43,242 nucleotides of DNA from positions 1 to 43,242 of IMG/VR virus record IMGVR_UViG_3300032086_002585; one strand, 5' to 3'. The stretch comes from a virus. Positions 1 through 43,242 of the stretch are shown here, piece by piece. The notes beneath the pieces are model-generated. The model saw only the letters and a list, made by a program, of their open reading frames with translations. It searched no databases and was not told the origin of the DNA. The translations under genes were made by a program, and so were the position numbers. Numbering within the stretch: the stretch's first letter is position 1; the number at the start of each line of letters is the position of its first letter.

Positions 1-82
1 CTTCCATTGTTTCATTGAAAATGCAGTCAAACGTAACCCCGCCAATGGCAGGGTCTGACTTGCTGAATATGGTGCTTATCAT
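1..82 (-). CDS. Partial duplicate: 5' end of the Dit-like tail gene
   Basis: The first 27 codons of the Dit-like protein, cut by the left edge of the window. The complete gene is at 42607-43233. It appears here only because the circular molecule was written out with overlapping ends, and should not be counted as a separate gene. Confidence 0.9.
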   Translation of the reverse strand, partial: MISTIFSKSDPAIGGVTFDCIFNETME

Positions 83-91
83 TGGCTATTC
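1..91. repeat. Left copy of 91-bp terminal direct repeat
   Basis: This stretch is identical to the last 91 bases of the window. It carries the start of the Dit-like tail gene, whose full copy lies at the right end, and the stop of the tape-measure gene. Across the join the tape-measure TGA (79-81) overlaps the Dit-like ATG (80-82) as ATGA, the normal spacing for this operon. The repeat therefore reads as a circular-assembly overlap and not as two real copies. A real short terminal redundancy is the alternative. Confidence 0.95.
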
Positions 92-1209
92 ACCTGTAAG
101 TCTTGCTCTGTCTGATTGGCAGCGCCGTTAATAACCTTATAAACAACACCTTCCATTTGCTTTTCTGTTAGTCCAGAAGCTTGAATGGTTATGTTGTTGT
201 AGTTGTTAACTGAGTTTGATGATTTGTTGTTTGTGTTGCTTACCGAGCTAGATTGATTTGTTGTATTGCTTATCGAGCTAGACTGGTTTGACTCGCTATT
301 TGATATTGAACTTTCAAGCGCTTCTTTGCTGAACATAGGATTTGATCGCCAATCTTCAGGAGCAATCTTATCGAATAGAGAGCCAAGTAAATCACCAATC
401 GAACTCTCAAAAACATCACCAGCCGCGTCTTGGTAGGTTTGAAAGAAGCCCTCAGAGCCTTCCTGAGCCTTTCTAGCCTCTACAAGTTTTTCTGTGATGT
501 AGTTTAGCGATGTGGTTGATCCTTCCATTAGATTTCCGTAGAAGTTCTGCCAAGCCGCATCTGATGCTTTTGCAGCGTCAGTGTATGCTTGCTGTAGATT
601 CTCGGCTCTAGTGGTGTTTTCCTTGGTGATGTTGCCAAGCTCATTAGACCTAGCAATCATCGACTCGTAACCATCAACGCTGGTTTGCATTAGGTTTCGA
701 GTGCCAGTGGTGAAACCCATCACATCAAATGCAGCTTGTCTTTGCTCGGTGTTCATATCACCAAACAAACCAATAAGGCGCTTTAGAATGTCTTCCTCAT
801 CGCCAGATTGGAATAGTGGTATTACGTCCTGCCCGGTGATTTTAGTTAGCTCTTCCAGATAACCAAGATTACCAACCTGAAGACCTTGCTGAGTTGAGCG
901 AAGGTTCAGAAGTAAACCCATTGCATCTTCTTTAGCGCCACCCAGAGACTCAGACATATGCTGAAGGTTTTGCAATAATATCGGGTCAATCTCGAAAGCC
1001 ATTGTTTCCTTGGCCAGCCCATCCCACTCAGCTGCAAGTTCGTTTGTCTTTCCCAGAATTGCGTCGATAGAAAGGCCACCAGCAAGCACAGCGCCCAAGG
1101 ATAGGGCTGACGTCTTAATCTGGTCGAACCCGCTTTGAACCTCATTAAACTCTCTTTCATCAGCATCAACGGAGACGCCAATCAATAGCTCATCAATTAC
1201 CTTTGCCAT
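79..1209 (-). CDS. Tail tape-measure protein (short)
   Basis: Putative tape measure that sets tail length and is held inside the tail tube. It follows the frameshifted tail chaperone, overlapping its extended form by 17 nt, and precedes the baseplate genes, which is the standard place for this protein. The 376 residues include a hydrophobic Ala/Gly/Leu stretch near residues 35-55, helical Gln/Glu-rich middle parts, and a Ser/Asn-rich region near residues 300-340 with internal repeats (see 236-290). At the usual 0.15 nm per residue it predicts a tail near 56 nm, which is short for a contractile tail. The family call rests on position and composition, as no specific motif was recognised. Confidence 0.72.
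   Translation of the reverse strand: MAKVIDELLIGVSVDADEREFNEVQSGFDQIKTSALSLGAVLAGGLSIDAILGKTNELAAEWDGLAKETMAFEIDPILLQNLQHMSESLGGAKEDAMGLLLNLRSTQQGLQVGNLGYLEELTKITGQDVIPLFQSGDEEDILKRLIGLFGDMNTEQRQAAFDVMGFTTGTRNLMQTSVDGYESMIARSNELGNITKENTTRAENLQQAYTDAAKASDAAWQNFYGNLMEGSTTSLNYITEKLVEARKAQEGSEGFFQTYQDAAGDVFESSIGDLLGSLFDKIAPEDWRSNPMFSKEALESSISNSESNQSSSISNTTNQSSSVSNTNNKSSNSVNNYNNITIQASGLTEKQMEGVVYKVINGAANQTEQDLQVNSQ
236..290. repeat. 30-nt tandem repeat inside the tape-measure gene
   Basis: Two near-identical 25-nt blocks (236-260 and 266-290) start 30 nt apart and share the core CGAGCTAGA. They encode the repeated Ser/Ile-Val/Ser-Asn-Thr segment of the tape-measure C-terminal region, and suggest recent tandem duplication in a low-complexity part of the protein. 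Confidence 0.7.
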
Positions 1210-1770
1210 TTGCCATCTCCACGTATTCAGCCATTACTTTGTGCATCATCTTTAAGTCTTCAATATCGTACTTTCCGACCTTTAGATCATGCCAAGTACA
1301 AAGAGGGGGAAAGTTGTATTTAGGCAGCCCAATGCAGGGCCACCATAAGAACCAATCTACACTTTCTGTAACTTGCGAGCCATTGCCGCCGCTTTCGCGT
1401 ACTCCGCCAGCTTGCCCTTTTCCACTTCCAGATAAAGAGCAAGTTCCGTAAAATTTGCGAATAGCACCTTAGCGACAAGCTGCCAGTAAGCTGTAATGTC
1501 ACCATTGAATGATAGCTGAGTAACTTGATTACCATCTGGGCCCTTTGATTTTTCCAAAGCGGCAGACGATACAGCCTTCAATTTATCATCCGGTAAATCC
1601 ATCATAGCCATGATTACAGCGCCGGTCATATCCTCAATTTGAAGAAACGGCATTACCTTTCCAGAAATTAGAATCTTTGAAACGTCAGCCGAGATGATTG
1701 GGCCCATCCTGCCGACATGGTAAATCTTGCCGCATACATCAATCGAGGTCTGCCCGGTTTTGTCGAACAT
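1193..1770 (-). CDS. Tail assembly chaperone, long form by -1 frameshift
   Basis: Inferred G-T type fusion, as in lambda and many other tailed phages. Ribosomes would read the 137-codon chaperone frame to about codon 107, slip -1, and continue 85 codons to the TGA at 1193-1195, giving about 192 residues. The -1 frame is open from about 1487 to that stop. It encodes a Gly/Ser-rich linker and then an ordered segment containing ESVDWFLWWP, CTWHDL and EDLKMMHKVMAEY, which looks strongly coding. The end overlaps the tape-measure start (1209) by 17 nt, as T usually does with H. The best slippery heptamer is A AAT TTT at 1450-1456. The product joins the tube and tape measure during tail assembly. 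Confidence 0.75.
1357..1770 (-). CDS. Tail assembly chaperone, short form
   Basis: Zero-frame product of 137 residues that ends in an Ala/Lys-rich helix before TAG. It lies directly after the tube gene and before the tape measure, where lambda G, P2 E and their analogues lie. The family coats the tape-measure protein before tube polymerisation. There is no recognised motif, so the call comes from position, from size, and from the overlapping -1 frame extension that shares its first 107 codons. Confidence 0.72.
   Translation of the reverse strand: MFDKTGQTSIDVCGKIYHVGRMGPIISADVSKILISGKVMPFLQIEDMTGAVIMAMMDLPDDKLKAVSSAALEKSKGPDGNQVTQLSFNGDITAYWQLVAKVLFANFTELALYLEVEKGKLAEYAKAAAMARKLQKV
1450..1456 (-). 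other. Candidate -1 slippery heptamer A AAT TTT
   Basis: On the coding (minus) strand the chaperone zero frame reads GCA AAT TTT ACG. The X XXY YYZ pattern A AAT TTT lets both tRNAs re-pair as AAA TTT. It lies after the last -1 frame stop (a TAA about ten codons upstream) and well before the zero-frame stop. A weaker alternative is G GAA AAG about 25 nt downstream, which resembles the lambda G-T site but pairs less well in the P site. Confidence 0.6.
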
Positions 1771-1772
1771 GG

Positions 1773-2186
1773 TTATAACTCCGAGCTATCCAAGAACATT
1801 ACAGTGATCACATCGTCCGTTACATTTTCAGCATCAGGAACGCCGCGAGTACGTGAGCCGATGTTTTCGAATAAAGGCATATACATATAAATTGCCTCAG
1901 CCGCTCCAATTTGAGCGTGAAACGACTCGCCATCAAATGCGCCAGCCTTATCTAAATTAAGCAAGGCTGCCTTTTCTGGGCTGCCTGGTAGTAGGTTAAT
2001 AGTGAAACGCATAGGTCGAGTTGTGTTTTTAACTCGAATGCCACCCTTATTAACACCAGTTCGACCGGTATTCTTTGGCTTTAAATACTCGAACTGATAA
2101 CCAGCATCTGATAAGTTTTCAATAGGAACGCCACAAATAACCAAGTTTGCATCGTTAGCGTTAAAGCTTTGAAATTGACCTGACAT
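1773..2186 (-). CDS. Tail tube protein (DUF3277-like)
   Basis: Protein of 137 residues of the type found right after the DUF3383 sheath in related myophages, where it forms the inner tail tube. It opens with an aromatic/Asn-rich segment (QSFNANDANLVICG). It has a basic GRTGVNKGG stretch, and a core with the MRFTINLLPGSPE pattern that I associate with the family. The gene sits 10 nt after the sheath stop and 2 nt before the chaperone start, and shares a transcript with both. Confidence 0.8.
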   Translation of the reverse strand: MSGQFQSFNANDANLVICGVPIENLSDAGYQFEYLKPKNTGRTGVNKGGIRVKNTTRPMRFTINLLPGSPEKAALLNLDKAGAFDGESFHAQIGAAEAIYMYMPLFENIGSRTRGVPDAENVTDDVITVMFLDSSEL

Positions 2187-2196
2187 TATTAGCTCC

Positions 2197-3345
2197 TTAT
2201 TGAACTGTTAAGTCGATAACTAGAGAGTGACCAGCACGCGCCAAGTTAACTTTTGCATTGATCGGATACATCTTACGCTTACGCTTATCGGCGTCATTTA
2301 GTTTCAGGATGTCTTCTGGCTTGGTGTAGATGATATAACCGAACTCAGCGTACTCCATCTCACCCGTAACAGGGTTTTCAAGTAAACCAGCACCTAAAAC
2401 ACCATTGTCAAAGTATTGCTTTAACAGGGCATCAGCAGAGCCAATTTGTTGAGCTTGACCGCGCGGAGTAAGTTGTACTTTTTTGTTCTTACGGAATGTG
2501 TTGTAACACGTAACGCGAAGACCTGAAGACATCGCATCAACGTTGATCACGTCATCAATAAACTCACCGTAAGATGACATTGACCAAGTGTTTAGAGTCA
2601 CACCCATATCAACCTGATCGCCTTCTTCGGTGATCGTGTACATCACAACCTTTTTCTTCTCAAGGCCGGTAATTTCGCTAGGTGTTAAGTCTTCAGCGAT
2701 AGCGCCAATGATTGACTTGAACTCACCAGTGATTGCGGTTTGCAAACCAGAGTAATTAACCTTAGCAAACTCAGCAGCAAGGCCGGCCATGAAGTAAATC
2801 TGACTTGAGTCGGTAGCGATTGATTCAGCTTGGCGATAACCGATTGCAACATGGCGATTACCTTTAGCAATAATCACAGATGCGATATCGTCGGACTTGT
2901 TCTCATCGGCCACGTCAGGGTTATCAGAAGCCATCCAGAAGAACGATTTGTTAGCATCAGACCAATCGGAAAGTGAAATAACATCAGCCTCAACAGACGT
3001 TACATCCTTCGTCCATAGGTTGTTATAAAACCATTTCTTACCACGGGCGTCATTAGCAGATGTTGTAACACTGTCGTTAGACTCATCACGCAGATAAAGG
3101 TAAAGCTCGCCGCCTTTATTCGCAAACCAACGAGAGGCCAACTTGTAGGTCTCAGTTGTTTCAGCAAAGTAAGCGCCAAGCTCGGATGTGGTATTGAATG
3201 TTTTGAACGTCTTAACTGGCCATTGTGTACCACCGGTTAATTCAGCACTTAGCGCAAATACGCAAGTCTTGCCAAAGTTAACGAAACCGAGGCCACCAGC
3301 CTGGATAAACTCATTAACTTGGACGATTTTATTTACTGGAAACAT
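2197..3345 (-). CDS. Contractile tail sheath protein (DUF3383-like)
   Basis: A 382-residue protein matching the DUF3383 group, used as tail sheath in many small myophages. N-terminal INxxIQAGGLGFVNFGKT-like and central VNVDAMSSGLRVTCYNTF segments are typical. Its presence makes this a contractile-tail phage. The start has AGGAC about 6 nt upstream, and the extended -10 TGGTATAAT (3372-3380) lies 27 bases ahead of it, so sheath, tube and tape measure could have their own transcript. It is one of the largest structural genes here. Confidence 0.85.
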   Translation of the reverse strand: MFPVNKIVQVNEFIQAGGLGFVNFGKTCVFALSAELTGGTQWPVKTFKTFNTTSELGAYFAETTETYKLASRWFANKGGELYLYLRDESNDSVTTSANDARGKKWFYNNLWTKDVTSVEADVISLSDWSDANKSFFWMASDNPDVADENKSDDIASVIIAKGNRHVAIGYRQAESIATDSSQIYFMAGLAAEFAKVNYSGLQTAITGEFKSIIGAIAEDLTPSEITGLEKKKVVMYTITEEGDQVDMGVTLNTWSMSSYGEFIDDVINVDAMSSGLRVTCYNTFRKNKKVQLTPRGQAQQIGSADALLKQYFDNGVLGAGLLENPVTGEMEYAEFGYIIYTKPEDILKLNDADKRKRKMYPINAKVNLARAGHSLVIDLTVQ

Positions 3346-3371
3346 TGTTAGTCCTCGGTTGTGTTTGTTGG

Positions 3372-3380
3372 ATTATACCA
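3372..3380 (-). promoter_or_regulatory. Extended -10 promoter before the sheath gene
   Basis: The minus strand reads TGGTATAAT, a perfect TGn-TATAAT extended -10, and its TAAT part also contains the stop codon of the upstream neck gene. The leader between it and the sheath ATG contains CAAACA and an SD. No good -35 is visible, as is usual for extended -10 promoters. The same nonamer occurs at 8101-8109 and 22572-22580. Confidence 0.5.
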
Positions 3381-3939
3381 CGATTGGATCTGTTGTATCA
3401 CCACTGGCCAATTCATTACCCTCTTCATCGTCAATCTTCCATCCGATAGAGTGAGCCATTAGCACTAGGTCTTTAATCTTGCCTTCCACTATCAAGTTTA
3501 CATCCATCTGATAGCGTTGGCGATATTCTACTTGCTCAAGGTCTGTTAGGTTGTTTGGCATTGTCGTACCAGACCATTGCATTTCATTTCTGAGTAAGTG
3601 CTCGGACACTGAATTTCGATAGTTGCACTTAAGCATTTTCCACGCTGCATCACGAGCACCATCACGGAAGAACTGAAGACTAACCCTAACCTTTATTCGT
3701 TGGATTGTGGTTTCTTCTGAGTCTTCCCAGTTAGGGATATCACAGTCTTGCGCAGGTACGAAAAATTGCTCTCTACGTGGAGCACCTTGAGCTCCAGATG
3801 GTTGAACATTGTACGTGCAAAATAGATCGCGTGGTGATGTCTCGCCTTGGTTGGCAGGTAGTATTCTATTAAGTGGCAACCCTGTCGCGTAGTGGACAAG
3901 TAATTGGAATGGCTTGTTTAGCTCTGTGATATCAAACAT
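3373..3939 (-). CDS. Neck / tail terminator protein
   Basis: A 188-residue protein in the head-tail joining block, immediately upstream of the sheath. Size, position and the segment SLQFFRDGARDAAWKML fit the tail terminator (neck gp12-like, LIC_12616-type) group. That group caps the finished tail before head attachment. It overlaps the preceding 133-residue gene by 8 nt. The assignment is partly positional, and a minor tail connector is the alternative. Confidence 0.62.
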   Translation of the reverse strand: MFDITELNKPFQLLVHYATGLPLNRILPANQGETSPRDLFCTYNVQPSGAQGAPRREQFFVPAQDCDIPNWEDSEETTIQRIKVRVSLQFFRDGARDAAWKMLKCNYRNSVSEHLLRNEMQWSGTTMPNNLTDLEQVEYRQRYQMDVNLIVEGKIKDLVLMAHSIGWKIDDEEGNELASGDTTDPIVV

Positions 3940-4333
3940 CTTTTAGCATCTCTATGTAAGCTGAACAGAAGAAATGGTACGGTCGGTTGTCTGCGTATCT
4001 AACTCGGAATTTACGAATCTCACCCTGAAACAGGACGCTGATAATGCTCGCCTTGATTGTTCCGGTAAGCAATTGTCTTTCGTGGTAAACCTGCCGTCCA
4101 GTATTTAGGTGCATCATGAATGTATGCTGAACGTCCACAGTGCCGCCATTTTGAGTAAGAAACTCAACTGCATTTCTATCTACTGGCTGTAGGTTAACGA
4201 CAGCGTTAAACTCTTCCGGCGCGATCGTATCTTCCCAAATTCCATCTTGGTTATAATCGCCGACACCATAGTTCTTGCAAGTAACATCGTGAGTGGCGAA
4301 GTTTTGGTCAATCTGACCTAGCATTGAAATCAT
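3932..4333 (-). CDS. Head-tail joining protein, unassigned
   Basis: A 133-residue protein between the gpG-like and terminator-like genes. It starts on an ATGA overlap with its neighbour. The sequence is mixed alpha/beta with no recognised motif. The place in the operon suggests a head-closure (stopper) protein that seals the connector, but this is inference only. Confidence 0.5.
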   Translation of the reverse strand: MISMLGQIDQNFATHDVTCKNYGVGDYNQDGIWEDTIAPEEFNAVVNLQPVDRNAVEFLTQNGGTVDVQHTFMMHLNTGRQVYHERQLLTGTIKASIISVLFQGEIRKFRVRYADNRPYHFFCSAYIEMLKDV

Positions 4334-4818
4334 AATCCTTCCTCGACTTTCTCTCCGGTTGGCGCAATGACGTATGTGATTGATTGGCGATACGCACCGG
4401 TATCAACTAGAGGTGTTGAGCTTCCCTTTGCTTTGATTGTGCTAGGCGCGTTAGGGGGCGCAACACCTTCTGATATTTTCTGCACTATATTGCCAACACA
4501 AAGCTCACCCACAAGCGCCTGAATAGATCTGATATCTAAATCTTTATCTATAACATCAGGCATCATCTTTTCATACAGCTTGATAATTTGGGGCTTCGAA
4601 TCTTCAATGCCATCACGAAGCGCTGGACGCTCAGGGATACGACCGTCAGCAGAGCCAAATTCATTTGTCGCGGCTATGGTTGCAATGTGAACGCCGTCTT
4701 CATAATTACCCGCAGACTTAGGAACACCAATCAAAACGGTCGGAGCATCGTTAAACTTACGCTTTAACTCCGCGACTCTTGATGCAATCTTAGTCCCGCC
4801 CGACACGGTAACACTCAT
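4330..4818 (-). CDS. Tail completion / virion morphogenesis protein (gpG-like)
   Basis: A 162-residue protein with the signature blocks of the HK97 gp10 / Mu gpG type morphogenesis family: NEFGSADGRIPERPALRDGI in the middle and PLVDTGAYRQSITYVI near the C-terminus. Members act at the neck while tails are completed or attached. It starts on an ATGA overlap with the DUF4054 gene, and its own stop overlaps the next start. This is a tight translational-coupling run. Confidence 0.75.
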   Translation of the reverse strand: MSVTVSGGTKIASRVAELKRKFNDAPTVLIGVPKSAGNYEDGVHIATIAATNEFGSADGRIPERPALRDGIEDSKPQIIKLYEKMMPDVIDKDLDIRSIQALVGELCVGNIVQKISEGVAPPNAPSTIKAKGSSTPLVDTGAYRQSITYVIAPTGEKVEEGL

Positions 4819-5246
4819 ACCATCACCGCGCCTTGTGATGCTGCATTCCAGTAACCTAGATATTCTTGACCATAAACAGTAGATGCTAACAGGTCATCAA
4901 AGCCATTTGAGTTAGGACGGCCACTTGAACGTGCAAAGCCTACCGATTCACTAGCCACAGACTTACTAGAAACTGGAGCAACTGAGGATGCAATCTGACC
5001 CATCTGCGTGGTTTTCTTAGCGGCGTTGCTAATTGAAAGGGCGTGAGCTGCGTATGAGAACAAACCTAGCGCCTTGAAGTTTCCACACATGTCAGCGTAG
5101 ACATACGAACCCCAACGGCTTGATCCAGTTTGAAAGTCAGCCTTACATAGAGCTTTCTTAACTGAAGGGTTAGACCAAACGGTAGTATCGGAAAACTCCT
5201 CATACCACTCACGAAAATCTGAAATAACTTGATCTGTAATTTCCAT
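4815..5246 (-). CDS. Head-tail connector protein (DUF4054-like)
   Basis: A 143-residue protein of DUF4054 type, the usual neighbour of a DUF2184 capsid gene. The N-terminus reads FREWYEEFSD...WSNPSVKKAL and then an ACGNFKALGLFSYAAHAL-like helix. The C-terminal half is Ser/Ala-rich and ends with an STVYGQEYLGYWN segment. Members bind the portal as adaptors. It follows an internal hairpin terminator (5252-5279), so its expression may be lower than that of the capsid gene. Confidence 0.75.
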   Translation of the reverse strand: MEITDQVISDFREWYEEFSDTTVWSNPSVKKALCKADFQTGSSRWGSYVYADMCGNFKALGLFSYAAHALSISNAAKKTTQMGQIASSVAPVSSKSVASESVGFARSSGRPNSNGFDDLLASTVYGQEYLGYWNAASQGAVMV

Positions 5247-5251
5247 TGCGC

Positions 5252-5279
5252 ACCAAAAAATAAAGCCCCATATAGGGGC
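5252..5279 (-). terminator. Intra-operon hairpin terminator after the capsid block
   Basis: Minus-strand stem GCCCC-TATAT-GGGGC followed by TTTATTTTTT. It separates the head genes (capsid and the 61-residue gene) from the connector and tail genes, and could give capsid mRNA in excess with partial read-through. Confidence 0.75.
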
Positions 5280-5314
5280 AATTATATATCAAACTTGAAG
5301 GTTTGTAGAGTTGT

Positions 5315-5500
5315 CTATTTTTTAGGCTTTGATTTTGGCTTATCTTCAATGACTTCCAATAGCTCAGCCTTTACGAATAGGTTATCTGACCAGTCGCGGC
5401 GACCGTCAACATCAGCGGATTCACCAGACTTAATGGTGATTGCTACATCGCCATCATAGACAGTTAGATCAACCTTATCCCTGTTGATTAACTGGGTCAT
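5315..5500 (-). CDS. Small head-block protein, unknown function
   Basis: A 61-residue acidic/basic mixed protein beginning MTQLINRDKVDL and ending in a Lys/Pro/Ser tail (KPKSKPKK). The upstream in-frame 15 codons overlap the capsid gene and have no better start, so the ATG two bases after the capsid stop was chosen. The position between capsid and connector suggests a virion-linked protein. No family was recognised. Confidence 0.6.
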   Translation of the reverse strand: MTQLINRDKVDLTVYDGDVAITIKSGESADVDGRRDWSDNLFVKAELLEVIEDKPKSKPKK

Positions 5501-5502
5501 AA

Positions 5503-6435
5503 TTAGATACCGTCCACATAATGCGCACTTTTCGGGATACGCCATTCAGTACCACCAGAACGCACTAACGCCGGAACCTTAAAGTTGATGTTGTCAGCAG
5601 TAGCTGGAGCCATAAACTTAAGTCGCATAGGCTCATGACCTTTAACGCATCGAACGTCTTTCTTGTAACACACAAGACGGTCAGCAGATGCAGCGCCAAC
5701 GCCTTTTGCAAAGATGTCTTCTTCGAACGTCATCTCAGGGAATGCGATCTTAAGAATCTGCATGTAACTGATGTTTGAAGCGTTCGCGAAGTTTGCAAAG
5801 TTTTGGTTTAGCGCCAAGAACTGAGCTGTCGGGATTACAAAGTGAGTTGGGCGGTGAACCGTGTTAGTCTGCGTAGCGTATACAGCGTTGTAAGCCGCAG
5901 CGAACATTGCAATAACAAGCTTAGGGTCGCCAGCAGCAATAGCCGCAGCAATCGTACCAGCAGCGCTAGTCTTGGCAACTAGAGAGCTGTTGTATAGACC
6001 TTCGTAGCCAACTGAAGAGTCACCCAATAAGTAAAGCTCATTCAGACCTTGCTCAACGATGTCACGAACAGCGATAGCTTTCTCAGCGTCAAGGTTTTCA
6101 CCAAGTTGCGCCGCGTAGTTAAGCTCTTGCAGAGAGTACTGATAACCCAATGCAGCTGTCTTGATTTCGTGTTGACCTTGCTTGAATGCGATATCAGCAG
6201 TTGCAACGTCAGTGGACGAATCACCCATCCATTGCATTTTACCCGCAGTATCCATTGAGCGGAATACTACGAACTTGTTCCATTCACCACCTTCAGAAAC
6301 GATGTCCATTAACTGACGTGATTTGAATTGAGGGTACTCTTGGCGATAAACCTGAGCCTCAATGTGCGCACCTTGCTGAACTAGAAAGCCCATTGCAGCA
6401 GAAGGGTTTGCATCAAAACCTTTAAATTTACTCAT
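5503..6435 (-). CDS. Major capsid protein (DUF2184-like, HK97-fold expected)
   Basis: A 310-residue protein in the right order (protease/scaffold, cement, capsid) for the DUF2184 capsid group. Typical parts are the N-terminal MxFLVQQGAHIEAQVYRQEYP helix region, a middle GYQYSLQELNYAAQLG segment, and a C-terminal block with FKVPALVRSGGTEWR. It has a good SD (AAGAGG). A hairpin terminator follows one short gene later. Abundant expression is expected. Confidence 0.85.
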   Translation of the reverse strand: MSKFKGFDANPSAAMGFLVQQGAHIEAQVYRQEYPQFKSRQLMDIVSEGGEWNKFVVFRSMDTAGKMQWMGDSSTDVATADIAFKQGQHEIKTAALGYQYSLQELNYAAQLGENLDAEKAIAVRDIVEQGLNELYLLGDSSVGYEGLYNSSLVAKTSAAGTIAAAIAAGDPKLVIAMFAAAYNAVYATQTNTVHRPTHFVIPTAQFLALNQNFANFANASNISYMQILKIAFPEMTFEEDIFAKGVGAASADRLVCYKKDVRCVKGHEPMRLKFMAPATADNINFKVPALVRSGGTEWRIPKSAHYVDGI

Positions 6436-6448
6436 GTTTAATTGCCTC

Positions 6449-6943
6449 TTAGCCTGTTACCAAATTACCATCAAGAACGATTTCAACTAGCTCGCCATCA
6501 GCAACTGTTGAGTTGAATTTAACGCCTGTCAGCTCAATGCGGTCTGCAGATGTAGCACCAGAGATAGTACCAACAGCTAGAGCGCCTTTGATGTTTACAT
6601 GAACGTTATTTCCGCGAGTACAACCACCATTAGCAACCACAAACACACGACCAGACTTAAGTGCTGATACGATGTCGTACTGATTGTAATAAGGCTGACC
6701 GTCTTGGTTGTTGCTCCAAGCTGGGTTGCGAACTGATACGCCAATGAAATCTTTTGCTACAGAACCAGCACCAGGAAGGGTAACGCCTTGATCATCACCA
6801 GAAGCAACAAGGAATCGACCGAACGGGATAGCTGTCGCTGCTGCGTTAGGACCCGAATCAATTCGAGCCACGTTAATGTCAGAGACTTGACCTTCATAGG
6901 CCTTGCCGCGTAATAGATTGAATGTGTCTTGTGCAACTGCCAT
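6449..6943 (-). CDS. Capsid cement / decoration protein (Gp24-like)
   Basis: A 164-residue, Gly/Ala/Val-rich beta protein between protease/scaffold and capsid genes, the slot of the structural cement (Gp24-like) group. N-terminal NLLRGKAYEGQVSD and the central IGVSVRNPAW turn are of that type. Members bind capsid surfaces and stabilise the shell. It starts on a TAATG overlap with the DUF2213 stop, so expression of the two is coupled. Confidence 0.75.
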   Translation of the reverse strand: MAVAQDTFNLLRGKAYEGQVSDINVARIDSGPNAAATAIPFGRFLVASGDDQGVTLPGAGSVAKDFIGVSVRNPAWSNNQDGQPYYNQYDIVSALKSGRVFVVANGGCTRGNNVHVNIKGALAVGTISGATSADRIELTGVKFNSTVADGELVEIVLDGNLVTG

Positions 6944-8094
6944 TAGATATTCTCCCCTGCGCAGAATTTACGATAGTTCTCATCACGAGCTGATTGAGCA
7001 TCTTTAACAGAAACTGATTGAGCGTCATTAGCTAGGCGTGACCATGAGTCAGTAGCCTTTTCTTTTTCGTCTTCATCTTCGTCATCAGCTTTCTTTTCTT
7101 CAGCTTCATCGAAAGCAAAAGAGATAACCGCGTCAGATAGATTCTTCCAATCTTTCTTAGGGTAAGCATCAGATAGGGCAGCGCGTTTGATTGCAATCTC
7201 ATTCATTGAGTCGCAAGCAAAGTCTTTACCAGCAATCTTCTTCGCTGAATCCATGGTTTTAGCAACGTTAGATACTAGAGCGGCGATAGCAGAATCAGAG
7301 GTCTTTTTCTTCTCTTCTTCTAGCTCATCTTCCATTTTCTCTTTTTCTTCGTTAGCCATATCCTTAGCGGCTTCAGCTTTCTCTTTTTCTTCTTCCATAT
7401 CTTCAGACTTTTTCTCTGCATCTTTAAGGCGCGTATGCAGAGTGTCAAACTGAGATTGGATCAAAGCGGCCTGATTCTCATCACTTAGAGTGACAGATTG
7501 GCCGTCAAGTAGTGTTACTTTCATTTGAGCACCTTTAGCTTTGTTATCAAATAGTCGAGCTTCTTTACCAGCCCTTGCTGCATCACACAATGCCGCATGG
7601 TTGATTTTAATTGATTTCTGAATAAATTCATAGTTTTTGCCAGAAACAGGGTCTACACCATCTTGAGCTTCGAGGTTCATTGTGTAACCCATCGATATCT
7701 CAGCCTTTCCAGAATTGATTTTATCAATCGCATCCTGAGACTTAATAATCAGATCAGCAACAACCCACTCACCCTCCTGGCGACCCTCACTTGTAACATG
7801 ACCAACTGATACCGCATCATAGGTTTTGGAGTTAACCAGGTCGCTAGGGTGATCGTCTGTTACGTCAGTGTCTTTGTAAGATGCCAATGAGTCAGCACTA
7901 AACACTTCCTCTGGCGGTCGGTACACGTTAACCACATCCATAGGGTTGCGGCCTTTAATTCCAAGCTCAGATGCCAAGTATTCTTGAATGCCAGTACGGG
8001 CAGCTTTAGCAGGGACACGCAAAAAACCCTCATCGGTAATAACACGTTGAGAGCCAAATGGTGTACTTACTTTATCTTTAATTGTCAGCTTCAT
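6943..8094 (-). CDS. Capsid maturation protease / scaffold (DUF2213)
   Basis: A two-part protein. Residues 1-190 carry the DUF2213 protease-like blocks TDDHPS, EISMGYT and KINHAAL, whose His and Ser fit a U35-type His/Ser active site. Residues 210-290 are a very charged Lys/Glu coiled coil typical of internal scaffolding. It is likely cleaved and lost during head maturation. Start: GTG at 8100 and ATG at 8094 are both possible, neither with an SD. A TTGGTG-17-TATAAT promoter ends six bases before the 8094 ATG, so a leaderless message is likely. Confidence 0.85.
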   Translation of the reverse strand: MKLTIKDKVSTPFGSQRVITDEGFLRVPAKAARTGIQEYLASELGIKGRNPMDVVNVYRPPEEVFSADSLASYKDTDVTDDHPSDLVNSKTYDAVSVGHVTSEGRQEGEWVVADLIIKSQDAIDKINSGKAEISMGYTMNLEAQDGVDPVSGKNYEFIQKSIKINHAALCDAARAGKEARLFDNKAKGAQMKVTLLDGQSVTLSDENQAALIQSQFDTLHTRLKDAEKKSEDMEEEKEKAEAAKDMANEEKEKMEDELEEEKKKTSDSAIAALVSNVAKTMDSAKKIAGKDFACDSMNEIAIKRAALSDAYPKKDWKNLSDAVISFAFDEAEEKKADDEDEDEKEKATDSWSRLANDAQSVSVKDAQSARDENYRKFCAGENI

Positions 8095-8100
8095 ATTCAC

Positions 8101-8129
8101 ATTATACCAGTTAGTTATTACAACACCAA
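8101..8129 (-). promoter_or_regulatory. Promoter for a probable leaderless DUF2213 message
   Basis: On the minus strand TTGGTG (8124-8129), a 17-base spacer and TATAAT (8101-8106), with TGG just before the -10. The expected transcription start is at the ATG 8092-8094 itself. It lies between the Mu F-like gene and the protease/scaffold gene. Confidence 0.55.
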
Positions 8130-8135
8130 ACGAGA

Positions 8136-9050
8136 CTACTTTTTAGGCCTTTCCCAGTTAACACCTTCAATCAGCGGAATCCTACGACAGCGACATCCGA
8201 TATGAGCTGACCCGGGGTGTAGGTTGCTTTCCCCTGCGTAATCCGCGCCGTGCTTGTAAGTATAAACCCCTACACCTAGGCCATTGTCAGACTTAGCAAT
8301 TTGATAGCAGCGAATCTTTGCTTTCGGGTATTTACCTGACGGGTCTCCAGATACGCGTCGGTCATTTGAAGTCGACCAGCGATAGAATTCTATACCAAGA
8401 TTCTGACTACGCTCCGAATCAACCGCGCTGTTTATCTTTGCCACTTGGTCACGGGCGATCAACTTAGCTCGACGCCATGAAACTCCAGTTGCTTCCTGTA
8501 GGTCCTTTGCAATCGCTGTAGGATATCGGCCTTGTTGCATTCCAGAGTAAACAATCGACTCAATGCGCTTTAGGTACTCATCAGGAAGTGAAGTGACAAG
8601 CGTTACGTTCTCTTGAAGTGCCGAGGTCATTACCGCCTCAATACCTTCTCTCTTCAGCATTCCTGACACATCCACGCCAACGGCCTTGTTCACATTCTTC
8701 AGGAACTGAGCCGTGGTGTTAGATTCAACCATTGATAGAGGCCTTTGGATATCGGTGCGCACCTTGTTGCGAAATAGAAAGCTCGACCACTTGGCGCGAA
8801 ACACATCAAAGAAACTAGTCACATCATCGGCCCAACTATCTTTTACGTAGTTAGGCTTATTCTTCTTGATGATTGGAAGCAGTCCAACTCTAACCTCATT
8901 GGCCATCTCCTTAACTAGAGCCTGCATGTAGCTTCTGTATTCAGATTCTATCTGGTCAGACGGCCTCACCGCTTTCAGGCTTCTCTTCTTCATTAACTCC
9001 TGGTTCATCTCCGTTAGGAGCTCCAAAGAAGTTTGGTTCTGCCTCGCCAT
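8136..9050 (-). CDS. Minor head protein (Mu F-like)
   Basis: A 304-residue protein with the phage Mu gpF-like C-terminal domain: SWRRAKLIARDQVAKINSAV, RWSTSNDRRVSGDPSG and the final HPGSAHIGCRCRR block with paired Cys and His. Such proteins sit at or near the portal and are probably ejected or guide DNA packaging. The start at 9050 has AGAGGT at good spacing and overlaps the portal end by 95 nt. Downstream ATGs (9008, 8993) have poor spacing. Confidence 0.85.
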   Translation of the reverse strand: MARQNQTSLELLTEMNQELMKKRSLKAVRPSDQIESEYRSYMQALVKEMANEVRVGLLPIIKKNKPNYVKDSWADDVTSFFDVFRAKWSSFLFRNKVRTDIQRPLSMVESNTTAQFLKNVNKAVGVDVSGMLKREGIEAVMTSALQENVTLVTSLPDEYLKRIESIVYSGMQQGRYPTAIAKDLQEATGVSWRRAKLIARDQVAKINSAVDSERSQNLGIEFYRWSTSNDRRVSGDPSGKYPKAKIRCYQIAKSDNGLGVGVYTYKHGADYAGESNLHPGSAHIGCRCRRIPLIEGVNWERPKK

Positions 9051-10410
9051 TAGTGCGCACCTCTAGTTGTTCTTTCTCGTAACCTTGAAGCTTTTTAATG
9101 TCAGCATCTTCATAGAAATACTCATCTTCAGCTTGGCGTTTAAGTTGTAACTGTGACACGGTAACAACGCCTGACTCTAGGTCCAGCATGTCAGCTTGAG
9201 TATTGGCTAGTTTTTGCTGAGCCTTCTCTAGCCCTGATTCTTGGTATAAAGGATTCCATTCAAAATCACAATCTTCTGGGTAACCACCCAAAGCAGATCG
9301 AACCATCACAGCATCAAGCTTTTCTAGTGCAAGTCGGTATTTAGATTCCTGCCTACCGCGTAGAGAGTCGAAGTAGTTCTTCTGGTCGCCCGCCCCAGTA
9401 TCTCCCATACCCTTGGATTGAACACCAAAGAGTCGAGTCATAGGGATGTCAGCAGCCCCACTAATCCACACCATTAGCTGGTTTAGAGCTTCTGATGTAC
9501 CACCAAATTGCGCACCCATTCGGATGAGGTCTTCAGTTTCATCAAGGATAGCAAGATTGTGATTGCTCATTCCCATCTTGAATAGTTGAAGTCGCTTGAT
9601 TACAGCGTCTTCCTGTTCAGTAGTTCGCGCATTCTTCAGGCCTGCCGTCTTGATTGCATCAACGTTAGCTTTCTGAAGCAACGCAGCCACACCCGCGCGC
9701 GAGGCCACAACATCCGTTAGGTCTTCCATGCACTGACGTAAAACTGAATCACCCCATCCGCCACCTTCCATTCGTTGCAATAGGCGAGGCAACTCTGCGC
9801 CTTCCATGAGGATGCAGTTTGAGTGGTGAATCATAGTGCTACTACCACCAGCGATCATGTAATACTCAGGCAGTAGGAAGTTATCCTGTAGTGGGTCGGT
9901 AATGTTGGTTTGTGACCATGATAGTTCGTATCGGTCGAACACTTGAACAGCCTTGAGCGAGCCTTTCTTTACCTTGGCCAAATCCAGAGGCTTATCCAAC
10001 TCTTGACCCTCAATCATCATCACCATAATTGCACCGCCAGATAGTCTAGACAGTGACGCTAACTTGGTGAATTTAGATTGGATGTTAAGGCGCTTTTCGT
10101 GCTTCTGGATTTCTTCTTCATCTTTACAGGTGAATCGACGCCACTCACGCATAGCATCTTCAGCGGGGATGCCTACGATTTGACGAGCTAACCACGAAGA
10201 ACGGTATGCCGCGTATAGCTGGAGGGGCTGTGCAAAAAGGTAGTCATGCTGGCCATGATTGAAGAAGTTGAACTGATTGTATGTGCGAGGGTCTGAGCCA
10301 GTATTGAGCCCGCTCATAACGTTAGATAGGGAGTCAGACAGAAAGGTCTTATTTCCCATGGTTACAGACGCTTTACCATCCGTAAGCTTGATGTGTGGTT
10401 TATCTGCCAT
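8956..10410 (-). CDS. Portal protein (DUF1073 type)
   Basis: A 484-residue portal that forms the dodecameric DNA gate at the capsid vertex. Supporting blocks are the N-terminal YAAYRSSWLARQIVGIPAED, MxRLFGVQSKGMGDTGAGDQ in the middle, YFDSLRGRQESKYRLALEKL, and an acidic Gly/Pro C-terminus. Start: ATG 10410 with AAGGAT seven bases ahead was preferred to the longer in-frame start at 10449. Pipelines often label this family anti-CBASS Acb1-like, but the context here is that of a portal. Confidence 0.87.
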   Translation of the reverse strand: MADKPHIKLTDGKASVTMGNKTFLSDSLSNVMSGLNTGSDPRTYNQFNFFNHGQHDYLFAQPLQLYAAYRSSWLARQIVGIPAEDAMREWRRFTCKDEEEIQKHEKRLNIQSKFTKLASLSRLSGGAIMVMMIEGQELDKPLDLAKVKKGSLKAVQVFDRYELSWSQTNITDPLQDNFLLPEYYMIAGGSSTMIHHSNCILMEGAELPRLLQRMEGGGWGDSVLRQCMEDLTDVVASRAGVAALLQKANVDAIKTAGLKNARTTEQEDAVIKRLQLFKMGMSNHNLAILDETEDLIRMGAQFGGTSEALNQLMVWISGAADIPMTRLFGVQSKGMGDTGAGDQKNYFDSLRGRQESKYRLALEKLDAVMVRSALGGYPEDCDFEWNPLYQESGLEKAQQKLANTQADMLDLESGVVTVSQLQLKRQAEDEYFYEDADIKKLQGYEKEQLEVRTNGEAEPNFFGAPNGDEPGVNEEEKPESGEAV

Positions 10411-10437
10411 TTTAATATCCTTGCAAGGTATTAGCTG

Positions 10438-10466
10438 ATTATACACCACTTACTCCAAATACTAAA
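10438..10466 (-). promoter_or_regulatory. Candidate late promoter before the portal
   Basis: TTTAGT, 17 bases, TATAAT on the minus strand, just after a terminator and 28 bases before the portal ATG. The -35 is weak. The palindrome CCTTGCAAGG (10419-10428) overlaps the portal SD in the leader and might hide it in a hairpin. Confidence 0.5.
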
Positions 10467-10485
10467 AAGCCCCCGTTAGGAGGCT
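10464..10485 (-). terminator. Terminator upstream of the portal
   Basis: Minus-strand stem GCCTCC-TAAC-GGGGGC with one T.G pair, then TTTTT. It ends the small operon 11350-10476 and overlaps the last codons of the 40-residue gene. Confidence 0.8.
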
Positions 10486-10598
10486 TGCTGTTTCTTCTTC
10501 TCTTCTTGCTTCTTCTTCTCGATAGCATCCCAGAAACTCGATTCTCTGTACGCCTTGCCGTGATTACCAGCCCCGCGGCCTTGCCTTGCGTCACTCAT
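10476..10598 (-). CDS. Small basic/charged protein, 40 residues
   Basis: Short gene with a strong SD (AGGAG, six bases) lying inside the end of the preceding gene. The product has a Gly/Arg-rich start, a central SFWDAI motif and a Lys/Gln/Glu-rich helix. Its last codons form the left arm of the terminator. Portal-adjacent small genes in phages often have unknown roles, and none is proposed here. Confidence 0.6.
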   Translation of the reverse strand: MSDARQGRGAGNHGKAYRESSFWDAIEKKKQEEKKKQQAS

Positions 10599-10600
10599 TT

Positions 10601-10810
10601 TTATCTCCTAAATATCCAGCCAATACCAAACGAAACGAACGGGATCACAATGTTAAAAGTCCAAGCAGTACCATTACTATCATCTCGGCAGTAGTTATCA
10701 AATCCAATGTGGAATAGGTGATAACGCCTAGACCCTCCAGATTCAGATGAGACATAGTAAAGTTCTTTGTCGCAATCCAGTTTAAAGTAAAAGTTTTTAT
10801 ATATCATCAT
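10601..10810 (-). CDS. Small membrane-associated protein, unknown
   Basis: A 69-residue protein with a Tyr/Asp-rich N-terminal half and a hydrophobic C-terminal stretch FNIVIPFVSFGIGWIF that could be one membrane segment, followed by two Arg. An ATG with AGGAG five bases ahead was chosen over a GTG two codons upstream. It lies between the HNH gene and the 40-residue gene. No family was recognised. Confidence 0.6.
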   Translation of the reverse strand: MMIYKNFYFKLDCDKELYYVSSESGGSRRYHLFHIGFDNYCRDDSNGTAWTFNIVIPFVSFGIGWIFRR

Positions 10811-10828
10811 TCCCACTCCTGCATAAAT

Positions 10829-11350
10829 TTAACGCCAATCAGTATCATCTAAGTTTGACTTCCCAATATTACAGTCCTCACAAAGAGCCTGAAGATTACT
10901 CAATTCATATTTAAGCTCAGGGTGTAAGCTCTTCGGTTTGATATGGTCAACATGCATGACCTTACCATCCTTTGCTGACATTCCGCACAGGCAGCACTTC
11001 CCGCTTGATTCTTTTAGCGCAAAGTATCTAACTCTTTGCCATTTTGGATCTGCTATTGTCGTCTCAACGATATCTTCCTGATAATCAATCACTCCATTAA
11101 ATGAACCTCTAACAACTTCATTACCTTTACCCTTTGACATCCAACATTCAAACATCTTCACAAACTCAGTGCCAGTCTTGCCTTGTGCGTCACATTCCTT
11201 TTTGTAGTTTGTGACAGCAGTAACAACCTGCTCATGAGTGAACTTCTCAAGTGCTCTTTCATATTTCTTGAATGAAACCCTCTTACTTCCTTGGTTGCCA
11301 AGTCTTCTTGGGTAAATCTTCCAAACAAATTCAAAATCTTCTGTATACAT
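10829..11350 (-). CDS. HNH endonuclease with replication-protein-like N-terminus
   Basis: A 173-residue protein. The first 75 residues (FEFVWKIYPRR...KKYERAL) resemble the small helical domain seen in phage replication and DnaT-like proteins. Residues 115-170 form an HNH site: CCLCG zinc pair, HVDHIKPKS active-site strand, and LQALCEDCN second pair with Asn. Probably a DNA-cutting enzyme, either packaging-linked, as HNH proteins near terminase or portal often are, or a free homing enzyme. The ATG at 11350 has AAGGAA with good spacing, and upstream in-frame starts lack this. Confidence 0.8.
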   Translation of the reverse strand: MYTEDFEFVWKIYPRRLGNQGSKRVSFKKYERALEKFTHEQVVTAVTNYKKECDAQGKTGTEFVKMFECWMSKGKGNEVVRGSFNGVIDYQEDIVETTIADPKWQRVRYFALKESSGKCCLCGMSAKDGKVMHVDHIKPKSLHPELKYELSNLQALCEDCNIGKSNLDDTDWR

Positions 11351-11410
11351 AATCATTCCTTGAATTTTAAACATAGTTATCACTAAGAGGGCTACTAATC
11401 CCCGATGACA

Positions 11411-11440
11411 ATAGATAATCTCTAGCTCTAGAATATCTAT
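11411..11440. promoter_or_regulatory. A/T-rich inverted repeat before the HNH gene
   Basis: Arms ATAGATA and TATCTAT plus inner CTAG/CTAG halves around a CT centre. The imperfect 30-base dyad lies 60 bases ahead of the HNH start. It may be an operator or an mRNA hairpin. Confidence 0.4.
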
Positions 11441-11474
11441 GAATTATTACCAATTGGGTCAAACAAAACACTTA

Positions 11475-11695
11475 TCAGCAACCTGTTTTACATCTGGTGA
11501 GGATGGATTCTAAATCGGTACATTGTATATGCTGTTTGTCATCATCTATGACTGGTTCAAGATGAATCACTCCCCCTCTTAATCCTCCATAACCAATAAG
11601 TCGAAACCTATTCCCCAAGCCATGGATTTGCAGTCACACATAGAGCAGTGGTCATGCTGGAGCTGTTTTGTTTGCTTGTAACGTGTAACTCGCAT
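11475..11695 (-). pseudogene. Frame-broken small Cys-rich reading frame
   Basis: One frame starts at ATG 11695 and gives a Cys/His motif HDHCSMCDCKSMAWG before ending early. The adjacent frame continues with coding-like sequence (NRFRLIGYGGLRGG, then HLEPVIDDDKQH and TDLESILTRC) to TGA 11475. Joining the frames at the GGGG run near 11604-11607 would give about 72 residues. Either a pseudogene, a sequencing slip, or chance. There is no good SD. Confidence 0.35.
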
Positions 11696-11716
11696 TTAGT
11701 TTGGTAAGGTAAATTG

Positions 11717-11734
11717 CGCTAAAAAGACTTAGCG
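11717..11734. repeat. Perfect inverted repeat CGCTAA-N6-TTAGCG
   Basis: Six-base arms with a six-base gap, in the non-coding region upstream of the HNH gene. Possible operator or small hairpin. Confidence 0.5.
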
Positions 11735-11881
11735 ACTTGGAGTGAAAAGTGACAGGCATAAAAAAAGGATTTAGCAGAAAACTTGTTGAGACCGGTTAAT
11801 CAAATATTTAGACTAACACCAAGCTTTCTAGTAAATCCTCTCACATGTCTCATCGGGGTCTCACGCCAAATCAACAATCTA

Positions 11882-11909
11882 ATTATACACCCACTCCACA
11901 CAAATGCAA
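11882..11909 (-). promoter_or_regulatory. Promoter TTGCAT-16-TATAAT facing the HNH operon
   Basis: Minus-strand -35 TTGCAT (11904-11909), 16-base spacer and consensus -10 TATAAT (11882-11887). It would drive a transcript with a leader of about 520 bases before the HNH gene and end at the 10464-10485 terminator. Confidence 0.55.
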
Positions 11910-11925
11910 AGTGGGGTTTGGTTAT

Positions 11926-12168
11926 CTAATATCCGTACTCTTCTTGGAACCCTTCCTTTGCCATTTTTACGAACCCTTCGAAGTCACCGCCAAATTTACC
12001 TCTATCATAACCAACCCCTGTCAGGTGCATGAATCCTTTTTCGTCATCTTCATTTCTGTAAAATATATAACCATCCACCATATGCCAAAGGTCGCAATTT
12101 GGCTCTATGAATGCATTGTACTTTCCTAGTATGCTTTGAATTTCAGATTGGAACTCGTCTTTAGTCAT
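11926..12168 (-). CDS. Hypothetical protein, 80 residues
   Basis: Acidic, aromatic-rich protein (DLWHMVDGYIFYRNEDDEKGFMHL in the middle, followed by GKFGGDFEGFVKMAKEGF). An SD GAGGAA lies six bases before ATG. Last gene of the winged-helix accessory operon. Function unknown. Confidence 0.65.
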   Translation of the reverse strand: MTKDEFQSEIQSILGKYNAFIEPNCDLWHMVDGYIFYRNEDDEKGFMHLTGVGYDRGKFGGDFEGFVKMAKEGFQEEYGY

Positions 12169-12193
12169 CTCTATTTCCTCATTAATTAATTTG

Positions 12194-12340
12194 TTAGATT
12201 TTTACTGTCAACTCGCAGCAAGGGCAAGATACAACCTCAAACTCAACGTATTGACCCTCAATAATATCGTTGGTGGTACAAATATCCTCATCGTGATATT
12301 CGAACTCTTTATCGCACCAGTAACATGTCATGTCATTCAC
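12194..12340 (-). CDS. Small zinc-ribbon-like protein (GTG start)
   Basis: A 48-residue protein with a CYWC pair near residue 6 and a CPCC cluster near residue 40, separated by an acidic middle. This is a likely zinc ribbon. The GTG start overlaps the TGA of the gene before it (GTGA), and AGGAG lies eight bases ahead, which decides the start. It is too short for many gene finders. Role unknown. Confidence 0.7.
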   Translation of the reverse strand: MNDMTCYWCDKEFEYHDEDICTTNDIIEGQYVEFEVVSCPCCELTVKI

Positions 12341-12498
12341 AATGCATACTCCTTTTCTATTCTCATCATCTCAAGCTTATCCTGCACCGCTGCACGGGCT
12401 TGTTCGCGTAAGGTTAAGGCTGACTTGGTTAATCGGTCTTGCGTTGTTCTGCGTGGCTTAAATGGCGCTACAATGAACTTTCCGTCGATGGTTTTCAT
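12337..12498 (-). CDS. Small helical basic protein, 53 residues
   Basis: Starts MKTIDGKFIVAPFKPRR and continues as a long charged helix. It is coupled by ATGA to the gene upstream and by GTGA to the zinc-ribbon gene downstream. No family recognised. The chain of one-base overlaps is the main support for it being translated. Confidence 0.65.
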   Translation of the reverse strand: MKTIDGKFIVAPFKPRRTTQDRLTKSALTLREQARAAVQDKLEMMRIEKEYAL

Positions 12499-12653
12499 AA
12501 CAACCCCACTCGCTTATATGACTTAACTTGCTTCTTGGTGAAGCGTCCAGGCTTCTCGTTATTACGCGCTGCAATCTTCCAGATTTCTTGGCCTTGTAGT
12601 GGTTGAGGTTTAACTGGTTGCCACATTTCCATAATCATTTCTTCAGCCTTCAT
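12495..12653 (-). CDS. Small basic protein, 52 residues
   Basis: Met/Glu-rich start (MKAEEMIMEMW), a Pro/Gln linker, then a basic half with GRFTKKQVKSYKRVG that could bind nucleic acid. It overlaps the end of the winged-helix gene by 11 nt and ends in an ATGA overlap. Unknown function. Confidence 0.62.
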   Translation of the reverse strand: MKAEEMIMEMWQPVKPQPLQGQEIWKIAARNNEKPGRFTKKQVKSYKRVGLL

Positions 12654-13014
12654 AGTTTAACTCTCCCATTCCAAATACACTGTTTAGTAAATTGCCGAAC
12701 TTGTTGTTTTCTTGCTTTGGTACTGCTGGTTTTGCCGTGTCCTTTATCCCGACCATCTTCCAGCGGCCGGGGATCTTAGTTGATGGTGATGCATTGTCGA
12801 ATAGGAAGCCGTTATTTCTAAGCGTTCCAATGCGAGACTTAATGCCCTCAACATCAATACCAGTTAGTCGGCTTAACTCTTCACGATTAAGGTAAAGGTC
12901 GCGATGCTCAAACATTGCTATCGCCAAGTTGTAGCTGTCGTTGCTGTGTAGTCGGTTGGCTTTATCTTCGAACTTCTGACTAACTACCATTCCAATTTCT
13001 TTATCAAAAATCAT
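12643..13014 (-). CDS. Winged-helix-like DNA-binding protein
   Basis: A 123-residue protein. Residues 35-75 have a helix-turn-helix pattern (LNREELSRLTGIDVEGIKSR, then IGTLRNNGFLF), like winged-helix domains used by phage regulators. The C-terminal part is a Lys/Asn-rich tail. The GTG just before this ATG is also possible, and the SD GAGGAA fits the ATG. It lies next to another short wHTH gene, so the two may act together. Confidence 0.6.
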   Translation of the reverse strand: MIFDKEIGMVVSQKFEDKANRLHSNDSYNLAIAMFEHRDLYLNREELSRLTGIDVEGIKSRIGTLRNNGFLFDNASPSTKIPGRWKMVGIKDTAKPAVPKQENNKFGNLLNSVFGMGELNYEG

Positions 13015-13025
13015 CACTCTTTCCT

Positions 13026-13232
13026 CTAAATTACTATCTTGTATCTAGTGTCGTCAGTAGACATTATTGTCTGTATATTTGCGCCAGCTCTGCGAAGGTT
13101 GCACACTGTCCTTACCACGCTTTGGTGGCTCTGAATCCTAAGTAATCCCATCAATTCGGATACCGAAAATGAACGCGAGGGGTTATCATAAAGAAGCCCT
13201 ATAAGTGTTCGTTGCTTACTTGGTGCTTTCAT
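13026..13232 (-). CDS. Small winged-helix protein, 68 residues
   Basis: Almost the whole protein is a winged-helix fold pattern: SFSVSELMGLLRIQSHQSVV as recognition helices, then RTVCNLRRAGANIQTI and a beta hairpin. It starts on an ATGA overlap with the 59-residue gene. Probably a phage regulator of the divergent accessory promoters, which is inference. Confidence 0.65.
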   Translation of the reverse strand: MKAPSKQRTLIGLLYDNPSRSFSVSELMGLLRIQSHQSVVRTVCNLRRAGANIQTIMSTDDTRYKIVI

Positions 13233-13408
13233 CTCTTAGCTACCTTCTTGTGGTGCTTTTCGACTAGAGCGTGAATGATAGTTGCCTTGCTTGGCTTCTT
13301 CTCTGGCGCTTTCCATGTTGCCAATTCAGACTCAATTATCTCATCCAGCATAATGTGAGTGGCTTTAAATAAGTTTGCCTGTTTGTGGTTGCTCACTTGC
13401 TTCTCCAT
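13229..13408 (-). CDS. Hypothetical protein, 59 residues, first gene of operon
   Basis: Helical charged protein starting MEKQVSNHKQANLFKATHIM and ending KHHKKVAKR. It is the first gene after a good minus-strand sigma-70 promoter (13426-13454). Its SD is weak. Unknown function. Confidence 0.62.
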   Translation of the reverse strand: MEKQVSNHKQANLFKATHIMLDEIIESELATWKAPEKKPSKATIIHALVEKHHKKVAKR

Positions 13409-13425
13409 TTCGTTAAGTTGGGATA

Positions 13426-13454
13426 ATCTTAATCTCGACTATCAACAAAGTCAA
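13426..13454 (-). promoter_or_regulatory. Promoter TTGACT-17-TAAGAT, leftward accessory operon
   Basis: Strong -35, ideal spacer and a fair -10, 18 bases before the first ATG of the leftward operon. Together with the rightward promoter at 13480-13508 it forms a divergent control region of about 120 bases. Confidence 0.65.
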
Positions 13455-13479
13455 ATATTATTTTATGTACAAATAACTA

Positions 13480-13508
13480 TTGCATTCCACAATCTCCAGG
13501 TGTAGAGT
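13480..13508 (+). promoter_or_regulatory. Promoter TTGCAT-17-TAGAGT, rightward accessory island
   Basis: Followed by the leader TACCACATCAAAACAACGAG, which closely matches the leaders after the promoters at 33977-34006 and around 26760, and (leftward) before 19208. It drives the plus-strand island 13539-15457. Confidence 0.55.
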
Positions 13509-13538
13509 TACCACATCAAAACAACGAGAGTGATTAAG

Positions 13539-13808
13539 ATGAAAAATGCAGACATGCCAGCAATGCCTCAATCCTTTGCAATGACAGAGCAAGAGTGTGG
13601 CACAACGGTTAGTCATATGGCTAACGATGAACTACCAATGAACATTGGACTAACCAAGCGCGAGATGTTCGCTATGCATGCGTTAAGTTCGGTGTTGGAT
13701 ATGTACAACCCTTATGAGCAAGGAAATTTTGACTCTAGCGACTACGATCAAGCAGCAAAGCACGCTGCCGGTCTTGCCGATGCGCTTCTGAAGGAGCTAG
13801 AAAAATGA
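13539..13808 (+). CDS. Conserved phage protein of unknown function
   Basis: An 89-residue protein of the small phage type with a Met/Pro-rich start, GLTKREMFAMHALSS in the middle and an Ala-rich helical end. A GTG at 13530 in frame is less likely than the ATG. First gene of the plus-strand island. It ends in an ATGA overlap with a 29-codon gene. Confidence 0.65.
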   Translation: MKNADMPAMPQSFAMTEQECGTTVSHMANDELPMNIGLTKREMFAMHALSSVLDMYNPYEQGNFDSSDYDQAAKHAAGLADALLKELEK

Positions 13809-13894
13809 AACAGAGCCTGGTAGAAACAACGCCGATAATGAAGAGTTACGGCCGTACTTATGATTTAGTTAGCAAGAAGAAGGGGAAGAAGTGA
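13805..13894 (+). CDS. Very small basic protein, 29 residues
   Basis: Starts on an ATGA overlap and stops one base before the next ATG (TGATG). The product is Lys-rich at its end (SKKKGKK). Only the tight coupling supports it. Confidence 0.5.
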   Translation: MKQSLVETTPIMKSYGRTYDLVSKKKGKK

Positions 13895-14130
13895 TGAGCA
13901 AGGTTCACTACTCACCATATGCTGACGGTGATGAAAGTTATGCTGAAAGGGCTATGTGCGGCGTAATAGTTGGAGAAAATTACCAGTATGACAATCGCTG
14001 GGCTAATGTTTCCTGCAAGATGTGCATAAAAAATAGAATCAAGATAGAGGGTTGCGCAAAATCAATTGAAGAGGATGCTGTAAATCAACTTGGTGATATG
14101 GCTGAATTTATTAAAAAGGATGCCGAGTGA
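13894..14130 (+). CDS. Small Cys-containing phage protein, 78 residues
   Basis: Contains YADGDESYAERAMCGV near the start, CKMC in the middle and one more Cys, so zinc binding is possible. The SD AAGGGGAAG supports the ATG at 13894 over the GTG before it. Its stop overlaps the next GTG. Unknown role. Confidence 0.65.
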   Translation: MSKVHYSPYADGDESYAERAMCGVIVGENYQYDNRWANVSCKMCIKNRIKIEGCAKSIEEDAVNQLGDMAEFIKKDAE

Positions 14131-14246
14131 ACGCGCTATTCCACATCGGTTTAGCAATTGGATTTACCCTTGGCGTGATACTGTTTTCTATGGTTGGTAT
14201 CGCGTTAGGGTTTGGAGTAATGATGACTTTTGGAGTGGGATTGTGA
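14127..14246 (+). CDS. Membrane micro-protein (GTG start), 39 residues
   Basis: Almost entirely hydrophobic (IGLAIGFTLGVILFSMVGIA then LGFGVMMTFGVGL), with one or two membrane segments. The GTG start overlaps the previous TGA as GTGA, and its own TGA overlaps the next GTG. One of several membrane micro-proteins in this genome. Unknown role. Confidence 0.6.
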   Translation: MNALFHIGLAIGFTLGVILFSMVGIALGFGVMMTFGVGL

Positions 14247-14440
14247 TAGTTAAACGCACCGTAACAGACGCACAAGGTAACTTTCAATACTCAGTGCTAC
14301 ACGAGCATTGTTCGCACAGTAGCGCTGCAGGTAGCCTGCAGGTTATGAAAAGCAACTCTTTGATATCATCAAAGCTTAGTAATTTAAATGTGACAGTGGT
14401 GTTTGTAGATAGTGAAACTTACACATTTACGGAATTATGA
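14243..14440 (+). CDS. Hypothetical protein (GTG start), 65 residues
   Basis: The reading frame is open further upstream, but that part overlaps the two preceding genes and does not look coding. The GTGA overlap at 14243 gives the better start, a protein opening VIVKRTVTDAQGNFQYSVLH. Beta-rich, no family recognised. Confidence 0.6.
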   Translation: MIVKRTVTDAQGNFQYSVLHEHCSHSSAAGSLQVMKSNSLISSKLSNLNVTVVFVDSETYTFTEL

Positions 14441-14451
14441 GGAGTTTAACT

Positions 14452-15090
14452 ATGCTTAGTGCTGGTAGTGTTTTTAATAGTAAAAATAGCGGAAGCTTTG
14501 AAATTGTAGAATACATAAATTACAAGGAAGTTATTATTAGATTTATTGATACTGGTTATGAGACATCTGTTCATCTGTCATCAGTAAGAAGTGGAAGTAT
14601 CATGGATAGAATGCGACCCTCATTGTGTGGTGTCGGATTTATAGGATCAGGAAAGTACGCATCAAAGGTAAATAGAAGGCCAACCAGATCTTACGGAGTT
14701 TGGATTGGGATGATAAGGAGGTGTTATGATGTTGATAGAAAGAAAAAGAACGAGTCATATAAGGACTGCACTGTTTGCGATGAGTGGCATAATTTTCAAA
14801 ACTTCGCTAAGTGGTTTGAGGCTAACTATATAGATGGATTTCACCTTGATAAGGATATAAAAATTAAGGGGAATAGAGTTTACTCTCCAGATGCCTGCAT
14901 GTTTGTCAGCGTTCAAGATAATGCAGATGCATCGCTATCCAAGAGCTATAAATTTAAAAGCCCCGAAGGATGCATTGTTGATGTCTATAATTTATCAAGG
15001 TTCTGTAGGGACAATAAGCTAAATACTGGGCACATGTGCAATGTGCACTGCGGAAAGCTAAAGCAACACAAAGGCTGGAAGGCTCTTTGA
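14452..15090 (+). CDS. Homing-endonuclease-like protein, copy 1
   Basis: A 212-residue member of a three-copy family in this genome. Shared parts in order: an N-terminal domain ending in a VRSGSIMDRMRPSLCGVGF motif; a central nuclease-like domain with CTVCDEWHNFQNFAKWFEAN, LDKDIKIKGNRVYSPDAC and FVSVQDN; and a NUMOD1-like C-terminal helix region ending KQHKGWKAL. The paired Cys, the Asp/Lys/Asp strand and the final Asn resemble HNH-type free homing enzymes, though no full HNH motif is seen. The ATG with AGGAG seven bases ahead was chosen over the ATG at 14437. It is A/T-rich, which suggests recent arrival. Confidence 0.6.
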   Translation: MLSAGSVFNSKNSGSFEIVEYINYKEVIIRFIDTGYETSVHLSSVRSGSIMDRMRPSLCGVGFIGSGKYASKVNRRPTRSYGVWIGMIRRCYDVDRKKKNESYKDCTVCDEWHNFQNFAKWFEANYIDGFHLDKDIKIKGNRVYSPDACMFVSVQDNADASLSKSYKFKSPEGCIVDVYNLSRFCRDNKLNTGHMCNVHCGKLKQHKGWKAL

Positions 15091-15163
15091 TATGTAGTAA
15101 GCACTCTGTTACTTCCACACTAGTTAAGAGTGATGGGTTTAGTTATTTATTTGAGGATGTGTG

Positions 15164-15457
15164 ATGGCTAGAATTAAAACAAGAATAATACAAGAAGATG
15201 AGGTTTACGCTAACGTTCATGTAAACCTAGACGATCGCGGCTCACAAGGATATGAAGCGAGTGTTGAGCTTTTCAATAAGGATGGGGAAGGTTGGGTTGC
15301 TCACATTAAGTTTGACGATATGCCGCCGCAAAAATCCTTTGAGGACGCAGTAGATAGGCTTGGTCTTTACCTTAAAAAGATGGCTCCAGCACTAAAAGGT
15401 AAAAACTTTAAACATATAAATCCAGAGCCGTTATTTAATCCTAAGCACTTTAAATAA
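15164..15457 (+). CDS. Hypothetical protein, 97 residues
   Basis: Starts MARIKTRIIQEDEVYANVHV and has a beta-rich first half and a basic end (FKHINPEPLFNPKHFK). SD GAGGAT. It is the last gene of the plus-strand island and is followed by a terminator. No family recognised. Confidence 0.6.
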   Translation: MARIKTRIIQEDEVYANVHVNLDDRGSQGYEASVELFNKDGEGWVAHIKFDDMPPQKSFEDAVDRLGLYLKKMAPALKGKNFKHINPEPLFNPKHFK

Positions 15458-15460
15458 AAA

Positions 15461-15487
15461 ACTAGCCCCGCACATGTCGGGGCTTTT
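15461..15487. terminator. Bidirectional terminator between island and virion cassette
   Basis: Perfect stem AGCCCCG/CGGGGCT with loop CACATGT. TTTTC follows on the plus strand, and AGTTTTTT on the minus strand. It closes both convergent operons. Confidence 0.85.
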
Positions 15488-15488
15488 C

Positions 15489-15698
15489 TTATTGGTTAAC
15501 CTCGGCGTCATACCGCTTGATTAAAAACTCTTGGTTGGTTTTTATCTCAACTAGAAGTTCATACATCTTATCCTCTTTACTTTCCAGTCTATGCTTGGTG
15601 TTTGCTTGTACTGAGCTGTAAACATCCACCGAACCCATGACCATTCCAGCAATGAGGATGACAGCAACGCCGCTAAGGATAGTTTTAGTTACTGTCAT
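15489..15698 (-). CDS. Membrane-anchored helical protein, spanin-like
   Basis: A 69-residue protein with an N-terminal membrane anchor (ILSGVAVILIAGMVMG) and a helical, charged remainder ending in KTNQEFLIKRYDAEVNQ. This is the topology of an inner-membrane spanin (Rz-like), and no other spanin was seen. It lies with two virion-like genes and not with endolysin, so the function is a guess. Confidence 0.45.
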   Translation of the reverse strand: MTVTKTILSGVAVILIAGMVMGSVDVYSSVQANTKHRLESKEDKMYELLVEIKTNQEFLIKRYDAEVNQ

Positions 15699-15699
15699 G

Positions 15700-16251
15700 C
15701 TAGCCAGCGGGTGTAATTCTAACCGCGAACATAATCAAATCAGTGAGAGTTAAGTTGCCAGCCGTGTTGGATGACACTTCAATTCCTAAATCTTCCCCTG
15801 GAGCTATGCTTCCAAACACGACAGTGGAAAACCCAATAGCAGGAGAGCTGCCGCCAAAAGAAACGCCCACAGGGTAAAACTTAATCCCACCCGTAAACTC
15901 CTGACCCAAACTGCTTGCCACCTTTACCCCTATGTATGTATCAAGGAATGCCGGATCGTCCGCAATGATAGTTCCGCTAAAATCCACGCGATAAGACCTA
16001 GTTTCTGTTGAGTTGTGCTTAGCAACGGCAAATTGATTACTTCCTGAAATAAAGTCAGCATCATAACCAGCGACCGGAGCTGCTAGTGGCGTTGTTATCT
16101 CTGCCGTCTCAAACTGATTAGGATCTGCTGTTACGGGGGTTGCAGCATTGTCATTGTTCGTGACAAGAATGTTTGACGGAGCGCCATCAAAAATATCACC
16201 ACCTCCATTGCCACCTCTAGCGAAACCATCAATAGGTATAATTCCAGCCAT
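15700..16251 (-). CDS. Putative virion surface protein, 183 residues
   Basis: Gly/Ala/Thr-rich beta protein: GFARGGNGGGD near the start, then a jelly-roll-like series of short strands ending in DLIMFAVRITPAG. Such proteins often decorate phage heads or tails. It starts on the stop of the 88-residue gene (TAATG), so the pair is coupled. Role inferred from composition. Confidence 0.45.
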   Translation of the reverse strand: MAGIIPIDGFARGGNGGGDIFDGAPSNILVTNNDNAATPVTADPNQFETAEITTPLAAPVAGYDADFISGSNQFAVAKHNSTETRSYRVDFSGTIIADDPAFLDTYIGVKVASSLGQEFTGGIKFYPVGVSFGGSSPAIGFSTVVFGSIAPGEDLGIEVSSNTAGNLTLTDLIMFAVRITPAG

Positions 16252-16517
16252 TAGTATTCCACCTCTAACTTACCAAGGTCGCCATCTAGGGATGCGCGAA
16301 CCCAACACTCATTAGCTCCAGATTCAGATCTAAAGAACTCGCCTACATTAAATTGAAACCCATCAATAGCGCCATCAGGAGCTGTGGTTGACGTTGCAAC
16401 CTTTACGCCTCGACCTCTAGATACTTGCGCGTCAATTTGAGCGCCAACAGTAGCACCAGAAAGCGCATTTAGAGACTGCCAGTCACCAGATATACTGATT
16501 GTTTTTTGAGTTGCCAT
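16251..16517 (-). CDS. Putative small virion protein, 88 residues
   Basis: Beta-rich protein with ISGDWQSLNALSGATVGAQI and a C-terminal beta part (NECWVRASLDGDLGKLEVEY), a style I associate with small phage head-decoration or fibre-linked proteins. Strong SD AAGGGGG. It is the first gene after the promoter at 16622-16651, so this cassette is controlled apart from the main structural run. Confidence 0.45.
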   Translation of the reverse strand: MATQKTISISGDWQSLNALSGATVGAQIDAQVSRGRGVKVATSTTAPDGAIDGFQFNVGEFFRSESGANECWVRASLDGDLGKLEVEY

Positions 16518-16621
16518 TACAAACCCCCTTGATTGGAGGCTATAGCGTATTGCGGGGATAAAATGAAATCTGCCACGGTTTAGTCCTCATTAGAGTAACG
16601 GCTTCCATAGCAGATAAGGGC

Positions 16622-16651
16622 ATTATAGCTTAGTTGTTAGCTAGGTAACAA
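16622..16651 (-). promoter_or_regulatory. Promoter TTGTTA-18-TATAAT for the virion-like cassette
   Basis: Minus-strand consensus -10 at 16622-16627 and a good -35 at 16646-16651, partly within the end of the secreted-protein gene. The next 100 bases are a leader to the 88-residue gene. Confidence 0.55.
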
Positions 16652-16908
16652 CCTGTCGCTACTTCATTGGCAAAGGACTTGATGGCGTTATCTTTCCACT
16701 TATCACCAACGAATGATGGCTTGCTGTAAGCTTGGATTACAATGGCTCTTTTAACGCTATCACTAGCAGTTCCCATCACCTTAACCATAGACACCTCATC
16801 CTGGCGCTTGGTCATGACATCCTCAGCGAATTCATGCAAAGCTTCACAGTCCATAGCGGAAGCAGGAAGTGCCACCATCAAGGCAGCTAGAGCAATTAGT
16901 TTCTTCAT
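16630..16908 (-). CDS. Secreted (periplasmic) phage protein
   Basis: A 92-residue protein with a clear signal peptide (MKKLIALAALMVALPASA, cleavage after ASA) and a small helical mature domain with two Cys (CEALHEFAEDVMTKRQDEV and ATGCYLANN). This small exported family occurs in several phages of gammaproteobacteria as far as I recall. Its function is not known, but cell-envelope action such as blocking superinfection is possible. It lies two bases after the CsrA-like gene. Confidence 0.7.
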   Translation of the reverse strand: MKKLIALAALMVALPASAMDCEALHEFAEDVMTKRQDEVSMVKVMGTASDSVKRAIVIQAYSKPSFVGDKWKDNAIKSFANEVATGCYLANN

Positions 16909-16910
16909 GA

Positions 16911-17168
16911 TTAAACCCTATTAAGTAGAATGTGACGGGGAGCAACCAGACCAAACTTAACACCTCGATCGATACTGAGAATGTTAATGTTGCACTCGTT
17001 GATGTCTATTTCAACTTGCTCGGGTATCTTTTTGATTTGCATTTCGCCATTAATCTTCAAAACGCAAGTGGGGTGATTATGTGAGATGAGAGTGATAATA
17101 CACTCTTTGTCGGTTAGTTCGTTGTATACGCGAAAGGATTCGCCGGCGTTGCGGTACAGTGTCAACAT
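16911..17168 (-). CDS. CsrA-like RNA-binding protein with middle insertion
   Basis: An 85-residue protein whose two ends match CsrA/RsmA. The N-terminus MLTLYRNAGESFRV keeps Leu4 and Arg6. The C-terminal block NILSIDRG-VKFGLVAPRHILLNRV aligns with CsrA beta3-beta5 and keeps the GxxAP turn and the Arg equivalent to R44. Between them are about 40 extra residues, part of which (CIITLISHNHPTCVLKING) looks like a second beta3-beta4 unit. The normal C-terminal helix is missing. CsrA binds GGA hairpins at ribosome sites, so this could retune host or phage translation. It starts on a TAATG overlap with the homing-like gene, with SD GAGGG. Confidence 0.6.
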   Translation of the reverse strand: MLTLYRNAGESFRVYNELTDKECIITLISHNHPTCVLKINGEMQIKKIPEQVEIDINECNINILSIDRGVKFGLVAPRHILLNRV

Positions 17169-17926
17169 TATTTTACCCTCTTTAAGTTTGTCCATCCGCG
17201 ATAATGAGAGAATTTGCCATCCCTAAGCTTTTGAAGGCATGATATTGTCATTTTGTTTTCCCTTGCGAACTTGGTAATGCCAACAAAGTAAATAACCTCA
17301 CCATCAGGATTTTCAATAGAGTATGGCTCTCTGACTTTATAGGTTGGAATCGGGTTTCTTTTTCTTTTTGGTAAGCCAGAGCGGCTTTCGTCATAGTTCT
17401 TACCTCTAGAGGAAAAGGAAACATTCTCCTCCCTTGTTGCAAACTTGCACGTCTCTGGCGAGTAAATCTTATTACCTGGAACCCTTATGTCTTTATCAAG
17501 ATCGTAGCAAATACCATCTCTTGGGTAGTTTTCCTCAAACCAATCTGCAAAAATCTGAAACTCTTGCCACTCTTCACAAACCTCGCACTCGATGTACGTT
17601 GGATGTTTTTCGTGCCATTTAGGTGAGTAACACCTCTGAAGCATGACTGTCCATCTTCTATACGCGACATTCTTGCTGCTTGCCACGTGAGGCCCAAACC
17701 CAACAAATCCGACACCGTAGTATGATGGGTACATCTTATCCCTTACGGCCCCTTTATTTATTGCGCCTTGGTATGCTTCAGATTTGGTTTGAGTTTCTTT
17801 GAATGTAATGTGGTATCTATCAGATATTCCTTCAACCTTGCCAGTTACGGTAAAGTTCCCGAATCTTTTAGATTGATATTCTGCACCTATAAAGATATTT
17901 CCGGTGCGAGGGGTTTCTATTAGCAT
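17168..17926 (-). CDS. Homing-endonuclease-like protein, copy 2
   Basis: A 252-residue paralogue of the proteins at 14452 and 21821. It shares GAVRDKMYPSYYGVGFVGFG, YIECEVCEEWQEFQIFADWF, LDKDIRVPGNKIYSPETC and FATREEN, then a longer basic linker and a NUMOD1-like end with VGITKFARENKMTISCL and HYRGWTNL. SD GGAGG eight bases before ATG 17926 fixes the start. The promoter just upstream is flanked by an 8-base inverted repeat. The CsrA-like and secreted-protein genes follow directly, so a mobile endonuclease heads the operon. Confidence 0.6.
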   Translation of the reverse strand: MLIETPRTGNIFIGAEYQSKRFGNFTVTGKVEGISDRYHITFKETQTKSEAYQGAINKGAVRDKMYPSYYGVGFVGFGPHVASSKNVAYRRWTVMLQRCYSPKWHEKHPTYIECEVCEEWQEFQIFADWFEENYPRDGICYDLDKDIRVPGNKIYSPETCKFATREENVSFSSRGKNYDESRSGLPKRKRNPIPTYKVREPYSIENPDGEVIYFVGITKFARENKMTISCLQKLRDGKFSHYRGWTNLKRVK

Positions 17927-17946
17927 AGTCGTGACCTCCGTGGTTT

Positions 17947-17988
17947 CATGACGCCACCATAATAGCAGCGTCATGTGGAGTATTGCAA
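17947..17988 (-). promoter_or_regulatory. Promoter with 8-bp inverted repeat around its -10
   Basis: TTGCAA (17983-17988), 18 bases, TATTAT (17959-17964) on the minus strand. The arms CATGACGC (17947-17954) and GCGTCATG (17968-17975) are a perfect inverted repeat 13 bases apart that brackets the -10. This is what a repressor site looks like. Confidence 0.6.
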
Positions 17989-18001
17989 ATAGTGAGCCAT
18001 T

Positions 18002-18025
18002 AAAAAGCCCCGCGAGTGCGAGGCT
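18002..18025 (-). terminator. Terminator of the 19208-18041 operon
   Basis: Minus-strand stem GCCTCGC-ACTC-GCGGGGC (one T.G) followed by TTTTT. Confidence 0.8.
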
Positions 18026-18040
18026 GGGTGGTTGGCTTCT

Positions 18041-18238
18041 CTAGGTAAATTGACCCTTGTCAATACTATTTATTTTATCAACCACATCAAGCAGCTTTAA
18101 CTTTATAGTTTCGTCTAAATCATTATCTTCTATGTAGTCAATTACAGAGTGAATGCCATCCTCAGCAATCTTGAATTCTAACTCTGACTTTCGAATTCTT
18201 CTCATCCATCTTTCTCTATGTTGCTTCCAGTTGCTCAC
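18041..18238 (-). CDS. Hypothetical protein (GTG start), 65 residues
   Basis: Charged helical protein with a basic N-terminus (NWKQHRERWMRRIRKSELEF) and an acidic rest. GTG with AGGAG six bases ahead. Last gene of a five-to-six-gene accessory operon. Unknown. Confidence 0.55.
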   Translation of the reverse strand: MSNWKQHRERWMRRIRKSELEFKIAEDGIHSVIDYIEDNDLDETIKLKLLDVVDKINSIDKGQFT

Positions 18239-18239
18239 A

Positions 18240-18296
18240 TCACTCTCCTTGCTCTAGTAGGATTCGTGCAAAGTCGCAGCATTGGTCTTGACTCAT
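18240..18296 (-). CDS. Possible 18-residue micro-protein
   Basis: ATGA overlap with the upstream gene and a stop just ahead of the next gene's GTG. The product is MSQDQCCDFARILLEQGE. It could be real or just a re-initiation relay for the 65-residue gene. Confidence 0.4.
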   Translation of the reverse strand: MSQDQCCDFARILLEQGE

Positions 18297-18577
18297 ACAT
18301 CCTCTCTCTTTCTCGCGCTAGTTGTTCTCACTCGCTCAAAGTCATGGTTATCGTCATTCATCATCGACACACTGCCAGTAAGCGAAAGTATAATAAGGAA
18401 TGTAGCAGCTAGGTATCGCTTAACCCAATCCTCCGTTTTTCTCCAGTGCTGACTTATCTCGAATACTGCATCATCACCCAGAACCATGTCATCCGTTGAT
18501 TGAGGCTTATTCTTTGCAAAGTCTATTGCTGCTCGTTGCTCTTCTGGAGAGATGTTAGCTAGTATTCTTGCGGTCAT
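18293..18577 (-). CDS. Single-pass membrane protein, 94 residues
   Basis: N-terminal helical part (ANISPEEQRAAIDFAKNK), then an amphipathic RKTEDWVKRYLAATFLIILS leading into one membrane segment, then a short charged tail. Start chosen at the ATG one base after the previous stop. Unknown function. Confidence 0.6.
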   Translation of the reverse strand: MTARILANISPEEQRAAIDFAKNKPQSTDDMVLGDDAVFEISQHWRKTEDWVKRYLAATFLIILSLTGSVSMMNDDNHDFERVRTTSARKREDV

Positions 18578-18578
18578 G

Positions 18579-18776
18579 TTAGCTTCTCTTTGGTATATCA
18601 ATTTTTGCATTGAAAACACATCGGCAATTTATGTGCTCTGGAGTTTTAATTTCAACAACCTTGTGCGTGCTACCCTTGCGTCCGAATGTTACAAGCCACT
18701 TAAGAACCTCAAGCCATGGAGCGCTTATTGCCTTGTAGTTTGGCTTTACTTTGAAGATTCTATCTTGGTGCTTCAT
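18579..18776 (-). CDS. Hypothetical basic protein, 65 residues
   Basis: Lys-rich, with KAISAPWLEVLKWLVTFGRK and a late CRC pair. SD AGAGG. The spacing to its neighbours is one to two bases. No family recognised. Confidence 0.6.
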   Translation of the reverse strand: MKHQDRIFKVKPNYKAISAPWLEVLKWLVTFGRKGSTHKVVEIKTPEHINCRCVFNAKIDIPKRS

Positions 18777-18777
18777 A

Positions 18778-18891
18778 TCAACCTCTCTTTGGTAAGCCGT
18801 CTATTAGGTCTGCAAATGCCATTAAAGCACCAGACCCGAAGTGCTTCTCTATTAGTTGATAGAGAAGGGTTATTTCTTGCTCTTTAGTCAC
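18778..18891 (-). CDS. Small helical protein (GTG start), 37 residues
   Basis: GTG overlaps the TGA of the 106-residue gene (GTGA). The product contains QEITLLYQLIEKHFGSGALM, and ends one base before the next ATG. Support comes from coupling and good coding style. Confidence 0.55.
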   Translation of the reverse strand: MTKEQEITLLYQLIEKHFGSGALMAFADLIDGLPKRG

Positions 18892-19208
18892 AAGCTCCCC
18901 TCAAGGTCGGTAAAGAAATCACCATCCGACTCCTTGTTTATTTTACTTTCCTCAATCAGGATTAAATCGAAATCATCAATAATTCCGCTTTCTATGTCAT
19001 AGCTGTGATTTGTGGTTGATAACATATACACGCCATCTTCATAGCTATGAAGATTTAGCGTAGGGATATCGTAAACATCATCAGTTATTAAATCCATCAG
19101 AGATCCGTTACTCTTTCGCTTTAGCAGTGTTGCCGACACCTCGCTAACAATTTTGTTATTGTGTAGGTAATTATTATGCTTAACCCTCACAAAAAGCTCT
19201 AATTTCAT
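18888..19208 (-). CDS. Hypothetical protein, 106 residues
   Basis: Beta-rich first half (ELFVRVKHNNYLHN) and a very acidic end. SD AGAGGAT. First gene of the accessory operon 19208-18041. The leader just upstream resembles the leader of the plus-strand early operon. Unknown function. Confidence 0.6.
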   Translation of the reverse strand: MKLELFVRVKHNNYLHNNKIVSEVSATLLKRKSNGSLMDLITDDVYDIPTLNLHSYEDGVYMLSTTNHSYDIESGIIDDFDLILIEESKINKESDGDFFTDLEGSL

Positions 19209-19209
19209 C

Positions 19210-19243
19210 TTTAAATCCTCTTTGTTTGTGTGAAGCTATTATC
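19210..19243 (-). promoter_or_regulatory. Candidate promoter and shared leader
   Basis: Minus-strand GATAAT (19238-19243) followed by AGCTTCACACAAACAAAGAG, which matches the leader at about 26761 and, more loosely, those at 13509 and 34007. The -35 is weak. TTCGG-N5-CCGAA lies further upstream. Confidence 0.45.
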
Positions 19244-19301
19244 AAGGATTAATTCAAATAGGACTATTCGGTTATTCCGAAGTGTTTTAGCAATAGGCAA
19301 T

Positions 19302-19324
19302 AAAAAACCCCAATTAAGGGGTTT
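19302..19324 (-). terminator. Terminator of the terminase operon
   Basis: Minus-strand AACCCC-TTAATT-GGGGTTTTTT, directly after the 121-residue gene that follows the large terminase. Confidence 0.85.
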
Positions 19325-19330
19325 GTGATA

Positions 19331-19696
19331 TCAATCTCGAATGCAATCTTCAAGGGCAAAGTTAATCCCCCTCAGCAGTTTCCACTTCTTCTCAAAGTGG
19401 TCGCGCTCTTCTGGGGTCTTAGCTCGCTGCTTTCCTGAGTAAGCTACGTCAATCATCTGACTAAGGCCACCGAACGAACCTGGCTCACCATCGATAAGAG
19501 TTCCGTATAGCGCATACTCAACACACGCCTTGGTTTCATCCTTGGTGATGTGCTTGCGTTTAGCCTGGTGTCGGTGCTTGATTGCTTCCACTGCTGTATT
19601 GATAACGCAGTTCTTGGTGTAGGTTTCTTGGTATTCATCCCACAAAAGGAATAGGGTTTCCTCTTGAGCTTGTGTAGCGAGTTTTAGTGCGTTCAT
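19331..19696 (-). CDS. Hypothetical protein after terminase, 121 residues
   Basis: Helical, basic, with HRHQAKRKHITKDETKACVE and a conserved-looking GEPGSFGGLSQMIDVAYSGK segment. It is 16 bases after the large terminase stop and ends at a terminator, so it is co-expressed with packaging genes. No recognised family. Confidence 0.65.
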   Translation of the reverse strand: MNALKLATQAQEETLFLLWDEYQETYTKNCVINTAVEAIKHRHQAKRKHITKDETKACVEYALYGTLIDGEPGSFGGLSQMIDVAYSGKQRAKTPEERDHFEKKWKLLRGINFALEDCIRD

Positions 19697-19712
19697 ATTG
19701 TGACTTCCATAG

Positions 19713-21377
19713 TTATAGCCATGACAGGCCAGAGTTTACATCACTAATTAAGTTGTCGTCTATAGCGTCCATGATTGTATCGTATTGGTCATCATAGCCG
19801 TCTTCTTTATCCATCAGAACTTCATAAGTTAGCGCATCACATTCAGAAAAGAAAGGAATAACCCAATCAGTTGATGCTGCGTGGTCTCCATTCCAGTATG
19901 TAACTTGTGAAACCTTTTGACCATCCTCGCGATAAAGCATTGGAACCATCACATCACCAGCTTTAATTCTAGGCTGACAGTTGTGATGTCGGATTACTTT
20001 GTTTTGGTCTGTGCCGCGCTGCTTTGGCTCAACAACTATGCCTGAAGGTGAGTTCTTCTTAAGGTCAGTAATGAGACCTTGCCCGGCTTGCTTATCCTCA
20101 ATAACCATCTTGATTAGCGGAGCTGGGTAGTGATGATCGAACGGCTTCCACTTGGTCCACAACTCTTCAGCCTTTACTTGTAGTTCAGATGGGGACCACT
20201 TACCGCGCTCAATATCAATCACATAAAGCTTGCCGTCCCTACCAGTCCCGCATAGTGCAAATACCGTATAGTCATTACGGTCGGTTATCTTGCCTGAGTT
20301 GGTGTCGACATAAACGTATCGTGATGTTAGGTGTGGAAGCATTTCATAACGACCAAACCACGCAGTATCAAGTAAACCACCAGATAGCTTAGTTGGCGCT
20401 TGCATGTACTGAGATTCAAACGTGTATGGGTCTTTATCCCACAGGTCGATCAGTTGGTCTACGTGCTCCATCTCCGGCCAGTATGACCAGTAACGAGTGC
20501 CAGCAACTTCTCTTGAGTCGGTATCCTTTACCGTTTCCCAACAAAGGGTTTTGTAAGGTTCTGGTAGCTGCTCAATAAAATCCTCAGTCACCAATGCGGG
20601 TATCTTCAGGATGTCATAGTCAACACCCATCTTACCCTGCAAGAAAAAGCCAGTGGTATCATCTACGTGCAATCTCTGCTGAATACTGACAAATGGTGTT
20701 GGATGCTCTTTGGACTTATCACCCCTACGCGAGCGAATAGTGTTTGTTAGTCGGCGGTGCATTGCCTCTCTTTTTGTTGGTGAGAACATCGATTCGGGCT
20801 TGTCAGGATCGTCAAAACAGATCATTCCTGAGAACTTATCACCAAAGTAACCGCCACGCTTACCAGTGATTTGACCACCAGTAGCGCGAGAAACAGTAGT
20901 GCCTACAACCTTGCCCTTTGCATTGACAACCTCCCACTCTTCAGCCTGGTTAACGCCAAACGTACACTGCCACAGCTCTTGGTACTCCTTAGAGCCAATG
21001 ATATCTCTTGTGCGCCTAGAGTTGCCCTTTACCAATGAATCAGAGAAGGATAGGTTCAAGTTTCTGAATCGGTCTAGCACTCTGATTTGAGTTAGCACGT
21101 TTGTGTAAGCAGGGAGGTGAATAGAGAAGAACTCTGTCTTTGTGCCGCCTGGGGGGATATTGATTAGCAGTGAGTTAGCCGTCATCTCGCCACGAATTAG
21201 CTTATCAACTTTCTCCGCCATGTATCTATGATGCCAGTTAACTAAAAGCTTCTCGCCCTGGAGTAGTTCAAACCATAGGCGAGTGAAGTTTAGGAAGGAC
21301 TTTTCCGATTTGTGCTTGATAGCAACGCGAGTGGGGAAGTCGCAATCTTCCCACTCTAAGCATCTAGTCGAGGTCAT
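19713..21377 (-). CDS. terL: Terminase large subunit
   Basis: A 554-residue packaging motor. The N-terminal ATPase has a Walker-A-like LLINIPPGGTKTEFFS near residue 70 and Walker B MICFDDPD near residue 195. An RNase-H-like nuclease starts at YVDTNSGKITDRNDYTVF near residue 357. Further acidic residues follow at MVIEDKQAG and DDQYDTIMDAIDD. It cuts and pumps DNA into the prohead with TerS. It overlaps terS by 14 nt. The closest style is that of headful or cos myophages with DUF1073 portals, and the packaging mode cannot be read from the sequence alone. Confidence 0.95.
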   Translation of the reverse strand: MTSTRCLEWEDCDFPTRVAIKHKSEKSFLNFTRLWFELLQGEKLLVNWHHRYMAEKVDKLIRGEMTANSLLINIPPGGTKTEFFSIHLPAYTNVLTQIRVLDRFRNLNLSFSDSLVKGNSRRTRDIIGSKEYQELWQCTFGVNQAEEWEVVNAKGKVVGTTVSRATGGQITGKRGGYFGDKFSGMICFDDPDKPESMFSPTKREAMHRRLTNTIRSRRGDKSKEHPTPFVSIQQRLHVDDTTGFFLQGKMGVDYDILKIPALVTEDFIEQLPEPYKTLCWETVKDTDSREVAGTRYWSYWPEMEHVDQLIDLWDKDPYTFESQYMQAPTKLSGGLLDTAWFGRYEMLPHLTSRYVYVDTNSGKITDRNDYTVFALCGTGRDGKLYVIDIERGKWSPSELQVKAEELWTKWKPFDHHYPAPLIKMVIEDKQAGQGLITDLKKNSPSGIVVEPKQRGTDQNKVIRHHNCQPRIKAGDVMVPMLYREDGQKVSQVTYWNGDHAASTDWVIPFFSECDALTYEVLMDKEDGYDDQYDTIMDAIDDNLISDVNSGLSWL

Positions 21378-21828
21378 CTAGCTTACTCTCTAGCTTGCCT
21401 TGTGCCTTTGCGTAGTCGTCAGATGTATAGGTCACATTGTTAATCGTGCCACTATGCTCAGTCTCTTGCTTGTCTCGCCACATCTTAGGCTGTCGGTTCT
21501 TAAGCCAGAATATTGCAGCGGTTGGATCTGGTGCGTAATGCTTAACAACATCATGGGTGACAATCTCCCCTTGATTATTGAACACCTTTGTCTCATTATG
21601 AGCAAAACCTACCGCTCTACCAAACAAAGATTCAGCAACTTTCGAGTCAGCTTCATGCTTCCCCCTTTTTATGGCCTCTAAAAACTCGCTGTGAGCGTTT
21701 TTCCAGTTACCTATAGTAGACACATCAACTTCAAAGTAATCAGCCAGAAACTCATCTGTAGCCCCTAGTAGGCATATCTTCTCTGCTTGCTTTGCATATT
21801 CTGCTTTGTACTTAGTTGGTCTAGCCAT
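21364..21828 (-). CDS. terS: Terminase small subunit
   Basis: A 154-residue DNA-recognition subunit. N-terminal helix-turn-helix: GATDEFLADYFEVDVSTIGN followed by WKNAHSEFLEAIKRGK. C-terminal APDPTAAIFWLKNRQPKMWR is a hallmark of this terminase family. It binds the packaging site and regulates TerL. Its start lies inside the end of homing-like copy 3 (8-nt overlap). Confidence 0.92.
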   Translation of the reverse strand: MARPTKYKAEYAKQAEKICLLGATDEFLADYFEVDVSTIGNWKNAHSEFLEAIKRGKHEADSKVAESLFGRAVGFAHNETKVFNNQGEIVTHDVVKHYAPDPTAAIFWLKNRQPKMWRDKQETEHSGTINNVTYTSDDYAKAQGKLESKLDDLD

Positions 21829-22486
21829 TATATGACCTCCACCCTTTATGTTGGTTTACTTCGCCTCTTGCTAATCTCCCTGCACTAGACTTGCTTATTC
21901 CGTATTCAAGGCAAAAATCATTGATATTTGTGAACTCTATTATATCACCATTGGGGTTAATGACCTTTCTTGGCTTCATCATGTGCTCGGATGACTTCTT
22001 TGCATTTTCTTCTTTGGTTACGAACTGGCAAAAGTCTGGGGAGTAGATCTTATTCCCTTCAACCATTATGTCCTTATCTAGATCGTAAGACTTGCCATCG
22101 CGAGGGTTATTTTCGTAAAACCATTTGGCGAACACTTGGAAGTTTTTCCACTCATCGCACACAACGCAATCTTTATATGTTGGCCTAGTTTTGTGGTACG
22201 CATCAGAGTAGCATCGAGTTAGCATATGACTCCAAGCTTCATATGCCGCCGTGTTTCTGCTATTTTCACTTGGCTTAAATGAACCATCACCAACAAAACC
22301 AACTCCGTGCACAGATGGATGCAGCCGGTCTTTGACTTGTCCAGATCTTATCGCCTGAAGCCTAGCTGTTGTTGTGTATCCTGTACTATTGAACCTTACG
22401 CCAACGCAAGAGGCTGACTTGTAATTTATGATCACAAGAGCACCGCACTGGTTTGTTTTGAATTCTTTACCTATCAGGTCATTCAT
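21821..22486 (-). CDS. Homing-endonuclease-like protein, copy 3
   Basis: A 221-residue paralogue with AIRSGQVKDRLHPSVHGVGF, YKDCVVCDEWKNFQVFAKWF, LDKDIMVEGNKIYSPDFC, FVTKEEN and a NUMOD1-like end (FTNINDFCLEYGISKSSAGR, HKGWRSYNG). It is placed directly before terminase and overlaps terS, so it heads the packaging operon. An ATG with AGGA eight bases ahead was preferred to the ATG three codons upstream. Free homing enzymes next to terminase or replication genes are common in phages. Confidence 0.6.
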   Translation of the reverse strand: MNDLIGKEFKTNQCGALVIINYKSASCVGVRFNSTGYTTTARLQAIRSGQVKDRLHPSVHGVGFVGDGSFKPSENSRNTAAYEAWSHMLTRCYSDAYHKTRPTYKDCVVCDEWKNFQVFAKWFYENNPRDGKSYDLDKDIMVEGNKIYSPDFCQFVTKEENAKKSSEHMMKPRKVINPNGDIIEFTNINDFCLEYGISKSSAGRLARGEVNQHKGWRSYNG

Positions 22487-22571
22487 AACTTTCATCCTAG
22501 TTATTCATCATGAGGTGTCGCGGAAGAATGTGATGAAGCATTCGTTCGGGAGCTACCCTATCCGCAAATTT

Positions 22572-22580
22572 ATTATACCA
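22572..22580 (-). promoter_or_regulatory. Extended -10 promoter of the terminase operon
   Basis: Minus-strand TGGTATAAT, identical to the copies at 3372 and 8101. It directly follows a terminator and lies about 85 bases before homing-like copy 3. Confidence 0.55.
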
Positions 22581-22582
22581 AA

Positions 22583-22610
22583 TAAAACAAAACCCCGCAT
22601 AGGCAGGGTT
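22583..22610 (-). terminator. Terminator after the XhlA-like gene
   Basis: Minus-strand AACCCTGC-CTAT-GCGGGGTT (one T.G), then TTGTTTTATTT. Its left arm overlaps the last codon and stop of the gene ending at 22609. Confidence 0.8.
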
Positions 22611-22998
22611 AATTCACAAACGTCTTAGTTATCACACCCGACCCAATAACCACTATAACTAATAGCCATGGCCAGTGCTTAACTAGAAACTCTCTTGATG
22701 GTTGCTCTTTGTTTCGGTCGTCTAGAATGGTTCGGATTTGTTGTCCTTGTTCCTTTTGATTGGACTCAACCCTCTCCTTCCATTCCTTGTCGTACTGCTC
22801 ATGAACGCTAGCCTTGATATCCCTCTCGCATAGCCTATCCACGTTTGCATTAACAGTTCCAACGTTAGCAGCTAGGGCTGATAGGTTCTCATTGGTCTTA
22901 ATGACGGACTGATCAACCTTTTCCTCTAGCCGGTTAAAGTCATGCTTTAGGCCTGTAACTTCATTCTCTAAGTCAGCCATACGCGCTGCCTCACTCAT
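22609..22998 (-). CDS. Coiled-coil membrane protein, XhlA/holin-like
   Basis: A 129-residue protein. A long coiled coil (residues 5-95, Glu/Asn/Val heptads) is followed by one C-terminal membrane segment, KHWPWLLVIVVIGSGVITKT. This layout fits haemolysin XhlA and similar phage membrane proteins tied to lysis. It is a single-gene unit with its own extended -10 and terminator, away from the endolysin. A role in lysis is inference. Confidence 0.55.
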   Translation of the reverse strand: MSEAARMADLENEVTGLKHDFNRLEEKVDQSVIKTNENLSALAANVGTVNANVDRLCERDIKASVHEQYDKEWKERVESNQKEQGQQIRTILDDRNKEQPSREFLVKHWPWLLVIVVIGSGVITKTFVN

Positions 22999-23031
22999 AC
23001 AAGACTTCCATAGTTTTATTAAGATGCAATC

Positions 23032-23040
23032 ATTTTAGCA
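23032..23040 (-). promoter_or_regulatory. Extended -10 promoter for the XhlA-like gene
   Basis: TGC-TAAAAT on the minus strand, 34 bases before the ATG. No clear -35. Confidence 0.4.
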
Positions 23041-23077
23041 TAAATCATTTACGGGCTATATAGTGGTCAGATATGAC

Positions 23078-23105
23078 AAAGCCCCGAGTTAACGAGGCTT
23101 TTTAT
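23078..23105 (-). terminator. Hairpin after the 24322-23111 operon
   Basis: Minus-strand AGCCTCG-TTAACT-CGGGGCT with one T.G pair and a short TTTGT tail. On the plus strand the T tail is longer, but one stem pair is lost. Confidence 0.6.
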
Positions 23106-23110
23106 TTAGA

Positions 23111-23770
23111 TTATCGCTCCCCCTTTCTGTATCCAGCATTAAAAAGAACTCTAGCAATAGTGCTTGGAAGCAGGTCGTTGTTAAATTTAACCTTGCCTCT
23201 TAATAACTCTTCGGTGCTATTTTTGAATTCACGCTCTAACTTTTGCTCTGGCGTTTCTGGTTTGCGGAACTTAACCGAGTTTAAGTGATAGTGCTGATCC
23301 CCATACCCTTGATTAACAACACACAACCCAGTCCCCATAAATAAAACCTCGGCCTTAACCCATGAGTTCCCACAATTTGAAAGTTCACACTCAGCGCCAA
23401 CAGGAGGCAAGCCATTAATCCATTCTATCTCTTTGGCTTGTGGCTTAAGGCCTTCTAGGTGCGATCTCATCTCTAGCTCATCTATATATCTGAAATTACT
23501 CATGGATTCGCTGCTAGCACCAAACACACTATCTTTCGATACACTAACCCTACCAAACGCACCTAAACCGTCATTATCAGCAATGCATAGGCTAACTAAG
23601 CCCTCGCCAACAGCTTTCATAAAGTAATCCCTTCCATTACCACCCATCACTCTAATTCCATACTTAGTACATACGTCATAAAACAAACCAGCCAGTCTAA
23701 CGTTCGCATCACCATCGTCATTAGCGATATTAAAAATAGTGCCAATCAAATCTTCTTTACAAGTAATCAT
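23111..23770 (-). CDS. Phage protein of unknown function, 219 residues
   Basis: Two parts. The N-terminal 110 residues include a GIRVMGGNGRDYFMKAV segment. The C-terminal part has EWINGLPPVGAECELSNCG and VKFRKPETPEQKLEREF. The second is a block commonly seen at the end of uncharacterised phage early proteins, where a small beta domain follows (V)GxxCE. Last gene of a leftward operon with a strong promoter. No function is proposed. Confidence 0.65.
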   Translation of the reverse strand: MITCKEDLIGTIFNIANDDGDANVRLAGLFYDVCTKYGIRVMGGNGRDYFMKAVGEGLVSLCIADNDGLGAFGRVSVSKDSVFGASSESMSNFRYIDELEMRSHLEGLKPQAKEIEWINGLPPVGAECELSNCGNSWVKAEVLFMGTGLCVVNQGYGDQHYHLNSVKFRKPETPEQKLEREFKNSTEELLRGKVKFNNDLLPSTIARVLFNAGYRKGER

Positions 23771-23859
23771 CCAATCATCTCCAAATATAAATTAAACCAC
23801 ATCGCAGCAGTTGGGATTCCGAATACTGCGAGTAGGATTATTTCTTGTTGTTTAGTCAT
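23767..23859 (-). CDS. Membrane micro-protein, 30 residues
   Basis: Nearly all of it is a membrane helix (IILLAVFGIPTAAMWFNLYL). ATG overlaps the end of the upstream gene by 8 nt and its TGA overlaps the next ATG. Translational coupling on both sides supports it. Confidence 0.5.
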   Translation of the reverse strand: MTKQQEIILLAVFGIPTAAMWFNLYLEMIG

Positions 23860-24163
23860 TTTTGTTTAGTAGCTTATTTACGTATCGACTTAAGTTCGTT
23901 TCTCTGTAGTCAGCGCACCCGTTTAGCGTAGCAACATCAAGAGAACTTAAAGCCCCTCTCAACTCTGCATTCTCCTCTACCATGCGGTCGTTATCTTTTT
24001 GTGTGTATAGCCTTTCAATTGGCAGCACATTGCAAGCTACAATTAGTGCTGGTGTCATTTTATATGCAGAGCGGGAATCGCCATTACCCATAACGCTAGC
24101 GAGGTTGCAAATCCACCACTCGCCAACTTTTGGTTTAACATCACTCATCTTCATATCACTCAT
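23852..24163 (-). CDS. Hypothetical protein, 103 residues
   Basis: Starts MSDMKMSDVKPKVGEWWICN. The middle AELRGALSSLDVATLNG is helical. It has a beta-like WWICNLASVMGNG front part like other phage early proteins that display Trp-rich starts. SD AAGGA. Unknown function. Confidence 0.6.
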   Translation of the reverse strand: MSDMKMSDVKPKVGEWWICNLASVMGNGDSRSAYKMTPALIVACNVLPIERLYTQKDNDRMVEENAELRGALSSLDVATLNGCADYRETNLSRYVNKLLNKND

Positions 24164-24172
24164 ATCTATTCC

Positions 24173-24322
24173 TTACTTATTTTCAAGTGTTTTAATTTTA
24201 CTTAGCATCATTGCCGTTAACATCCTAACTGCCATATTAAAGTTGCCTTCACAGAACTCATCAGCATGAGCTTGAATCTCTTCAGCCAGCTTATCATCTT
24301 TAAAATCAATTAACTTTTTCAT
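24173..24322 (-). CDS. Small helical protein, 49 residues
   Basis: First gene after the strong promoter at 24351-24379. Acidic and helical (DDKLAEEIQAHADEFCEGNF), Met-rich end. No family recognised. Confidence 0.6.
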   Translation of the reverse strand: MKKLIDFKDDKLAEEIQAHADEFCEGNFNMAVRMLTAMMLSKIKTLENK

Positions 24323-24350
24323 ACTCACTCCATATCAATTGAATACACTC

Positions 24351-24379
24351 AATATATAGATACTAGCATATAGAGTCAA
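24351..24379 (-). promoter_or_regulatory. Strong promoter TTGACT-17-TATATT
   Basis: Near-consensus sigma-70 promoter on the minus strand, 29 bases before the ATG of the 49-residue gene. The spacer is A/T-rich with ATATGCTAGTAT. Probably an early promoter. Confidence 0.75.
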
Positions 24380-24398
24380 TATGTTATTTTGCTTTAAC

Positions 24399-24432
24399 CA
24401 AAAAAATGCCCATCCAAATATAGATGAGCATT
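24399..24432 (-). terminator. Terminator of the Erf/SSB leftward operon
   Basis: Minus-strand ten-pair stem AATGCTCATC/GATGGGCATT (one T.G) followed by TTTTT. It separates the recombination operon from the 24322 operon. Confidence 0.85.
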
Positions 24433-24498
24433 AACGAGTGATAGAGTGATGATGATTAACTGGAGTGAGCAATTAATACAATCACTATAGCAGGTAAG

Positions 24499-24591
24499 TT
24501 ATTTACCAGCAAATCCCAATATCAAATCCACCCATATCACTATTGCGATACAGGTAGCGATTAGAGTTACTACCTGTTCGCATTTGTTCAT
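24499..24591 (-). CDS. Membrane micro-protein, 30 residues
   Basis: One membrane helix (LIATCIAIVIWVDLILGFAG). The ATG directly follows the TAA of the four-helix membrane gene. Possibly a partner of that protein. Confidence 0.5.
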   Translation of the reverse strand: MNKCEQVVTLIATCIAIVIWVDLILGFAGK

Positions 24592-24966
24592 TTAGCTATC
24601 CTTTGCCGCCTCAATAATCATAGCCTTTGCGATTATTGAAATTAAGCAGGTTATTGAGTATGCAATTGGCAGCCAAAAGAACCCAGAAAGAGACATCAGA
24701 ATCACATTGGTTATAGATAGAAAACCAGAGAACCAAGTCGCAATCTTACCTCTCTTTAGGTTTTTAATAGTCTCTGCATTTTTAGGCTTATCCTTTTGCA
24801 TTACAACTCCGACAAACACCAGGGCGTAAACGGGATAGCTAATAACAATAACAACCCAAAAAACAACTTGAACTAAATTTCCAATAACTGCGCTTTGCTC
24901 GTAAGCTGCAAGTCCAATACAGCAAGTCATAAAAACTGAAAATAAAACACCAAATACTTTACTCAT
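24592..24966 (-). CDS. Four-helix membrane protein, 124 residues
   Basis: Hydrophobic segments near residues 3-22, 28-55, 78-97 and 98-117, split by a basic loop (KPKNAETIKNLKRGK). SD GGAGAG. Placed downstream of SSB in the recombination operon, followed by a membrane micro-protein. Such genes can be holins or immunity and exclusion proteins. No family recognised. Confidence 0.6.
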   Translation of the reverse strand: MSKVFGVLFSVFMTCCIGLAAYEQSAVIGNLVQVVFWVVIVISYPVYALVFVGVVMQKDKPKNAETIKNLKRGKIATWFSGFLSITNVILMSLSGFFWLPIAYSITCLISIIAKAMIIEAAKDS

Positions 24967-25062
24967 GTCACTCTCTCCATAGCGCCCCTTAGAGGCGCCG
25001 TTAGTTAAATTAAATTGCCAATCTACTTTGATAGATGCGATTGACTAGCATCGCTTACTAAA

Positions 25063-25084
25063 TTAGAACGGGATGCCACTACGA
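25063..25084 (-). other. SSB tip GRSGIPF in the +1 frame
   Basis: Continuation in the +1 frame across the SSB stop. It supplies the hydrophobic-tip residues (Ile-Pro-Phe at the very end) that SSBs use to bind partner proteins. The shift point would be between the DDD codons and the rare-looking CGG. Confidence 0.55.
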
Positions 25085-25555
25085 CCGATCATCATCAAAA
25101 TCAGAAGGCGGGTTGTTGTATTGCGGTGCCTGCTGTTGATTTTGCTGTGGTGCATATTGCTGCTGTTGCGGTGCCTGCTGCATAGGTTGTTGGTGCGGCT
25201 GTCGCATTGGCTGCTGCTGTGGTGCATACTGCTGTTGCTGCTGCGGAGCGTCACCAGCAAAGATCCCGCCAACACGAGCATCAATCAACTCAATACTCAG
25301 GTATTCAGGGTTGTAGTTATCAATCTTCAAGTCATCCGATGAAAGCTCAATGATAGTTCCGACAACCAACGCTTGTTGATAGAATCCAAGCTGATTACCC
25401 TTAGCGAATACGACTGCCTTGTAGTTAGCCCACTCTTTCTGCTTTGTCTTGCGGTCGTAGTATTGAGAGCCTAGCGAAAGCTGAAAGCCTGTCGACTCAC
25501 CCGCTTGGAATGTGCGAGGTTCTTTTGTGATCTTAAATGCCTTGGTAAACGCCAT
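25079..25555 (-). CDS. Single-strand DNA-binding protein (SSB-like)
   Basis: A 158-residue protein. The first 105 residues are an OB-fold pattern (TFQAGESTGFQLSLGSQYYD, WANYKAVVFAKGNQLGFYQQ). A very Gln/Pro-rich linker follows, as in many SSBs. The annotated end is SDFDDDRS, which lacks the essential SSB tip. The +1 frame from the DDD codons reads GRSGIPF to TAA at 25063-25065, i.e. an acidic stretch ending in the conserved IPF. So either one base is wrong or lost, or a +1 shift at CGG makes a second form. It overlaps no neighbour, lies one base after Erf, and protects ssDNA in replication and annealing. Confidence 0.8.
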   Translation of the reverse strand: MAFTKAFKITKEPRTFQAGESTGFQLSLGSQYYDRKTKQKEWANYKAVVFAKGNQLGFYQQALVVGTIIELSSDDLKIDNYNPEYLSIELIDARVGGIFAGDAPQQQQQYAPQQQPMRQPHQQPMQQAPQQQQYAPQQNQQQAPQYNNPPSDFDDDRS

Positions 25556-25556
25556 G

Positions 25557-26117
25557 TTATTGCCACCCTTGTACTGTTTGAATTGATTTATCTAAGTCTG
25601 TTTGTGTTAGCGATTGAATCTGCCATGTTTCACAAACCTGTTGAACCGTGAATCCTTTACTTGCTATCAAGTCTTGGAGCTGCTTAAGCTTTGCCTGATC
25701 GACTTGCTTAGCTTGCTTTGCATGTCCACCCTTAACAGCCGCATTGCCATCATCATCTTCTGCAGGAATGCCAGCAATTGACTGAAGTGAGTAGCGTCTA
25801 GCGTAGGTAATTGCCGAACCTGCAGCCTGAGCGTCTAACTTACCAGTAGGAAGCATTAGTGTTGATGCGATAAACTCACCACTATCATGCATGAGGATTG
25901 TCTCAACACCCACTCGATTCTCATCCATAACTGGGAACTGGCTGTAACTTAAACCGTTCTCGGCAAATGGAATTCGAACCGCATCAACTACCGCGTTTAA
26001 ATCCGCGTACTTACTCTTGAAGAATGGATTGTTAGCGCCCTTCTTCGCCCCACTCATCTCAGCTTGAGCCTTGTTAAGAGCTGCAGCTAGATGTTTAATT
26101 GAATCTGACCTTTCCAT
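25557..26117 (-). CDS. erf: ERF-family ssDNA annealing protein
   Basis: A 186-residue recombinase of the Erf family: NPFFKSKYADLNAVVDAV near the start and the hallmark GSAITYARRYSLQSIAGI followed by DDDGNAA at residues 95-125. It anneals complementary single strands in phage recombination and genome end repair. It is next to SSB, its usual partner, and shares a leftward early operon with a GIY-YIG nuclease. The C-terminal 55 residues form a separate helical segment. Confidence 0.9.
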   Translation of the reverse strand: MERSDSIKHLAAALNKAQAEMSGAKKGANNPFFKSKYADLNAVVDAVRIPFAENGLSYSQFPVMDENRVGVETILMHDSGEFIASTLMLPTGKLDAQAAGSAITYARRYSLQSIAGIPAEDDDGNAAVKGGHAKQAKQVDQAKLKQLQDLIASKGFTVQQVCETWQIQSLTQTDLDKSIQTVQGWQ

Positions 26118-26120
26118 AAC

Positions 26121-26489
26121 TTAGCCTACTTTTTTATTTTTCATGTCATTATACTCAACAAGCATCGAGCATAAGTCCGTTAAATTTATTGGCGCAACCT
26201 TCTCTTCAGAATCAAACTTCTTACCATTCCCGAGAGCTTTACCATTAAGGCTTGGCGATAGCGCGTGTATATAAACACTTTCTATAGCATCCATATCACA
26301 TGGGTTACACCTGATGAAATTATACTTATCGAAATCTTTATTTCTCTTATGGCTATTTAGCCTCGTATGCAAATCAACAGTCTGCCCAACGTAAACGACC
26401 TCACTACCTTTTATAAGAAAGTAAACATACCCAGAGTCATGCTTAAAATCAGTTTCTATTGACTCATTTATTATTGTGTAAACATTCAT
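26121..26489 (-). CDS. GIY-YIG nuclease
   Basis: A 122-residue protein whose core has the GIY-YIG signature: GYVYFLIKGSEVVYVGQT (VYF...YVG), then RLNSHKR, and a later IESVYIHALSPSLNG helix with the Glu expected for metal binding. It may be a free homing nuclease or a recombination/repair nuclease, since it lies just before Erf. It is 3 bases from each neighbour. Confidence 0.8.
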   Translation of the reverse strand: MNVYTIINESIETDFKHDSGYVYFLIKGSEVVYVGQTVDLHTRLNSHKRNKDFDKYNFIRCNPCDMDAIESVYIHALSPSLNGKALGNGKKFDSEEKVAPINLTDLCSMLVEYNDMKNKKVG

Positions 26490-26492
26490 AAA

Positions 26493-26645
26493 TCAACCTT
26501 TATCCACCTGTTTATTCATAAAGCCATTTGCCTGTTCGGTTAATTTAACCTTTGGCGTCAAGCCCTTCTCTTTACACAATTTCTTGTACTTGGTGTAAGC
26601 CTCTCTATCTAGATAAAGCATCACCGGAATCGCGCTATCTTTCAT
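26493..26645 (-). CDS. Small RHH-like protein, 50 residues
   Basis: Starts MKDSAIPVMLYLDREAY. A beta strand with two helices of ribbon-helix-helix type follows (YKKLCKEKGLTPKVKLTEQA). GGAGG five bases before this ATG sets the start, though the frame is open further upstream. It is the first gene of the leftward early operon, next to the divergent promoters. Possibly an autoregulator. Confidence 0.55.
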   Translation of the reverse strand: MKDSAIPVMLYLDREAYTKYKKLCKEKGLTPKVKLTEQANGFMNKQVDKG

Positions 26646-26671
26646 AAATCCTCCGCTGCGTTGATGGGGTA

Positions 26672-26699
26672 ACTTTAACACACAATAATAATCCGTCAA
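26672..26699 (-). promoter_or_regulatory. Leftward early promoter TTGACG-16-TAAAGT
   Basis: Good -35 and fair -10 on the minus strand, 26 bases before the RHH-like gene. Divergent to the promoter of the rightward early operon. Confidence 0.65.
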
Positions 26700-26733
26700 T
26701 AACTTTTGCGTTATTTTTCTATAATTATTTATC

Positions 26734-26763
26734 TTGACCAATCCCCTCCATATACACTAAGCT
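26734..26763 (+). promoter_or_regulatory. Rightward early promoter region
   Basis: TTGACC (26734-26739) with TAAGCT 18 bases later, or TATACA (26751) used with a poor -35. A consensus TATAAT at 26720-26725 is a further option. The leader TCACCTACACAAACAAGAGG matches the leaders at 13509, 34007 and (leftward) 19237. Confidence 0.5.
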
Positions 26764-26791
26764 TCACCTACACAAACAAGAGGTGATGATT

Positions 26792-26983
26792 ATGATTAAG
26801 CACGTTAAGACAAGGCTGTATTGCTCACACAAGACAGAAGCTAAAGCAAAAGAGCATGCAGCATTTGTTAAGTCTAAAAATGAAAACAAGGTATTAGCAA
26901 CTGGCTATGAGTTCGATGAAAAGCTAGGTCATCGTAGTTGGTTTGAGATGATGGAGTGGAAGGACGAAGAAGATGAGGACTAA
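26792..26983 (+). CDS. Hypothetical small protein, 63 residues
   Basis: Starts MIKHVKTRLYCSHKTEAKAK; the end is very acidic (WKDEEDED). First gene of the rightward early operon. In-frame GTG and ATG codons just upstream are possible, but the SD GAGG has better spacing for this ATG. No family. Confidence 0.6.
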   Translation: MIKHVKTRLYCSHKTEAKAKEHAAFVKSKNENKVLATGYEFDEKLGHRSWFEMMEWKDEEDED

Positions 26984-27251
26984 AGAAGAAAGTCGCGCCA
27001 TCCAGGCTAGAGCAATGGCAAGCGCATTGGTTGAGATTGGCGACAAGTACGGGCATGACAAAGTAATCACCAATGACAATAAGCACGAGTTTAAAGCTAG
27101 GCACGATAAGGATCGAGCAGAAAGGTTACGCAAAGCTGAGATCGAACGAATGCTTCAACAAGCCAACAAAGAGATAGTTCAAGAGCGCGACCATGATGAA
27201 AGAGCCACTTACGGTTATGGATTAGGAAAAGGACGAAATACAGGTGACTAA
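26973..27251 (+). CDS. Helical charged protein, 92 residues
   Basis: Arg/Lys/Glu-rich, mostly helical (RDKDRAERLRKAEIER-like middle), with a Gly-rich end. Overlaps the previous gene by 11 nt. No recognised family. Confidence 0.6.
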   Translation: MRTKEESRAIQARAMASALVEIGDKYGHDKVITNDNKHEFKARHDKDRAERLRKAEIERMLQQANKEIVQERDHDERATYGYGLGKGRNTGD

Positions 27252-27252
27252 T

Positions 27253-27513
27253 ATGACTTATGAATTGAAATTTATTGAACCAAGCGATCAAATGAAAGCC
27301 AAGCACGGTAACTTTACTTGCTCATGGTGCCGAGATGAAGGAGTTAAATCTTTAGGTAAGGTTTGCACTTACAAAAACTCAATATCATGGCGCAAAGATA
27401 CTTGCTCATGCGACAAGCACAGAGATGATGCAATAAGAATAATCAACCGCCAGCGAGACAGGGAAAATGAAGATCTAACAGAAGCCGACTATCAAACATG
27501 GATGAGGCTGTAA
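27253..27513 (+). CDS. Small zinc-finger-like protein, 86 residues
   Basis: Contains CSWC, a single Cys (KVCTYKN), and CSC with a following His (CSCDKH), which together can bind zinc. The ATG with AGGTG six bases ahead was used. A GTG three codons upstream makes a GTGA overlap and is also possible. Likely a nucleic-acid-linked early protein. Confidence 0.55.
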   Translation: MTYELKFIEPSDQMKAKHGNFTCSWCRDEGVKSLGKVCTYKNSISWRKDTCSCDKHRDDAIRIINRQRDRENEDLTEADYQTWMRL

Positions 27514-27878
27514 TGAGCCTTAAACAAGCCGTCAGAGAAGCCTTAAAAGGTAATGAAGTAGAAGTTCACGATAAACTAACCGCGCTCCGTATAGAGTGTA
27601 GAGAGCGCGGTATTGATTCAGATAAAGTAACAGCAATTATCAAAGGAATAATCCATGAAGATAGCAAACCCGCAGCCATGCCAGAACCAGAAGCACCACA
27701 ACCAGTTACACCCGAACCGCCGCAAGCTGTTCAAGATATCCGAACCGACAAAGAGCTTTCAAGACGAGCTCCGAAAAGCAACGAGCCGATACCAGACAAC
27801 ATGACACCATCAGGCACTAGGAAAAGCGGCGCTGCTGGTGGTGGGTCGATATTTGATTTAATAGATGAGAAGAAGTGA
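27513..27878 (+). CDS. Hypothetical Pro-rich protein, 121 residues
   Basis: Helical first half (SLKQAVREALKGNEVEVHDK), a Pro/Glu-rich linker, then a basic segment ending GGGSIFDLIDEKK. TAATG overlap with the upstream stop and TGATG with the methylase start. Unknown. Confidence 0.6.
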   Translation: MSLKQAVREALKGNEVEVHDKLTALRIECRERGIDSDKVTAIIKGIIHEDSKPAAMPEPEAPQPVTPEPPQAVQDIRTDKELSRRAPKSNEPIPDNMTPSGTRKSGAAGGGSIFDLIDEKK

Positions 27879-28588
27879 TGATTAACTTAATTAAAGGCGA
27901 TTGCTTAGAGGTAATGAAGGGAATGCCAAGCGGTACCATAGATATGGTTTTAGCCGATCCTCCTTACGGTACCACACAGTGCAAATGGGATTCGGTTATT
28001 GACTTGGATTTAATGTGGATTGAGTTAAAAAGAATCATTAAACCGCGAGGTGTAATTATTTTAACTGCAGCGCAACCATTCACTAGCGTATTGACTTGCA
28101 GCAACCTAAAAATGTTCAAGTATGATCTTATATGGGAAAAGCCAAACGCAACCGGGTTTCTTAATGCGAAGAAAATGCCGCTACGCGCCCACGAATCAGC
28201 ACTAATATTTTATAATAAACTGCCAATTTTCAGCCCGCAAATGACTCACGGCCATGAGAGAAAGGTTAGCAAACGTAAAACTGTAAACTCTGAGTGCTAT
28301 GGGAAAGCCTTAGAGCTTGCTGAGTATGACTCTACAAGTCGGTACCCGAGAAGTGTTCAAAAGTTCTCGAGCGATAAGCAAAAGGGAAGCTATCACCCAA
28401 CACAAAAACCCGTTGAATTTATGGAGTGGCTAATCAAGTCGTACACCAACGAAGACGATGTGGTTTTGGATTTCTGCATGGGTAGCGGTACCACAGGAGT
28501 GGCAGCTAAAAACCTGCAGCGCGGATTTATAGGAATTGAGATGGAAGATAAATATTTCGAGATAGCAAAGACAAGAATAGAAGAGTAA
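27878..28588 (+). CDS. DNA adenine/cytosine-N4 methyltransferase (beta type)
   Basis: A 236-residue methylase. Motif IV DPPYGTTQCKWDS is near residue 30, the target-recognition part is in the middle, and the SAM motif I VLDFCMGSGTTG is near residue 205 (order IV-TRD-I, i.e. beta class, PF01555-like). DPPY favours N6-adenine. It probably marks phage DNA against host restriction. No cognate endonuclease is in the window, so it is an orphan. A terminator follows the gene. Confidence 0.9.
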   Translation: MINLIKGDCLEVMKGMPSGTIDMVLADPPYGTTQCKWDSVIDLDLMWIELKRIIKPRGVIILTAAQPFTSVLTCSNLKMFKYDLIWEKPNATGFLNAKKMPLRAHESALIFYNKLPIFSPQMTHGHERKVSKRKTVNSECYGKALELAEYDSTSRYPRSVQKFSSDKQKGSYHPTQKPVEFMEWLIKSYTNEDDVVLDFCMGSGTTGVAAKNLQRGFIGIEMEDKYFEIAKTRIEE

Positions 28589-28594
28589 TAAACC

Positions 28595-28620
28595 AAAGGG
28601 TCGCTAATGCGGCCTTTTTT
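28595..28620 (+). terminator. Terminator after the methylase
   Basis: GGTCGC-TAAT-GCGGCC stem with AAAG ahead and TTTTTT behind. Confidence 0.8.
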
Positions 28621-28663
28621 ATTGCCTCTCGAGTGTTAATCGCTTTTCTTCATCAAAACACTC

Positions 28664-28722
28664 ATATCAATCGATTTATTTCATTATACAATTACCACCT
28701 TTGATATTATTATTATTGATAT
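28664..28722 (+). promoter_or_regulatory. Candidate operators before the Cro-like gene
   Basis: TTGATAT occurs at 28701-28707 and 28716-28722 and inverted at 28664-28670. A weak promoter (TTCATT-17-GATATT) overlaps the first copy. The repeats fit a regulator-binding cluster for the HTH gene that follows. Confidence 0.45.
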
Positions 28723-28740
28723 CGAAACAGGAGATAGAAA

Positions 28741-28968
28741 ATGTACGTAGATTTGATACCACTTAGAGATTGGATTAAGAGTCAATTCAGCTCATACCCA
28801 GATGTACCACCAGTTAGACAGAAAGAAGAAACAGCCGTTGAGCTAGGTGTTGGTGTTGCAACAATCTATCGATGGCTTAAAGAAGACAATCGATATGTTC
28901 AACTTGTAGGTTGTGACGATGATACCGCGTTAGTGGTTTGGAAGATGGAAGGAATGGTGGAAGCATGA
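28741..28968 (+). CDS. Cro-like helix-turn-helix protein, 75 residues
   Basis: A HTH in the middle, ETAVELGVGVATIYRWLKED, with the pattern of small phage repressors and activators. SD AGGAG. It is coupled by ATGA to the antirepressor-like gene. It probably binds the TTGATAT repeats in its leader. There is no CI partner or integrase in the window. Confidence 0.65.
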   Translation: MYVDLIPLRDWIKSQFSSYPDVPPVRQKEETAVELGVGVATIYRWLKEDNRYVQLVGCDDDTALVVWKMEGMVEA

Positions 28969-29720
28969 ACATTACAACGCTAGAGCAGGCAGCTAAGCAC
29001 CTTATCGAGTCTGGCAAGGTGGATATGAATACAATGACCGTCGAGGGTAAGCAGTTGATTGAAGCTTGCGGGTTCTCAAAGGTTGATAGCACAACGATAA
29101 GAAATCAGATCAAAAAACACAACTTAGAATTAGATAAGGACTTTATGCAGTCTAGTGCAAAAAGTTCTGGCGGTAGACCTTCAAAAATCTATCAATTTAC
29201 AATGAACGCAGCTAACCACATCTTACTAGCAGCAATGACCGAGAAGGGGAAAAAGGCACGACAGAGTGCAATCAACCTAAAAGAGTCTGTTGATAGTATT
29301 CCTGTTGAAATGGTTGAAAGCTTCATGGCTGACATGGCTGCAAAGTTTTTAGGTCAAACAGAACAAGCGATCGCGCAAGTTAGCCACAAATACGAAGCTA
29401 AGGTAAAAGAGAAAGACCAGCTCATCTACAAGAAGAGCGAGCCGATCTCTCTAACTAAAATATTAGGCAATAGCCACAAGGTTGTTCAGGCTGCAAACTT
29501 ATGGCTTGAAGAGAATGAATACCAAGAAGTTAAGTTTGAAGATGGCAAGCGAAAAGGATGGTCAATATCTGACAAAGGGCGAGAGCTTGGAACTCAGGTA
29601 AGTAAGTCTAGTATTTTCTGGGTTCCAGAGATTAAAAAGCTAATGCCAAAAACTAGTGAGCTATTAGATTTCGCAGAGCGACTAGGACTTAAAGACATGA
29701 CTCAGCAGAAGTTAATTTAA
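28965..29720 (+). CDS. Antirepressor-like protein (KilAC-type C-terminus)
   Basis: A 251-residue protein. Residues 25-110 include GGRPSKIYQFTMNAANHILL and MTEKGKKARQ, as in AntA/Roi-type antirepressors. Residues 160-225 (SLTKILGNSHKVVQAANLWL, GWSISDKGRELGTQV) have the KilAC-type DNA-binding pattern. Such proteins bind DNA or block repressors. Start at the ATGA overlap with the Cro-like stop. Confidence 0.7.
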   Translation: MNITTLEQAAKHLIESGKVDMNTMTVEGKQLIEACGFSKVDSTTIRNQIKKHNLELDKDFMQSSAKSSGGRPSKIYQFTMNAANHILLAAMTEKGKKARQSAINLKESVDSIPVEMVESFMADMAAKFLGQTEQAIAQVSHKYEAKVKEKDQLIYKKSEPISLTKILGNSHKVVQAANLWLEENEYQEVKFEDGKRKGWSISDKGRELGTQVSKSSIFWVPEIKKLMPKTSELLDFAERLGLKDMTQQKLI

Positions 29721-29744
29721 CAACCAATTAGTAAGTGAGTGATT

Positions 29745-29894
29745 ATGAAAACATGTGTAGTTTGTTACCACGAATGCGTTAATACGCCTTACTACAATAC
29801 TCAACACGGTTGCGTGTGCGAAGATTGTTACGAATCGGCGAGCGGCGTTAAGTCAAGCTATCAAGAATGGCTGGAGAGTGACAATGAAAGCTAA
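29745..29894 (+). CDS. Small zinc-binding protein, 49 residues
   Basis: Cys-rich: CVVC near the start, a further Cys, then CVCEDC. A likely double-zinc knuckle. It overlaps the next gene by 11 nt. Too short for many gene finders. Unknown role. Confidence 0.55.
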   Translation: MKTCVVCYHECVNTPYYNTQHGCVCEDCYESASGVKSSYQEWLESDNES

Positions 29895-29985
29895 ACACCT
29901 CTACTGGATAACAGTATTAACATTAGGAGCTGTGTTTTGGGGCGCAGTTATTTATCAAGCAATTAGTAATGGGTGGGTATCGTGA
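29884..29985 (+). CDS. Membrane micro-protein, 33 residues
   Basis: One membrane segment (YWITVLTLGAVFWGAVIYQA) with a basic start. It overlaps both neighbours, and its stop overlaps the next GTG (GTGA). Confidence 0.5.
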   Translation: MKAKHLYWITVLTLGAVFWGAVIYQAISNGWVS

Positions 29986-30185
29986 GCCTTGCCAATCAAA
30001 ACGCCTTCCTATCCATTTGTAAGGCGTGTAACGAAGAAATACGACCAATCGACCGCAAGGATTTAGAGGCCATTATAGTGGTAATGGACAAGCATGCAGC
30101 CAAGGCAATTTTACTTGGTTTTAGCAAGGTCGCCATGATGTGCCAGATAGGGCGGATTAATGGAATGTTGAAAGAAAGGGTGTAA
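29982..30185 (+). CDS. Hypothetical protein (GTG start), 67 residues
   Basis: Helical protein with LSICKACNEEIRPIDRKD near the start and AAKAILLGFSKVAMMC in the middle. The GTGA overlap supports GTG at 29982; another GTG at 29973 is in frame. Followed by a terminator. Unknown. Confidence 0.55.
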   Translation: MSLANQNAFLSICKACNEEIRPIDRKDLEAIIVVMDKHAAKAILLGFSKVAMMCQIGRINGMLKERV

Positions 30186-30199
30186 TAGCCCTTTTTATT
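30175..30199 (+). terminator. Terminator after the antirepressor operon
   Basis: AAAGGG-N8-CCCTTT with a TTTTATTT tail, overlapping the last codons of the 67-residue gene. Confidence 0.65.
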
Positions 30200-30202
30200 T
30201 AC

Positions 30203-30231
30203 TTGCGCTGTACGTACAACGTGTGTATATT
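30203..30231 (+). promoter_or_regulatory. Promoter with a palindromic operator in its spacer
   Basis: TTGCGC-17-TATATT. The spacer starts with TGTACGTACA (30209-30218), a perfect 10-base palindrome between -35 and -10. A protein bound there would block RNA polymerase. The next gene is a ribbon-helix-helix protein, so autorepression is likely. Confidence 0.7.
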
Positions 30232-30252
30232 AGTTAAAACAAAGGAGGGCAA

Positions 30253-30453
30253 ATGAAGCCACTAAACGTAAGATTCCCAGAAAAACAGTTACTACAAATT
30301 GGCGACCTAATGGATTGCTTAGGGATAAATCAGACAGACGTTAGCCGCGCAGCAATGGCGCTGGGGCTACAACAAATAAAGGAGTTAGCAGCTAGGGATA
30401 ATGAATCAGCAGTTGAGTTGGTAGCCGTTACAGCAGTTAGGGTTAAGCAATAA
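30253..30453 (+). CDS. Ribbon-helix-helix regulator, 66 residues
   Basis: Starts MKPLNVRFPEKQLLQIGDLM, an N-terminal beta strand and first helix of Arc/CopG type. It continues with LGINQTDVSRAAMALG as second helix and turn. Strong SD GGAGG. Single-gene unit between a palindrome-bearing promoter and a hairpin. It probably controls its own promoter and possibly the replication genes that follow. Confidence 0.7.
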   Translation: MKPLNVRFPEKQLLQIGDLMDCLGINQTDVSRAAMALGLQQIKELAARDNESAVELVAVTAVRVKQ

Positions 30454-30457
30454 AAAA

Positions 30458-30476
30458 GCCCGAGGGTCATTCGGGC
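30458..30476. terminator. Hairpin after the RHH gene
   Basis: Stem GCCCGA/TCGGGC with loop GGGTCAT. The plus-strand side has no T run (TAATTAG), while the minus-strand side ends in TTTTTT. It would stop a leftward, antisense transcript better than the gene's own one. Confidence 0.65.
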
Positions 30477-30505
30477 TAATTAGTTCACTACGAGGTTAAT
30501 TATAC

Positions 30506-31201
30506 ATGAAATGGATTCAACACGACACAGACGCAAATCAAGACGCAAAGTTGCAAAACGTTTTACTAGATTATGGCCTAGAAGGTTATGGGCTTTACTG
30601 GTACTGCATAGAGCTGATCGCAGGGAAGGTTGATGCTAACAACATCACATTCGAACTTGAGCACGATGCTCGAGTTATTGCTAGAAATACGGGCTCAACA
30701 CCGCAAAAAGTTGAAGAAATGATGCGTTATTTCGTGAATATTGGACTTTTTGAGAGCTCAAACAACACAATAACTTGCTTTAAGTTGGCAAAAAGACTCA
30801 CTCAGTCAATGACAAGTAACCCGCAAATGCGTGAAATCATTAAGAATTTTAAGGGTCATGACGCAATCATGATTGAATCCGATGAAGTCATGCAAGATAA
30901 GATTAGATTAGATAAGAATACATTAGATAAGAAAGAGCCAGTTAAGCGCTTCGCGCCGCCGTCCATAGAGGAAGTTTTTGAACATTTATCTGATAGTGGT
31001 TATCCGTACAAAATTGAAGCTGAGAAATTCTGGAATTACTACGACTCAAATGGTTGGAAAGTTGGCAAGAACAAAATGAAGAACTGGAAGAGTGCAGCAA
31101 CTGGTTGGATTAAACGAACAAACCTACCTAAGAAGCAAGCACCACAATCAAACGTACCACCAGCAGATTATGATCCACTTGAGTCATTGAGGAATATGTA
31201 A
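30506..31201 (+). CDS. Replication initiation-like protein (DUF4373-type N-terminus)
   Basis: A 231-residue protein. The N-terminus (KWIQHDTDANQDAKLQNVLL, YGLEGYGLYWYCIELIAG) is the winged-helix DUF4373/Lin1244 type seen in phage replication proteins. After an acidic linker, the C-terminus has EKFWNYYDSNGWKVGKNKMK and NWKSAATGWIKR, a part common in helicase-loader proteins. It stops at the start of the DnaB gene (TAATG). It likely recognises the origin and loads the helicase. Confidence 0.8.
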   Translation: MKWIQHDTDANQDAKLQNVLLDYGLEGYGLYWYCIELIAGKVDANNITFELEHDARVIARNTGSTPQKVEEMMRYFVNIGLFESSNNTITCFKLAKRLTQSMTSNPQMREIIKNFKGHDAIMIESDEVMQDKIRLDKNTLDKKEPVKRFAPPSIEEVFEHLSDSGYPYKIEAEKFWNYYDSNGWKVGKNKMKNWKSAATGWIKRTNLPKKQAPQSNVPPADYDPLESLRNM

Positions 31202-32562
31202 TGAACCTAGTAACACCGCCATACTCACAAGAATCGGAAATGGCAGTAATTGGCTCTCTTCTTGAAGATTGCTCATTGCTTGGAAGAATTGAGTTTTTAA
31301 GCTCAGATGACTTTTACATGCTACCGCACAGATTGATTTTTAATATCTTCCTAGAAGAGCACGCAAAGGGTAACTCTTTCGACCTTAACCTGATATCAGA
31401 CAAAATCACTGATGACATGGGTGGCACTGGATACTTTGTGGATATCTGGAAGCAAAAGCGATCAGTTGCCAATGTTGTGTCTTACGCAAGAAAGGTTGTT
31501 GACCTATCAATCAGACGCAAATCAATGGCAGCGTACCAGAAAGGCATCGAAGACTTGGCAAACACCAATACAAACTTTGTTGACGAGATTAACAAGATCG
31601 CCGGTGAGGTTGATAAATCGGTCTGCAGACTTAATCAGAATGACTCTCTAGACGTAGATACTCTAATTGACCAATCAGTTGATGAGATGGAAAAGTCATT
31701 ACTAGAAGTGCGTACTGGAATCTCTAGTGGCATTCCTGAGGTTGACGAAAGGCTAGGCTACCAGATGCTGGCAATTGGTGAGGTTACAATAGTCGGGGCT
31801 CCATCAAAGAACGGTAAGACGCTTTTTGCGAACACCATTGCGGCAAGATGCGATCTTCTTGAAGGTGAGTCGGCTCATATCTTCAGTATTGAAATGCCAG
31901 CTCTCGGAATGTTCAACGGGATTGTTTCAGCTATCGCGGGCGTACCATCTAACTTCTACGTTAGACAGGCCTATTACAGCAAGGCACTTCCAGGTAAGTA
32001 CGACGAATGGATGGCAAAATGGGGGGCGGCAGCTCAAGAGCTGAGAGAGAAAAGTAAGATCACCATTGACGGGCGCAAGGATGTAACCATGCAGTACATC
32101 TGCAGCGAGATGAGAAAGCAAAGCCAGCTTGCACAGAACAACGGTAAGAAGCTGCGCATTGTGTTCATCGACCACGCGCACCGAATTAGTTATGACTGCA
32201 GCAAGAAGCCGATGACTTACGCTATGGGTGATGATGTTCGAATGCTGAAGAATACAGCGTCCGACCTTGGGATCGCGGTTGTGCTGCTTTGCCAGTTAAA
32301 CGAAAACAGCAAGGACAGAGATCCGACGTCATACGACATTCTGGATACATCGCGCATTCGACATGAGATGCAGGCATTCATTGGCTTGCGATTGTTCCGC
32401 GAGAGTGGTGGTACTTACTTCGGCGTTTACGGGCATGACCCTCGATATGCAGACCATGAAACCAAGTTCCACCCAGCATACATGTGGATGGATAACGGCG
32501 TTGTTAAGTCACTACCAGAGCACAATAAGCACTGGACACCGAGCGTCACAGAGCAGCAATAA
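31201..32562 (+). CDS. Replicative DNA helicase, DnaB type
   Basis: A 453-residue helicase. The N-terminal domain starts PPYSQESEMAVIGSLLED, the usual DnaB opening. RecA-like core: Walker A GAPSKNGKTLFA near residue 200, Walker B RIVFIDHAHR near residue 320, VVLLCQLNENSKDRDPTSYD (motif H3/H4 region) near residue 360, and an arginine-rich end loop. Unwinds DNA at the fork with host primase and polymerase, as no phage polymerase is present. Confidence 0.93.
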   Translation: MNLVTPPYSQESEMAVIGSLLEDCSLLGRIEFLSSDDFYMLPHRLIFNIFLEEHAKGNSFDLNLISDKITDDMGGTGYFVDIWKQKRSVANVVSYARKVVDLSIRRKSMAAYQKGIEDLANTNTNFVDEINKIAGEVDKSVCRLNQNDSLDVDTLIDQSVDEMEKSLLEVRTGISSGIPEVDERLGYQMLAIGEVTIVGAPSKNGKTLFANTIAARCDLLEGESAHIFSIEMPALGMFNGIVSAIAGVPSNFYVRQAYYSKALPGKYDEWMAKWGAAAQELREKSKITIDGRKDVTMQYICSEMRKQSQLAQNNGKKLRIVFIDHAHRISYDCSKKPMTYAMGDDVRMLKNTASDLGIAVVLLCQLNENSKDRDPTSYDILDTSRIRHEMQAFIGLRLFRESGGTYFGVYGHDPRYADHETKFHPAYMWMDNGVVKSLPEHNKHWTPSVTEQQ

Positions 32563-32586
32563 ACTTTTAACTAGATAGGTAATGAG

Positions 32587-32778
32587 ATGAAGAATAAGAA
32601 CGCTAAACGAATGATCGCAGGACAATGTACGGTTTTAATTGGGCTTAAATTTTGGTGGGAAGGTAGAGATTTATTTTTTATGACAAAGAAAACAAAAATA
32701 TGGCCAGCAAGGAAAGTTACATTTAAGCACTATGGTGGAGCGTGCTCACTAACCGCTGACCAGTTGAGAGGTAAGTAA
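32587..32778 (+). CDS. Small basic protein, 63 residues
   Basis: Lys-rich, with a hydrophobic/aromatic middle (VLIGLKFWWEGRDLFFM). It ends on the A of the NinB start (TAATG). Unknown role in the replication/recombination operon. Confidence 0.6.
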   Translation: MKNKNAKRMIAGQCTVLIGLKFWWEGRDLFFMTKKTKIWPARKVTFKHYGGACSLTADQLRGK

Positions 32779-33206
32779 TGGCTAGTGAGTTCATTCTAAC
32801 TAGTACGGATGACATCAAGGTGATTGGCTCAGCTTTGGTCGATCACTTCGATTCAGAATCTAGCCCAGTGAAAGTAATCATCAAACCATGCTCAAATCGT
32901 TCGCTGAATCAAAACTCAACGTATTGGATGTGGTTAGGTGAGCTATCACACCAGATTAAGCTAAAAACGCTTGAGAGCTATTCTACGGACGATTTACACG
33001 AGTGGTTTAAAAACAAGTTTTGCCCTGACAAGGCGATCACATTAGGCAGGCAATCACTAAATGTTAAATCAACTAGAAAGCTAGACACTGGCGAGATGCA
33101 TTTTTACATGAACCAGTTGTTTGAGTGGTCGGTCAATGCAGGGTTTAAATTGACAGTGCCAATTGAGAGTGAATATCGACAGATAATGGAGCGACAAAAT
33201 GGCTAG
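32778..33206 (+). CDS. ninB: NinB-like recombination protein
   Basis: A 142-residue protein with the NinB blocks: IIKPCSNRSLNQNSTYWMWL near residue 35, KNKFCPDKAITLGRQSL in the middle, and STRKLDTGEMHFYMNQLFEW near residue 95. In lambda, NinB (Orf) helps ssDNA-based recombination without RecFOR. It overlaps the next gene by 8 nt and sits with RusA as in lambdoid nin regions. Confidence 0.88.
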   Translation: MASEFILTSTDDIKVIGSALVDHFDSESSPVKVIIKPCSNRSLNQNSTYWMWLGELSHQIKLKTLESYSTDDLHEWFKNKFCPDKAITLGRQSLNVKSTRKLDTGEMHFYMNQLFEWSVNAGFKLTVPIESEYRQIMERQNG

Positions 33207-33549
33207 TAGGGTTTATCGAAACAAAGCGATAGGCAAGTTTATCCGAAGTGGTGAGGTGGCTTGCTGCATTACGGGCTCAACTCACGCTGTGGTGAATCAT
33301 CACATTATCGGTCACGGATACTCAGGGATGGGAACCAAAGCGCCAGATTGGGCTCAAATGGCGCTAACTCATGAATTGCATAGTGAGCTTCACAATGAGG
33401 GATGGAAAGCGTTCGAGGCTAAGTACGGACGCACACAGAAAAGTATGGTTGCAGAGGTTGTCGTTAAGCTTCATGAGCAGAGAGTCATGAGAATGAATGA
33501 TCTTGATTTGCCGTATTGGGTTTACGAAGAGCTGGAGGCCATGCAATGA
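33199..33549 (+). CDS. HNH-type nuclease, DUF968/Ref-like
   Basis: A 116-residue protein. CCITGSTHAVVNHHIIGHGY and SGMGTKAPDW, then LTHELHSELHNEGWKAF, give the His/His and His-x3-His pattern of DUF968/Ref-type recombination nucleases. Probably nicks or cuts DNA in the recombination step between NinB and RusA. The ATG start of rusA overlaps its stop. Confidence 0.7.
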   Translation: MASRVYRNKAIGKFIRSGEVACCITGSTHAVVNHHIIGHGYSGMGTKAPDWAQMALTHELHSELHNEGWKAFEAKYGRTQKSMVAEVVVKLHEQRVMRMNDLDLPYWVYEELEAMQ

Positions 33550-33935
33550 GATACAGTTTCAACATAGACGCAGTACCAGCAAGCCGACCAAGAGTAACAA
33601 GATGGTCCACCTTCTACCCTAAGAAGTACACAAACTTCCGCGCTGCAATGGGGGTTATTACGGACCATATGGAGTTTGAGAAGGTGACAGGGCCCATTAA
33701 GGTTGAAACGGTTATCTACCTAGCAATGCCTAAGTCATGGTCCAAGAGGAAAAAGGAACTGTTCAGCGGACAGTGGAAGATGAACAACTGCGACAATGAC
33801 AACTACGAAAAGGCGATATGGGACTCGCTTAACGGGAAGGCTTGGGAGGATGACTGTCAGATTGTGTGGAATGAGACAAAAGTAATGTACGCCTATGAAG
33901 GGCAGATAATCGTTGGAGTGACGAAACTACAATAG
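33546..33935 (+). CDS. rusA: RusA-like Holliday junction resolvase
   Basis: A 129-residue RusA family protein: PASRPRVTRW near the start, PKSWSKRKK in the middle, and CDNDNYEKAIWDSLNGKAWE followed by DDCQIV, holding the catalytic Asp residues. Resolves branched DNA before packaging. The start is at the ATGA overlap, and the upstream frame is shadow. Confidence 0.9.
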   Translation: MRYSFNIDAVPASRPRVTRWSTFYPKKYTNFRAAMGVITDHMEFEKVTGPIKVETVIYLAMPKSWSKRKKELFSGQWKMNNCDNDNYEKAIWDSLNGKAWEDDCQIVWNETKVMYAYEGQIIVGVTKLQ

Positions 33936-33976
33936 GCAAAACCGATTGAAATCTGATTTTCAATAAAAACTAACGA

Positions 33977-34006
33977 TTGGCAATGGTTGGGGTGATTGGT
34001 GATAAT
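33977..34006 (+). promoter_or_regulatory. Promoter TTGGCA-18-GATAAT for the 34040 lysis-side operon
   Basis: Good -35 and -10, then a leader TACCCCATACAAACAAGAAG that matches the one at 13509. It precedes the unknown 199-residue gene and the lysis genes. Confidence 0.65.
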
Positions 34007-34039
34007 TACCCCATACAAACAAGAAGAGTGATTAATTAA

Positions 34040-34639
34040 ATGGTTCAGAAGTATTACAAAACAAATTGTGAAAAAGTTACTGGTGCAATCCGTGAATTAA
34101 ATAGCGCAAAGGATTCGCTGGTGTCAAAAGTAGACAATATTGCAAAACACTTCAACGCAAGGGCGATGACATCAACGTCAACAGCTGGAGTTAGATTTGG
34201 GGGTTTAAATCTGAATAACTATCACGGATATGGCTGGGGAAGTAAAAGCCCAGCTAGAGAGGATAAGATCTTATGGACCACTCCAAATAGTAACAATATT
34301 AGCTGGCCAAGAAGTAACTTAACAAAGTCTCACTTCAAGGACTACATTCGAGGTATGAATGAAGATGAGCAAAAAGCATTTATTAAGCAAAAAAGGGATG
34401 ACCTTAAATCGCTGCAATTAGAATACAACGAAATGACCAAGGGTATTGATAGCGTTAGCTTTGATGGGTTCTTTGAGTCAATCGGAACTGATTGGGGCAA
34501 CTTGATGTTTAGTGGCCTGAATTGGTTTGAGTTTGATGGGTTTGTTTATCTTTCATCTGGAACGGACTTCTCTTCAAATGCATCTGAGATTTTAGGGTCT
34601 GAATTTGAGTTTTATTATTCAAAATCGAAAGGTAAATAA
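34040..34639 (+). CDS. Protein of unknown function, 199 residues
   Basis: N-terminal coiled-coil-like stretch (TNCEKVTGAIRELNSAKDSL), then a Gly/Tyr/Trp-rich part (NNYHGYGWGSKSP), another charged helix, and an aromatic acidic end (NWFEFDGFVYLSS). No family recognised. It heads a transcript of its own that runs into the lysis genes, so it is made in bulk before or during lysis. It starts on a promoter with the shared leader motif. Confidence 0.6.
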   Translation: MVQKYYKTNCEKVTGAIRELNSAKDSLVSKVDNIAKHFNARAMTSTSTAGVRFGGLNLNNYHGYGWGSKSPAREDKILWTTPNSNNISWPRSNLTKSHFKDYIRGMNEDEQKAFIKQKRDDLKSLQLEYNEMTKGIDSVSFDGFFESIGTDWGNLMFSGLNWFEFDGFVYLSSGTDFSSNASEILGSEFEFYYSKSKGK

Positions 34640-34779
34640 TGTTCAAAGCTGAAATAATTAACGGACTATTCACCGTAACTCATTGCGGTGAAGTCTACGA
34701 ACAAAACCCAAATTGGAACTTCCTGCAAGAAGCGTGGGAAAGGGCTGATGAATTAAACGAAGAGAATGGTTATGAATAA
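34639..34779 (+). CDS. Small acidic protein, 46 residues
   Basis: TAATG overlap with the 199-residue gene. Contains GLFTVTHCGEVYEQNPNWNF and an acidic helical end. The stop overlaps the next ATG (8 nt). Unknown. Confidence 0.55.
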   Translation: MFKAEIINGLFTVTHCGEVYEQNPNWNFLQEAWERADELNEENGYE

Positions 34780-34924
34780 GTACTCGATGGCAGCTCAAGG
34801 TGAGTGGTTAAATGGCAAGGTTGATAAAAAACCAACCAAGCTTGATAAGGTTTTTATGGGGATTAGTTTTGCGATTCTAGTTTCTGGTCTAATTGTTAAA
34901 TCGGTAGAGGTGGATTTTTCATGA
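34772..34924 (+). CDS. Single-pass membrane protein, 50 residues
   Basis: A basic start, KVDKKPTKLDKVFMG, then a membrane segment (ISFAILVSGLIV) and an acidic end. Directly before the lysis genes, so a lysis accessory such as a pinholin or antiholin is possible. Coupled by ATGA to the next gene. Confidence 0.5.
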   Translation: MNKYSMAAQGEWLNGKVDKKPTKLDKVFMGISFAILVSGLIVKSVEVDFS

Positions 34925-35097
34925 GCATTGCAGCAGAAGTAAGACAAAGCGCGTCGCGTAGTGGTTGCACACTGCGTGATATGTGTGAGCAAGAGTGCAC
35001 GTCGAAGGTGGTTAACGAAACTAACCGAACTGTGCAGTTTAGATTTGTCGATGGTTCTAATATCGACATGTTAGCAATTCAAGATGATATGGAGTAG
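34921..35097 (+). CDS. Small protein, 58 residues
   Basis: Has GCTLRDMCEQECTS (three Cys), a beta-like NRTVQFRFVDGSNIDML segment, and ends two bases before the endolysin. Unknown. Part of the lysis operon. Confidence 0.55.
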   Translation: MSIAAEVRQSASRSGCTLRDMCEQECTSKVVNETNRTVQFRFVDGSNIDMLAIQDDME

Positions 35098-35099
35098 GT

Positions 35100-35558
35100 A
35101 TGTTATTTAAGTTATTGAAATTTGAAGAGGGATATCGAGAGAAAGTTTACCTTTGCAGTGAGGGGTATCCGACGATTGGAATTGGCACAAAGTTGGGACC
35201 CAAAGGTGCTAAGTTATCGAACTACACAATGGTAGTCACTGAGCATGCAGCAAAGGCGCTGCTTGATGATGAAGTTAAAAAGATTCGCAATGAGCTAGTA
35301 AGGCACCGTTGGTACATTGAACTAGATAGCGATCGACAAAATATCATCAAGTCAATGTGTTATCAGATGGGTGTTACTGGCGTGTTTAAATTCAAGAAAA
35401 TGATTGCCGCTTTAGAGCGCGGTGATTACAACGAGGCGAGCCTTCAGGCTTTAGATAGTCGATGGGCAAAGCAAACCGTTGCGCGAGCTGAGCGTCACGC
35501 TGCGGTGCTTGCTACGGGTAATTTAATGGAAGTATACGAGGGTTTGATCGATGGGTAA
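35100..35558 (+). CDS. Endolysin, GH24 lysozyme
   Basis: A 152-residue T4-lysozyme family muramidase. The catalytic layout E10-x8-C19-x5-T25 matches the P21/R21-like form (Glu, Cys in place of Asp, Thr), within FEEGYREKVYLCSEGYPTIG. The helical C-terminal domain includes IIKSMCYQMGV and DSRWAKQTVARAERHAAVLA. It lacks a signal peptide and so relies on the holin. It overlaps the holin-like gene by 8 nt. Confidence 0.93.
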   Translation: MLFKLLKFEEGYREKVYLCSEGYPTIGIGTKLGPKGAKLSNYTMVVTEHAAKALLDDEVKKIRNELVRHRWYIELDSDRQNIIKSMCYQMGVTGVFKFKKMIAALERGDYNEASLQALDSRWAKQTVARAERHAAVLATGNLMEVYEGLIDG

Positions 35559-35754
35559 GTACAAATTAATCTTGGATTTTATTGGGACCTTATTTCCGGT
35601 TATCTTTCCTAAAAACGAGTTCAAACCAAAGCGAGCTGCGTTCGTGTTTGTGATGGTGATTGTGATGATGTTTGCTCATGATTACTTTGGGGCCGCTACG
35701 ATTGAGAATGCGATCGATTTGACTGGAAGTATCGTGGAGCTTACAGAAGAGTAA
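35551..35754 (+). CDS. Holin-like membrane protein
   Basis: A 67-residue protein with one or two hydrophobic parts: ILDFIGTLFPVIF and FVFVMVIVMMFAHDYFGA, with charged ends. Position directly after endolysin and the overlap fit a holin, although no family signature was seen. It ends just before the strong convergent terminator. Confidence 0.65.
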   Translation: MGKYKLILDFIGTLFPVIFPKNEFKPKRAAFVFVMVIVMMFAHDYFGAATIENAIDLTGSIVELTEE

Positions 35755-35756
35755 AA

Positions 35757-35787
35757 AATAACCCCTAGTGATTAGCTAGGGGTTATT
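35757..35787. terminator. Strong hairpin between convergent early/lysis and late operons
   Basis: Perfect 12-pair stem AATAACCCCTAG/CTAGGGGTTATT with loop TGATTAG, A-rich on its left. It would stop transcripts from both sides. Confidence 0.85.
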
Positions 35788-35797
35788 TGGATTTCGC

Positions 35798-35847
35798 ATG
35801 TTGGATGTAACAAAGATCAGCCCACATCTAAATAATACATCCGACAT
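35798..35847. repeat. Second inverted repeat between the convergent operons
   Basis: ATGTTGGATGTA and TACATCCGACAT pair at 11 of 12 positions across a 26-base loop. The rest of 35788-35906 is non-coding with no other signal seen. Confidence 0.55.
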
Positions 35848-35906
35848 TCTTTATGTTGATTCTGTTAGCGCATTTAATCTAAATCATTAATTACTCATAA
35901 ATATAT

Positions 35907-37784
35907 TTATCTAACTGTGTAGCTAATGTTATCGAAGCTAATCCAAGAAGAAGGAACGCTATTAACTTGTATTTGACCGCCAACCGATATGCTGACCAGC
36001 GCAACTCCACCATCGTCACGAGTTATAGTAAACACGTCCCTCTGGCCGGGAGGGTCGATTCCTAAAGGTATATTCCCAACCGCTGTGCTCGCTGACCCGT
36101 TAGGTTGAACAATCCCACTTAAAAACACTTGGTTTTTAATCTGAACAGCTTGTAGTCTTTTTGCAGGGTCTGCGCCAAAGTCGCCCCATGTTGAGTTGTA
36201 GGTGCAATCAATGGGCAGTTCGACATACTTATCAGATTGATTTATATCATCGCGGTAAGGCATATATGGCATAGCAAGATCATAACAAAGACGATGCGCG
36301 TAAAGTATGTGCCCTGAGTCGTCAGGGTGTAAGCCATCCGAATATAAGCCCCTATCTAACAATCCAATTAGATCCGCCCTAAACGCCTGGTGCCCATCAT
36401 CTTCAATCATGCCAAGCATTGCGGTTTTATAATCTTCATAAGAAAAACCAGATTCGATAACAGGCCACATACCTTCATTAGCCTTGGGCGGGATGGCAAC
36501 CACAAAATGCGGATTAGACAACGTAGCTTTAATCTTAGATATTAAGCTTCGAGCCTCTGCTACAGTGTCATTCGGGGTTAATGATTTTGATGAGTTATAA
36601 ATATTATTTGTACCAAGTGCCAACACAACCACTTGAGACGCGCTCCCAAGCAACGTTGTTATCTTATTAATTTCATCTACTGAGCTTTGAAGGTTAAAGT
36701 CTTGATATCCCCAGCCGGACTTGCCATAGCGATGTAGAATTGGGGCGTTAAATGCCTTCCTTAGTGGAACTATTGACTTGACAATAATTGTACCGCCATT
36801 AGCTTGTATTTTTATTGCGTTACTCTTGTCAGTGCGTGTTATTGGCGTGGGAAATGTGGTCAATGTATCGCTAGTTGTTAATAGCGTCTCGCTAGCAACA
36901 ACAGTGTCATCAATCAATATATCCATGCTTCCGCTTGACAACGTCCCATCATAGATTACATCGACAAAATCAAGCTGGTATTGACTCATCAGGATATACT
37001 CGCCGTCGTCCAACCGCAAAACACTACCTGTAGTGGTCGATCCCGCTATAAGTTGACCAGTAGTTGAGATGTTAGGCTCCTCTAGGGCATTAAACATATT
37101 GACGTTTAGGCCATAACCAAAGCCATCAGGTACGTTGCCATTGAGAGACTTTTCAAACATATTGGCGTAACGGTTTGACCAAACGCTAGCGCCAACACCC
37201 TCGGTTATAGAGTCGCCAATTAATATCACATCAGCTCTTGACCCCCGAGATATTGAGTAAAATAGATTGCCACTTGCCTTTCCTCTAATTGGCACGGCGT
37301 CTAAAGATGTAGCTTGCTTTACGCCGCCCAGGGTGGAGCCGTCCCCTATGTGGATAGTGTTATCTGTGGTGCTGACCCAAATCTCACCCATTGCGGGGGT
37401 GTAATTATTTATATTTTCACTCGTATCGATACCACTCCAAACCTGATTGCTATTAAGAGGCACGCTGCTGCCATCGATAGTTATACCTGCTTGTCTATTC
37501 GCAACACTATCGGCCTGGTAGTTGGTGAGTCCGCCTGTGATTGATTTAAGTGCATTTAGAATCTGAGGGTTTTCAACGCTATCAGGGTTCCCATTAGCAT
37601 TAATTCCGGCCTGTTCAAGAGCTGATTGCATAAACCCCTGAAAGTCATTACCAACGCGAGATGATAAAGGTGAGCCGTCATTAGACGATCCAGGGTTGGT
37701 TTCATCTTTAAGTGACCCAAGGGGGTATGCTGAGTCTGGTGGATTTGCTCTTGAGCCAAATTCATCTTTAACAATAGTAGCCAT
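35907..37784 (-). CDS. Tail fibre protein with SGNH/GDSL hydrolase domain
   Basis: A 625-residue protein. The N-terminal 80 residues (SSRVGNDFQGFMQSALEQAG, NGNPDSVENPQILNALKS) match fibre attachment domains of related phages. Residues 180-470 form an SGNH hydrolase: block I VILIGDSITEGVGAS, block III VVLALGTNNIYN, block V DGLHPDDSGH (Ser, Gly, Asn, Asp/His). The final 130 residues are beta-rich, probably a trimer tip. It likely removes acetyl groups from a surface sugar while binding the host. Start ATG with AAGGG ahead. Confidence 0.87.
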   Translation of the reverse strand: MATIVKDEFGSRANPPDSAYPLGSLKDETNPGSSNDGSPLSSRVGNDFQGFMQSALEQAGINANGNPDSVENPQILNALKSITGGLTNYQADSVANRQAGITIDGSSVPLNSNQVWSGIDTSENINNYTPAMGEIWVSTTDNTIHIGDGSTLGGVKQATSLDAVPIRGKASGNLFYSISRGSRADVILIGDSITEGVGASVWSNRYANMFEKSLNGNVPDGFGYGLNVNMFNALEEPNISTTGQLIAGSTTTGSVLRLDDGEYILMSQYQLDFVDVIYDGTLSSGSMDILIDDTVVASETLLTTSDTLTTFPTPITRTDKSNAIKIQANGGTIIVKSIVPLRKAFNAPILHRYGKSGWGYQDFNLQSSVDEINKITTLLGSASQVVVLALGTNNIYNSSKSLTPNDTVAEARSLISKIKATLSNPHFVVAIPPKANEGMWPVIESGFSYEDYKTAMLGMIEDDGHQAFRADLIGLLDRGLYSDGLHPDDSGHILYAHRLCYDLAMPYMPYRDDINQSDKYVELPIDCTYNSTWGDFGADPAKRLQAVQIKNQVFLSGIVQPNGSASTAVGNIPLGIDPPGQRDVFTITRDDGGVALVSISVGGQIQVNSVPSSWISFDNISYTVR

Positions 37785-37798
37785 AATTAACCCTTAAA

Positions 37799-38485
37799 TT
37801 AAAAACCAAAGCAATGAACTTGAACATTAAACAGTCCGGTTCCAGATCTTCCAACCAGAACCCTGCTTAAGTTAGAGCTGTTAGATACAACAGATCCAAT
37901 ACTATTTGGAATCTGATCGCCCTCTGATGTTGAGCTGTCCGACTGGACAGGTATCGCTCTGTACGCTGATGAGTAAGGGGTTATTAGGTCTATGCCATTG
38001 TAGGTGCCGGATGGAATGTTATTTGATACGACTTGGTATTTAAAACCGTTATACCAAACAATTGCATAGTTATTGCCAGACCCTTGAATCACTTTATTTG
38101 GATACTGCCTCCATGAGTCGGTCAAGTCACCTACAGGGTTTGCTACAGATGAGTCTCTACCATTTGCTTTATTGCAGTAATATTGATTCCCATCAGATCC
38201 GGTAACAATGGTGCCAGTGGAATAATTTCCAATATCCGACCATCTTACATTCACAAGCGCGTCAAAAACCTGAGAGGCAGTCGATGTATCCTCCGTTCCG
38301 TTTGGTGCATATCCTGCCGCATTCATTATCGCACCAGGAAGCGACATCAGGTCATTTACCCAGGCTTTCTCAAAGTAGCTACCATCTTCAACACCAGGTG
38401 CAGATCTATTTAAACATTCACCAGCGGGATGCTCCGCACTAGGGACACCCCAATCATCGCCATAAAAGGCACGTTTATTAAGCAT
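37799..38485 (-). CDS. Short tail fibre / baseplate-linked protein
   Basis: A 228-residue protein starting MLNKRAFYGDDWG. The SD AAGGAG supports this ATG over the earlier in-frame one. Contains beta-rich repeats, a carbohydrate-binding-like WSDIGNYSTGTIVTGSDGNQ part and a Ser/Asn-rich end. Lies between DUF2612 and the hydrolase fibre. Probably a fibre partner or adaptor. Confidence 0.6.
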   Translation of the reverse strand: MLNKRAFYGDDWGVPSAEHPAGECLNRSAPGVEDGSYFEKAWVNDLMSLPGAIMNAAGYAPNGTEDTSTASQVFDALVNVRWSDIGNYSTGTIVTGSDGNQYYCNKANGRDSSVANPVGDLTDSWRQYPNKVIQGSGNNYAIVWYNGFKYQVVSNNIPSGTYNGIDLITPYSSAYRAIPVQSDSSTSEGDQIPNSIGSVVSNSSNLSRVLVGRSGTGLFNVQVHCFGF

Positions 38486-39221
38486 TGTTTGTTGCTCCTT
38501 TATATCCAGCAGATTGTGCCGATGTGTCACCGGCTCTGTTTGATGTGTCGCCGACTCTAGTTAAATCAAATATCTCAGCGTAGCCAGTATATTTAACACC
38601 TTGAGGCTCAGGGATAATGCCTTTTTGGTTTAGTATATTCCTTGCTACACCTGATATTTTACCATAAATTTTAATACCAAACGTCATATCCTCAGGATCT
38701 ACAATCTCAACCGAGTCCACTTCTGGAGAGATAAACTTAACTGCCGATATAATTCCGTCATAAGTTGCTTCTGAGTTGTTCTTTGAAATCTTAGCTCTTA
38801 ATAGGTGTCGGTAGTATTCATCGCTTAACCCCGAGTCATCTTTAATTGACTTAGCACTAGACCTTGCCGATTGATCTCCAGACCTAGCATTGACCCTTAC
38901 TGACACTGGTATAGAGTATTGAGCGTTACCATACTGACTTCTTCCGTATTGGCTCTGGCCTGCATATACAGTTGTTCCGTCAACACCAAATCTAACTACC
39001 GACATTTCTTGATCGACAATGACAGTTCTATCCTGAACTACAACCCTTCCAATGAGGTTCAAGTTTTTAGACCTATCTATGCTAAGTATATCCTGAATAT
39101 CCAGGCACGCCTGGTATGCGGACTCGGAAACCTTTGGCATTATGGTTAGGAACGCTACGTTTTTAGGGTAAACCCTATCCTGAGCCAGAATTCTAGTTTT
39201 TGCTTTTTCAGTAGGCGTCAT
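38478..39221 (-). CDS. Baseplate/tail fibre adaptor protein (DUF2612-like)
   Basis: A 247-residue protein with the DUF2612 features: LDIQDILSIDRSKNLNLIGR near residue 40 and SDEYYRHLLRAKISKNNSEA near residue 133, a YG/SQ repeat in the middle, and a Thr/Ser/Gly-rich end. In related phages it follows baseplate J and links to fibres. Overlaps the J gene by 4 nt (ATGA). Confidence 0.82.
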   Translation of the reverse strand: MTPTEKAKTRILAQDRVYPKNVAFLTIMPKVSESAYQACLDIQDILSIDRSKNLNLIGRVVVQDRTVIVDQEMSVVRFGVDGTTVYAGQSQYGRSQYGNAQYSIPVSVRVNARSGDQSARSSAKSIKDDSGLSDEYYRHLLRAKISKNNSEATYDGIISAVKFISPEVDSVEIVDPEDMTFGIKIYGKISGVARNILNQKGIIPEPQGVKYTGYAEIFDLTRVGDTSNRAGDTSAQSAGYKGATNNA

Positions 39222-40432
39222 GAAATTGTCACCTTAATGTCGCCCTGAGAAAATGTTGCCAGCTCGCCATAAGCTATACTGACTATTTGGCCCGTGCCGC
39301 CATCCGTTAGCGAAACGTCGATAGACTCAACATAGCCATTTTCAGCAACAATCTTATTAACCGGGGTGTGTAGCTTTCCGGCTGGTACATTCTCGCCAAT
39401 ATCAAACCCAGTACCATCAAAACCTAACCCCGTAACACCGCCGAACAGAGTAGCGTTGGCATACTCAACAATAGCGTTCTCAATATCGGAAGCTGCTGAT
39501 GAAGATAGAGAGCCCGTCTCTTTTACCTTTACGTCGACATAAACGGTCTTTGCTTCTGGGCGGAAGAATGTAGCCCTAAATGGCGCGCCGTGCTCAGGTG
39601 TTGTTGTATTGATGACTTCCTTGTTTTGGAATGTGGTATTGGAGAAGTTCTGACCGCATCCTGGGTTTTTCTTTCCAGCCATTGCTTTGGCTATTTCATT
39701 ATTATCACCGCCAACAACAAATACAATGTATGACTTCCCAAGAACTCCGTTTGCGTCCGCTGCTAGCTCTTCATTCTCATCGACAAGTAAATGGGTAACA
39801 CCATCAAGACCGGAAACTGCAGCCCTGATTGAGTCTAGTTGGTTGTTGCTCTGCTTTGCGACTTCGTTCTTTCTTCTAATTCTAAGCTCTGAATCTGACT
39901 CTTCATTGTCACCAAGGATAGCTGCGTTAGGGTTTGTTACCGACTGCCAACCGCCAACAGGGTCTGCGATAATTGAAAGGTCGCCAGCGCTTGCGGATTG
40001 CGACCCCGGAGTTAAGCAGGTTACATTTGCCTGAGTTAAACCAGAAATGGTTACACCCGAGTCGATAGACCATAGAGATCCGTCAGACTTACTTCTTACT
40101 GTCTTTCCAGAAGCCACTGTTGTTCCGTCGATTCCTGAAATATTCACCGACGAGGTTGAGAATGTGGCGTCCTTTCTAAATACCTCATTAATTGCGGATA
40201 GGTTATTAAGACCTTGGCCAATGGCTGTGTCAGGATCGCAAGCGGAAAATGACAAACCAATCTGGTCGTCTTGATTTGCGAACATCTCAGCGCCAATGGC
40301 AATAGCGCTGCCATCTAACGACTCAGGCCTAATGTTCCACTGGCTATCGATCGCTAGATATTTTGTTTCTATTTCGGTCTTATATTGGATTAGTGTCTTG
40401 CCAACAAATCCACTAGATGTAATCTCAGCCAT
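39218..40432 (-). CDS. Baseplate J-like protein
   Basis: A 404-residue wedge protein of the Mu gp47/P2 J family. Good segments are YLAIDSQWNIRPESLDGSAI near the start, GTTVASGKTVRS and GSQSASAGDLSIIADP in the first half, SDSELRIRRKNEVAKQSNNQ in the middle, and VYVDVKVKETGSLSSSAASD later. Starts on the stop of the gp25-like gene. Part of the baseplate ring. Confidence 0.9.
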   Translation of the reverse strand: MAEITSSGFVGKTLIQYKTEIETKYLAIDSQWNIRPESLDGSAIAIGAEMFANQDDQIGLSFSACDPDTAIGQGLNNLSAINEVFRKDATFSTSSVNISGIDGTTVASGKTVRSKSDGSLWSIDSGVTISGLTQANVTCLTPGSQSASAGDLSIIADPVGGWQSVTNPNAAILGDNEESDSELRIRRKNEVAKQSNNQLDSIRAAVSGLDGVTHLLVDENEELAADANGVLGKSYIVFVVGGDNNEIAKAMAGKKNPGCGQNFSNTTFQNKEVINTTTPEHGAPFRATFFRPEAKTVYVDVKVKETGSLSSSAASDIENAIVEYANATLFGGVTGLGFDGTGFDIGENVPAGKLHTPVNKIVAENGYVESIDVSLTDGGTGQIVSIAYGELATFSQGDIKVTIS

Positions 40433-40767
40433 CAGAATGACTCCACTATTTCATTTTGCCCAAACGGTGTTGCTATTGTAACACTAACGGAAACCTTTCT
40501 CTTTATGTCCTGAGTTATACTCATTTGAGTTATTGCCAGAACTCCATCAGTGGTTAGTATTCTTCGGCGCAACTCCTGTTCTCGCTCAATCTCTGACGTC
40601 TTACCGAGGATTCCATTTAGCATCCTTGTTCCATCGGTGCGATCTAGAAAGTACTCGCCGTAAAATGTCTTCACTCGCCTAACTACACTTTTTGATATTG
40701 CCACCTGGTCGTAAAGGAACTGTTCACCACTGGTTACAATCTCACCGTTAATTTGATTTCTTATCAT
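40432..40767 (-). CDS. Baseplate wedge protein, gp25/W-like
   Basis: A 111-residue protein with VKTFYGEYFLDRTDGTRMLN, the signature of the short wedge protein before baseplate J. ATGA overlap with the spike gene. Typical order spike, gp25-like, J. Confidence 0.75.
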   Translation of the reverse strand: MIRNQINGEIVTSGEQFLYDQVAISKSVVRRVKTFYGEYFLDRTDGTRMLNGILGKTSEIEREQELRRRILTTDGVLAITQMSITQDIKRKVSVSVTIATPFGQNEIVESF

Positions 40768-41483
40768 TGTGGTCCATCCGTATCTTGACTGCCGCGAGAA
40801 ACCCCGCCGTGCTTATGAGTTAGCATGTTAAGACCTGCAACCATTAGACCTGCGAGTGCATTAATAACCTTGCCTGTAATTGTCTCGGTTACTGTTAGAT
40901 TGCCTGTGAATGTCGATGTAGGGGAGGTGACATTAAACGCCGTAGAGTTGATATTAAAAGAGCCAGTCTTCCAGTTCGTCTCTGTTACATCCACATCAAT
41001 CGAGCCATTAGACTTTAAGTGAAAGTAGTGAGACCCATCCTTTGTAGCCATCCATGCTCCATCGTTTTTAAACCCCTGGATAACGTTAGGTAGAGATCTA
41101 AACTTCGGATCAAAGAATGCATCTGTCATGTCAAACTTACGCATGGTTGAAGGTGGCGCGATTCCGCCCGAGTTCATCCAGTTATCAACGCCACGCTGAG
41201 AGAAGTAAATTAAACCCTCAGTACCTTGTGAAACCTTATGCCCGAACACAACGTCATCACCCGCAAACCCAACCGGCACCATGATTATTTCTGGGTGAGA
41301 TTCAGGGCCGTCAGGGGTTAACTTCTCAATGCCAATCTGAACGGTTGCCATTTGTTCGTCAGGATTGAAGTCGACAACATGTCCGGGGATGCAGAAAAAC
41401 TTTGTTCTCAGGTACGAGTCAACGCCAACCTGAATCGGCTTTGTTAACGGACTGCCTTTTATCTCTCTCTCTATCTCAGACAT
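40764..41483 (-). CDS. Baseplate spike protein (Gp138 N-terminal type)
   Basis: A 239-residue protein. The N-terminal OB-like part has FCIPGHVVDFNPDEQMATVQ and IMVPVGFAGDD, as in Gp138-type spikes. A beta-helix-like region with repeated Thr/Asn/Ser (residues 165-215) follows, and the tip ends HKHGGVSRGSQDTDG, where His-x-His may hold a metal ion. It pierces the outer membrane. Confidence 0.85.
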   Translation of the reverse strand: MSEIEREIKGSPLTKPIQVGVDSYLRTKFFCIPGHVVDFNPDEQMATVQIGIEKLTPDGPESHPEIIMVPVGFAGDDVVFGHKVSQGTEGLIYFSQRGVDNWMNSGGIAPPSTMRKFDMTDAFFDPKFRSLPNVIQGFKNDGAWMATKDGSHYFHLKSNGSIDVDVTETNWKTGSFNINSTAFNVTSPTSTFTGNLTVTETITGKVINALAGLMVAGLNMLTHKHGGVSRGSQDTDGPQ

Positions 41484-42340
41484 TGCACTCTAGTTTCCCA
41501 CGTATCACCCTCAAAATCGCCTGTGTGCGTTGTTTGAAGGATTTTGTACCTACCCTGCTTTACGTTAACTTCTCGCTCATATACGCCACTGTAGTTTGCT
41601 CTAGGCGATACTGATTTAATGTTAATGTAAGTGTAAGGAGTAAGTGACGGGTTAAGATTAACGACTATATTCGCACCAACATCAGTAACTTCAGTTCCGC
41701 CAATCAATAATCGATCTGGGTCGTATGTTTCCATAGCTTCTGATTTTACTGTGTCTTTCTTTATTATAACCGTTTTCTTGTTTTCTATCTGCCATGCAAA
41801 GTTGTGAGTTACTGCTAACTGGTTCATTGCTGATTTTGCGTCAGTAGATAGTGTTAATCCCATCATGTACGAGGGGGCAGCTGAGAAGTCGCCATACACA
41901 GAAAGTGGCAACTCAAACTGCTGGGCTACATATCTAATCACATCGATGGCCGGGGTTTCTCGGCCAAAGGTTTTTGATACCTTAGCGTTTTCAAATTCAA
42001 AACCAGACGATCGGCAATACATCAATACAACTTGGTTGATTCCGTCTGGTGAATTCTTGAATGCGTTTCTGATAATGCCCTTGAATATGGTTGATAGATT
42101 CCCATCGTAACCAGCTAGCAATTCAATATCTCGATAACCCGCTTTCTCTCTAGATTCGCGGCTTGATAATAAATCTCTGTTGTCACGATTTAGGCCGTAG
42201 ATGGTGATTTCAGCGTAAGTTACACCGCCACCAAATACATTTTCAACGGTGAATGTAACTTGAGGTGCATCAGGCTTGGTTCCGTCGATCAGAACCTTAC
42301 CATTGGATTTAATTTGATACTGTCTCTTGAACTGGCTCAT
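41471..42340 (-). CDS. Baseplate hub protein
   Basis: A 289-residue protein with N-terminal IEKxNGKVLID-like strand pairs, VTYAEITIYGLNRDNRDLLS, and a C-terminal half with ALSTDAKSAMNQLA-like repeats of hub domains. Sits between baseplate plug and spike, the place of gp27/gpD-like hubs. Overlaps the plug gene end by 32 nt and the spike start by 13 nt. Confidence 0.7.
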   Translation of the reverse strand: MSQFKRQYQIKSNGKVLIDGTKPDAPQVTFTVENVFGGGVTYAEITIYGLNRDNRDLLSSRESREKAGYRDIELLAGYDGNLSTIFKGIIRNAFKNSPDGINQVVLMYCRSSGFEFENAKVSKTFGRETPAIDVIRYVAQQFELPLSVYGDFSAAPSYMMGLTLSTDAKSAMNQLAVTHNFAWQIENKKTVIIKKDTVKSEAMETYDPDRLLIGGTEVTDVGANIVVNLNPSLTPYTYINIKSVSPRANYSGVYEREVNVKQGRYKILQTTHTGDFEGDTWETRVQCLR

Positions 42341-42620
42341 ATACCAACCTGTTATCTAAACTAAGGTTCGCTAGCGTTGGTTGCTCTCCCTCTAGGTATA
42401 GCTTACCAATTCCAAGCTTTAATGTTTCTAGTAGGTCAACCCCAGGGTTTAAGCCTTTACCACCAACGGGAAGTTCAACTCCATCACTTAATAACCTTAC
42501 CCGGTAAAACCCACCATTGTAAGACCAATCAAGATTCAACTCATACTCTGAATCGCCAAGAGTAATGCTGGTCTTAATGAACGGCTCATTCTGTGGTAGT
42601 GATATTTTAAATCGACTCAA
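42309..42620 (-). CDS. Baseplate plug-like protein (TTG start)
   Basis: A 103-residue protein. The TTG at 42618-42620 has GGAGGG seven bases ahead and gives the natural opening SRFKISLPQNEPFIKTSITL; the ATG 19 codons upstream overlaps the Dit-like gene too deeply. The body (NLDWSYNGGFYRVRLLSDG) fits the plug group, which fills the hub. Overlaps both neighbours. Confidence 0.68.
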   Translation of the reverse strand: MSRFKISLPQNEPFIKTSITLGDSEYELNLDWSYNGGFYRVRLLSDGVELPVGGKGLNPGVDLLETLKLGIGKLYLEGEQPTLANLSLDNRLVYEPVQETVSN

Positions 42621-43233
42621 GAGCTGACCCTCCAAGGTTTGCAGGTGGCGAGGCCTGTACAGACTCGCTGGTCCCATCTCTCAATTTAGACTTAGAAGGC
42701 TGACCTGATTCTATGTTAGATTCAAACTGCCTGATTTCCTTCATGTCAATTATGATCTCAATTGAGTTTTCATTATCAGGGTTGCACTCGTAGTAAATCT
42801 TCTTGATGTGGTAGTTTTGATAAATCCCCTTTGTAGTAACAACTTCAAACACGCCCATCTTATCAGCAGACTCAATCATGGCTTGCCACGCCGCAGCGCT
42901 TCGAGTGTCGGGGGCGGCAGCTGAGTTTGATGCGTTGTACAGTGATGCGGCAGTTCCAGCAATTCCGGTAACCAAGGGTGGAAGTTTTGAGGCCACATAA
43001 CCCACACCGGTAGCTAGTAAAGATCCAAGGGGGCCAGCAAAAGGCGTATCACTTACAGCAGCTCGCATTGATATCATCTTTGGGAGCTTGCGAATATGGT
43101 CCTGATAAACAGCCCCGCTTTCTACTGAGTAATCGGTCGACTCATAACTAGCTTCCATTGTTTCATTGAAAATGCAGTCAAACGTAACCCCGCCAATGGC
43201 AGGGTCTGACTTGCTGAATATGGTGCTTATCAT
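42607..43233 (-). CDS. Dit-like tail protein
   Basis: A 208-residue protein with the Dit-like block VESGAVYQDHIRKLP followed by AAVSDTPF, Ala-rich loops, and a FEVVTTKGIYQNYHIKKIYY strand set. Such proteins join tail tube and hub. The start is an ATGA overlap with the tape-measure stop across the circle's join, which shows the ends are continuous. Confidence 0.75.
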   Translation of the reverse strand: MISTIFSKSDPAIGGVTFDCIFNETMEASYESTDYSVESGAVYQDHIRKLPKMISMRAAVSDTPFAGPLGSLLATGVGYVASKLPPLVTGIAGTAASLYNASNSAAAPDTRSAAAWQAMIESADKMGVFEVVTTKGIYQNYHIKKIYYECNPDNENSIEIIIDMKEIRQFESNIESGQPSKSKLRDGTSESVQASPPANLGGSALESI

Positions 43234-43242
43234 TGGCTATTC
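43152..43242. repeat. Right copy of 91-bp terminal direct repeat
   Basis: Perfect repeat of the window's first 91 bases. Removing one copy leaves a circle of about 43,151 bases in which the minus-strand late operon runs unbroken from tape measure to baseplate genes. Confidence 0.95.

Follow-up and report, generated by a model that had tools for sequence, protein, structure and literature searches.

We found that the minus-strand gene at positions 16,911–17,168 of the viral DNA stretch analyzed here (43,242 nt; hereafter, the window) encodes a homolog of CsrA which is probably a single-chain version of this regulator, i.e., two CsrA cores placed in tandem in one polypeptide that would fold as the whole CsrA dimer sandwich. 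The translated product (MLTLYRNAGESFRV...APRHILLNRV*) is 85 aa long (85 codons and a stop). Homologs of the same 85 codons, free of indels, are carried by eight Vibrio phages (MG592425, OZ196844, MG592486, MG592434, MG592400, MG592448, MG592422, and MG592413; 75–97% identity) and by two viral contigs. In the phage records examined they are annotated as hypothetical, and in the annotated loci examined a terminase gene lies a few kilobases upstream. The dN/dS values among the homologs range from 0.05 to 0.16 (0.00–0.11 for the second unit of the protein and about 0.09–0.22 for the first), showing that the open reading frame is a real gene under strong purifying selection. The start codon at 17,168 is correct, since phages which lack the HNH gene found upstream in the window begin at the same methionine; a 94-aa reading frame starting at 17,195 was discarded as an artifact caused by the overlapping HNH gene. 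A pattern-based search of 84,980 species genomes from bacteria and archaea detected no relatives, nor were there any in the plasmids searched; it therefore seems to be a family of marine Vibrio phages. No second CsrA is encoded in the window.

As for the gene context, two small downstream genes of the same strand, 16,251–16,517 and 16,630–16,908, correspond to phrog_4770 and phrog_2315, to which no function is assigned. The product of the latter starts with a signal peptide-like stretch; in other phages, too, the csrA-like gene is followed by a gene of similar size. Further away, the product of the gene at 35,907–37,784 (minus strand), which has an Mtd_N-type N-terminal domain as well as a GDSL hydrolase domain, may be a tail fiber.

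The relation to CsrA is visible at both ends of the protein, as had been claimed from the sequence-only reading. With a local profile built from 160 CsrA proteins, HMMER aligned residues 1–19 with CsrA positions 1–19 and residues 46–84 with positions 6–44, the latter with no net indel, and both matches were found in most family members. Homology thus extends over the β1–β5 core of CsrA, and positions 6–19 of the CsrA model are covered twice. Profile-profile comparison (hhalign) aligned only these two segments (E = 1.2e-5 for 46–84 and 1.6e-4 for 1–19, within 1–41). The score of residues 1–15 was equaled by none of 20,000 shuffled sequences and that of the C-terminal half by 4 of 5,000, so that a CsrA match by chance is ruled out. 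For the parts in between, the sequence itself speaks only weakly: 94 of 2,000 shuffles were as good for residues 20–41 taken as β3–β4, and 835 of 20,000 for residues 42–56 taken as β1–β2. The match of residues 46–84 to TIGR00202 (E = 6e-5) reaches 23.1 bits against a cut-off of 70.1, and that to the Pfam CsrA family PF02599 reaches 18.5 bits against 27; with scores under the curated cut-offs, the protein is overlooked by annotation pipelines.

The residues singled out in the sequence-only reading, namely Leu4, Arg6, the Ala76-Pro77 turn, and the equivalent of CsrA R44 (Arg84), are all present. R6, A76, P77, N83, R84, and V85 are invariant in the ten homologs, which carry either Leu or Ile at position 4, so the equivalents of the RNA contacts (L/I4, R6, and R84) are kept throughout the family. 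In turn, the positions of the second unit that are equivalent to L4 and R6 are occupied by Q44 and K46. The protein is therefore homologous to CsrA, yet without several features of ordinary CsrA: the curated family score, the C-terminal helix, and, according to the prediction, the second RNA site.

The C-terminal helix was already reported missing in the sequence-only reading, and indeed the chain ends at the equivalent of CsrA residue 45 and its AlphaFold2 model is all-β. From three family rows alone AlphaFold2 gave a pLDDT of 46. After the addition of 25 canonical CsrA fragments (residues 6–45), aligned to residues 46–85 only, the monomer prediction that had been proposed returned a confident fold of nine strands (pLDDT 92.4, pTM 0.81), and four of the five models scored at least 84 in pLDDT. 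Residues 1–45 were covered by the three family rows only, hence the alignment did not impose their fold. N-terminal CsrA fragments were left out of the alignments, as MAFFT misplaced them. In the model, unit 1 (residues 1–41; 17,046–17,168, minus strand) consists of β1A (2–6), β2A (11–16), β3A (21–31), and β4A (34–39) and has no β5, while unit 2 (residues 42–85; 16,914–17,045, minus strand) contains β1B (42–47), β2B (50–52), β3B (60–66), β4B (70–75), and β5B (80–84). The strand starts thus recur with a shift of about 40 residues (2/42, 11/50, 21/60, and 34/70), and the fifth strand occurs in unit 2 only. In several phage CsrA proteins (L015, L016, and L102–L106) we observed a β2–β3 loop 3–4 residues longer, like the spacing in unit 1.

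A0A2I7QSD7, which belongs to the family, has an independently made model in BFVD that shows the same fold (TM 0.99, 0.3 Å). A fold search of BFVD returned eight more phage proteins at E < 1e-3 (10–24% identity); the matches of probability 1.00 numbered about fourteen altogether and ranged from 6 to 24% identity, one of them being named carbon storage regulator. Among these matches, A0A6G5YD98, A0A6J7WXS8, A0A6J5RUQ1, A0A2I7QK84, A0A6G5YEX0, A0A2H4PHU8, A0A345BNA3, A0A1J0MD66, G8CTD4, and A0A088F6N9 measure 81–160 aa and show 12–24% identity. A0A6G5YD98, A0A6J7WXS8, A0A6J5RUQ1, A0A2I7QK84, A0A2H4PHU8, and others share the predicted fold over 85–96 columns (TM 0.77–0.87) and differ in sequence (14–24% identity, 81–114 aa), the comparison being one of predicted folds alone. 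Judged by these models, the matches may form a wide unannotated class with a single-chain CsrA-like fold. They were not reached by tblastn with divergent CsrA proteins. Sequence and fold searches of the PDB gave only weak CsrA/RsmF matches, with no significant single-chain match in the fold search, where RsmF ranked 20. Such an outcome would be anticipated if the relatives of known structure form their dimers from two chains, though it is no proof of it.

In RsmA, each sheet is built of β5A-β2B-β3B-β4B-β1A (PMC3791407), and the RNA sites of CsrA are formed by β1 and β5 of opposing monomers, which are edge strands of two different sheets (PMC3791407; PMC7652899); L4 and R44 are critical for the site (PMC7652899). 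The expectation expressed in the sequence-only reading, that both CsrA-like ends should lie in one β-sheet, is consequently not quite right, because the site spans the edge strands of two sheets. In the phage protein, β4 of unit 1 would turn via Asn-Gly straight into β1 of unit 2, which would replace β5 and the helix of unit 1. Reading strand 42–47 as β1B is favored over reading it as β5A, given the tight turn and the correspondence between KKIPE and the RRxGE hinge. Under either assignment a single strand would stand in for two. This would leave no more than one complete β1 + β5 pair, and a sandwich of nine strands rather than ten would have just one complete RNA face. From the strand count and the alignment, the predicted single complete site would combine β1 of unit 1 (L4/R6; codons of L4, Y5, and R6 at 17,151–17,159, minus strand) with β5 of unit 2 (R84; ILLNR, residues 80–84, at 16,917–16,931, minus strand), the exact sheet pairing being putative.

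Such a protein probably works like a monovalent CsrA. A CsrA dimer connects two sites within the same RNA, and single-site targets exist as well (PMC7652899); the phage protein would engage a single ANGGA hairpin at any one time and would not bridge two. The earlier suggestion that an altered geometry might select a different RNA spacing thus gives way to the prediction that just a single RNA site is complete and that two GGA motifs are not bridged. Also the proposed blocking of host CsrA by mixed dimers is disfavored and unlikely: both dimer halves are already in the chain, which should make pairing with host CsrA unnecessary. At single GGA sites the protein could act by repression or competition without mixing with host CsrA. 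A reason for caution is that RsmA truncated into the C-terminal helix loses its function (PMC3791407), and the phage protein has no helix.

The open edge left by the missing β5A could, in principle, let two chains pair into a dimer of pseudo-dimers, thereby restoring two RNA sites. It is the nine-strand prediction itself that invites this view, as one sheet would be left a strand short; we regard it as rather unlikely, albeit marginally better placed than the other alternatives.

A different explanation sees a single CsrA subunit that acquired a 40-residue insertion after β1 and still dimerizes, either with its own kind, perhaps in modified form, or with host CsrA. It agrees with the simplest MAFFT global alignment, which inserts one block of about 40 residues after R6, between R6 and K47 (the extra middle segment of the sequence-only reading is confirmed), and with the two-hybrid observation that the plasmid CsrA homolog RsmQ mixes with host Rsm proteins (PMC9928087). 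Yet, the inserted length equals one whole CsrA core (β1–β4), which points to a tandem repeat rather than to a CsrA with an odd insertion, and in the same vein the double match of CsrA positions 6–19 and the confident monomer model, with its full nine-strand fold and repeated strand spacing, speak against an insertion, leaving it a low probability. Accordingly, of the earlier description of a doubled middle, the doubling holds, whereas the idea that only an extra β3–β4 unit was added does not, the insert being the whole core.

The single-chain dimer reading gains a candidate RNA target from the region upstream of the gene. A conserved structured leader of 65–70 nt (TTTGCAATAC-YYY-hairpin-ACC-A(C/U)GGA-GG-ATG) lies directly 5′ of the csrA-like ATG, with no gene between, in seven loci. 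In the window (17,924–17,990, minus strand) and in phages 1.038.O and 1.029.O it instead ends at the ATG of an HNH endonuclease gene (17,168–17,926, minus strand; PHROG HNH, E = 9e-45). The HNH gene starts at 17,926 (its longest reading frame at 17,974), and its TAA stop overlaps the csrA-like ATG; as it sits exactly between the leader and the csrA-like ORF, it has taken over the leader. A protein encoded on the opposite strand (14,437–15,090, plus strand) resembles this HNH protein by eye, the pattern RCY...C..W..F..W...NY...LDKDI...GN..YSP..C.F being common to both. The leader is specific to the tandem csrA gene, one copy being seen per record, and leaders from six sources had no match among Rfam leader families at the gathering score.

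One segment of the leader can pair alternatively with an arm upstream or an arm downstream of it. In the former state the Shine-Dalgarno sequence is paired to an upstream CUCC/CCUC, and in the latter A(C/U)GGA is exposed in a hairpin loop over the Shine-Dalgarno. The Shine-Dalgarno core was paired in every leader folded with RNAfold. Both helices are supported by compensatory changes: one has 97% of alignment cells paired with three double-change pairs and the other 100% with two, these changes representing few independent compensatory events as there are only three or four leader haplotypes; sliding the helix partners by 1–3 columns destroys the pairing. The recognition sequence of CsrA/RsmE is ANGGAN (PMC3791407), and the window carries ACGGA (17,937–17,941, minus strand) in the alternative hairpin loop that overlaps the Shine-Dalgarno. 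Since this ANGGA also resembles a plain Shine-Dalgarno, its binding by the protein is what we infer. The first target would most likely be the protein's own mRNA leader, by way of this candidate hairpin, and the tandem csrA gene may thus be autoregulated; beyond this leader, the protein may also act on host mRNAs or Csr sRNAs, through which the host could be affected. Elsewhere in the window GGA hairpins are not enriched (7 versus 9–22 in shuffled sequences).

The leader also bears on the possibility that the tandem fold has given up RNA binding and serves as a protein partner or antagonist, e.g., of host CsrA regulators. The absent C-terminal helix, the degenerate second site, and several phage relatives that share the fold at only 6–24% identity would fit such a role, which we nevertheless hold to be about as improbable as the insertion, given the ANGGA hairpin in the leader and the invariance of R6, N83, and R84 in the ten homologs. 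That this is a chance β-rich phage protein with merely a CsrA-like N-terminus, as scores below the Pfam and NCBIfam cut-offs might suggest, is very improbable in view of the C-terminal half (4 of 5,000 shuffles; hhalign E of 1e-5), the RNA-site residues kept at both ends, and the confident fold.

Compared with CsrA/RsmA/RsmE (PF02599, TIGR00202), the phage protein retains the β1-β2-β3-β4-β5 order in unit 2, the equivalents of L4/R6 and R44, and the GE-type and AP hinges. It differs from them by having two cores per chain, a unit 1 devoid of β5, no C-terminal helices, a predicted single RNA site, and scores under the family cut-offs; in place of their two-chain domain-swapped homodimer it is predicted to form a one-chain pseudo-dimer. 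RsmN/RsmF of Pseudomonas aeruginosa is likewise a rearranged CsrA without the C-terminal helix, with RNA recognition kept in RsmN (PMC3791407), but it has its own helix between β2 and β3 and is a two-chain dimer, whereas the model of the phage protein shows no helix, its insert being a second core. Other CsrA homologs of phages and plasmids (RsmM, RsmQ, VvAW1, and 1.232.O) also belong to mobile elements, some of them Vibrio phages, yet these are ordinary single-core proteins with a CsrA-like stretch of about 50–60 aa. The list of 30 phages obtained by PSI-BLAST in a 2020 survey (PMC7366521, Table 3) includes 1.232.O and none of the Nahant phages with the tandem family. A further parallel is the engineered CsrA dimer with one R44A subunit, which has one working RNA face, as is predicted for the phage protein; it is a laboratory heterodimer, as opposed to the natural single chain proposed here. 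According to the account of Mercante 2009 given in PMC7652899, full glgC repression in such dimers needs both pockets. A literature search in open-licence papers found no description of a tandem or single-chain CsrA, consistent with the view of the sequence-only reading that no family of this form had been described.

CsrA serves as the model of a dimeric RNA regulator with two sites. If true, a natural CsrA with one chain and one site would make it possible to test directly what bridging adds, and would offer a compact scaffold free of subunit exchange. It would work on single hairpins and is not expected to swap subunits with host CsrA, which would explain how a phage can use the Csr code without mixing with the host protein. 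The fold search hints at many unannotated phage proteins of this kind, and the leader provides a small, testable target. Tentatively, and with slightly less than even confidence, we put forward that CsrA proteins with a single chain and a single site, which do not swap subunits with the host protein, form a so far undescribed class in wide use among phages, and that one member of this class, in Vibrio phages, regulates its own translation by means of a two-state leader that exposes one GGA hairpin.
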